Shown in pieces: positions 1 through 39,912 of a stretch of 39,912 nucleotides of DNA. The notes under the pieces are model-generated. The model was not told where the DNA came from and made no database searches. It worked only from the letters and a program-made list of their open reading frames with translations. Positions within the stretch are counted from its first letter, which is position 1, and each line of letters opens with the position of its first letter. Both the position numbers and the translations under genes were made by a program. The DNA lies in NCBI GenBank assembly GCA_001788015.1, contig MFZO01000002.1, positions 6,976-46,887 of the forward strand, in the 5' to 3' direction. Source of the stretch: Candidatus Roizmanbacteria bacterium RIFCSPHIGHO2_02_FULL_38_11. GTDB lineage: Bacteria > Patescibacteriota > Microgenomatia > UBA1406 > GWC2-37-13.

Positions 1-1
1 A

Positions 2-70
2 CCCGGCCGCAACGATCCTTGCTGGTGCGGCAGCGGTAAGAAATACAAGAAATGTCACTATCCGAATTAA
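2..70 (+). CDS. secA: SecA C-terminal fragment (SEC-C zinc-binding tail), partial at window edge
   Basis: Frame from base 2 reads PGRNDPCWCGSGKKYKKCHYPN*, the classic SecA C-terminal CxCGSGKKYKxCH motif. Confidence 0.9.
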   Translation, partial: PGRNDPCWCGSGKKYKKCHYPN

Positions 71-188
71 AAAATATTTTTATTTAGACGATCCTATCAA
101 TGAGTTCAACTCCCGGTATTGTTTTTAGTTGATTTTAGTTACCTAAATCAAATACAGAAATGGTTAGACTACTGTTATTATATTGAAT

Positions 189-1040
189 ATGCTTTTACCG
201 TTAATTTTATCCGTAATTCCCATGTTTAGCTGGGGATTAATTGCTATTTTAGCTGCCAAACTTAGTAGAAAAGTTGGCGGTTTTAATAGTGGGTTTCTAA
301 TTCAACTATTTGCTTTTTTAGGGACCTTGTTAATTTCTCCGTTATTTTTTTCTATTCCGGGAAAAATTAATTGGCTCGGTTTGATAATTCAAGGTTTATT
401 AGGTGCCGGGACATACATTATTTATTGTAAGGCGCTTGAGAAAGGTAAAGTACCAATCATTGTTCCGATTGTTTCTGCCTGGGCGTTAATTTCTGCTGTT
501 TTGGGCATTGTCTTTTTGGGTGAACCTATTTACTTATTAAAAGCTGTAAGCATATTCATAATTACTCTAGGAATAATTATATTAACGATTAATTGGAATC
601 AGATAAAGCGTAATCAGCTTAATCTTTTTAATCCGGGAGTTGTTTTTGCTTTAATGGTTGCAGTTGGGTGGGGATTCTCTTTCTTTTATCTAGGATCTTT
701 ATCCAGACAGATGGGTTGGTTTTTTACAACGGTTGGAACCAGAATGTTTGTCATGATCAGCTTTTTTTTAGGTTATATTTCAATTACGAATCGCACTAAT
801 ATGTTTCAAAATGTACCTTGGAAAGTTCTGTTTCCTATTGCGGCATTAGATGTTGTGGCATTTACTACCTATAATTTGGCCGTCAGCCGATACGATGTTT
901 CCTATGTTTCGGTTATCTCTTCGGCTTCACCTTTAGTTGCGGTAATATTAGGTGAATTCTTGTTAAAAGAAAAAACATCTCTGTTGCAAAAATTAGGGAT
1001 TGTAATCATAATTGTTGGAATTATAGGACTGCAATTTTAA
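189..1040 (+). CDS. EamA/DMT-family transporter
   Basis: About 284 aa with repeated hydrophobic helices and EamA-like duplication; ATG at 189 preferred over TTG at 183; TATTAT at 176-181. Confidence 0.8.
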   Translation: MLLPLILSVIPMFSWGLIAILAAKLSRKVGGFNSGFLIQLFAFLGTLLISPLFFSIPGKINWLGLIIQGLLGAGTYIIYCKALEKGKVPIIVPIVSAWALISAVLGIVFLGEPIYLLKAVSIFIITLGIIILTINWNQIKRNQLNLFNPGVVFALMVAVGWGFSFFYLGSLSRQMGWFFTTVGTRMFVMISFFLGYISITNRTNMFQNVPWKVLFPIAALDVVAFTTYNLAVSRYDVSYVSVISSASPLVAVILGEFLLKEKTSLLQKLGIVIIIVGIIGLQF

Positions 1041-1075
1041 AATTCAAACAGGTAGATTACACAAAGGGTGTGCAT

Positions 1076-1234
1076 ATGAAAAACATTAATGAAAAGTGGC
1101 ACAGGGCAAATAAAATGCCTAAAAATGCTACTTTTGAACAGAGAATTAAATGGCATAAGGGTCATGCAAAATTTTGTGCCTGCCGACCAATACCGAATAA
1201 ACTTCTAGTAAACCTGTCAAAAGTAAAAAACTAA
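1076..1234 (+). CDS. Small protein (52 aa) with a Cys-rich WHKGHAKFCACRPIP motif
   Basis: Read manually: MKNINEKWHRANKMPKNATFEQRIKWHKGHAKFCACRPIPNKLLVNLSKVKN*. Below the length cutoff of the supplied ORF track. Confidence 0.55.
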   Translation: MKNINEKWHRANKMPKNATFEQRIKWHKGHAKFCACRPIPNKLLVNLSKVKN

Positions 1235-1242
1235 ACTCTCTA

Positions 1243-2415
1243 TTATTTGCTTTCTTTTACAAACTTCAACATGACTCCTGAGATTATTGTAAGAGCTAGA
1301 GAGAAGTAGAAGGGTGTAACAGGTGAGAAATTATCCCACAAAAATCCAGCTAAAAAAGAGGCGGGAAGCGCCATGAGTCCGATCAGCATCTGGAAAGCGC
1401 CGATTGTTGATGCTACATAATCTGATGGCGCGAGTTCTGCAACGAGCGTTTTTTGTACAGGTTCCATTGCCCCTTTATGTAAGCCATAGAATATAAAAGC
1501 TAAAACCGCGCTGATGGAATTTGAATAAAAAATAAAAAGTATTAACACTACAGCCCAAAAGAAGTAAGACAGATAAAGAATATTTTTTCTGCCAAATTGA
1601 TCAGATAATTTTCCAAACGGAATCGAGCAGATAGCGGCAACCAAAGTAAATAAAAGATACAAAATTGGAATCTGGTAGGTAGTAAATCCATATCTGTTGG
1701 CAAATAAGAGAAGGAAAGAATAGCTAAAAGAACCTAAAGCAAAAAGTCCGCTTAATATTGTAAGTAGACGTAAGTTATTATTAAAGTTCTTAAAACTGAC
1801 TCCTTTAAAAAGTGTTTTATGATTTGGTTTTACTTCATGGATAAAAAAGACTATTAAAAGCACTGCTACTACTGAAGGTATTGCAGCAAGTATAAAAAGA
1901 TTTGTAAATCCTAAAGTTTTAAGAAAAAATATGGCAATGAGTATGCCAACCACCGCACCGAGATTATCCATGGCTCTTAAGACGCCAAATCTTACCCCTC
2001 TGTTTTGATGTGTTGAGATATCGGAAATTATGGCATCCCGCGGCGCACCTCGAATCTTGCCCGATCTGTCAAGAAGTCTGAAAGGAATAAGCCATTGCCA
2101 GGTTGATGATAGGGCATAACCAATCCGTGAAATCCCGCCAAAGAGATAACCGGTCCAGACAAATATTTTTCTTTTTCTGATCTTGTCGGAAAAATATCCT
2201 CCAACCGCCCCCGAGATAGAAACCACAGCGTCTCCGATTCCGTCTATGAGTCCCAAGGTCATCATGTTGGTCTTCAATACTTGGGTGACGAAAAGAGGCC
2301 AGACAGAAAAAACCATATCCGATCCTACATCGTGCAAAAATGATGCTAAAGATAAAATAACGACAATCACTCTATCGGTCTGTTTTTTCATAAGCGAGTA
2401 ATTTAATTGTAGCAT
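1243..2415 (-). CDS. MFS transporter (start may be the internal Met at 2391)
   Basis: About 12 hydrophobic segments, MFS-type loops (GYFSDKIRKRKIF, GKLSDQFGRKNIL). Confidence 0.85.
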   Translation of the reverse strand: MLQLNYSLMKKQTDRVIVVILSLASFLHDVGSDMVFSVWPLFVTQVLKTNMMTLGLIDGIGDAVVSISGAVGGYFSDKIRKRKIFVWTGYLFGGISRIGYALSSTWQWLIPFRLLDRSGKIRGAPRDAIISDISTHQNRGVRFGVLRAMDNLGAVVGILIAIFFLKTLGFTNLFILAAIPSVVAVLLIVFFIHEVKPNHKTLFKGVSFKNFNNNLRLLTILSGLFALGSFSYSFLLLFANRYGFTTYQIPILYLLFTLVAAICSIPFGKLSDQFGRKNILYLSYFFWAVVLILFIFYSNSISAVLAFIFYGLHKGAMEPVQKTLVAELAPSDYVASTIGAFQMLIGLMALPASFLAGFLWDNFSPVTPFYFSLALTIISGVMLKFVKESK

Positions 2416-2419
2416 CAGA

Positions 2420-4189
2420 TTATTTCACTGTCACGCTTTTGGCGAGGTTGCGGGGTTTATCAGGGTCGGCGCCGCGGCCCAGTCCTAAATAGTATCCCAG
2501 GAGTTGTCCCACAATAATATTAGGAAAGATCGTTAACTCTCCAAGTTCTGGCGTTTTTATTACTTCATCAAATTCCTGGGAAACGAAGGGGGCAATACCG
2601 ATTATTCTCCCTCCGCGTGCTTTTAACTGTGCGGCACTGGATAACACTTCGTCTTTCGCTTCATCTGCGGAGGCCAAAACAAAACAAGGGGTACCTTTCT
2701 GGATTAAAGTTATAACTCCATGTTTAAGCTCGCCTGCGGCAAATGGTTCTGCATGAAGATAAGAAGTTTCTTTTATCTTAAGTGCAAACTCCAGGCTGGC
2801 AGGATAATTCAAGTGCTTACCTATGAGATAAATATGTTCTCGATCGATAAGAGATTTAGCCACTTTAATTAAATGTTTAATTAAAGTAGGTTTTAACCAG
2901 TTTTTCAGTTCTACGGCCAATTTTTTTATCTTTTGTTCCCCTTCGTCTAATTTTTCTTCTGCTGCTTTGGTTAATAAATATAGCGTTGCCAGTTGAGCGG
3001 TAAATGCTTTAGTTGAGACGACAGCTATTTCCGGACCTGCACCAACTTGTAAAACAATATCCGCCATTCTTTCAAGAGTTGATCCTCTTGCATTGACGAC
3101 TGCAACTATTATTGCACCATTTCTTTTTGCTGCTTTGGCTGCAATAAGCGTATCGGCTGTCTCACCTGATTGTGAGATGGTAATAAAAAGTGTTTTTTCG
3201 TCAATAAAATTTAGAAAAGGCATTATTTCATTCGCAGGATAGACTTGAGATTCAATTCCGCTTTGCGCAAAAAAATATTTTCCGGCTAGAGCGCAGTAAG
3301 AAGCACTCCCGCAACCTGTTAACACGACTTTATTTTTTTTCCTTATCAGTTGGGAAATTTTTATAATTTCAAACGAGTTTAGGGAGGCAATTTTTGCTAT
3401 TGTGTCTTTTTGTTCATAAATTTCTTTCAAGAGAAAATGCGGATATCCGCCTTTTTCCGCGTCTTCCATCTCCCAATCAAGCGATTGAATATCAAGCTTT
3501 TTTTCTTTTCCTGAATCAACGTCATAAAGCTTGACGCCGTTTTTATTTAAGACCACTGCCTCACCATCATGGAGAAAATGAACCTTATTGGTCGAATTTA
3601 AGAATGCAGGGACGTCAGAACCAAGAAAAAATTGATTATCTCCTACACCGACAACTAAGGGAGATCCGTTTCTGCAGGCAATAATAGACTCTGTTTTGCT
3701 GTCTAGAATACCTATTGCATTTGAACCGATGAGTGAATTAAACGTCTCAAATACAGCCTGGGTAATCGGTTTAGTTTTTGATTTTTCCTCGATTAGATGA
3801 GCGATTACTTCGGTATCCGTTTCGGATTTAAATACGTGACCTCTTCGTTTGAGATAACTTTTTATTTCCTGATAGTTTTCAACAATGCCGTTGTGAATGA
3901 CAGCGATTTGTTTTTTACAGTCAAGGTGAGGGTGAGCGTTTTTATCGGTTACGCCGCCGTGTGTCGCCCAACGAGTATGGCCTATTGCAATACTGCCTTT
4001 TGGAAGTCGAGTGACCGCCTGGCCAATTTTGCCGACGTGTTTTTCTAGCTTTACGGTTTTTGAGCCAAGGGGTATGAGTGCAATTCCCCACGAATCATAA
4101 CCCCTGTATTCCAATTTTTTTAATCCTGCAAGGGTTGTTTGAGCCGCTTGGTTGGTTGTATCGTTTACGACAGCAAATATGCCACACAT
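2420..4189 (-). CDS. glmS: Glutamine--fructose-6-phosphate aminotransferase (isomerizing)
   Basis: N-terminal MCGIFAVV, RGYDSWGIA, HTRWATHG, two SIS domains (ISQSGETADT), C-terminal LAKSVTVK. Confidence 0.97.
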   Translation of the reverse strand: MCGIFAVVNDTTNQAAQTTLAGLKKLEYRGYDSWGIALIPLGSKTVKLEKHVGKIGQAVTRLPKGSIAIGHTRWATHGGVTDKNAHPHLDCKKQIAVIHNGIVENYQEIKSYLKRRGHVFKSETDTEVIAHLIEEKSKTKPITQAVFETFNSLIGSNAIGILDSKTESIIACRNGSPLVVGVGDNQFFLGSDVPAFLNSTNKVHFLHDGEAVVLNKNGVKLYDVDSGKEKKLDIQSLDWEMEDAEKGGYPHFLLKEIYEQKDTIAKIASLNSFEIIKISQLIRKKNKVVLTGCGSASYCALAGKYFFAQSGIESQVYPANEIMPFLNFIDEKTLFITISQSGETADTLIAAKAAKRNGAIIVAVVNARGSTLERMADIVLQVGAGPEIAVVSTKAFTAQLATLYLLTKAAEEKLDEGEQKIKKLAVELKNWLKPTLIKHLIKVAKSLIDREHIYLIGKHLNYPASLEFALKIKETSYLHAEPFAAGELKHGVITLIQKGTPCFVLASADEAKDEVLSSAAQLKARGGRIIGIAPFVSQEFDEVIKTPELGELTIFPNIIVGQLLGYYLGLGRGADPDKPRNLAKSVTVK

Positions 4190-4202
4190 ATTTTCCTATT
4201 TC

Positions 4203-4270
4203 GTCATCCTGAATTCATTTCAGGATCCGATTTTAGTAAAAAACAGATGCTGAATCTAGTTCAGCATGAC
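4203..4270. repeat. Palindromic repeat (GTCATCCTGAATTCATTTCAGGATC...GATGCTGAATCTAGTTCAGCATGAC)
   Basis: Two adjacent hairpins; family shared with 22483-22548 and 39109-39174. Confidence 0.85.
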
Positions 4271-4402
4271 AGATATTTTTACTCTTTGAAGACTTTTAAT
4301 TTTATTAAGGAGTAGTTGTTCGATTTTCTTTTTGTTTCTCAAATTACTTTGAGCTTTTAAGAAAATCTTGAGGTTGACAATTGCAACCTGAGGGTGCCCG
4401 CA

Positions 4403-4492
4403 GATCCTTCGGTTCGCTTCGCTCACTCAGGACAAGTTTACGCAAACCAAAGTTCGAATTACCCTCTCCTCGTCTCCCCGCCAAAGGCGGGG
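4403..4492. repeat. Intergenic repeat cluster: GATCCTTCGGTTCGCTTCGCTCACTCAGGAC plus CCCCGCCAAAGGCGGGG hairpin
   Basis: First unit resembles 9521-9564; second is a perfect hairpin (CCCCGCC AAA GGCGGGG), with a related core CCCGCCTTTGGCGGG inside the tsaD insert. Confidence 0.6.
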
Positions 4493-4547
4493 TCACACGC
4501 TTTTACCTATACTGAACTCCTTATTTCCAAAGAGCTATAAAATCTTA

Positions 4548-4931
4548 TCATTTTTTATGACTCTTTTCAAGTTTTATAGCGCCGTAGGTAATTCCAATAA
4601 AAATCAATATCCAACCAGTCATGTAGAATAAAATAGGGAATATTTCCGTAATCATTACGTTTATGATCCTTTGCAGTCGGAAGTGAGGTGTTATTGTAAT
4701 TAAAGAGTTTAATGTTTGCTGGCGGAATCCTTCTATTATGTGTTTATCATATTCAAATGAAAACAATAGAACTAAAAAACCTAGAAGCATTAAAGTTGTA
4801 AATCGCGACGGTTTTGTCAGAGATAAGAAAGCGGATAAGATAACACCAGTAAGATAGACGAAGGCTATATAGTTGTGGGAGAAGAGCAAATAGAGAGTGA
4901 CTGCAAAATTTTGCTTTAAATCTGGACTCAT
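4548..4931 (-). CDS. Hypothetical membrane protein
   Basis: 127 aa, about 3 hydrophobic helices; chosen over overlapping ORF 4753-5001 in another frame. Confidence 0.5.
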   Translation of the reverse strand: MSPDLKQNFAVTLYLLFSHNYIAFVYLTGVILSAFLSLTKPSRFTTLMLLGFLVLLFSFEYDKHIIEGFRQQTLNSLITITPHFRLQRIINVMITEIFPILFYMTGWILIFIGITYGAIKLEKSHKK

Positions 4932-5115
4932 TACAATATTCTAACAAATTCCAAGCTCCAATCCACAAGTAATCCAAATAAATCTTAATTCTCAAATTCA
5001 AAAAAAATTAAACATGATTATTTGAAATTTGATTATTTAATATTTGGATATTTTTTGTTTCTTGGAAGTTGTGATTTGGTTTTTTGGAAGAAAATAAAAT
5101 GATAAAATATATAGT

Positions 5116-6111
5116 ATGGTTAGGCAGTTTTTGGAAAAATATTCGTTGCGGGGAAATTGGATAGATCTAGCTTTTATCATCCTAATTTTATATTTTATTT
5201 TGACTCAAAAAGGATTTATAAATACTTTTCTTGAGGCTGTCGCTTTTATTTTCTCTCTCATCTTTTCCTACAGATTTTATGCTTTTTTTGGAAGTTTACT
5301 GGTATTAAATTTTTCTTTCCCAAAGGGGATTGCACAGGCAAGCGGGTTTTTTATAGCCTGGTTTTTAGCGGAGATAATCTTTTCTGTTATAGCATTGCCC
5401 TTTTCGGCAAGATTATTTGCCAGATTTCAAAAACATCCGCTGAATATTTCCTTAGGATTTATAGCGGCTATAATCCAAGCCGCGACAATTTTTTTGTTTT
5501 TTGTAAGTCTTGTCTTTGCTTTTCCGGTCCGCGGGCAGATCAAGCAGGCGCTTTTGGACTCTCGAAGCGGGCCATTCTTTGTAAATATTTCTCGGTCTAC
5601 AGAGAAATATATAAAAAATATTTTTGGTGAGGCGGTCAATGAAACTCTAAACTTCCTGACAATAAAACCACAGTCAAACGAGAGAGTTGATCTTGGGATA
5701 AAACCGCAAGAAAAACAGTTATCATATGATACGGAGTCTGAAGTCACCATGTTTAGCTCAGTCAATAAGGAGCGCGAGAAGCGTGGGGTAAAAGCTTTAA
5801 CTTTTGATTATCAAATTAGGGATGTTGCAAGAGATTATGCGCTGGAGATGTTTAAAAATGGATTTTTTTCGCATGTTTCAGCAGTAGACGGATCATCTCC
5901 GGCCGATAGGGCTGACAGAGCAGGAATCTCATATTTGGTAATAGGTGAAAATCTGGCGTTTGCACCCGATGTCTATGTAGCTCAAGAGGGTCTGATGAAC
6001 TCCGAAGGTCACAGGAGAAATATTCTATCGGAAGAATTTGGCAAAGTCGGAATTGGAGTTGTTGATGGGGGAGTGTATGGCAAGATGTTTGTCCAGGAGT
6101 TTACCAATTAG
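5116..6111 (+). CDS. CvpA-like membrane domain fused to a C-terminal CAP/SCP (YkwD-like) domain
   Basis: N-terminal hydrophobic CvpA-like helices; C-terminal NKEREKRGVKAL...FFSHVSAVDGSSPADR...GENLAF...GHRRNILSEEFGKVGIGV. Confidence 0.85.
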   Translation: MVRQFLEKYSLRGNWIDLAFIILILYFILTQKGFINTFLEAVAFIFSLIFSYRFYAFFGSLLVLNFSFPKGIAQASGFFIAWFLAEIIFSVIALPFSARLFARFQKHPLNISLGFIAAIIQAATIFLFFVSLVFAFPVRGQIKQALLDSRSGPFFVNISRSTEKYIKNIFGEAVNETLNFLTIKPQSNERVDLGIKPQEKQLSYDTESEVTMFSSVNKEREKRGVKALTFDYQIRDVARDYALEMFKNGFFSHVSAVDGSSPADRADRAGISYLVIGENLAFAPDVYVAQEGLMNSEGHRRNILSEEFGKVGIGVVDGGVYGKMFVQEFTN

Positions 6112-6183
6112 GAAAAATGCCTGCCCTGAACAGAACTTGTTCTAGTTCAGGGTTCGTCCAGGAATTCACTAATTAAAATATAT

Positions 6184-6217
6184 GTCATTGCGAGGAGCGT
6201 AGCGACGAAGCAATCTC
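6184..6217 (+). repeat. Palindromic dispersed repeat, copy 1 (GTCATTGCGAGGAGCGTAGCGACGAAGCAATCTC)
   Basis: Same family as 6526-6562 (inverted) and 11504-11581. Confidence 0.85.
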
Positions 6218-6218
6218 G

Positions 6219-6512
6219 TTAAAGAATAGTTTTATACAAGTCTTCAAAATATGGATTCATTTTTTTGACAAGTTCTAATTTTTTCTTTCTTGAGCCTGCT
6301 TTAATTTGTTTTTCTCGTTTGATTGTATCATTCACATCTTGGAAAACTTCATAATAAACGAGTTTATTAATATTATATTTCGAGGAAAAACTTGAAACAA
6401 TTTTATTCTTGTGTTGATATATTCTTTTGACTAAATTATTTGTTATACCGGTGTACAAAACAGTGTTTGTTTTGTTTGTGGCAATATAAATAAAGTAATT
6501 TTTAGTGTTCAC
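6219..6512 (-). CDS. GIY-YIG domain nuclease (UPF0213/YhbQ-like)
   Basis: YFIYIATNKTNTVLYTGITNNLVKRIYQHK...YYEVFQDVNDTIKREKQIKAGSRKKKLELV. Confidence 0.93.
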   Translation of the reverse strand: MNTKNYFIYIATNKTNTVLYTGITNNLVKRIYQHKNKIVSSFSSKYNINKLVYYEVFQDVNDTIKREKQIKAGSRKKKLELVKKMNPYFEDLYKTIL

Positions 6513-6525
6513 AATTTAATTATAG

Positions 6526-6562
6526 GAGATTGCTTCGGCCGAGTCCTCGGCCTCGCAATGAC
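6526..6562 (-). repeat. Palindromic dispersed repeat, copy 2, inverted relative to 6184-6217
   Basis: gagattgcttcggccgagtcctcggcctcgcaatgac; its reverse complement starts gtcattgcgagg and ends gaagcaatctc. Confidence 0.85.
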
Positions 6563-6575
6563 AGTGAGTAAGATT

Positions 6576-7502
6576 TTAAAATAACCCCATCTGATTTTCG
6601 TTTTTATTTTCGACTTTATTATGTCGTGATTTTTCCTTTTTAGGAGTTAGGGAAAAAAACCTGCTTGCCAAGGACTTCATTCCATATTTCAATAAATAAA
6701 TTTTGAGTTCATCGTTAAATTTTTCAAACTTGGTTTTTTCAATGTTGAATTCGATGGGTACTTTTGTATCTATGGTTGCCAGTTTGTATGACAAAAAAAC
6801 ATTCTCTTTATTTTCTTCCAACGACTTTCTTATTTTCTCATCGACTTCGTTTAAATGAGAATAAATGCCCTTAACTGATTTATACTGTTGCAACAGTTTT
6901 GCAGCTGTTTTGGGACCAATACCTTTGGCTCCGGTATAATTATCGGAAGGGTCTCCCATCAAAGCTTTTAAATCCGGAATTTTATCAGGGTCAAGCCCAA
7001 ATTTTTTTTGCACTTCATCCTTATCATACATTTTGATATCTGAAAGACCAAGCTTGGGAGTGATGACATAAACATTTTTAGCAACAAGCTGTTGGATATC
7101 CCTATCACCAGACAAAATTAAAACTCTAATTCCGTTATCTTTAAATTTTTGTGCAATAGTTCCTATGAGATCGTCAGCTTCAAAGCCGTCTTTTTCTAGA
7201 TGTGTAATTCCAGATTTATCCAAGGCCTCTTTTACCAGAGGTATTTGGGTGATAAAGTCATCTGAAATTTTGGGCCTTTGTGCTTGATATTCTTTAAATA
7301 GTTTATTTCGAAATGTTGGTTTGGGAGTGTCAAAGCAAACTACGATATAATTGGGACGAAAATCGGCTATCGATTTATGAAGCATGGAAAAAAATCCATA
7401 AATAACGTTTGTGGGAATGCCGTCTTTAGTTTTAAAAGGAGGAAGAGCATGAAAGGCACGGTGCATAATAGCGTTGCCGTCTATAAGTAATAGAGTATTC
7501 AT
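6576..7502 (-). CDS. Standalone 5'-3' exonuclease (DNA polymerase I N-terminal domain-like)
   Basis: LLIDGNAIMHRAFHALP, FDTPKPTFR, GFEADDLIGTIA, LSGDRDIQQLV, GDPSDNYTGAKGIGPKTAAKLL. Confidence 0.95.
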   Translation of the reverse strand: MNTLLLIDGNAIMHRAFHALPPFKTKDGIPTNVIYGFFSMLHKSIADFRPNYIVVCFDTPKPTFRNKLFKEYQAQRPKISDDFITQIPLVKEALDKSGITHLEKDGFEADDLIGTIAQKFKDNGIRVLILSGDRDIQQLVAKNVYVITPKLGLSDIKMYDKDEVQKKFGLDPDKIPDLKALMGDPSDNYTGAKGIGPKTAAKLLQQYKSVKGIYSHLNEVDEKIRKSLEENKENVFLSYKLATIDTKVPIEFNIEKTKFEKFNDELKIYLLKYGMKSLASRFFSLTPKKEKSRHNKVENKNENQMGLF

Positions 7503-7633
7503 AAAACTCTAAACTCTAAATACTAATTTCTAAACAAATACAAAATTATAAAATCTAAAGTTATAAACAATAGAGAAAGTTTTGAATTTAGTATTTAAAA
7601 TTTATTTAGGATTTAGAATTTCGGATTTAGGAT

Positions 7634-9508
7634 TTAATTAACTTTAGGCTTTACTCCGACGATTTTTTGAAACTCGTCCCCGTCCAAGCTTTCGGTTTTC
7701 ATCAGGGCTGCTGCTACTTTGTCTAGCATTTCTTTCTTTTCTTTTATTGTCTGGATGGCAACTTGGTATCTTGAAGTAATAATTTTTTTCACTTCCGAAT
7801 CAATTTTAGCCAGCATATCCTGCGAAACGGTATTCTGTTCCCAATATGTTTTACCCCACTCTGTGATATCCATGGTAGGCCCAAAATTGATTGGACCAAG
7901 CTGACTCATTCCATACTCGACGACCATGGCTTTGGCAATTTGAGTAGCTTGATCAAAATCATTTGCCGCTCCGGTTGTGATTTCGTTAAAGATTGCTTCT
8001 TCTGCGGCTCTTCCTCCCATCATCACTGTGATTCGCTCCAAGAGGTTGGTTTTTGTCTCGTGCAGTTTATCCTTTACGGGAGGAATCAAGGTAAAACCAA
8101 GAGCCATTCCCCGAGAAACAATAGAAATTCGATGCACCGGATCTGTATGAGGTAAAAAGTGGGATACGATTGCGTGTCCGGCTTCGTGATAGGCGGTCAA
8201 CTTTTTGTCAAGATCTGACTGCAAACGCTTTTTTTCCGGTCCGAGTTTAACTTTGGTCGCAGCTTCTTCGATATCATCCATAGTAATCTTATCTTTCCCT
8301 TGTCGTGCAGCATAAATTGCCGCTTCATTGAGCATGTTTTCAAGATCTGCTCCCGAGAAACCAACGGTGCGCTTTGCGACTTTTTCCCAGTCCACCTCTG
8401 GGGTGAACGGTTTTCCGTTTGCATGAATTTTTATGATTGCTTTTCTTCCTTCGAGATCGGGAAAGTCGACGATGATTCTTCGATCAAATCGTCCAGGTCG
8501 AAGCAGGGCAGTATCTAAAAGATCGCCTCGGTTGGTGGCCGCCACTACAACCACTTGTTCGTTTGGATTAAACCCGTCCATCTCAACCAAGATTTGGTTC
8601 AAGGTTTGTTCCCGCTCGTCGTGCGATGGCATGACTCCAACAGAGCGCGCCCGGCCAATGGCATCGACTTCGTCTATAAAAATAATCGAAGGCGCACTTT
8701 TTTTGGCCGTGGCGAAAAGATCCCGTACTCGAGCGGCGCCAATGCCAACGAGCATTTCCATGAACTCGCTACCTGCAATTGAGAAAAAAGGTACGCCGGC
8801 TTCGCCGGCTACCGCCTTGGCAAGGAGGGTTTTACCACAACCCGAAGGCCCAATAAGGATTACGCCTTTAGGGGTTCTGGCGCCTAATTTTTTATATTTT
8901 TCCGGATGCTTCAGAAAGTCAACGATTTCTTCCAGTTCTTTTTTCGCTTCATCGACCCCGGCCACGTTGTTAAAAGTTATTTTGGGGAGATCTTTACTAA
9001 AGCGTTTTGCCCTTGATTGGCCAAAAGAAAAGACAGATTCTTGCGCTCCTTTTGCTTGGCGAAAGAGAAAAATAAAAAAGGCAACCATCAAAATAGTAGG
9101 AATAATATTGCTTAAAAAATTGATGATGCCTACAGATCCTTGGGTATCTTTTATGACGACATTTAAAGATGAAGAGTCTATGTTTGCGTCTCTCAGCGTC
9201 TTTAAGAAACTGTCGCCCTGTTCTTTATAGGTTAGAGCGAGTTTATCATTTTTGTAGTAAGCGATGATTTTATTATCTATGATTTCAACCTTCTTAATTT
9301 TTCCTTCTTTTATTTCTTTGATAATCGTCGTAAAAGACTTTTCCGGAAGAGTCTGCTTGATTTCCTTTGAGAGCGAGTTAAAGATGTAATAGACAAAAAG
9401 CCCGACGAAGGCGATAATAAAAACTGTTTTAAGATCGAAGTTAAATTTAAACTCGGCTATTTTTTTAATCGGGCTGCCATTTTTTTTTAGGTTCCTGGAG
9501 TTGGCCAT
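7634..9508 (-). CDS. ftsH: ATP-dependent zinc metalloprotease FtsH
   Basis: Walker A GPSGCGKTLLAKAVAGEAGVPF, SRH region, HEAGHAIV zinc site, N-terminal membrane segments. Confidence 0.97.
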   Translation of the reverse strand: MANSRNLKKNGSPIKKIAEFKFNFDLKTVFIIAFVGLFVYYIFNSLSKEIKQTLPEKSFTTIIKEIKEGKIKKVEIIDNKIIAYYKNDKLALTYKEQGDSFLKTLRDANIDSSSLNVVIKDTQGSVGIINFLSNIIPTILMVAFFIFLFRQAKGAQESVFSFGQSRAKRFSKDLPKITFNNVAGVDEAKKELEEIVDFLKHPEKYKKLGARTPKGVILIGPSGCGKTLLAKAVAGEAGVPFFSIAGSEFMEMLVGIGAARVRDLFATAKKSAPSIIFIDEVDAIGRARSVGVMPSHDEREQTLNQILVEMDGFNPNEQVVVVAATNRGDLLDTALLRPGRFDRRIIVDFPDLEGRKAIIKIHANGKPFTPEVDWEKVAKRTVGFSGADLENMLNEAAIYAARQGKDKITMDDIEEAATKVKLGPEKKRLQSDLDKKLTAYHEAGHAIVSHFLPHTDPVHRISIVSRGMALGFTLIPPVKDKLHETKTNLLERITVMMGGRAAEEAIFNEITTGAANDFDQATQIAKAMVVEYGMSQLGPINFGPTMDITEWGKTYWEQNTVSQDMLAKIDSEVKKIITSRYQVAIQTIKEKKEMLDKVAAALMKTESLDGDEFQKIVGVKPKVN

Positions 9509-9520
9509 AATGATTTGATA

Positions 9521-9564
9521 GATCCTTCGACTCCCCCGACGTTTCGTCGGGGTCGCTCAGGATG
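9521..9564 (+). repeat. Intergenic hairpin repeat (GATCCTTCGACTCCCCCGACGTTTCGTCGGGGTCGCTCAGGATGA)
   Basis: CCCCGAC/GTCGGGG stem; related core (GATCCTTCG...CGCTCAGGA) at 4403-4433. Confidence 0.65.
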
Positions 9565-9620
9565 AATTGGTCAAATTTCCACCAATTCATTTTAGCAGAT
9601 TTTTGTTACAATTGTTAACT

Positions 9621-10727
9621 GTGAAAATAATACCGTTGGAAAAAGCTAAAATGAGAGAAATTTTAACAGTTTTGAACGCGGGTGGACTGATTGTTTCCCC
9701 ATCTGATACAGTTTATGGATTATTGGCTGATGCAACAAGTGAAAACGCTGTGCAAAAGCTGACGCAATTTAAGAACAGGCCTCCCGGAAAGCCAATCTCC
9801 GTTTTTGTTTCGGACTTTTCGATGCTTAAGGAACAGGTTGAGATTGAAAAAAAACAGCTACGTCTTCTTCAGGAACTATTGCCAGGACCGTTCACAGTAA
9901 TTTTACCCTCAGAGCATAAGGTTTCGCCGCTTCTTGAGTCTGAAAAGCGAACAATAGGACTTAGAATTCCTGACTACCGGTTTATTAAAACATTGGTGAG
10001 AAATTTTGGAAAACCAGTTACTGCAACATCTGCAAATTTAGCTGGACGCTCACCACATTATTCAGTTCAATCGCTACTTAATGAACTTCCAGAAAATAAA
10101 AAAAAATTGATAGATCTTATTGTCGATGCTGGAATGTTGCCAAGAAACAAACCGTCGACGATTGTTGATTTAACCGCTCCACAAATCAAAATCTTGAGAC
10201 AAGGCGACATTGTTTTTAAAGATAAAAAGACTTACATCTCAAAGTCTCCAGCGCAAACAATAAAAATAGCCGCCTTTATTTTGCAGAAAATTTTAAGGGA
10301 AAAAAGTAAAAAACCGTTGATTTTTATTTTAGAAGGAGAGCTAGGGGTTGGTAAAACAGTTTTTGTCAAAGGAATTGGAGAATTTTTAGGCATTAAAAAT
10401 ATTATTTCTCCAACCTACGTTGTTTATTATGAATATGTTTCGATTAATCAATTAATTGAAACATTCGTGCATGTAGATTTATACAATATTCAAGAGGCCG
10501 ATGAATTTAAATATTTAGGTTTGGAAAAGTATCTCAAGAAGGGAAACTTACTGTGTTTTGAATGGGGAGAAAAAGCAGGAGAGATAATAGATTTACTTAA
10601 GCAAAAGGGCAAAATAGCATATGTGAGGATAAGATATATAAGTGAGAAAAAAAGGGAGATTACGATTAGATTTGGTCAATCTCAAATGTCAAAACTGAAA
10701 TCTCAAAACCAAAACTCAAAACTTTAA
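9621..10727 (+). CDS. tsaC-tsaE: Fusion of L-threonylcarbamoyladenylate synthase (TsaC/YrdC) with TsaE ATPase
   Basis: N-terminal GGLIVSPSDTVYGLLADA...GKPVTATSANLAGRSP...PSTIVDL; C-terminal EGELGVGKTVFVKGIGEFLGI...SPTYVVYYEY...HVDLYNI...FEWGEKA. GTG at 9621 follows TACAAT (9607-9612). Confidence 0.9.
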   Translation: MKIIPLEKAKMREILTVLNAGGLIVSPSDTVYGLLADATSENAVQKLTQFKNRPPGKPISVFVSDFSMLKEQVEIEKKQLRLLQELLPGPFTVILPSEHKVSPLLESEKRTIGLRIPDYRFIKTLVRNFGKPVTATSANLAGRSPHYSVQSLLNELPENKKKLIDLIVDAGMLPRNKPSTIVDLTAPQIKILRQGDIVFKDKKTYISKSPAQTIKIAAFILQKILREKSKKPLIFILEGELGVGKTVFVKGIGEFLGIKNIISPTYVVYYEYVSINQLIETFVHVDLYNIQEADEFKYLGLEKYLKKGNLLCFEWGEKAGEIIDLLKQKGKIAYVRIRYISEKKREITIRFGQSQMSKLKSQNQNSKL

Positions 10728-10791
10728 ATCTAAAAAAGATTTAAGGATTTAGGATTTGGATTTGACATTAAACATTTGAGTTTTGAGATTA
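10680..10791. repeat. Intergenic A/T-rich hairpin repeat (copy A)
   Basis: TCAAATGTCAAAA...AATCTAAAAAAGATTTAAGGATTTAGGATTTGGATTTGACATTAAACATTTGAG; near-identical layout to 12649-12755. Confidence 0.7.
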
Positions 10792-10795
10792 TTTT

Positions 10796-11911
10796 ATGTT
10801 GATTCTTGCAATTGATACTTCTGCAGATGAGACTGCTGCAGCAGTAACATCTGAGAGAAAAGTTTTATCAAATGTAAGATATTCCCAAATATTACTTCAC
10901 AAAAAGTGGGGTGGAATTTATCCATCTGTTGCTAAAAGAGCACATGAGGAGAGGATTGATTGGGTGGTTGATGAGACCTTTAAAAAGTTAAAAGTTAAAA
11001 GTGAAAAGTTAAAAGTTGAAGACGTTGATTATATTGCGGTTACGCAAGGACCTGGATTGGCGGTGGCTTTGGAGGTTGGAATCAAGAAAGCTGTTGAATT
11101 AGCCAAAAAATATAAAAAAAAATTAATTTCTGTAAATCATCTTGAAGGACATATCTATTCATGTTTTGTCCAAAACAGCAATGGCAATCCAAAAAGAGAT
11201 TTTAGATTTCCCTATCTCGCACTTATCGTATCGGGTGGTCATACAGAGATAGTTTTATTTAAGGACCAGGTTGATTATAAAGTATTAGGTGAGACAAGAG
11301 ATGATGCCGCAGGTGAAGCTTTGGATAAGGCAGCAAGAATGTTGGGATTTGGATATCCTGGAGGATCGGTAATAGAGAGATTGGCATCGGAAGTCGATAA
11401 CAAGGATTTTTTTAATTTTCCACGCCCGATGATCAAATCAAACAATCTAGACTTTTCTTTTTCCGGTCTAAAGACGTCTTTTTATTATTTTCTTCATTCT
11501 CGTGTCATTGCGAGGAGCAAAGCGACGAAGCAATCTCATTTGAGATCGCCACGTCCCGCCTTTGGCGGGACTCGCGATGACAATAATATTGCGTTGGATA
11601 TACGTCAACTAGCAAGTTCCTTTCAAGAAGCAGTATTTGAAACTTTGTTGATTAAAACAGACCTAGCGATTAAACAGACAACCATTAACAGGATTGTTGT
11701 CGGAGGGGGAGTAATTGCGAATCTATATCTAAGAAAACTGTTGAGAATATTAGTTAAAAAATATAGAGGCGAGGTTTTATTTCCGCCTTTTAAATATTTG
11801 ACTGGAGACAATGCGGCGATGATCGGAGTTGCCGCCAATTATAAAGCAAAAAAAAGATTATTCGTCAAAGACTTTAAGTTGGAAAGAATTCCTCGGTTAC
11901 GGCTTTCGTAG
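10796..11911 (+). CDS. tsaD: tRNA N6-adenosine threonylcarbamoyltransferase
   Basis: ILAIDTSADETAAAV, SVNHLEGHIYSCF, LIVSGGHTEIVLF, GEALDKAARMLGFGYPGG, SFSGLKTS, SFQEAVFE, VGGGVIANLYLR, TGDNAAMIG. Contains two repeat-derived in-frame insertions. Confidence 0.96.
   Translation: MLILAIDTSADETAAAVTSERKVLSNVRYSQILLHKKWGGIYPSVAKRAHEERIDWVVDETFKKLKVKSEKLKVEDVDYIAVTQGPGLAVALEVGIKKAVELAKKYKKKLISVNHLEGHIYSCFVQNSNGNPKRDFRFPYLALIVSGGHTEIVLFKDQVDYKVLGETRDDAAGEALDKAARMLGFGYPGGSVIERLASEVDNKDFFNFPRPMIKSNNLDFSFSGLKTSFYYFLHSRVIARSKATKQSHLRSPRPAFGGTRDDNNIALDIRQLASSFQEAVFETLLIKTDLAIKQTTINRIVVGGGVIANLYLRKLLRILVKKYRGEVLFPPFKYLTGDNAAMIGVAANYKAKKRLFVKDFKLERIPRLRLS
10981..11020 (+). repeat. Short direct repeat (AAAAGTTAAAAGTTAAAAGTGAAAAGTTAAAAGTTGAAG) inside tsaD
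   Basis: Encodes KKLKVKSEKLKVE inside a conserved protein. Confidence 0.75.
11504..11581 (+). repeat. 78-nt palindromic repeat inserted in frame in tsaD (same family as 6184-6217)
   Basis: gtcattgcgaggagcaaagcgacgaagcaatctc...gtcccgcctttggcgggac...tcgcgatgac; 78 nt = 26 codons, encoding VIARSKATKQSHLRSPRPAFGGTRDD. Confidence 0.88.
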
Positions 11912-11939
11912 AGTGAAGAATTGAGGTATAATTTATAGC

Positions 11940-12665
11940 ATGCTAGTATTAAAAAACTTGAGGGTAAAGGTTGGAAAAATGACTATAATTAAGGACATCA
12001 ATTTTAATTTCGAAAAGGGAAAAATGTATGCAATCATGGGGCCAAACGGATCTGGGAAATCAACATTGGCTTTTGCAATTGCCGGACACCCGGCATATAA
12101 GTTAGAGTCCGGAAGTATGAGGTTTGAAGGAAGGAATATTTCAGAGTTGAGTCCAGACAAAAGAGCCAAACTTGGAATGTTCCTTTCATTCCAAACTCCG
12201 CTAGCTCTGTCAGGCATCAACGTTTTTCAACTTCTTCGGATCGCTCTAGCCAATAAAAAAGATCCATTGGCTTTAAAAAAAAAGATTGAGACAATTGCAA
12301 AAAAACTTGGTATTAAGAGTCAACTTGCTGAGAGATCATTAAATGAAGGAGCTTCGGGAGGGGAAAAGAAAAAACTCGAGATGCTTCAAGCTGCGATCCT
12401 GGATCCAAAGCTTCTCATATTCGACGAAATAGATACGGGCGTCGATGTAGACGCGCTCAGGACGATTGCAAAATTCATGAATGAGAATAAAGATGGAAAA
12501 ACTTATATTTTGATTACCCACTACAACAGAATATTACATTACATAAGACCAGATAAAGTGCTGATATTAATGAACGGAAGGCTTATGAAAGTTGGAAGCG
12601 CGAAGTTAGCTGAAGAGATCGAAAAAAGCGGATATGAGAAAATTATGTCAAATGTCAAAAGTTAA
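11940..12665 (+). CDS. sufC: Fe-S cluster assembly ATPase SufC
   Basis: GPNGSGKSTLAFAIAGHPAY, SFQTPLALSGI, LNEGASGGEKKKLEMLQAAILDPKLLIFDEIDTGVDVDAL. Confidence 0.96.
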   Translation: MLVLKNLRVKVGKMTIIKDINFNFEKGKMYAIMGPNGSGKSTLAFAIAGHPAYKLESGSMRFEGRNISELSPDKRAKLGMFLSFQTPLALSGINVFQLLRIALANKKDPLALKKKIETIAKKLGIKSQLAERSLNEGASGGEKKKLEMLQAAILDPKLLIFDEIDTGVDVDALRTIAKFMNENKDGKTYILITHYNRILHYIRPDKVLILMNGRLMKVGSAKLAEEIEKSGYEKIMSNVKS

Positions 12666-12755
12666 ATATCAAAACCAAAACTCAAATCTTAAAATCTAAA
12701 AAGATTTAGGATTTTACATTTGGATTTGACATCTAACATTTGAGCTTTGAATTTA
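12649..12755. repeat. Intergenic A/T-rich hairpin repeat (copy B)
   Basis: TCAAATGTCAAAAG...AAATCTAAAAAGATTTAGGATTTTACATTTGGATTTGACATCTAACATTTGAG; matches copy A. Confidence 0.7.
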
Positions 12756-12759
12756 AATT

Positions 12760-14163
12760 ATGCAAGATCCAACAGTTTCTAATTTAGATTTTGAGTATCG
12801 CTACGGATTCTCGATGCCGCAGAAATACACCTTTAAATCAAAAAAAGGGTTGGATCAAGATGTGGTAAAAAGCATATCTGATATTAAGCGTGAACCTGCC
12901 TGGATGAGGGATTTTAGATTAAATTCCTATCGTATCTTTAAGCAAAAGCCTATGCCCTCCTGGGGGGCAGACTTAACTGATATAAATTTTGACGATATAT
13001 ACTATTACATTAAACCTACTGATAAACAAGTAAATTCTTGGGGAGATCTTCCCAAAGAAATCAAAGAAACATACGATAGGATCGGAGTACCGGAGGCTGA
13101 AAAGAAATTTTTAGCAGGGGTTTCTGCACAATATGAATCTGAAGTCGTTTATGAAAGTATTAATAGAGAATTGAAAAAGATCGGAGTTATTTTCTGTGAT
13201 ATGGATACCGGTTTGAGAAAATATCCCGATATAGTTAAAAAATATTTTGGGAAGCTCATTCCTCCTCACGATAACAAATTTGCAGCTCTAAATTCAGCGG
13301 TTTGGTCGGGCGGGTCTTTTGTCTACGTTCCAAAGGGAGTTAAGGTAAAGTTGCCACTGCAGGCTTATTTTCGTATCAATGCTGAAAGATTTGGTCAGTT
13401 TGAACGAACATTAATTATAGCGGAAGAAGGAAGTTATATTCACTACATAGAAGGTTGTACTGCCCCTATATATACAACAAATTCTATCCACGCAGCAGTA
13501 GTCGAGATTTTTGTCCACAAAAATGCCAGAGTCCGCTACACAACTGTTCAAAACTGGAGCAATAATGTCTATAACCTAGTTACCAAAAGGGCGCGGGCTG
13601 ATGAAAATGCAGTGATGGAATGGGTTGATTGCAACATTGGAAGCAAGGTGACAATGAAGTATCCCAGCGTCTATCTTTTTGGTGAGGGAGCAAAAGGTGA
13701 GGTTTTATCTATCGCCTTTGCGGGTAACGGTCAACATCAAGACGCCGGAGCTAAAATGTTACACTTTGCTCCTAACACCTCCTCACGCATAATTTCAAAA
13801 TCTATCTCCAAAAATGGAGGTAGAACTTCGTATAGGGGTTTAGTACAGGTTATGCCAGGAGCTAAAAAATCTTCGGTATTCGTCAGCTGCGATGCTCTCA
13901 TCCTTGACGAGCAGTCCAGATCGGACACTTATCCTTATATGAAAATAAAAGAAAACGATGTAACAGTGCAGCACGAGGCAACTGTAGAAAAAATCGGGGA
14001 AGAAAAACTTTTTTATCTAACCTCAAAAGGTATCTCAAGATCGGATGCGGAGGGACTTTTAGTAAACGGGTTTATTGAGCCGGTAGTCAAAGAAATACCG
14101 TTAGAATATTCAATAGAGCTAAATCGACTTATTAATTTAGAGATGTCTGGTAGTGTCGGATAA
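12760..14163 (+). CDS. sufB: Fe-S cluster assembly scaffold SufB
   Basis: [86 protein letters not shown]. Confidence 0.97.
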
Positions 14164-14181
14164 CTTCATGGAACATATAAC

Positions 14182-14748
14182 ATGAAACATGTAACATTTT
14201 TAAATATCAATGAAGAAAAACGAGAGAAATTTATTTTTAATAAATCGGGAAAATACATTGTTTTTTTTCATAATTTATCGGGAAAATTTTTCTTTGATTT
14301 AAAAGCAAAGGGAATAGATTTGGACATATACGGTTTATTCGTGGGAAGAAACAAAAATCAGTTTAAAGTGGAGACTATACAAAGACACATTGCTCCGGAG
14401 TCAACTTCAAACTTGCTAATAAAAGGTGTTTTTTACGACGAATCAAAGTTTATTTATCAGGGGTTGATCCGAATCGAAAAAGAAGCTCAGAAATCGCACG
14501 CTTACCAAAAAAACCAAAATATCATCATGTCTGATAAGTGTTTTATTGACTCCAGACCCTTCCTGGAAATTTTAGCCAACGATGTATTCTGTACACACGG
14601 TTCTACAACTGGAAAATTGAACCAGAATAAAATTTACTATTTGCAAACTAGGATGCTGGATAAAAGCGCGGCAGAAAAGCTTCTTATTGATGGATTTATT
14701 CGTGAGATTACTGCTAAAATAGGAGAATATGGACATAAAATCTCTTAA
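14182..14748 (+). CDS. Short SufD/SufB-like protein (188 aa)
   Basis: Between sufB and sufS; IDSRPFLEILANDVFCTHGSTTGKLNQNKIYYLQTRMLDKSAAEKLLIDGFI matches the SufD C-terminal pattern. Confidence 0.8.
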   Translation: MKHVTFLNINEEKREKFIFNKSGKYIVFFHNLSGKFFFDLKAKGIDLDIYGLFVGRNKNQFKVETIQRHIAPESTSNLLIKGVFYDESKFIYQGLIRIEKEAQKSHAYQKNQNIIMSDKCFIDSRPFLEILANDVFCTHGSTTGKLNQNKIYYLQTRMLDKSAAEKLLIDGFIREITAKIGEYGHKIS

Positions 14749-15958
14749 GTCTGACTTCCCAATTTTTAAAAATATTCCCTCATTAGTATATTTGGATTCG
14801 ACAGCCACGTCTCTCAAGCCAAAATCTGTAATTGATAAGGAAATCGAATACTACGAAAAATATAGTGCAAATGTTTTTCGTGGCGTCTATAAAATATCGG
14901 AAAAAGCAACCGAAGAATATGAGGAAACGCGGAAAATAATTGCTGATTTTATCAACGCGGAAAAAACCGACGAAATAATTTTTACCAGAAGTACAACCGA
15001 ATCTATCAATTTAGTTGCCTACTCGTTGGGTAGAAAGATTATCAACCAAGGTGACGATATCGTTACCTCGATTATGGAACATCATTCTAACTTTGTCCCT
15101 TGGCAGCAATTAGCTTTAGAGAACGGGGCAACTTTTAAGGTAATCGATATTACAGACGACGGTTTCTTGGATTTAGACTTCGCTATGTTAGACAAAATCA
15201 TTACAAAGAAAACTAAAATCCTGGCTTTGACATATATTTCAAATGTTCTGGGAACTATTAATCCAATAAAAAAAATTGCAAAAGCTGTAAAGTCTATTAA
15301 TCCCAAAGTAATAGTAGTTGTTGACGCAGCGCAAGCAGTGCCGCACATGAATGTTAATGTTCAGGATTTGGGTTGTGATTTTCTGACATTTTCATCTCAT
15401 AAAATGCTAGGGCCTACAGGAGTCGGAGTTTTGTGGGGGAGATACGAACTTCTGGCTGAAATGTTCCCTTTCAATTATGGCGGAGAAATGATTCAAGAGG
15501 TATACATTGATAAAACAATCTTTAAAAGTCCCCCGCATAAATTTGAAGCGGGTACTCCGCATATTTCCGGCGTCATAGCTCTTAAAGAGGCGATAAATTA
15601 CTTAAAACGCATTGGAATGGATCATGTGCGGGCGCATGAGAAAAAGATTCTGCATTATGCAATCGATAGTCTTGAGACAGAATATGGCAAGAAAATTAAA
15701 ATTATTGGGCCAAGGACGCTCGAAAATCGAGCCGGAATCGTTGCTTTTACTTTTGCTGGCTACCACTCTCATGACATTGCTCAAGTCCTTGACGAGGAAG
15801 GTGTCTGTATCCGAGCCGGTCATCACTGCGCAATGCCGCTTCATAACAGGCTAGGAGTTAACGCATCGGCTAGAGCAAGTTTTTATATTTACAATACGAA
15901 CTACGATGTTGATATGATAGTCAATGGTTTAAAAAAAGTAATAAAGATTTTAGGATAA
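14729..15958 (+). CDS. sufS: Cysteine desulfurase SufS
   Basis: VYLDSTATSLKP, FTRSTTESINLVAYSLG, MEHHSNFVPWQ, DAAQAVPH, FSSHKMLGPTGVGVLWG, RAGHHCAMPL. Confidence 0.97.
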   Translation: MDIKSLKSDFPIFKNIPSLVYLDSTATSLKPKSVIDKEIEYYEKYSANVFRGVYKISEKATEEYEETRKIIADFINAEKTDEIIFTRSTTESINLVAYSLGRKIINQGDDIVTSIMEHHSNFVPWQQLALENGATFKVIDITDDGFLDLDFAMLDKIITKKTKILALTYISNVLGTINPIKKIAKAVKSINPKVIVVVDAAQAVPHMNVNVQDLGCDFLTFSSHKMLGPTGVGVLWGRYELLAEMFPFNYGGEMIQEVYIDKTIFKSPPHKFEAGTPHISGVIALKEAINYLKRIGMDHVRAHEKKILHYAIDSLETEYGKKIKIIGPRTLENRAGIVAFTFAGYHSHDIAQVLDEEGVCIRAGHHCAMPLHNRLGVNASARASFYIYNTNYDVDMIVNGLKKVIKILG

Positions 15959-15961
15959 GAT

Positions 15962-16318
15962 ATGAATATTTACAGTGAAGTTATTTTGGATCATTACCGC
16001 TATCCTAGAAATTTTGGTAGCATCAAAGACCCTTCAAAAAGGTCCGTTCTTTTTAATCCTTCATGCGGAGACAAGATTGAGCTTGATGTAATCTTTAAAA
16101 AAGATAAGGTAGAAGAAATCAAATTCAGAGGACAAGGATGTGCTATATCACAGGCTTCAGCTTCTATCTTGACGGATCATGTATTGGGAAAAGCAAAAGA
16201 TGAATTGAAAAAGATCGACAAAGAATTTATGATTAAACTATTGGGGATAGAATTAGGGCCGAATAGAATTAAATGCGCACTTTTGCCGTTAGAGGCTTTA
16301 CACAAACTTATAAGTTAA
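15962..16318 (+). CDS. sufU: Fe-S scaffold / sulfur acceptor SufU-like
   Basis: YSEVILDHYRYPRNFG, NPSCGDKIELDV, FRGQGCAISQASASILTD, RIKCALLPLEAL. Confidence 0.93.
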   Translation: MNIYSEVILDHYRYPRNFGSIKDPSKRSVLFNPSCGDKIELDVIFKKDKVEEIKFRGQGCAISQASASILTDHVLGKAKDELKKIDKEFMIKLLGIELGPNRIKCALLPLEALHKLIS

Positions 16319-16324
16319 CATCCT

Positions 16325-16409
16325 GTCATTCCGAGCGATGATTTTTGAAGTCGAGGAATCTAACACAAGAGTCGTTTATGAGAGATCCCTCCACTTCGGT
16401 CGGGATGAC
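16325..16409 (+). repeat. Intergenic inverted-repeat element (GTCATTCCGAGCGATG...TCGAGGAATC...GAGATCCCTCCACTTCGGTCGGGATGAC)
   Basis: Terminal GTCATTCCGA / TCGGGATGAC complementarity; accounts for the apparent N-terminus of ORF 16345-16695. Confidence 0.75.
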
Positions 16410-16419
16410 AATAAAAATT

Positions 16420-16695
16420 ATGGATAATCAACAACTCAAGGATCCTCAAAATCCTTCGGGACCAGTCACCGTTCGTAACCTAAAAATTCATGTGGATAGA
16501 GATTTGTGTATTGGCGCAGCAACATGTGTCGCAATAGCCCCTAAGACATTTGTTTTAGACTCTGAGGCAAAAGCTATCATCTTAGCAACCGTCGATCAAG
16601 ATCCGGACAATGTTATCATTGATGCGGCAAAGGGTTGCCCTGTTGCGGCAATTATCATTGAAGATGACAAAGGTCAAAGAATATTTCCCCAATAA
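16420..16695 (+). CDS. Ferredoxin (three cysteine ligands visible, Cx5C...CP)
   Basis: VDRDLCIGAATCVAIAPKTFVLDSEAKA...AAKGCPVAAIII; start at ATG 16420 (MDNQQL), not within the repeat. Confidence 0.85.
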   Translation: MDNQQLKDPQNPSGPVTVRNLKIHVDRDLCIGAATCVAIAPKTFVLDSEAKAIILATVDQDPDNVIIDAAKGCPVAAIIIEDDKGQRIFPQ

Positions 16696-16698
16696 ATT

Positions 16699-18423
16699 AT
16701 GAAATTTACTTGGAAGATTGGCGGTGAGGCAGGATTTGGAATACTAACTTCTGGCTTGGTTTTTTCGAAGATTGCCAACAGGCTCGGATATTACACGTTT
16801 GACTATATCGAGTATCCGTCGCTAATTCGTGGTGGACACAATGCTCTGGAAGTTGTAGTTTCAGATGAGGAAGCACATGCTCTAAAAAAAGACATTGATT
16901 TTCTAGTCTGTCTGAATGAAGATACTTATAAACATCACAAGCATAGGCTTACTTCTCAATCTCATGTTTTATACGACCCTGATGAATTTGTTTTACAAGA
17001 AGAAAACTTTATAAAAATTTCCGTTCCTTTCAAAAAATTTCTTTCCGACTTAAAAGGGCTTCCTGTCATGAAAAATACGATTGCGATGGGTGCCACCCTG
17101 GCAATCTTAGGCTCCGATCTTCTTTTAATAAGCGAAATACTTGAAAAGCAATTTATTAGAAAAGGACAAGAGGTTGTCGACTTCAACAAAAAATTTGCGC
17201 AGCTTGGATATGATCATGTTAAACAAAATTTCCCCCAACAGATAATAAAAGATCTAACTAAAAAAGAATCCGAACAGAAATTGGTGATGAGTGGAAACGA
17301 CGCGTTTTGCTTTGGTTCGATTATTGCAGACTGTAGAGTTTACTGTGCTTATCCGATGACACCTTCTTCTACTGTTTTAACAACAATGGCTGCATGGCAA
17401 GAAAAAACTGGAATAATAGTGAGACACGCAGAGGATGAGATTTCGGTAATTAATACTGCTTTGGGATCATCTTTTGCTGGTGTTAGGTCTGCCGTTGGAA
17501 CTTCGGGTGGAGGTTTTGCCCTGATGGTTGAGTCAATTTCTTTTGCCGGGATTGCCGAAATGCCAATCGTCATATTCCTGGCTCAAAGGGCTGGTCCCGC
17601 GACTGGTATGCCAACCTGGACAGAACAAGGAGATCTCCTTTTTGCGGTTCACGCCGGCCATGGAGAGTTTCCCAAGATTGTTCTTGCCCCAGGGGATATT
17701 GAGGAGATGGTAAATTTAACCGCTAGAGCGTTCAATCTTGCAGATATCTACCAGACGCCGGTAATCGTGATGTCTGATATGTTTCTCTCGGAATCACATA
17801 AAAGTATGGCTAAAAAATTTATTGAGGAGTTATCTACTACCTTCAAGATCGAACGCGGCAAAACCGTTAATGTCCCTACAGAGCAAAAATATTTGCGTTA
17901 CAGAGTCAGCGGAGATGGAATTTCAGAAAGGCTGATACCTGGAGCAAAGGGACATTTTTATCAGGTCAATTCGTATGAACATGTGGAGGATGGCCATACT
18001 ACAGAAGATGCTCAAGCCAGACGTCAACAAGTTGAAAAAAGAAATAGGAAATGGGAAACTTATCTAGCAAAAGATTTCGAAGCGCCAAAAATATTTGGAG
18101 ATATGAATTCAGCAGAAATTGTCTTTGTATCGTGGGGTTCGACAAAAGGACCAATTCTGGAGGCACAAAAAATGCTTGCGTCTCAAAGGAAGAATACAGC
18201 CTATATCCACTTTACTCATTTATATCCCATGGATAAAGGTGTCGTTGTTCCACTTTTCCCAAGTGGAAAGCGATATGTGTTGGTAGAAAATAATTCTCAT
18301 GGCCAGTTTGGAAAATTGCTACTTATGGAAACAGGTATAGAAATAAAAGAAAAATTGTTAAAATATGATGGCAGGCCATTTTGGCCGGAAGAAATCGTAG
18401 AATACACGAATCAACACGTATGA
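16699..18423 (+). CDS. korA: 2-oxoacid:ferredoxin oxidoreductase, fused gamma-alpha subunit
   Basis: Gamma-like WKIGGEAGFGILTSGLVFSKIANR...YPSLIRGGHNA; alpha-like DCRVYCAYPMTPSSTVL...SGGGFALMVE...QRAGPATGMPTWTEQGDL. Confidence 0.9.
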   Translation: MKFTWKIGGEAGFGILTSGLVFSKIANRLGYYTFDYIEYPSLIRGGHNALEVVVSDEEAHALKKDIDFLVCLNEDTYKHHKHRLTSQSHVLYDPDEFVLQEENFIKISVPFKKFLSDLKGLPVMKNTIAMGATLAILGSDLLLISEILEKQFIRKGQEVVDFNKKFAQLGYDHVKQNFPQQIIKDLTKKESEQKLVMSGNDAFCFGSIIADCRVYCAYPMTPSSTVLTTMAAWQEKTGIIVRHAEDEISVINTALGSSFAGVRSAVGTSGGGFALMVESISFAGIAEMPIVIFLAQRAGPATGMPTWTEQGDLLFAVHAGHGEFPKIVLAPGDIEEMVNLTARAFNLADIYQTPVIVMSDMFLSESHKSMAKKFIEELSTTFKIERGKTVNVPTEQKYLRYRVSGDGISERLIPGAKGHFYQVNSYEHVEDGHTTEDAQARRQQVEKRNRKWETYLAKDFEAPKIFGDMNSAEIVFVSWGSTKGPILEAQKMLASQRKNTAYIHFTHLYPMDKGVVVPLFPSGKRYVLVENNSHGQFGKLLLMETGIEIKEKLLKYDGRPFWPEEIVEYTNQHV

Positions 18424-19274
18424 GTACAATTCAAGATTTCAGCGGTTACGCTCCAACCTGGTGTCCAGGTTGTGGAGACTGGGGTATTGGCATTGCGATA
18501 AAAACAGCATTAGTACAGATGGGTTTAGATCCGTCTTCGGTGATGGTAATTTTTGGCATAGGTTGTTCGGGAAATATGAACGATTTTTTAAACGCCTATG
18601 CTATCCATTCGCTTCATGGAAGAGCTTTGCCCAATGCGATAGGGGCAAAACTCGCCAATCACAAGATGCCGGTTGTAGCAGTCGTCGGTGACGGAGATTG
18701 TTACGGTGAGGGAGGAAACCATTTTATTCATGCCTGCCGCGGAAATCACGATATCACAGTCATTGTCCACGATAATGGAGTCTATGGACTTACCACCGGT
18801 CAAGTCGCTCCAACCTCACAAAAAGGATTCAAATCAAAATCCACGCCGTCAGGAATAATCGAAACTCCAATAAATCCGTTGACACTAGCTTTAACCCAAG
18901 GAGCCACATATGTTGCTCAAACATTTGCGGGCAACGTAAACCATGTGGTCGAAATGATAAAGGAAGGCATAAAACACAAAGGATTTTCCCTGATTAATGT
19001 TCTCCAGCCTTGTGTGACGTTTAATAAAATAAATACCTATAAGTATTATCTGCAGCATTCTTATAAATTGCCAGATGAATACAAAAAAGATAATTTGGAA
19101 GAGGCCATGAGAAAGGGTAATGAGATGACCACGGCTGAAAAATTTCCTCTTGGAATTTTATACCAATCACACCGTCAAGCTTTTAGCGATGAATTGCCAC
19201 AGTTGGCGCAGGCAGCTTTAACTGAAAAACAAAGATTTGTTAACTTTGAAAACTTATATTCCGATTTTCTTTAA
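18420..19274 (+). CDS. korB: 2-oxoacid:ferredoxin oxidoreductase, beta subunit
   Basis: TWCPGCGDWGIGIAIKTAL, IGCSGNMNDF, HGRALPNAIGAKLA, VVGDGDCYGEGGNHFIHACRGNHDITVIVHDNGVYGLTTGQ (TPP motif). ATG 18420 overlaps the upstream TGA. Confidence 0.92.
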   Translation: MSTIQDFSGYAPTWCPGCGDWGIGIAIKTALVQMGLDPSSVMVIFGIGCSGNMNDFLNAYAIHSLHGRALPNAIGAKLANHKMPVVAVVGDGDCYGEGGNHFIHACRGNHDITVIVHDNGVYGLTTGQVAPTSQKGFKSKSTPSGIIETPINPLTLALTQGATYVAQTFAGNVNHVVEMIKEGIKHKGFSLINVLQPCVTFNKINTYKYYLQHSYKLPDEYKKDNLEEAMRKGNEMTTAEKFPLGILYQSHRQAFSDELPQLAQAALTEKQRFVNFENLYSDFL

Positions 19275-19332
19275 ACATTTTTGATCAATTATAACTATTT
19301 GGTTTATAGAGGCAGTCTAAAATTAATACCGG

Positions 19333-19366
19333 TTGACAATTAGCAATTAGTTTGTTAGACTGCTAA
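19333..19366 (+). promoter_or_regulatory. lon promoter (TTGACA 19333-19338, TAGACT 19356-19361, 17-bp spacer) overlapping a CIRCE-like operator (19340-19366)
   Basis: TTAGCAATT-N9-GACTGCTAA compared with the HrcA/CIRCE consensus TTAGCACTC-N9-GAGTGCTAA: 15 of 18 arm positions match with the exact N9 spacing. Confidence 0.7.
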
Positions 19367-19371
19367 TTACA

Positions 19372-21816
19372 ATGACAATATTATCCAGCCAGTCAGAACA
19401 GTCAGTTTATCCTATTGTAGCAGTGAGAGACGCTATAGTTTTTCCGGGTACGGAAAACGTTCTTGTTTTTGGAAGGCCTAAAAGTCTGACGGGAATAGAA
19501 GAGGGGATTAAAAGAGGAAACAGAGTCGTTCTAGTCATGCAAAAGAGTTCTTCGATAGACGATCCTAAAAAGGAGGATCTTTATAATACTGCCGTTCTTG
19601 CAATAATTGAAAAAACTGTTCCGGGAGAAAAAGGAGAGATGAATGTTTTAGTGAAAGGGCAAGAAAAAGTAAAGATTATCCAATATACAAAAGAGATTCC
19701 TTATTTGGAAGCAAGAGTTTCAAAGCTTGAAGATAAAGTCACCACCGACGAAGAGGCGCAAGCGATGGCAAAATATCTTGTCTCACAAGTAAAAAGGGCA
19801 ATCAATCTTGGAAAGACTGTCGATTTAGTCTTCCTTATGAATATCCTTAATATCAAGGATCCTCAAGATTTTTCTTACCAGATAGCCGTAGTTTTAGATA
19901 TTAAAACCGAAGAGCGGCAAAAACTTCTTGAGGAAACTGATCTTAAGCTACGGTTAAGGCAGGAAGTTGACTACATCAATCGTGAAATTAAAATACTGGA
20001 AATCGAAAAAAACATTTCTTCTAAAACCCAGCAAAAATTTGAACAGGGAATGAGAGAGAGTTTCCTCAGAGAGAAAATGAAAACCATCGAAGAAGAGTTG
20101 GGGGGCAAGGGCGAAGATAGGGACATCATGGAATACAGGGAAAAAATAAGGAAAGCAAAGATGCCAAAAAATGTTGAAGAAAAAACACTCAAGGAATTAA
20201 AACGGTTATCACAGATGTCTCAATTTAATCCGGAGGCATCCTATATTCGAACGTATCTGGACTGGTTGGTAGAGTTGCCTTGGTCTGTAGAGTCGGCCAA
20301 CAACGTCGATATCAAGCTTGCAGAGAAAATTTTGAATGAGGATCATTATGGACTGAAAAAAATAAAAGAGAGGATTCTAGAATATTTGGCCGTTATGGAA
20401 CTTAGCAAAAGGAAAGAAGTTAAGCAGCAGTCTCAAAAGAAAGAGCATCAGCCCACAATTCTTTGTTTTGTCGGTCCTCCGGGTGTGGGAAAGACGTCGC
20501 TTGGTAGGTCGATAGCGCGAGCGCTCAGTAGGAAATTTATAAAGATTTCCCTTGGTGGAATTCGTGACGAAGCGGAAATTCGGGGTCATAGAAGAACCTA
20601 TGTTGGTTCAATGCCTGGTAGAATGATCCAAGGGATAAAACAATCCGGAACAAAAAATCCTGTATTTATGCTTGATGAGATAGATAAAGTTGGAAGAGAC
20701 TATCGTGGAGATCCGTCAGCGGCATTGCTTGAGGCACTAGATCCAGAACAAAATCATTCTTTTTCGGACCATTACCTTGAAGTTTCATTTGATCTTTCAG
20801 ACGTTTTCTTTATAACAACAGCCAATATTCTTGATACTATACCGGACGCTCTTCTTGACAGACTTGAGGTTATCCATTTCCCGGGGTATACAGAGGATGA
20901 AAAATTTAGCATAGCCAAAGGCCATCTTATTAAAAAACAGCTTGACGCACATAGTTTATCTCAAGAGGAAACTAAAATTACCGATAATGCCCTACGGAAT
21001 ATCATTCGTCGCTATACCCGAGAAGCGGGGGTTAGAGAACTTGAGAGGCAAATAGCTGCAATCTTTCGCAAGGTTGGCCGGGAAATAGTTGAAAAAAAGG
21101 TTGAGACAAAAACTGTGGGAATCACCGATGTCTCGAAGTATCTCGGACCGTATAAATATTCTTCTCAGATGATTGAGGAAAAGGATACCGTAGGAATCTC
21201 AACGGGTTTAGCCTGGACGCAGGCCGGAGGAGACGTTCTTTTTATCGAAGTCGCAGTGATGCCTGGAAAAGGAGGGCTGACCTTGACGGGACACTTGGGA
21301 GAAGTGATGAAGGAATCTTGTCAGGCCGCTCTTTCATACATCAGAGCCCGCTGGGATCTTTTTGGCTTGACAAAGGAATTTTTCCAGAAGATCGATATTC
21401 ACGTTCATGTACCGGAAGGAGCCGTACCAAAAGACGGACCTTCTGCCGGGACAGCTATTACCACCGCCATGGTTTCGGCTCTGGCTAGGATTCCGGTTAG
21501 AAGGAATGTCGGTATGACCGGAGAAATAACATTGCGAGGTAGAGTTCTTGAGATAGGCGGAGTAAAAGAAAAAGTTATTGCAGCCCATAGGGCGAACATA
21601 AAAACCGTTATTATGCCGAAAGACAATAAAAAAGATTTGGTTGATATACCTTCCTACGTTCTTAAAGATTTAGATTTTGAATTTGTAAACCATATGGATG
21701 AAGTGTTGAAAGTAGCGTTAGCCTATCCTAAGAATCATCAAGGATTTCCAATTATCCCAAAAAAATCCTTTGCCCAACTTCATAAACATTCGCACGATGA
21801 GGAAAAGTTAAATTAA
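19372..21816 (+). CDS. lon: ATP-dependent protease Lon
   Basis: N-terminal substrate-binding domain, [41 protein letters not shown], catalytic [14 protein letters not shown]. Confidence 0.97.
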
Positions 21817-22872
21817 ACGTTTTAAATAAAGAAAACCGTCCCTTATTTTTTTTAGCAAATTGTAGATTTTGTAATCAACAGGTTTGATAACTAAGTCAAA
21901 ACTTCCGACAAGCTCCATAAATCTTCCTCCATAACCTTCTTTAAATCGCGTAAAGCCCGCCCAAAGGTTATGAGGATCGTAATTAGGAGGCAATGATCCC
22001 CACATGTCAAGTTTTTTGGCTCCTAGTTTTTTACCTAGAAGTATTGCTTCCCACATTAGTAAGTTTGATGCCATCAAATTTCGCAGTTTGTCGGAGGTTC
22101 CTCCATAGACATAATAAATCGTATCTTTGAAATAGAATAGTTGATATGCCGCTAAGGGCATATCTTGATAAAAAGCAATAATGATGTGTGAGATGTTATT
22201 TTTCAGATTTTCCCAGACTATTTTGTGATATTGATAGTTGTGGCCAAAATACTTTTGCCTTTTGCAGGTTTCAAAGTAAAGCTTTGCAAAAATATTAAAT
22301 CCTTGAGAATCTGACATTTCTTTAACAGTCACTCCTTTTTTTTGAGCCAAGCGAATATTATAACGGGTCTTCTGGTGCATATTTTTTAAAATATCATCTT
22401 CAGATTTAGTAAGATCAATGAGTTGAGTCCACGCCGGGAATAATGGATGAGGTGATTGAACAATTTTTAGATTCCTGTTTTTGTCATGCTGAGCTTGGTT
22501 CAGCATCTGTTTTTTTAAATCCAGATCCTGAAATGAATTCAGGATGACATTATCACCCTTTTGAACGTAGGGCTCAATTTTTATAAAAATAACATTATTT
22601 TTTTTACCGTAATCATAAAGATACTCAAGAAAAGCTTTAGATGGAAATTTGGAGCGCGGTAGATAGCCAATTTTAAATAGGGTATAGGGTATAGGGTGTA
22701 GGGTTAACTGAAACACATTTGCAATTTGTTTATTTGTATATTCTGCAACTCTTAGCAGTTCAATTCCCATTTTTTTCCTTGCCTGACCCCACTCCCACGA
22801 TTGCAAAGGATGAATTGCTACGTTATTATAGTAATTTTTGCCGAAAGACTCATCAATTATTTTGATTTTCAT
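21808..22872 (-). CDS. FemABX/peptidoglycan bridge-type aminoacyltransferase (GNAT fold)
   Basis: [70 protein letters not shown]. Preferred start MKIKII at 22872, overlapping the upstream GT stop. Confidence 0.85.
22483..22548 (-). repeat. Palindromic repeat inserted in frame in femX-like gene (family also at 4203-4270 and 39109-39174)
   Basis: gtcatgctgagcttggttcagcatc...gatcctgaaatgaattcaggatgac; 66 nt = 22 codons; encodes [22 protein letters not shown]. Confidence 0.85.
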
Positions 22873-23996
22873 GCCGAAGTGAGAATTTTTAAGGTGTCTT
22901 CGGCGCATTTTTTCCAAGAAAATAATTTTATCCGTTCTCTTCCTTTTTTTATTAGCTTACTTCTTAGTTTGCGATTTTCAGTTAATTTTTTCAGTTTTTT
23001 GGCGAGTTCTTGAGGACTTCTTGGATCAAAATATAAACAGGCGTCACCGCCAACTTCAGGTAAGCTGGAGGTAAACTAGGATATCACAGGAGAGCCAAAA
23101 CTCATTGCTTCAAGAAGTGGTATGCCAAATCCCTCGTAGAGTGATGGCAAAACAAAACAAAAAGCATTTTGATATAAAGAAGAAAGTTCGGCGTCTGTAA
23201 CGTAGCCTTTAACGACGACATATTTTTTCAAATTTAAGTCCTCAACTTTCTTGAAAATATGATCATAAAGCCAGCCTTTTTTACCTACCAAAACGAGGTT
23301 GAATTCGGGATGATTCTTTTTAAATAAATAGAAAGCATCTATTAAAGTTATTATGTTTTTCCTAGGTTGAAGAGTTCCTACATAGAGAATATATTTGCCT
23401 TTATCTAATTTAACCTCCGAGGTTTTCCCGTCGCTTCGCTCCTCCTCAACCTCGGAGGTTCTGTCGCTTACTTTTTCGTAACCGTTGTATATGACTTTTA
23501 TTTTTTCTTCCGGAATTTTATAAAACCTAACAATGTCCTTTTTGGTAGTATTTGAAACCGCGATTATTTTTTTAGACTTTTCGACAGAGTATTTAGTCCA
23601 GTTTTTAAGTTGATAAAGGTCCTTTTTTAAAAATTCGTCGGGATAGTAAAAATAAGAAAGATCGTGAATCGTGACAACGGTCGGTATAGGACAAAATCTG
23701 GGTATGTAGTGGGCCGGAGAGAAAAAGACTTGAATTTTTTGCCCAAGCGCCTTTCTTTTATACAATTCAAGCGGTAAGAATGTCTGCGACCAAAGTAAAT
23801 TTCCTCGGATTACCGCATATTTATAAAATTCATTTTCTGGTGGAAGGTCAATATTGGGTTTATTTTTAAGAAAAACAACAAATTGTTGATTTATAGTTGC
23901 TTTTTTTTGAAAATATTCGAGCAATTTCAGAGTGTAGATAGATACTCCTACTTTTTCAGAAACGTTTGCTTCGTTACCGTCAATTCCTATGATCAT
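22869..23996 (-). pseudogene. Glycosyltransferase family 4 interrupted by one in-frame TAG codon (23076-23078)
   Basis: 306-aa ORF ends ...GIPLLEAMSFGSPVIS*; the same frame continues [68 protein letters not shown] to 22869, completing a normal GT4 C-terminus. Confidence 0.85.
23412..23460 (-). repeat. Inverted repeat AACCTCCGAGGTT...AACCTCGGAGGTT in frame in a GT4 gene
   Basis: Two 13-nt near-palindromes flanking a CGTCGCTTCGCTCC core; encodes TSEVEEERSDGKTSEV. Confidence 0.75.
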
Positions 23997-24026
23997 AAGA
24001 GAATGTTATTTATTGTTTAACTCGTT

Positions 24027-24050
24027 AACCCGTTAACGCGTTAACGGGTT
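24027..24050. repeat. Perfect 24-bp palindrome AACCCGTTAACGCGTTAACGGGTT at the 3' end of a GT gene
   Basis: AACCCGTTAACG is followed directly by its own reverse complement. Confidence 0.8.
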
Positions 24051-25178
24051 TTTTAAAACAGAAATGAATTTGTCATAATAGTTCAACCACGTAAACATTT
24101 TACTTCTTTCCACTGCTTTTTTGCTAAGCTCGATTCTCAAGCTATCATCATGTATCAATGTATCGATACATTGATACATTTCGTTCACACTAAGTGGATT
24201 AAAAAGTAGGGCACTGTCGTCAACGACTTCTTTTAACGAAGAAGTATTGGACGTGGCAATCGGTGCTCCCAACCTCATAGCTTCCACAACTGGATATCCG
24301 AAACCTTCCCAAATAGAAGGAAAAACAAAAATTAAACAAGCTGAATAGAGTGCGAATAAATCAATATCGGGAATAAGTCCTAAAAAGTGAATATTATTTA
24401 ATATATCGTTATATCGACCTACCCGTCCGGCAGGCGGGTATAACGATATATCCCAACCCTTAGGTCCAACAATTACTAAATCTATACTCTTCTTATTATT
24501 TTTTTTAAAAGCTTCTACTAATCTTGGGATATTTTTTCTTGGTTCGATTTTTCCTACTGTTAGGATGAATGGTTTTTTTAGATTATATTTTTTTAACGCT
24601 AAGTTGACTTGTTCTTTTGAGGGCTTTTTTACTTCCACGCCTGGATAGTTGACGTGGATTTTTTTGGAATCTATTTGAAGTAAATCAATGAGATCTTGTT
24701 TTGTTGCATTTGAATCGGCAAAAATGATCTTAGACTCATGTTTTACTAAAGACAATCTTTTTTTTTGGGTAGTTAAAATTTTAGAATCAACTGTTTCCGG
24801 GTAACGAAGATAAACAAGATCGTGAACGATAGTTGCTTTATTCACCGGCAATGGCGGCTCGGTCCAGTCAGAAGTGATAAACCAGTCGAAAGATGTCAGA
24901 TGTAAGATGTTAGATGTAAGATGTTTCGAGATAAAATGCAAATCGTTCCAGAAAAAGGAGAGAAGTGTTGGTGGAATTTTCCATTTTATTAAACTATGAC
25001 CTTTTTCGCTGATTTTTTTTCCGAGCTCTGGATCAATATTTCTGCGTAGAGAGGAGAAGAAAAATATCCATTTATTTTTTTTATCAAAATTCAAAATTGC
25101 ATCAGTTAAACCCTGAGTGAAACGAGCTACGCCGGTTCCTTTGTAAACGATCTGTGATATGTCAATTCCTAATTTCAT
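24033..25178 (-). CDS. Glycosyltransferase family 4
   Basis: MKLGIDISQIVYKGTGVARFTQGL, TVGKIEPRKNIPRLVEAF, GFGYPVVEAMRLGAPIATSNTSSLKEV. Start MKLGID at 25178 preferred over 25202. Confidence 0.9.
   Translation of the reverse strand: MKLGIDISQIVYKGTGVARFTQGLTDAILNFDKKNKWIFFFSSLRRNIDPELGKKISEKGHSLIKWKIPPTLLSFFWNDLHFISKHLTSNILHLTSFDWFITSDWTEPPLPVNKATIVHDLVYLRYPETVDSKILTTQKKRLSLVKHESKIIFADSNATKQDLIDLLQIDSKKIHVNYPGVEVKKPSKEQVNLALKKYNLKKPFILTVGKIEPRKNIPRLVEAFKKNNKKSIDLVIVGPKGWDISLYPPAGRVGRYNDILNNIHFLGLIPDIDLFALYSACLIFVFPSIWEGFGYPVVEAMRLGAPIATSNTSSLKEVVDDSALLFNPLSVNEMYQCIDTLIHDDSLRIELSKKAVERSKMFTWLNYYDKFISVLKNPLTR
24150..24179. repeat. Perfect 30-bp palindrome ATGTATCAATGTATCGATACATTGATACAT inside a GT4 CDS
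   Basis: ATGTATCAATGTATC is directly followed by its exact reverse complement. Confidence 0.85.
24401..24451 (-). repeat. 51-nt nested palindrome (ATATATCGTTATA...ACCCGTCCGGCAGGCGGGT...TATAACGATATAT) in frame in a GT4 gene
   Basis: 13-nt outer arms are exact reverse complements; the inner ACCCG..CGGGT core belongs to the ACCCGCCTGCC family. Confidence 0.82.
24891..24925 (-). repeat. Direct-repeat insertion (AGATGTCAGATGTAAGATGTTAGATGTAAGATGT) in a GT4 CDS
   Basis: Repeated (A)GATGT(A/T)A units encoding KHLTSNILHLTS. Confidence 0.7.
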
Positions 25179-26373
25179 GTTTTTTGATTCCTTCATAGAC
25201 AACTTCCAACTTTTGTGAGATTTTTTTCCAGTTATAGATTTCGTTCACCAACTTATAGGCGTTGGTTCTTAATTTTTCGTAAAGTTGTTTGTCCGAAATC
25301 AGAATTTGAACTTTGTTTAGAAAATCGTCGAGCGTGTCGGCGATTAAAACATTATAACCATCCTTAACCAGGAGACCAGTAACCCCGGTTTTGGTAGAAA
25401 TGACGGGAAGACCTGTTGCCATCGCTGCTAATATTTTGAGTCGAGTCCCGCCCGGACCAAATATTGGAGCAATAAAAATAGTTGATCTTTCATAAATTTT
25501 TTTAACTAGACCTACGTTATCCGTGTCGATATTCACAATTTCCACGTTTCTGCTTGGCAGCAGGTTTAATTTATCTTTAGCCCGTTGCCCAGCAATGATT
25601 ACCTTGATATTGTGGATTGCTTTTATTAGTTTTGGAAAAATGAGTTGATATAAATAATAAGCTGCTTCTGTATTTTGCAACCAGGCAAAATTGCCAACAA
25701 ATAAAGCGGTAGGAAAACTTAAGTCCTTTTTTGTAAGTTTGTAAGCTATGAGTTCATCACCGGCGCCATTGGGAATAACAACAGGATGTATCTGCGGTTC
25801 AATCTTGTTTATGAGCTTCCTATCTGTTTCAGAGACAGTTCCAACAAGGAAGGCCCTTTTCCAGTAATAGTGTTCCCAATGTTTTAACTTTAGGATATCG
25901 AAATAAAAAAAATATCTGAGAAAGATTGGCAGCGATTTAACAAAATGTTGATAGACTTCGTATTCAATTGTCTGTTCTAGAAGGAAAACAGGTATATTGG
26001 TTTTTGGAATGTGAGGCATTATATAAAAAGTTTCGGCGTGAATAACGTCAAAGTAGTCATTTCTCAAGAGGTATTCCACGGTTTTTTTGGCTTCCGAGGA
26101 AAAATTTCTGACGATTAAAAAGGGGAGCGGCGAAAAAATAGATTTTAAAATATTTCCTATCTGCCACGGTTTTTCAGCTCGCTTACATAGATATATTTTT
26201 TTGCAGTAGGACTCTAGACGTTTTGCATAGGGTCTTTCTTGCTCGTTCTTGTAAAGGGCAATGAGAGTAATTTCATTATGTTTGCTTAGGTACTTAAGTA
26301 AATTGAGAGTCCTAATTTGTCCACCTGAAGCTGGGGGATAGGGAAGATAAGGAGTTAACATCAGTATCTTCAT
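25162..26373 (-). CDS. Glycosyltransferase (group 1)
   Basis: MKILMLTPYLPYPPASGGQIRTLNLLKYLSK, FVGNFAWLQNTEA, APIFGPGGTRLKILAAMATGLPVISTKTGVTGL. Confidence 0.9.
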   Translation of the reverse strand: MKILMLTPYLPYPPASGGQIRTLNLLKYLSKHNEITLIALYKNEQERPYAKRLESYCKKIYLCKRAEKPWQIGNILKSIFSPLPFLIVRNFSSEAKKTVEYLLRNDYFDVIHAETFYIMPHIPKTNIPVFLLEQTIEYEVYQHFVKSLPIFLRYFFYFDILKLKHWEHYYWKRAFLVGTVSETDRKLINKIEPQIHPVVIPNGAGDELIAYKLTKKDLSFPTALFVGNFAWLQNTEAAYYLYQLIFPKLIKAIHNIKVIIAGQRAKDKLNLLPSRNVEIVNIDTDNVGLVKKIYERSTIFIAPIFGPGGTRLKILAAMATGLPVISTKTGVTGLLVKDGYNVLIADTLDDFLNKVQILISDKQLYEKLRTNAYKLVNEIYNWKKISQKLEVVYEGIKKHEIRN

Positions 26374-27824
26374 AGTTTGAACATCAAGAATTTATCGTTC
26401 TCAAAGACTGTGCTGAAATCTTTCTTAAGTTCTTCTGCGTAGTCTTTATTAAAAATTATCATGTAGTTATAACCAAGTTTTTGAAGGGTGGGAGGATCTT
26501 TATAAAGGGAAGGCGCCCCTTTTCTATCGGAGAGATAAAGCAGTGTTGAATCTCCGGTGGTATCGGTTACTATTTTATCGTCATTTCGCGATAGAGTTTT
26601 AATTATTTTTGCTATTTGAGCGAGGTCTTGCGGATAGTTATAATAGTCCCTTACCCGGTAAAAAGAAAAATAAAATGAGAAAATAAAAATAAGAGCGATA
26701 ATTAAGTATAAGATAAGTGGGGGCAACAAATCTTTTTTTATAGTAAGAAGAAACTGTATTCCTAATCCAGTAAAGATTGCAAGCGTTGGAAGAATGAGTA
26801 TTTGATAGTATTCGTGTTGAACATTTCCTCCCTGGAATGTAAATAGGTAAAGCAGGTTCGCTAAAAGAAAAGTATGAAAGAAAATTTTTTTATTCTTTCT
26901 TAGCAGACCTAATAGAAAAAAAATTGTTAGATATCCGCCAAAAATTATATTGTTAATTCTTTCAAAAAATATCCAGCGAAAGAAAGCCGGACGGAAAAAA
27001 ATACTTTTTAACCCTTCATATGTATTGACACTTGTGATAAGCCAATCGCTCACCGGAACCCCTTCGGGAAAATTTCTAATGTACAATCTCCATAAAACAA
27101 ATGGCAGAAAAGCAGCAGCGAAGTAAATATAAAAATTAATTTTTTTAAAAAAATTAAAATTGTATTTCTGAAAAAGCAAATAAAAAAGTACGACAGAATA
27201 AAAAATCACGGTGGGTTTGATGAGAATAGCAAAGGTAAAAGAAACAAATGAAATTATAAAAAAGACAGTTTCTTTAGTCGGGGCAATTTTTTTTTCGTTA
27301 GAAAGATATAGGAATAAAATAGATGTTAAAGTAAAAGCCAACGCAGTGGTTTCGGGAAGCACAACTCTTGAAAAGAAGACAAAGAAAGGGAAAATGGCAT
27401 ATGTTAAACTGGCTATGACCGCCGGCAACCTCCCGTTTTCTTTAAATACAAGGTAGTAAATAATTCCGATTATGATGAGTGAAGATAAAACTGTTGTCAG
27501 TCTTCCATGAACTTCGACTGGCATAAAAGGAAAGAGTTTATATGTGGTAGAAAAAATCCCGTTATAGAGAGGAAATTCTACCATTCGATAGCCTTGGGGG
27601 TTTTCTTTTCCTGACTCGCGTCCCGAAAGGTCGTCGTAACGAGGATGGAGTAAGTCTATGCCATTGCGAACAAAATTTCTTGCAACGGCAGCCGTATCGG
27701 CTTGGCGCCAGGAATGGAGATCGGCCAGCGGTGTGTTGATCCTGTAAAGTCGAAAAACAAGCGTTAGTAAAAGTATAAAAGAGAGGAGGAGAACATCGTA
27801 AAGTTGAAAGTTTTGTTTTTTCAT
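26370..27824 (-). CDS. GT39/ArnT-like dolichyl-phosphate-mannose mannosyltransferase family membrane protein
   Basis: N-terminal RLYRINTPLADLHSWRQADTAAVARNF, multiple TM helices. Confidence 0.8.
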   Translation of the reverse strand: MKKQNFQLYDVLLLSFILLLTLVFRLYRINTPLADLHSWRQADTAAVARNFVRNGIDLLHPRYDDLSGRESGKENPQGYRMVEFPLYNGIFSTTYKLFPFMPVEVHGRLTTVLSSLIIIGIIYYLVFKENGRLPAVIASLTYAIFPFFVFFSRVVLPETTALAFTLTSILFLYLSNEKKIAPTKETVFFIISFVSFTFAILIKPTVIFYSVVLFYLLFQKYNFNFFKKINFYIYFAAAFLPFVLWRLYIRNFPEGVPVSDWLITSVNTYEGLKSIFFRPAFFRWIFFERINNIIFGGYLTIFFLLGLLRKNKKIFFHTFLLANLLYLFTFQGGNVQHEYYQILILPTLAIFTGLGIQFLLTIKKDLLPPLILYLIIALIFIFSFYFSFYRVRDYYNYPQDLAQIAKIIKTLSRNDDKIVTDTTGDSTLLYLSDRKGAPSLYKDPPTLQKLGYNYMIIFNKDYAEELKKDFSTVFENDKFLMFKL

Positions 27825-27834
27825 TTTGATAAGT

Positions 27835-27881
27835 CACACCCTCAGGGTGTGCTTTGTATCATTTCACACCCTGAGGGTGTG
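27835..27881. repeat. Tandem pair of short palindromes CACACCCTCAGGGTGTG / CACACCCTGAGGGTGTG
   Basis: Two 17-nt units separated by 13 nt, in the gap between two genes; the second encodes the C-terminal THPQGVK of the O-antigen ligase-like ORF. Confidence 0.75.
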
Positions 27882-29421
27882 TAGTTTCAAGCGATCCAAT
27901 AATGATAGCGTTTACAGTCCAGAATGTGTAGGCAACTTTGGAAGCTTCAAATACGTCTATATAGGAGGCGTTAATAAGAAGACCGAATAATCCGAAGAGA
28001 TAACCGTAGTAGATATATTTATCGAGATTGGGGAAAGATTTTATCTTTTGCCAGATAAATTTTACGATTGATAAAATAAAAAAAGAAAAGATTGAGGTAC
28101 CGAGTAATCCAAATTCACCCAGCCATCTGAAATAATCGCCGTCTGTCGCTTCAGTGATGCTGGATGGACCCGAACCAAGGATTGGATTTTTCAAAAAGGC
28201 ATTGATAGCGCGCGGCCACTCAACCTGGATACGTGTGGAAAATGAAATATCCGAAACTACCGTACTGATTGGTTTAAGTCCGGCGGAAATTGTGGCAAGC
28301 ATCTGGGCTTCCTGAGAGGCGGTCAATACTTTACCTGATTTTCTCGCTTCGTCTCGTATATCGTCCAAAATACGCTCCCTTACCAGTTTTTCAGTTTTAG
28401 CGTTTGTTTTTTCTTCACCTTCCCTGTTTATTTCTAGATAAAGTGTACCGGCTGGAAGTTCTTTGGTGGTAATTTTTTGCGGTATTACTACTTGTCCGGT
28501 TTTTTCATTGACGTAGATTTGCTTTACGCGTAAAAACTGCGCCCAGCGAGAAGCCAAACTGTTTGTCAGAAAGCTCAATCCAACAGAAAGAGTAATGACA
28601 ATGAAGAGGGTTTTAAATTTTCTGATAAAAATGAGAAAAGTTGTAATTGAGATTAAGTAGGCAAGAGACGAGCTTCTTGATGCAGTTAATGTGAGTATTA
28701 AAAGGCCAAAAGTAAAAATTAAAAAATATAATAGATTTCTTCGCCAAAAAAAAGCTCCTAACGCAATTGGCAGCAAGAAAACGAGATAAGCTGCTAGATC
28801 ATAATGACCTGAGAATGTGGATGATACTCTAGCTTCAGGAGTTAGATATAGTATGTATCCTTTTGCAAATTCGGGATTCATGGTTTGAACAGCCGGCCAA
28901 CCCAAAAACTTCTGGCCGAGCGCATAGACGCTGACGATTACAAGAGTGACAATTAGACAAGAAAAATAGAAGAGAAAGTCTTTCCTTGATTTAATAGTTG
29001 ACGTAATGATAAAAAAAATAAGCGAATACTCAATCCTTCTAATAGCATGAAGAAAACCTAAATGTTTATAAATTATGGTTTTTTGGATAAATGCACCCCA
29101 AAAAAAAGAAAGCATTACCGCTCCCCAGAAGGCAAGCATAAGCAATAAAAACTGCTTATTTAGCAAGATTTTCCTTCTCAAAAGCTGGACCACAAAGATC
29201 AAGGTTAAAAAAGCAACGTAAAGATCTTCAAGGCGGATTGCAATATAAGTATAATCTATGAATTTGAGGGGGAATTTCGGATAGAGAGGAATTAAAAAAA
29301 TAAATCCGACTGCAAGAATTTTTACCAGGTTATCGTCAAACCAACTTAACCATTTGATAAGCTTTTGCATAAGTTTCTTTAAGATATTTGTTATTGAATA
29401 TTTGTCCGATTGCCAGGCCAA
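27859..29421 (-). CDS. O-antigen ligase/polymerase-like membrane protein
   Basis: 520 aa, about 12 TM segments, large soluble loop, NPILGSGPSSITEATDGDYFRWLGEFGLLG typical of Wzy/WaaL-type proteins. Start uncertain (N-terminal part overlaps the upstream GT2). Confidence 0.8.
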   Translation of the reverse strand: MAWQSDKYSITNILKKLMQKLIKWLSWFDDNLVKILAVGFIFLIPLYPKFPLKFIDYTYIAIRLEDLYVAFLTLIFVVQLLRRKILLNKQFLLLMLAFWGAVMLSFFWGAFIQKTIIYKHLGFLHAIRRIEYSLIFFIITSTIKSRKDFLFYFSCLIVTLVIVSVYALGQKFLGWPAVQTMNPEFAKGYILYLTPEARVSSTFSGHYDLAAYLVFLLPIALGAFFWRRNLLYFLIFTFGLLILTLTASRSSSLAYLISITTFLIFIRKFKTLFIVITLSVGLSFLTNSLASRWAQFLRVKQIYVNEKTGQVVIPQKITTKELPAGTLYLEINREGEEKTNAKTEKLVRERILDDIRDEARKSGKVLTASQEAQMLATISAGLKPISTVVSDISFSTRIQVEWPRAINAFLKNPILGSGPSSITEATDGDYFRWLGEFGLLGTSIFSFFILSIVKFIWQKIKSFPNLDKYIYYGYLFGLFGLLINASYIDVFEASKVAYTFWTVNAIIIGSLETTHPQGVK

Positions 29422-30271
29422 TCAATGCTTTTAATTTTAACATAAATTTAAGTAAAATTTGATCTTGTTTGGGATAATGTTTATTATAAAAGTACATAAG
29501 TCCGTTAAAAACTTGAATAATCGGATAGGTTCTTCCGCTGCTTGAGGCTGAGCCGAAGTGAATGAATTCAGCCTCCGGATAAAAAAATACTTTGTAGTCG
29601 TGTTTTTTAGCTCGAAATAAAAGATCGATTTCATCCATATACATAAATATATTTTCGTCAAAGCCTTCGATTGATTTTAGATATTGTTTTTTGGTTAAGA
29701 TACAGGCTCCTGATATCCAATCTACTTCTTTCACTTTATTTGGAGAATAGCGCGTTATACCTATATAATCTCCACGCAAGAATAGTGCAGTGAATATAAC
29801 TGGAAGGGTATAAAACGGCCCACAAGACGGTTGTTCCGTCATGTTTTCGTTCAAAAGTTTTCCACCTAAAAAATTGATCGAATTTTCTTTCTGTCTATAA
29901 AAGTTATACAATATTTCTATTGCATCTTCTAAAATCAATGTGTCTGAATTGAGAAAGAGAATATAATCAGATCGAGCGATTTTCACTCCTTGATTGTTTG
30001 CTTTACCAAACCCCAAATTTTCTTTATTTTCAACTATTCGAACCTGCCCGCTTAAGCCTGAGCCTAGCGATGGCAGGCGGGTATTTGAATAATTGGATGA
30101 GTATTTTCTTAAAACTTCAACAGAGCCGTCAGTTGAATGATTGTCGACAATAATAATTTCATAATTCCAAGAAGAATTTTTTAAAGATTTTAGAATTGAT
30201 TCCAGGCAGTTTTTAGTAATATCTTTAGTGTTGTAGGAAACAACGATTATAGAAAGGTCCGGCTTTGACAT
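29336..30271 (-). CDS. Glycosyltransferase family 2
   Basis: DLSIIVVSYNTKDITKNCLESIL, IIVDNHSTDGSVEVL, NLGFGKANNQGVKIARSDYILFLNSDTLI, WISGACILTKK, DEIDLLFRAKKHDYKVFFYPEAEFIHFG. Confidence 0.95.
   Translation of the reverse strand: MSKPDLSIIVVSYNTKDITKNCLESILKSLKNSSWNYEIIIVDNHSTDGSVEVLRKYSSNYSNTRLPSLGSGLSGQVRIVENKENLGFGKANNQGVKIARSDYILFLNSDTLILEDAIEILYNFYRQKENSINFLGGKLLNENMTEQPSCGPFYTLPVIFTALFLRGDYIGITRYSPNKVKEVDWISGACILTKKQYLKSIEGFDENIFMYMDEIDLLFRAKKHDYKVFFYPEAEFIHFGSASSSGRTYPIIQVFNGLMYFYNKHYPKQDQILLKFMLKLKALIGLAIGQIFNNKYLKETYAKAYQMVKLV
30043..30082 (-). repeat. Repeat of the ACCCGCCTGCC family inserted in frame in a GT2 gene
   Basis: cctgcccgcttaagcctgagcctagcgatggcaggcgggt; encodes about TRLPSLGSGLSGQVR between YSN and IVENKENLG. 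Confidence 0.75.
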
Positions 30272-30291
30272 ATAGTATAATTATATCATTA

Positions 30292-30477
30292 GCTAGGGTA
30301 GCTCAGCGGTAGAGCAGTCGTTTCACCCGCCTGCCGAAGTACGTTAGGCTGGATAGCTCAGAGGTAGAGCACACGTTTCATAAGCGTTAGGTCGGGAGTT
30401 CGAATCTCCCTCCAGCCACTTCGTACGGCGAGCAGGTAAGCGACGGGTCGTGGGTTCGATTCCCGCCCCTAGCACCA
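30292..30477 (+). tRNA. Interrupted tRNA (probable CAT anticodon; CAC if the boundary shifts by 1 nt) with encoded CCA; exons 30292-30325 and 30437-30477
   Basis: Acceptor GCTAGGG(30292-30298)/CCCTAGC(30467-30473) perfect; D stem GCTC/GAGC; anticodon stem GTCGT(30317-30321)/GCGAC(30440-30444); T arm GTGGG-TTCGATT-CCCGC; A73 + CCA (30475-30477). Removing 30326-30436 restores a 7-nt loop TTCATAA. Confidence 0.85.
30347..30418 (+). tRNA. Complete tRNA (anticodon CAT) nested in the anticodon loop of the outer tRNA; CCA not encoded
   Basis: Acceptor GGCTGGA(30347-30353)/TCCAGCC(30411-30417) perfect; D stem GCTC/GAGC; anticodon loop TTCATAA (30377-30383); T arm GGGAG-TTCGAAT-CTCCC; discriminator A30418. 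Confidence 0.92.
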
Positions 30478-30495
30478 AGGGGGGAAAACTATTTT

Positions 30496-30684
30496 ATGTT
30501 TGAAGCTAAAGTCATAAGACTACCAGGTAAAGTATCTCCTTATGATCCAACAGAAATAGAAAAACTATTAAAGCAAGCGGAAAAACGTGAAATGGTTTAT
30601 TATGATCATACAACAGCAGCATTATTGTATCAGGAAGTAGCGAGAAGAAGAACGGTATTAAAGGCTAGAAGTCAGATAAAATAA
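30496..30684 (+). CDS. Small hypothetical protein (62 aa), directly downstream of the tRNA locus
   Basis: ATG 30496 with SD-like AAGGGGGG at 30478-30485; soluble, charged. Confidence 0.6.
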   Translation: MFEAKVIRLPGKVSPYDPTEIEKLLKQAEKREMVYYDHTTAALLYQEVARRRTVLKARSQIK

Positions 30685-30691
30685 TTAATAT

Positions 30692-31135
30692 TTAGCCACG
30701 AACTTTCTTAAGATATTCTCCGCTGTCGAGTTCTTCTTGCGTAAAGTCAACTTGTTCGCCTTTGAGGTCAGGATCATAGGGAGGGTCAGGATAATTAATT
30801 AGCCATCCATCTTCGTCACCCACATTTTGTAGTGCTGTAGGAATCATGGGAGGAATATACAAGCGATTTAAATTATCCTGCGTAAGGATATGTTCTTCCC
30901 GCTTTCCGTTAACATATAAAATAATCTTCATTTTTCCCTTAAGGCAGATATAACGAGCCGCCCTAACTCTGTGGAGATGATAGCCTTTAAACGCGCCGGG
31001 TTTAGCGCAAGATAAGTAAGCAACAGTTTTATTACCGTCTTTAAAAAGCTCAATCAGAAATCCATTCTCTTCTTTTGTTTTTAAGTCGTAGGTAGTTGCT
31101 TTTTTGGCCGTTTCTGAGTTTACCTTGGTGATCAT
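30692..31135 (-). CDS. Cupin-fold protein (dTDP-sugar epimerase/isomerase-like)
   Basis: GAFKGYHLHRVRAARYICLKGKMKIILYVNGKREEHIL...LYIPPMIPTALQNVGDEDGWLINYPDPPYDP. Confidence 0.75.
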   Translation of the reverse strand: MITKVNSETAKKATTYDLKTKEENGFLIELFKDGNKTVAYLSCAKPGAFKGYHLHRVRAARYICLKGKMKIILYVNGKREEHILTQDNLNRLYIPPMIPTALQNVGDEDGWLINYPDPPYDPDLKGEQVDFTQEELDSGEYLKKVRG

Positions 31136-31166
31136 TATTTTGAAATTATACTATAAAATAGGATTT

Positions 31167-31823
31167 ATGAAGCAAAAATTATTTCTTACTTCCGCCGGTA
31201 TTGTTCGAGAATTAAGAAATGAGTTTGTACAACTACTTGGAAAAGATCCAAAAAATAGCATAGTTTGTTTTATAGCGACCGCAGCCGATCCAGAAAAAGA
31301 TAAAGGGTTTGTCGAGGCTGATAGAAAAAAACTCAGAGAAGCGGGGTTAAAAATAAGAGAACTGGACTTAAAAAGTGAAAATAAAAACTCCTTGTATAAA
31401 AAATTATCCGACTATGATGTTATTTATGTAGGAGGTGGAAATACATTTTATCTATTAAATTGGGTAAGAAAGAGCGGTTTTAAGGAAATAATTAATGATT
31501 TACTCGAGCAAGGTAAAATTTATGTCGGTGCAAGCGCAGGAAGTTATATTGTTTGTCCAACCATCGAGCAAGGATTATGGAAACAGGAGTATCCTGATAA
31601 AGAAACTTTCGGAGTAACTGATTATAAGTCACTAAATTTAGTCCCGTTTTGGATAATTGCCCATTTTACAGAAAAATGGCGGCCTGATATAGAAAAAGCC
31701 GCAAAAACTACAAAAGATCCAATAGTTGCGTTAAACGACAAGCAAGCAGTTTTGGTTAAAGGAGAAAATTGTAAGATTGTGGGGAAGGGAGAAAAATTAA
31801 CTTTTAACATTAATCAATTTTGA
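31167..31823 (+). CDS. Peptidase E-like (family S51)
   Basis: MKQKLFLTSAGI; YDVIYVGGGNTFYLLNWVRKSG; VGASAGSYIVCPTIE (nucleophile elbow GASAGS). Start at 31167. Confidence 0.9.
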   Translation: MKQKLFLTSAGIVRELRNEFVQLLGKDPKNSIVCFIATAADPEKDKGFVEADRKKLREAGLKIRELDLKSENKNSLYKKLSDYDVIYVGGGNTFYLLNWVRKSGFKEIINDLLEQGKIYVGASAGSYIVCPTIEQGLWKQEYPDKETFGVTDYKSLNLVPFWIIAHFTEKWRPDIEKAAKTTKDPIVALNDKQAVLVKGENCKIVGKGEKLTFNINQF

Positions 31824-33078
31824 CAAAACTCCGTGATCGCGTAAAAATGTCAATCATTTTCCAATATTTCGAAAATTTAGAAAACTTATTAACAGGAATT
31901 TTTCCTAAAAATAACAACAGTGTAAGAAATTCGTTATTTGTGATTTTGACTCTATCCTTTAGTCGCTCAATTTCCTCGTTTGCAAATAAATACATTCCTT
32001 GATATCCATCAATAAAAATGGAAGTCATGATTGCTTCGTCGAATGCAAAATCGCCTAATCCCACTGATTGGTATATCTTCATTACATCAAAAATAGTCTT
32101 TCCTTTTATATGGTACAAATAGTCAGCCATAGCTCTGCACATTAGCCATACATTTCTTCGATATTCTACAAATTTCTCTTCTTCTTTACTAATAAACGGT
32201 TCTACCATTAAATCAGCAAAAACTTCTGCTTTTACATCAAAAATATTTGGTGATGATACGCCTGCGTAGCCAAAAATTTTAGGTAATTTATATTTCTTAA
32301 TTAATGTTCCGTCAAAAATAGCCATTTCAAGGGCGTGACCACAGAATTCGTGAAGAAATGCGATTTTTAATAAAGATTTACTATATTTTCTATTTTTATT
32401 TAAGAGTATCTTAGTCGCTAGTGTTTTAGGATCTGTTATACAGCGCATAGAAAAAGAAGGATCATCGATTATTTCGACTTTTGCAGTAAATTCATGCAGG
32501 ATGTCTTTTTTAAATTTATTAGGGAATAATATTACTTTATCTATCTTTTTTTTAATATTTTGCATTGACGTTTGGATAATTTTAGTTGCCTCGCTTGGAA
32601 GTAATTCCTGTCTTCCTAACTCTTTTCCTATTTTTCCTATTTTCGGATTACTGAATAGATTCTTATATCTTTTTTCAACATTAGAATAATCGTAATTAAG
32701 GTTAAAAAAATCCTCTCTCAATTTTATTGTCGATTTAAAATTCTTAGATTTTAATTGTTGAAGTATCTGTATTTTGATTACTGCCGTTTTTATTGTGGCG
32801 TTAACTACATCGAGTAAAAATTTGGAATAGATAGAATGATTAAATGACACTTTTTTTGTTTGTAACTGCTTATTTAGGTGTTTTAATTGTTCTAAACTTT
32901 TTTCTAAGTTACTTGGAACATCATACTTCCACAAAGTCCGACTTTTGTTATTCTCTAATAGTCTCTTTCTTTCTAACTTCCAGTTTATAGGCGTTCTTAC
33001 AACCTGATTGTAGATTTTATATACATCCAGGCTTAAATTATTTATCTTATTAATAAGTTCCAAATGTAATTTGTTCAT
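31810..33078 (-). CDS. Putative gluzincin-like metalloprotein (HEFCGHALE motif)
   Basis: LKIAFLHEFCGHALEMAIFDG followed by DVKAEVFADLMVEPF and GYQGMYLFANEEIERL, an arrangement reminiscent of M32/DUF885-type peptidases; no confident family assignment. Confidence 0.55.
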   Translation of the reverse strand: MNKLHLELINKINNLSLDVYKIYNQVVRTPINWKLERKRLLENNKSRTLWKYDVPSNLEKSLEQLKHLNKQLQTKKVSFNHSIYSKFLLDVVNATIKTAVIKIQILQQLKSKNFKSTIKLREDFFNLNYDYSNVEKRYKNLFSNPKIGKIGKELGRQELLPSEATKIIQTSMQNIKKKIDKVILFPNKFKKDILHEFTAKVEIIDDPSFSMRCITDPKTLATKILLNKNRKYSKSLLKIAFLHEFCGHALEMAIFDGTLIKKYKLPKIFGYAGVSSPNIFDVKAEVFADLMVEPFISKEEEKFVEYRRNVWLMCRAMADYLYHIKGKTIFDVMKIYQSVGLGDFAFDEAIMTSIFIDGYQGMYLFANEEIERLKDRVKITNNEFLTLLLFLGKIPVNKFSKFSKYWKMIDIFTRSRSFVKID

Positions 33079-33084
33079 AAGAGA

Positions 33085-34449
33085 TTAAGCTTGTAAAGCT
33101 TGTCGATTTAGTTTATTTAGTACCACAATTATAGCTTCTTGCCTACTGTAACCTTCCTTTATCAATTTTCTAACAATCTTTCTGATTGAATTTCCTTGAG
33201 ATATTCCAATGAGAATATCACTTTCAAGTGGGTCTAAAAAGTCTTTAGATAAAAGTTTCATGCCCCTCTTCTTTAGAGATTCTCGAGCAAGCTGAATTAA
33301 ACTAACAGCCGCATCTTGTATAGTAGTAGTGCGCTTACCCCACTGCAAAGGAGCATATAGACCGAATACCGCCTTTTGAAAATTAGTTTTAGATTGCTCA
33401 AAACTTGGTAAGACATGATTCCTTAATCCTTCTATAGCTCCAAATGTCAAAACTAATGCCTGTATGGTTGTGAAAGGTGATTGCGAGTCTATTTGTCTAA
33501 TTTCATTACGCACAGTTCCATTTTCGATATCAACTCGGATGCGTGATGTTGTGTGAATTGCGCTGTGAGCCAAATCCAATGCTAGCGCTGGATTGTGCAA
33601 TTCTATAAATGGCGGCAAAGTATTTCTAAGTTGATTTTGGTAGTATTCCAATAAAGAAAAAGCAGGAAGAGGTAAACCAGCTCTCAGCTGTTCGGCTTGC
33701 CTCAAAAGTTCTATTCTTGTATTAACTCTTCCTGTGTCCATTCCTCCGGCAAATATAGAATTACCAAACAAAGCAACCATAATAGGCGTTACAGCAATTA
33801 AAATATTATGTGTTTGTAAGGCGTCTTTTATCGTACAATCAGATATGTGAATTTGCGTTCCTGAACATCTTGTCATTGCGGTTAAGTTTGATGCTGGTTC
33901 GATCAATTCTTTGCCTGTTTTTGGATTAACAACCCGAATTATTTTAATCGGATTTTCCTCTAATGTTCTTTTTTCCATCAAATCATATCGTTTTCGTTTG
34001 ATTTCATCTTTTACTATCAAATCTCTTGCTTCCTCTGAAGTTGAAAATGGTTGCAAACCTATAGGAACTATAATCGTGTCAGGTTTTAATCCTCTTAATC
34101 CTGCCTGTATTTGTTGTGTTCTACGTGTCATTGATTTATAGAGGGATAAAATTCCATCCGCAGTTAGAGAGGTAATTCCATTTGCGTCGAATTCGATATT
34201 GAATACGGTAGTGTCTGGTCTAGCGCCTATTGAGTTGGTTGAGAAATAATCTTGCACATCAATTGGCCTACCGGTATTACTATCTAAGGCTTGGACTTCC
34301 TGTTCGATATCACAAGTACGGCCTGGCTTATTAAAATATCTTTTATCTGCAAGTACTTGCCGCTTTACAGCTTCTTTAAGAGCTAGTTTTTTTGTTTCCA
34401 ATGCTGAAGATTCAGTCCATCGACTTTGTTGTTTTATTTCTGTCGCCAT
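33085..34449 (-). CDS. GCS2/glutamate-cysteine ligase-like carboxylate-amine ligase
   Basis: N-terminal TCDIEQEVQALD (cf. GxExE start), FNIEFDANGI, CSGTQIHISD (cf. HVHxG), ITPIMVALFGNSIFAGGMDTGRVNTRIEL (cf. AxSANSPxxxGxxTGxxSxR). Confidence 0.65.
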   Translation of the reverse strand: MATEIKQQSRWTESSALETKKLALKEAVKRQVLADKRYFNKPGRTCDIEQEVQALDSNTGRPIDVQDYFSTNSIGARPDTTVFNIEFDANGITSLTADGILSLYKSMTRRTQQIQAGLRGLKPDTIIVPIGLQPFSTSEEARDLIVKDEIKRKRYDLMEKRTLEENPIKIIRVVNPKTGKELIEPASNLTAMTRCSGTQIHISDCTIKDALQTHNILIAVTPIMVALFGNSIFAGGMDTGRVNTRIELLRQAEQLRAGLPLPAFSLLEYYQNQLRNTLPPFIELHNPALALDLAHSAIHTTSRIRVDIENGTVRNEIRQIDSQSPFTTIQALVLTFGAIEGLRNHVLPSFEQSKTNFQKAVFGLYAPLQWGKRTTTIQDAAVSLIQLARESLKKRGMKLLSKDFLDPLESDILIGISQGNSIRKIVRKLIKEGYSRQEAIIVVLNKLNRQALQA

Positions 34450-34454
34450 AGAAT

Positions 34455-37400
34455 TTACCTCCTTGGCCTTGCAAAAGCCATCATTTTAACTTCAAATTTA
34501 GGCGCAATAGTGCCGTTGTTATCGGCTACAAGAGACAGTATATTTGGCTGAACTATTACTCCCGATACTCCTCTCAAATAAAGCTCTCTTAATTTTTTAA
34601 CAATGAAAGCCCTGCGCATTTCTTCACTATGTAGAACACTAGCTGGAATTGGGTAAGCTGAAATTACCTCGCCCGCAATTCTTTCACGCCCTGGTATTTT
34701 ATCTCCTGTTTTTACAACTACTCCAAAAAAATCAATTTCTGGATATGCTGCTCTATTGGTAACCATAAATTCAGTTATTTCATCGCTAAGGGTATCAAAA
34801 TTACCTTTTCTAAGATCTATATCCAAAAAGGGGATTGGATCAATTCCAAATTGCGCTAACTCATCTCTCATCATTTCCACAATGCGCAAATTAACTCTTT
34901 TATCAGAAGCAACTATTCTAGAGCTATTTAATGGTGTCATTACAACGCCGTCTGGTAATCTTAGGAATAAATCACCTCGATAACCTGCCCCCCTACCTTC
35001 ATTTGGAAATGTGAATCTTTTTAGTATAGTGTCAGGTTGTATAACCGTTCCTTTTAATGTTGGTACGCCTAGTTGAGAAGCGCCTGACTCCAGCGATGTT
35101 TGGAGTAATTCTAGGGTTGAAATGCCAACATCAGACATATCTCTTTGCCTCAAAGCTTGTTCTGCCGGAAGATACTCAAAATTCATAAGTGTTAAGTCAG
35201 CTGATCGAGGCGCAATCACTGCTCTTCTTGGCGGTTTTCCTAATCTTGCTTCTGCTGCGCCTAATACCGCATCTAAATATGACTCCATGTGGCCTGAAGG
35301 TTTGCCTAAAAATCTTCTTGCTAAAAATTCAGTTATGCCTACTCCCCCAGCTCCTCCAGAAATATCAAATACTGAAGCTCTCATAATTCCTTCCCTTGTG
35401 AGTTCACTTAGTTCATCTCTCATTCCTTCCAGACTGCCCGTTTCGATAAATGTCTCGATCATTCTTCGTCTTACATCAGGCGGGTAAAGCAAGAAAAAAT
35501 CCATCTGTAATACTTCCCTTCCTGGGTTGCTTACAGCTGTAGGCCTCATTAAACTCGGTAAATTATCTTTAATAAAATCTGTTGCTTCCTCTACTGCTAT
35601 ACGTTTTCTACCTGTTGCAATTAATGTTTCTTCAAGATTTGCTGATACAGTATCAATAGCTTCGGTAATGACTCGGGTTGCTTTAGGTAAATTTGCACTA
35701 AACGGTCTGCCGATTACTCCCATTAAAGGGGATATACGAACAGAATTTTTAAAAACTCTTTCGCCATATCTTTCCTGCGTAGAGATATCTTCACCCTTTG
35801 AGGCACCCATACTTGTTTCTAAACCATCCACATCATCTCTTAATACAAATAGGGGAGAACCTGCTAATTTGCTTCCTGCGCCTCTACCAACAATGGAAAA
35901 AATCATTTCCAATTTTCTTTCTGGCGGGTATAGTCTAAAAGTAGAATCGTCAAAATAAGGAGCGAATTCTGATGTTTGTATGGCTGCTTCCAAGTCTTCT
36001 AATCTTTGTAATGGGGCAAGGGCGATGCCAAATCGTAATAAACTTTCTGCTGAAACAAGTTGACATTTTCCTGTAGTTATAGAGGGTATAGTGAACTCAT
36101 ACTCTTTAGCCTTTGTTTCTAGATCCACAGAATCAGCCCTTACAATCTTTGTTGGAGTGTTTTTTTTGTTTTCTCCAACTGATTCTAAAATTTCGTCAGC
36201 AACATCAAATAATGAATATGGATCATTAATTAAACGTCGAAAATCTAAACCCAATGATTGAATTGCTCGATCTACAACTTCTTGACTAAATTCTCGTAAA
36301 ATGGAGCGAAAAAGTTTTTCGGCAAATAGTTCTAAAATTTCCTCGTCTGTGATTCCAGCCCCTAATTTTTTTTGCAATTCTTCCTTGGCTAGAGCAAAAA
36401 GAGCTTTATTTTCTGCGCTCATTCTTCTTCGGAAAAAATTAGGAATTCTCGTTCTAATTAATTCAAATTCTCCTACGCTTAATTGAGCCATAAAAAGAAA
36501 TGGGTCGCCTGATTCTAATGCTTGGATTAATTTTTGTCTTTTTTCTTCAAATATTTTTTTAAAATTTGGAAAAGTAGTAAATCCAAGTCTCATCAATTTT
36601 CGGCTCGAAGTATCAATGAGTTGACTCGCTATTCGTGACCTTACTTTTACACCCTCATCGTCTTTCAATGCAAGAATTTCCTCTTCAGTTAAGCCACTAA
36701 TTTTTGTCGCCATTCCTCGCAACTCATGATCTGATAACATAAGTCCAGCTATTTTTCTGATGGCCCTTCTTTTTACAATTGCATCTATAACTTCGGCTTT
36801 TCTTTGTTCGATATTTTGTCTTAATTGTTCTCTGGCGTCGGGTAGTCTATCTGCAAGTCCGCTTTCTTCAATAATTCTGTACAATTTGCTATCTAACTCT
36901 GAAAATTCTCTTTCTTCTCCTTCGATAACTTCAATGACCTTTGTTTCTTTAAGCTTGGCCATTTTTCTTTGGATAATTTCATTTTTTAATCCGTCTATTT
37001 GGTCTGCGTTACGTCTACGGCTTGCCTCGAAAAGCTGCACTTGAGCTTCAGATCTTGCTAAATCTAATAGTCCAGCAACAGTTTGCGGATCTTCCAAAAA
37101 CTTGCTGATTAATTCATCCTCTAATAGCCTTAACACTTGCTCTAATAAGATAAAATTTTCTGCCAGTTTTTCACTATTTTTTTTTGCTGGTATTTGTTCT
37201 CTGACTTTTGCTGAGATTTCTTTTAAGACCGTTAAACCTTGTCTTGTATCTGGCAATGTAATTTGCAAGTACGGTTTTAACCTTTGAGCACAAGGAAATG
37301 AAATTGCTAGGGCAATATCTATCAATTCATCTAATTTCGCTTGACCTGATTGAACTTGTCCTACAGGAAGAATGTCGATTCTTGTAGAAACTTTAGACCC

Positions 37401-37667
37401 GTTAAGTTTACTAGCTTGTAATTCTAATCCGGCATTTTTTTTCCTTTTCAATCTTGGAACTAAAGCTAAGTCACCGTCGGTGACAAAGTCCAGCACAGGA
37501 ACGCTCTTCAGAATAGAATTAGTGATAACTGGAAATGTTCCAGGGTTGTCATCTAATGCGATCTGACCTAACTGTTGAGATAAAGTTACAACAGTATTCG
37601 TAAATAGCTGTCGTTGTTGTTTATCATTTACTTGTGATTCTGATGATTGCCCTTGTTTTTCTGTCAT
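34455..37667 (-). CDS. Large (1070 aa) uncharacterised protein; C-terminal part possibly ATP-grasp-like
   Basis: Single long ORF; C-terminal ASDKRVNLRIVEMMRDELAQFGIDPIPFLDI...FFGVVVKTGDKIPGRE...GVIVQPNIL...KFEVKMMAFA is weakly ATP-grasp-like. No family recognised for the N-terminal 500 aa. Confidence 0.6.
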   Translation of the reverse strand: MTEKQGQSSESQVNDKQQRQLFTNTVVTLSQQLGQIALDDNPGTFPVITNSILKSVPVLDFVTDGDLALVPRLKRKKNAGLELQASKLNGSKVSTRIDILPVGQVQSGQAKLDELIDIALAISFPCAQRLKPYLQITLPDTRQGLTVLKEISAKVREQIPAKKNSEKLAENFILLEQVLRLLEDELISKFLEDPQTVAGLLDLARSEAQVQLFEASRRRNADQIDGLKNEIIQRKMAKLKETKVIEVIEGEEREFSELDSKLYRIIEESGLADRLPDAREQLRQNIEQRKAEVIDAIVKRRAIRKIAGLMLSDHELRGMATKISGLTEEEILALKDDEGVKVRSRIASQLIDTSSRKLMRLGFTTFPNFKKIFEEKRQKLIQALESGDPFLFMAQLSVGEFELIRTRIPNFFRRRMSAENKALFALAKEELQKKLGAGITDEEILELFAEKLFRSILREFSQEVVDRAIQSLGLDFRRLINDPYSLFDVADEILESVGENKKNTPTKIVRADSVDLETKAKEYEFTIPSITTGKCQLVSAESLLRFGIALAPLQRLEDLEAAIQTSEFAPYFDDSTFRLYPPERKLEMIFSIVGRGAGSKLAGSPLFVLRDDVDGLETSMGASKGEDISTQERYGERVFKNSVRISPLMGVIGRPFSANLPKATRVITEAIDTVSANLEETLIATGRKRIAVEEATDFIKDNLPSLMRPTAVSNPGREVLQMDFFLLYPPDVRRRMIETFIETGSLEGMRDELSELTREGIMRASVFDISGGAGGVGITEFLARRFLGKPSGHMESYLDAVLGAAEARLGKPPRRAVIAPRSADLTLMNFEYLPAEQALRQRDMSDVGISTLELLQTSLESGASQLGVPTLKGTVIQPDTILKRFTFPNEGRGAGYRGDLFLRLPDGVVMTPLNSSRIVASDKRVNLRIVEMMRDELAQFGIDPIPFLDIDLRKGNFDTLSDEITEFMVTNRAAYPEIDFFGVVVKTGDKIPGRERIAGEVISAYPIPASVLHSEEMRRAFIVKKLRELYLRGVSGVIVQPNILSLVADNNGTIAPKFEVKMMAFARPRR

Positions 37668-37691
37668 ATTTTTTAGTCAATTTTTAAACCA

Positions 37692-37717
37692 TAAAAAAAC
37701 CTCCCTTGCGGGAGGTT
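37692..37717 (-). terminator. Intrinsic terminator in the leader of the 37667->31810 operon (attenuator terminator)
   Basis: Minus-strand RNA AACCUCCC-GCAA-GGGAGGUU followed by a U run (AACCTCCCGCAAGGGAGGTTTTTTTAT); 25 nt upstream of ATG 37667. Confidence 0.88.
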
Positions 37718-37743
37718 AGTATTAATAAATCTAAATTGTCTTT

Positions 37744-37833
37744 TTATCTCATAATTAGGTCAACAAAAATACCAACCTCCCCAGAGAGGTGATGATAATG
37801 ATACCAATTGGTTCGGTTGGTAAGTGATTTCAT
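37744..37833 (-). CDS. Putative 29-aa leader peptide MKSLTNRTNWYHYHHLSGEVGIFVDLIMR
   Basis: Minus strand ATG(37833)...TGG TAT CAT TAT CAT CAC...TAA(37744), immediately after a consensus promoter and upstream of mutually exclusive antiterminator/terminator arms. Confidence 0.65.
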   Translation of the reverse strand: MKSLTNRTNWYHYHHLSGEVGIFVDLIMR

Positions 37834-37840
37834 TGTTTTT

Positions 37841-37868
37841 ATTATAACAGGATTTTTCTTGCTGTCAA
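37841..37868 (-). promoter_or_regulatory. Consensus sigma70-type promoter TTGACA-N16-TATAAT driving the leader/operon
   Basis: Minus strand TTGACA (37868-37863), 16-nt spacer, TATAAT (37846-37841), then 7 nt to the leader ATG. Confidence 0.8.
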
Positions 37869-37877
37869 ATATTAAGC

Positions 37878-39083
37878 TTATTTCCAGTCGGGGATATAAT
37901 ATTTTCTACCTTTTAAATTTTTTGGTAAATAGTCTTGGATTATTTTCTGGCCTGTTTGTTTTTCGACGAGCCAGGGATAGCGGGTATGCCCTTTTCCGTA
38001 ACCGAAAGACTTCATGACTTTGTTTGCTGGATTGCGAAGATGTAGAGGAATCGGATCGAGATTTTCTTCGTCAATATCTTGAATGGCTTTTGAAATTCCT
38101 TCGGTCGAAGCTATAGATTTTTTAGCAGTTGCAAGATAGGTTGCCGTTTGAGCCATTATTAAAGATGCTTCCGGCATTCCGATCATGTGGACAGCCTGCA
38201 TACAGGAAGTTGCAAGAACAAGGGCTGTGGGTTGGGCGTTACCGACATCTTCAGCCGCAAATATTACCATTCTTCTGGCAATAAAAACTGGATCTTCTCC
38301 GGCTTTAATCATTCTAGCCAGATAATGAAGTGTAGCGTCGGGATCGCTTCCGCGCATGCTTTTTATGAAGGCAGAAATAGTATCGTAATGCCAGTCGCCT
38401 TTTTTATCGTAAAAAATTGCTTTTCTTTGGATAGCTTCTTCAGCTATTTTTAAAGATATATTTTTACTTATTGATGCAGCTAATTCGATTGCATTTATCA
38501 GGGTCCTTGCATCGCCGTTTGACATTTCGATTAAGTGTTTAATCGAAGTAGTTTGCCATTTATGGTTTGGGAAAAAACTTATTGTTCGTTTGGCAATTTG
38601 TTCTAGTTCGCTTTCACTTAGCGAGTTTAGGACATAAACTTGGCTGCGGGAAATGAGGGGGGCGTTGACTTCAAAACCTGGATTTTCGGTCGTCGCGCCG
38701 ATTAAAACTATAGTTCCGTCTTCCACGTGGGGGAGAAAAGCATCTTGTTGAGCCTTGTTAAACCGATGAATTTCGTCGATAAAAAGGACAGCGTCTTGTT
38801 TAAACATTTTCTTTCGTTCTTTTGCCTGTTTGATTATTTCTCTTACTTCTTTTACGCCGCTTGTTACAGCAGAAAAAGCAATGAAGTCAGCGTTAACATA
38901 TTTTGCAATCAATTTTGCCAAAGTAGTTTTACCGCAGCCAGGAGGTCCCCACAATATCATCGAAGTTACTTTTCCACCTTCAAGCATTTTTCGAATTGGC
39001 CCATGAATGCCTACCAGATGTTCCTGTCCGACAAATTCTTCCAAAGTTTTTGGTCGGAGTTGATCCGCAAGTGGAGCTGACAT
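37878..39083 (-). CDS. rarA: Replication-associated recombination protein A (RarA/MgsA AAA+ ATPase)
   Basis: [81 protein letters not shown]. Confidence 0.95.
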
Positions 39084-39108
39084 GAAGACATTTTATCACA
39101 TCATCTTC

Positions 39109-39174
39109 GTCATCCTGAATTTATTTCAGGATCTGATTCTAAAAAAAAAGATGCTGAACCAAGTTCAGCATGAC
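39109..39174. repeat. Palindromic repeat (GTCATCCTGAATTTATTTCAGGATC...GATGCTGAACCAAGTTCAGCATGAC)
   Basis: Same family as 4203-4270 and 22483-22548: two back-to-back hairpins with a variable A/T spacer. Confidence 0.85.
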
Positions 39175-39175
39175 A

Positions 39176-39912
39176 TTATAATAAACCCATTTTTTCTCTT
39201 ACTTCCTTCACCGTTTGGGAGGCAATTGTACGAGCCTTTTCAGCGCCTTCTTTGATTACTCTGTCGACATATGATTGATCAGATTCAATTTTTTTTCTTC
39301 TTGTCTGAAAAGGTTGGAGATCTTTATAAATTGATTCAGCTATAGAATCTTTTAATTTAACAAATTGAAGTGTTCCGTCATTGAATTCTTTTTTATATTT
39401 TTCAACTTCGTTTGGAATATAAAGTTCGGCAAATTTATAAAGAGTTTTTACGCCTTCGTTCATCTCTCCACCGGCCTGAGTTGCGGTTGGAACTGAGCGA
39501 ACCTTTTTCTTTATTTCGTCAAGTGAGTCGGTTAGATTAATATAGCTTCCTTCAACAGATTTGCTCATTTTACCTTCACCTTTTAAGGAAGGAATATATT
39601 CGCCTTTTGTTGCGAATCTTTTTGGTTCTGGGAAGTCAGTTGCGTAAAGCTGATTCATCTTGCGGGCAATTTCTCGAGCAACCTCAAGGTGTGGTTCTTG
39701 GTCTATGCCAACTGGTACCAGCCCGGCTTTATAAACCAAAATATCAGCGGCCATGAGAATAGGATAATTTAATAAAGCCATAGTATTGTGGGTTGGGTAC
39801 TGTTTAACTTTCTCTTTATATGTGGGTAGGTGCTGCATGCGGGCAATAGTTGTAACCGACGAAAAGTAAAAAGCCAACTCAAAATGCTGGCTGACTTCTG
39901 ACTGCTGAAAGA
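39176..39912 (-). CDS. trpS: Tryptophanyl-tRNA synthetase, N-terminus cut off by the window edge
   Basis: Frame extends to the edge: FQQSEVSQHFELAFYFSSVTTIARMQ; LMAADILVYKAGLVPVGIDQEPHLEVAREIARKMN; GKMSKS. Confidence 0.95.
   Translation of the reverse strand, partial: FQQSEVSQHFELAFYFSSVTTIARMQHLPTYKEKVKQYPTHNTMALLNYPILMAADILVYKAGLVPVGIDQEPHLEVAREIARKMNQLYATDFPEPKRFATKGEYIPSLKGEGKMSKSVEGSYINLTDSLDEIKKKVRSVPTATQAGGEMNEGVKTLYKFAELYIPNEVEKYKKEFNDGTLQFVKLKDSIAESIYKDLQPFQTRRKKIESDQSYVDRVIKEGAEKARTIASQTVKEVREKMGLL

Follow-up and report, generated by a model that had tools for sequence, protein, structure and literature searches.

A tRNA-Met gene nested in the anticodon loop of another tRNA-Met gene, and the recurrence of palindrome-ended tRNA nests across Patescibacteria

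We analyzed a stretch of 39,912 nucleotides (the window) from the draft assembly, in 51 contigs, of Candidatus Roizmanbacteria bacterium RIFCSPHIGHO2_02_FULL_38_11. This organism belongs to the Candidate Phyla Radiation (CPR), a group of tiny, mostly uncultured bacteria. An elongator tRNA-Met gene in the window is interrupted by an insert bounded by the two ends of a palindromic repeat, between which lies a second, complete tRNA-Met gene. The locus comprises the following features.

29336..30271, minus strand: divergent glycosyltransferase gene, used as synteny marker of the tRNA-Met locus
30043..30081, minus strand: copy of the palindromic element without a tRNA (CCCGCCTGCC-ATCGCTAGGCTCAGGCTTAA-GCGGGCAGG), inserted in the reading frame of the glycosyltransferase gene
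30292..30325, plus strand: outer elongator tRNA-Met, 5' half (acceptor, D arm and 5' side of the anticodon arm, to anticodon position 35)
30326..30436, plus strand: insert of 111 nt, palindromic element with tRNA
30326..30335, plus strand: left arm CCCGCCTGCC of the dispersed palindromic repeat
30336..30346, plus strand: left linker GAAGTACGTTA, partially paired with the right linker in the predicted fold
30347..30418, plus strand: inner tRNA-Met (CAT; ARAGORN, Rfam), probable working gene
30419..30426, plus strand: right linker CTTCGTAC
30427..30436, plus strand: right arm GGCGAGCAGG, consensus GGCGGGCAGG
30437..30477, plus strand: outer tRNA-Met, 3' half with encoded CCA, identical to that of the congener G003

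In the intact sequence, ARAGORN and Rfam called the inner tRNA only (CAT, 68.6 bits). Removal of the insert restored a 7-nt anticodon loop, TTCATAA, and ARAGORN then called the outer gene as tRNA-Met(cat), split after nt 34, between anticodon positions 35 and 36. The insert boundaries agreed with the uninterrupted gene of G003 (alignment of query 1-41, then 153-193), which matches the outer 5' half at 33 of its 34 nt. Those results confirmed the description in the first-pass annotation of a tRNA split by 111 nt and of a complete CAT tRNA within the insert. That annotation had also proposed that the insert flanks pair with each other as a clamp, and the minimum-energy fold of the nested locus indeed contains a clamp stem (GTACG/CGTAC plus GC-rich pairs) together with both cloverleaves, at -80.8 kcal/mol compared with a shuffle mean of -60.5 (z = -4.7). 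The clamp is not peculiar to this tRNA: its two sides are the ends of a palindromic repeat with dispersed copies. The left linker resembles those around the inner tRNA-Met of two other genomes, G020 and G007.

Both tRNAs had been read as probable CAT tRNAs for Met and/or Ile2. The CAT anticodon was confirmed, and as the genome has Ile-TAT in place of Ile2, both copies look more like elongator Met than Ile2. Besides the outer gene, the inner gene is the only elongator tRNA-Met recognised in the assembly. A census of the CAT tRNAs yielded one further gene, of uncertain identity, at 18714-18784 of contig C13 (L084), an odd tRNA with a low score. A canonical initiator tRNA anticodon arm was searched for in the assembly and not found. 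The insert had been described as having no group I or II ribozyme core. Rfam reported only tRNA and a glmS ribozyme in the window and, at two more of the nested loci in this genome, tRNA only. With no Rfam match of that kind in the insert, a group I or II intron was rejected. Compared with the family model, the glmS ribozyme (4312-4512, minus strand) has a long inserted loop.

The insert has the ends of a dispersed repeat (CCCGCCTGCC and GGCGAGCAGG), one strict pattern of which matched 15 times in this genome. The tRNA-free copy in the glycosyltransferase gene sits approximately 245 nt upstream of the nested tRNA-Met and encodes the peptide LPSLGSGLSGQVR, which is missing in G003. For another strict pattern of the repeat, shared with the nests, a search of 40 class genomes of the nested set found 64 copies without a tRNA. 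Excision restored a callable tRNA in none of the 30 tRNA-free copies examined, and 3 of those 30 fall by eye in tRNA remnants. Six matches to Y1 transposases, four of them above the family cut-off, were found in the genome; a similar palindrome lies close to one Y1 gene (L171), and the others have a weak one or none nearby.

This genome has four nested tRNAs, for Met, Gly-TCC, Leu-GAG and Val-GAC. We searched the 373 genomes of the class with a strict arm...arm pattern, using the reversed pattern as a control. The pattern matched in 51 genomes, compared with four matches for its reverse, and a tRNA was enclosed in 55 of the 71 distinct matches. A sample of the phylum added 30 tRNA-bearing loci from families beyond this class. 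In total, 86 fetched loci from the sampled Patescibacteria/CPR genomes carry a tRNA between the same palindromic ends, CCCGCCTGCC...GGCGGGCAGG, and the nested layout, for which the first-pass annotation had proposed a survey of related genomes, is not unique to the window. In a generic D-arm/D-arm scan over all species genomes of Bacteria and Archaea, the true nests recognised among the matches listed were in Kerfeldbacteria, Levybacteria and Parcubacteria (all CPR) and at two further loci. Three-deep nests with the same isoacceptor throughout were found at L097 (G204, Thr) and, by eye, at L455 and L465. None of the 121 matches listed for a similar pattern in viral contigs holds a tRNA, and a viral origin of the cassette was rejected on that ground.

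The outer genes were recovered by excising CCCGCCTGCC...GGCGGGCAGG in either orientation at the exact element ends. As judged by program or by eye, each of the 86 inserts interrupts a tRNA gene that shares isoacceptor and strand with the inner tRNA. After excision the outer gene was callable at 49 of the 86 loci, with the same anticodon as the inner gene in 44 of these and a mutated or one-base-off anticodon in the other five; the remaining 37 outers are broken, their isoacceptor still recognisable by eye as the same. Of the 37 callable class-level outers, 28 were struck at nt 33-38, in the anticodon loop; the others have the insert in the D arm, around nt 10, or within the T loop. The arms face either way with respect to the tRNA (26/30 in the class set), evidence against a single fixed cassette. 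Copies bearing a tRNA were seen only in tRNA genes (86/86), and most tRNA-free copies lie elsewhere. Selection alone falls short of explaining this restriction, since an extra intergenic tRNA should be harmless.

To relate the two genes of each nest, we compared sequences and synteny. The outer tRNA-Met of the window is uninterrupted in G003 at the syntenic locus, with 71 of 72 nt identical (0.99). The inner tRNA-Met shares 97% identity (0.97) with the inner gene of G020 and with the single gene of G019, and 74% (0.74) with its own outer. By these identities, the outer is the resident gene and the inner belongs to a different tRNA-Met lineage. Intermediates occur at this one syntenic Met locus. 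A first resident type is uninterrupted in G003 and invaded in the window genome. A second is uninterrupted in G004, whereas in G001 its remnants flank an inner-type gene and in G005 a 5' remnant is kept. A third is uninterrupted in G035 and invaded in G007. Three resident types were thus met both uninterrupted and invaded, indicating that genes of the inner type invaded differing residents at a single locus. G215 and G242 have Val-CAC outers with 93% identity that were struck at the same site, by different inner genes with opposite arm orientation, pointing to independent insertions. For Leu-TAG, a same-genus pair has inserts and inner genes 99% identical, outers 65% identical and flanking blocks approximately 74% identical.

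These comparisons bear on the reading that a palindrome lands in a resident gene and that repair or template switching then places a second copy of that same gene inside it. Such a duplication would account for the constant isoacceptor and strand despite the mixed arm orientation. It is also in line with D and anticodon arms that are nearly or fully identical in some pairs (L114, L118, L123 and L137), and with palindrome-broken tRNA fragments that adjoin an intact copy outside CPR. Over all pairs, however, the inner gene is no nearer to its own outer (0.76) than to the outers of other genomes (0.74), which argues against self-duplication, and at the Met locus the inner lineage differs from the resident. 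We regard this duplication as unlikely in general; a recent self-duplication of the outer gene was rejected by the identity test.

Several other broken tRNA genes were observed. At L228 (Flammeovirgaceae), L269 and L272, an intact copy of a tRNA is immediately preceded by a palindrome-broken 5' fragment of that tRNA. In tRNA-Val at L266 and L179, the anticodon loop is broken by a different palindrome family (CCCCGTTAGAT...); at L266 the CCCCGTTAGAT-type palindrome surrounds a cognate tRNA, and at L179 the outer 5' half alone is left ahead of an intact tRNA-Val gene. At L212 and L198, tRNA 5' halves that end in the anticodon loop and do not have the usual arms stand upstream of an intact tRNA of the same isoacceptor, with a TATAAT-like box between the two at L212.

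The outer genes decay in many loci. At the class level, 19 of 56 outers were not callable. Among the 37 callable ones, all seven acceptor pairs are kept in 31, an acceptor mismatch is present in 6 (0 of 56 inners) and GTTCRA is missing in 6 (2 of 56 inners). Several outers contain further, tRNA-free palindromes, and some have no 3' end. Such damage would be expected if function is lost once the insert has landed. Continued function of the outer gene may be possible in the youngest cases, including that of the window, where all stems and CCA are kept. The retained stems and CCA had been taken as an argument for function, a reasoning that was not borne out, as they fit a recent insertion. The first-pass annotation had weighed a split tRNA awaiting ligation against a recently disrupted gene. 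The latter is supported by the uninterrupted gene at the syntenic locus of a same-genus genome and by other nested outers that are broken or half lost.

The use of both tRNAs would require that RNase P and 3' processing cut out the inner tRNA while the clamp holds the outer halves, which a ligase such as RtcB would then join, making the inner tRNA a bacterial tRNA intron. Consistent with this, the outer gene of the window is perfect, CCA included, many outers keep paired stems despite divergence from their inners, the predicted fold comprises the clamp and two cloverleaves, and RtcB is present in the genome. RtcB is, nevertheless, common in bacteria, and because the arms belong to a generic dispersed repeat, their pairing needs no splicing function. 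Moreover, 37 of the 86 outers are not callable, some having no 3' end or carrying additional palindromes, inserts also occur in D loops and T loops, and the inner gene alone is enough in G001 and G005, where the outer is a remnant. The archaeal-type tRNA splicing endonuclease (PF01974) was searched for in the genome and not found, leading us to reject an archaeal-type intron as well. The splicing of a split tRNA is hence left without support by the decay of the outers, the D- and T-loop inserts and the missing endonuclease, and we consider the use of both tRNAs quite improbable. Chance juxtaposition or an assembly artefact can be dismissed almost with certainty, given that the same architecture recurs at 86 loci in many families and independently assembled genomes, that a tRNA is enclosed in 55/71 of the class matches versus 0/121 of the viral matches listed, and that the reversed-pattern control is near zero.

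The reading that we favor, and consider probable, is that a palindromic insert bearing a tRNA replaces the gene from within, the outer resident gene being inactivated and the inner one taking over. A palindrome-ended insert would have landed in the anticodon loop of the resident tRNA-Met, inactivating it and bringing a complete tRNA of the same isoacceptor from another lineage. The inner tRNA is presumably transcribed from the resident promoter and freed by ordinary 5' and 3' tRNA processing. The outer halves would then decay, finally leaving the inner gene alone at the old locus. In the window genome, the function of the outer gene has presumably been lost. In a genome that has approximately one gene per isoacceptor, an insertion would survive only with the same tRNA, and thus only those that bring a cognate tRNA are likely to persist.

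One candidate for moving the insert would be a Y1 (REP-type) transposase that acts at its palindromic ends. Alternatively, foreign DNA might be taken up and recombine by way of the short homology that the outer halves provide. A promoterless cassette in need of the resident promoter would explain why no tRNA-bearing copies were seen outside tRNA genes, as would entry guided by homology of the tRNA halves. We tentatively raise the further possibility, less secure than the replacement itself, of homing tRNA genes, i.e., palindrome-ended cassettes that travel from cell to cell, insert into no tRNA gene but the cognate one via tRNA-half homology and repeatedly replace essential tRNA genes across Patescibacteria.

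The nests share features with several known systems. Like REP/REPIN and Rickettsia palindromic elements, the repeat consists of short dispersed palindromes found in both orientations and in intergenic positions, and as with the Rickettsia elements, it is inserted in frame in a protein gene, with one case in the window. We know of no description of either type with tRNA cargo. Archaeal and eukaryotic tRNA introns and bacterial group I tRNA introns also lie in the anticodon loop; unlike those, the present insert has neither endonuclease nor ribozyme core and is itself a tRNA, and the outer gene is often decayed. In tRNA-dependent lysogeny (Guerrero-Bustamante and Hatfull 2024, PMC10865867), a phage disrupts an essential single-copy tRNA gene of its host and brings one of the same isotype. 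In both situations a tRNA gene is broken, the junction is not rebuilt and the insert has its own matching tRNA, which takes over in lysogeny and probably does so in the nests. That system, however, involves a whole prophage, a tyrosine integrase and an att core, whereas the nested inserts are approximately 110 nt long, have palindromic ends and carry no gene but the tRNA, which sits directly between the two outer halves. With no integrase and no phage genes in its 111 nt, the insert is not a member of tRNA-dependent lysogeny. Genomic islands collected in Islander also split a tRNA gene on integration, the incoming DNA preserving tRNA function; they restore the split gene from their own sequence and carry the displaced fragment at the far end of the island (PMC4383910). 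Here, by contrast, the insert holds a full second tRNA, and the two outer halves are still next to it. A literature search, with poor coverage of subscription papers, found no earlier report of a tRNA nested in a tRNA.

The nesting hides broken tRNA genes that go unreported by annotation tools. The series of stages at one locus, from uninterrupted to nested to remnant, gives a direct view of replacement and decay. That inner and outer are so strictly cognate points to a mode of entry that has yet to be described for an element of this small size, and the nests would represent a repeatedly used path along which foreign genes take the place of essential, single-copy tRNA genes.
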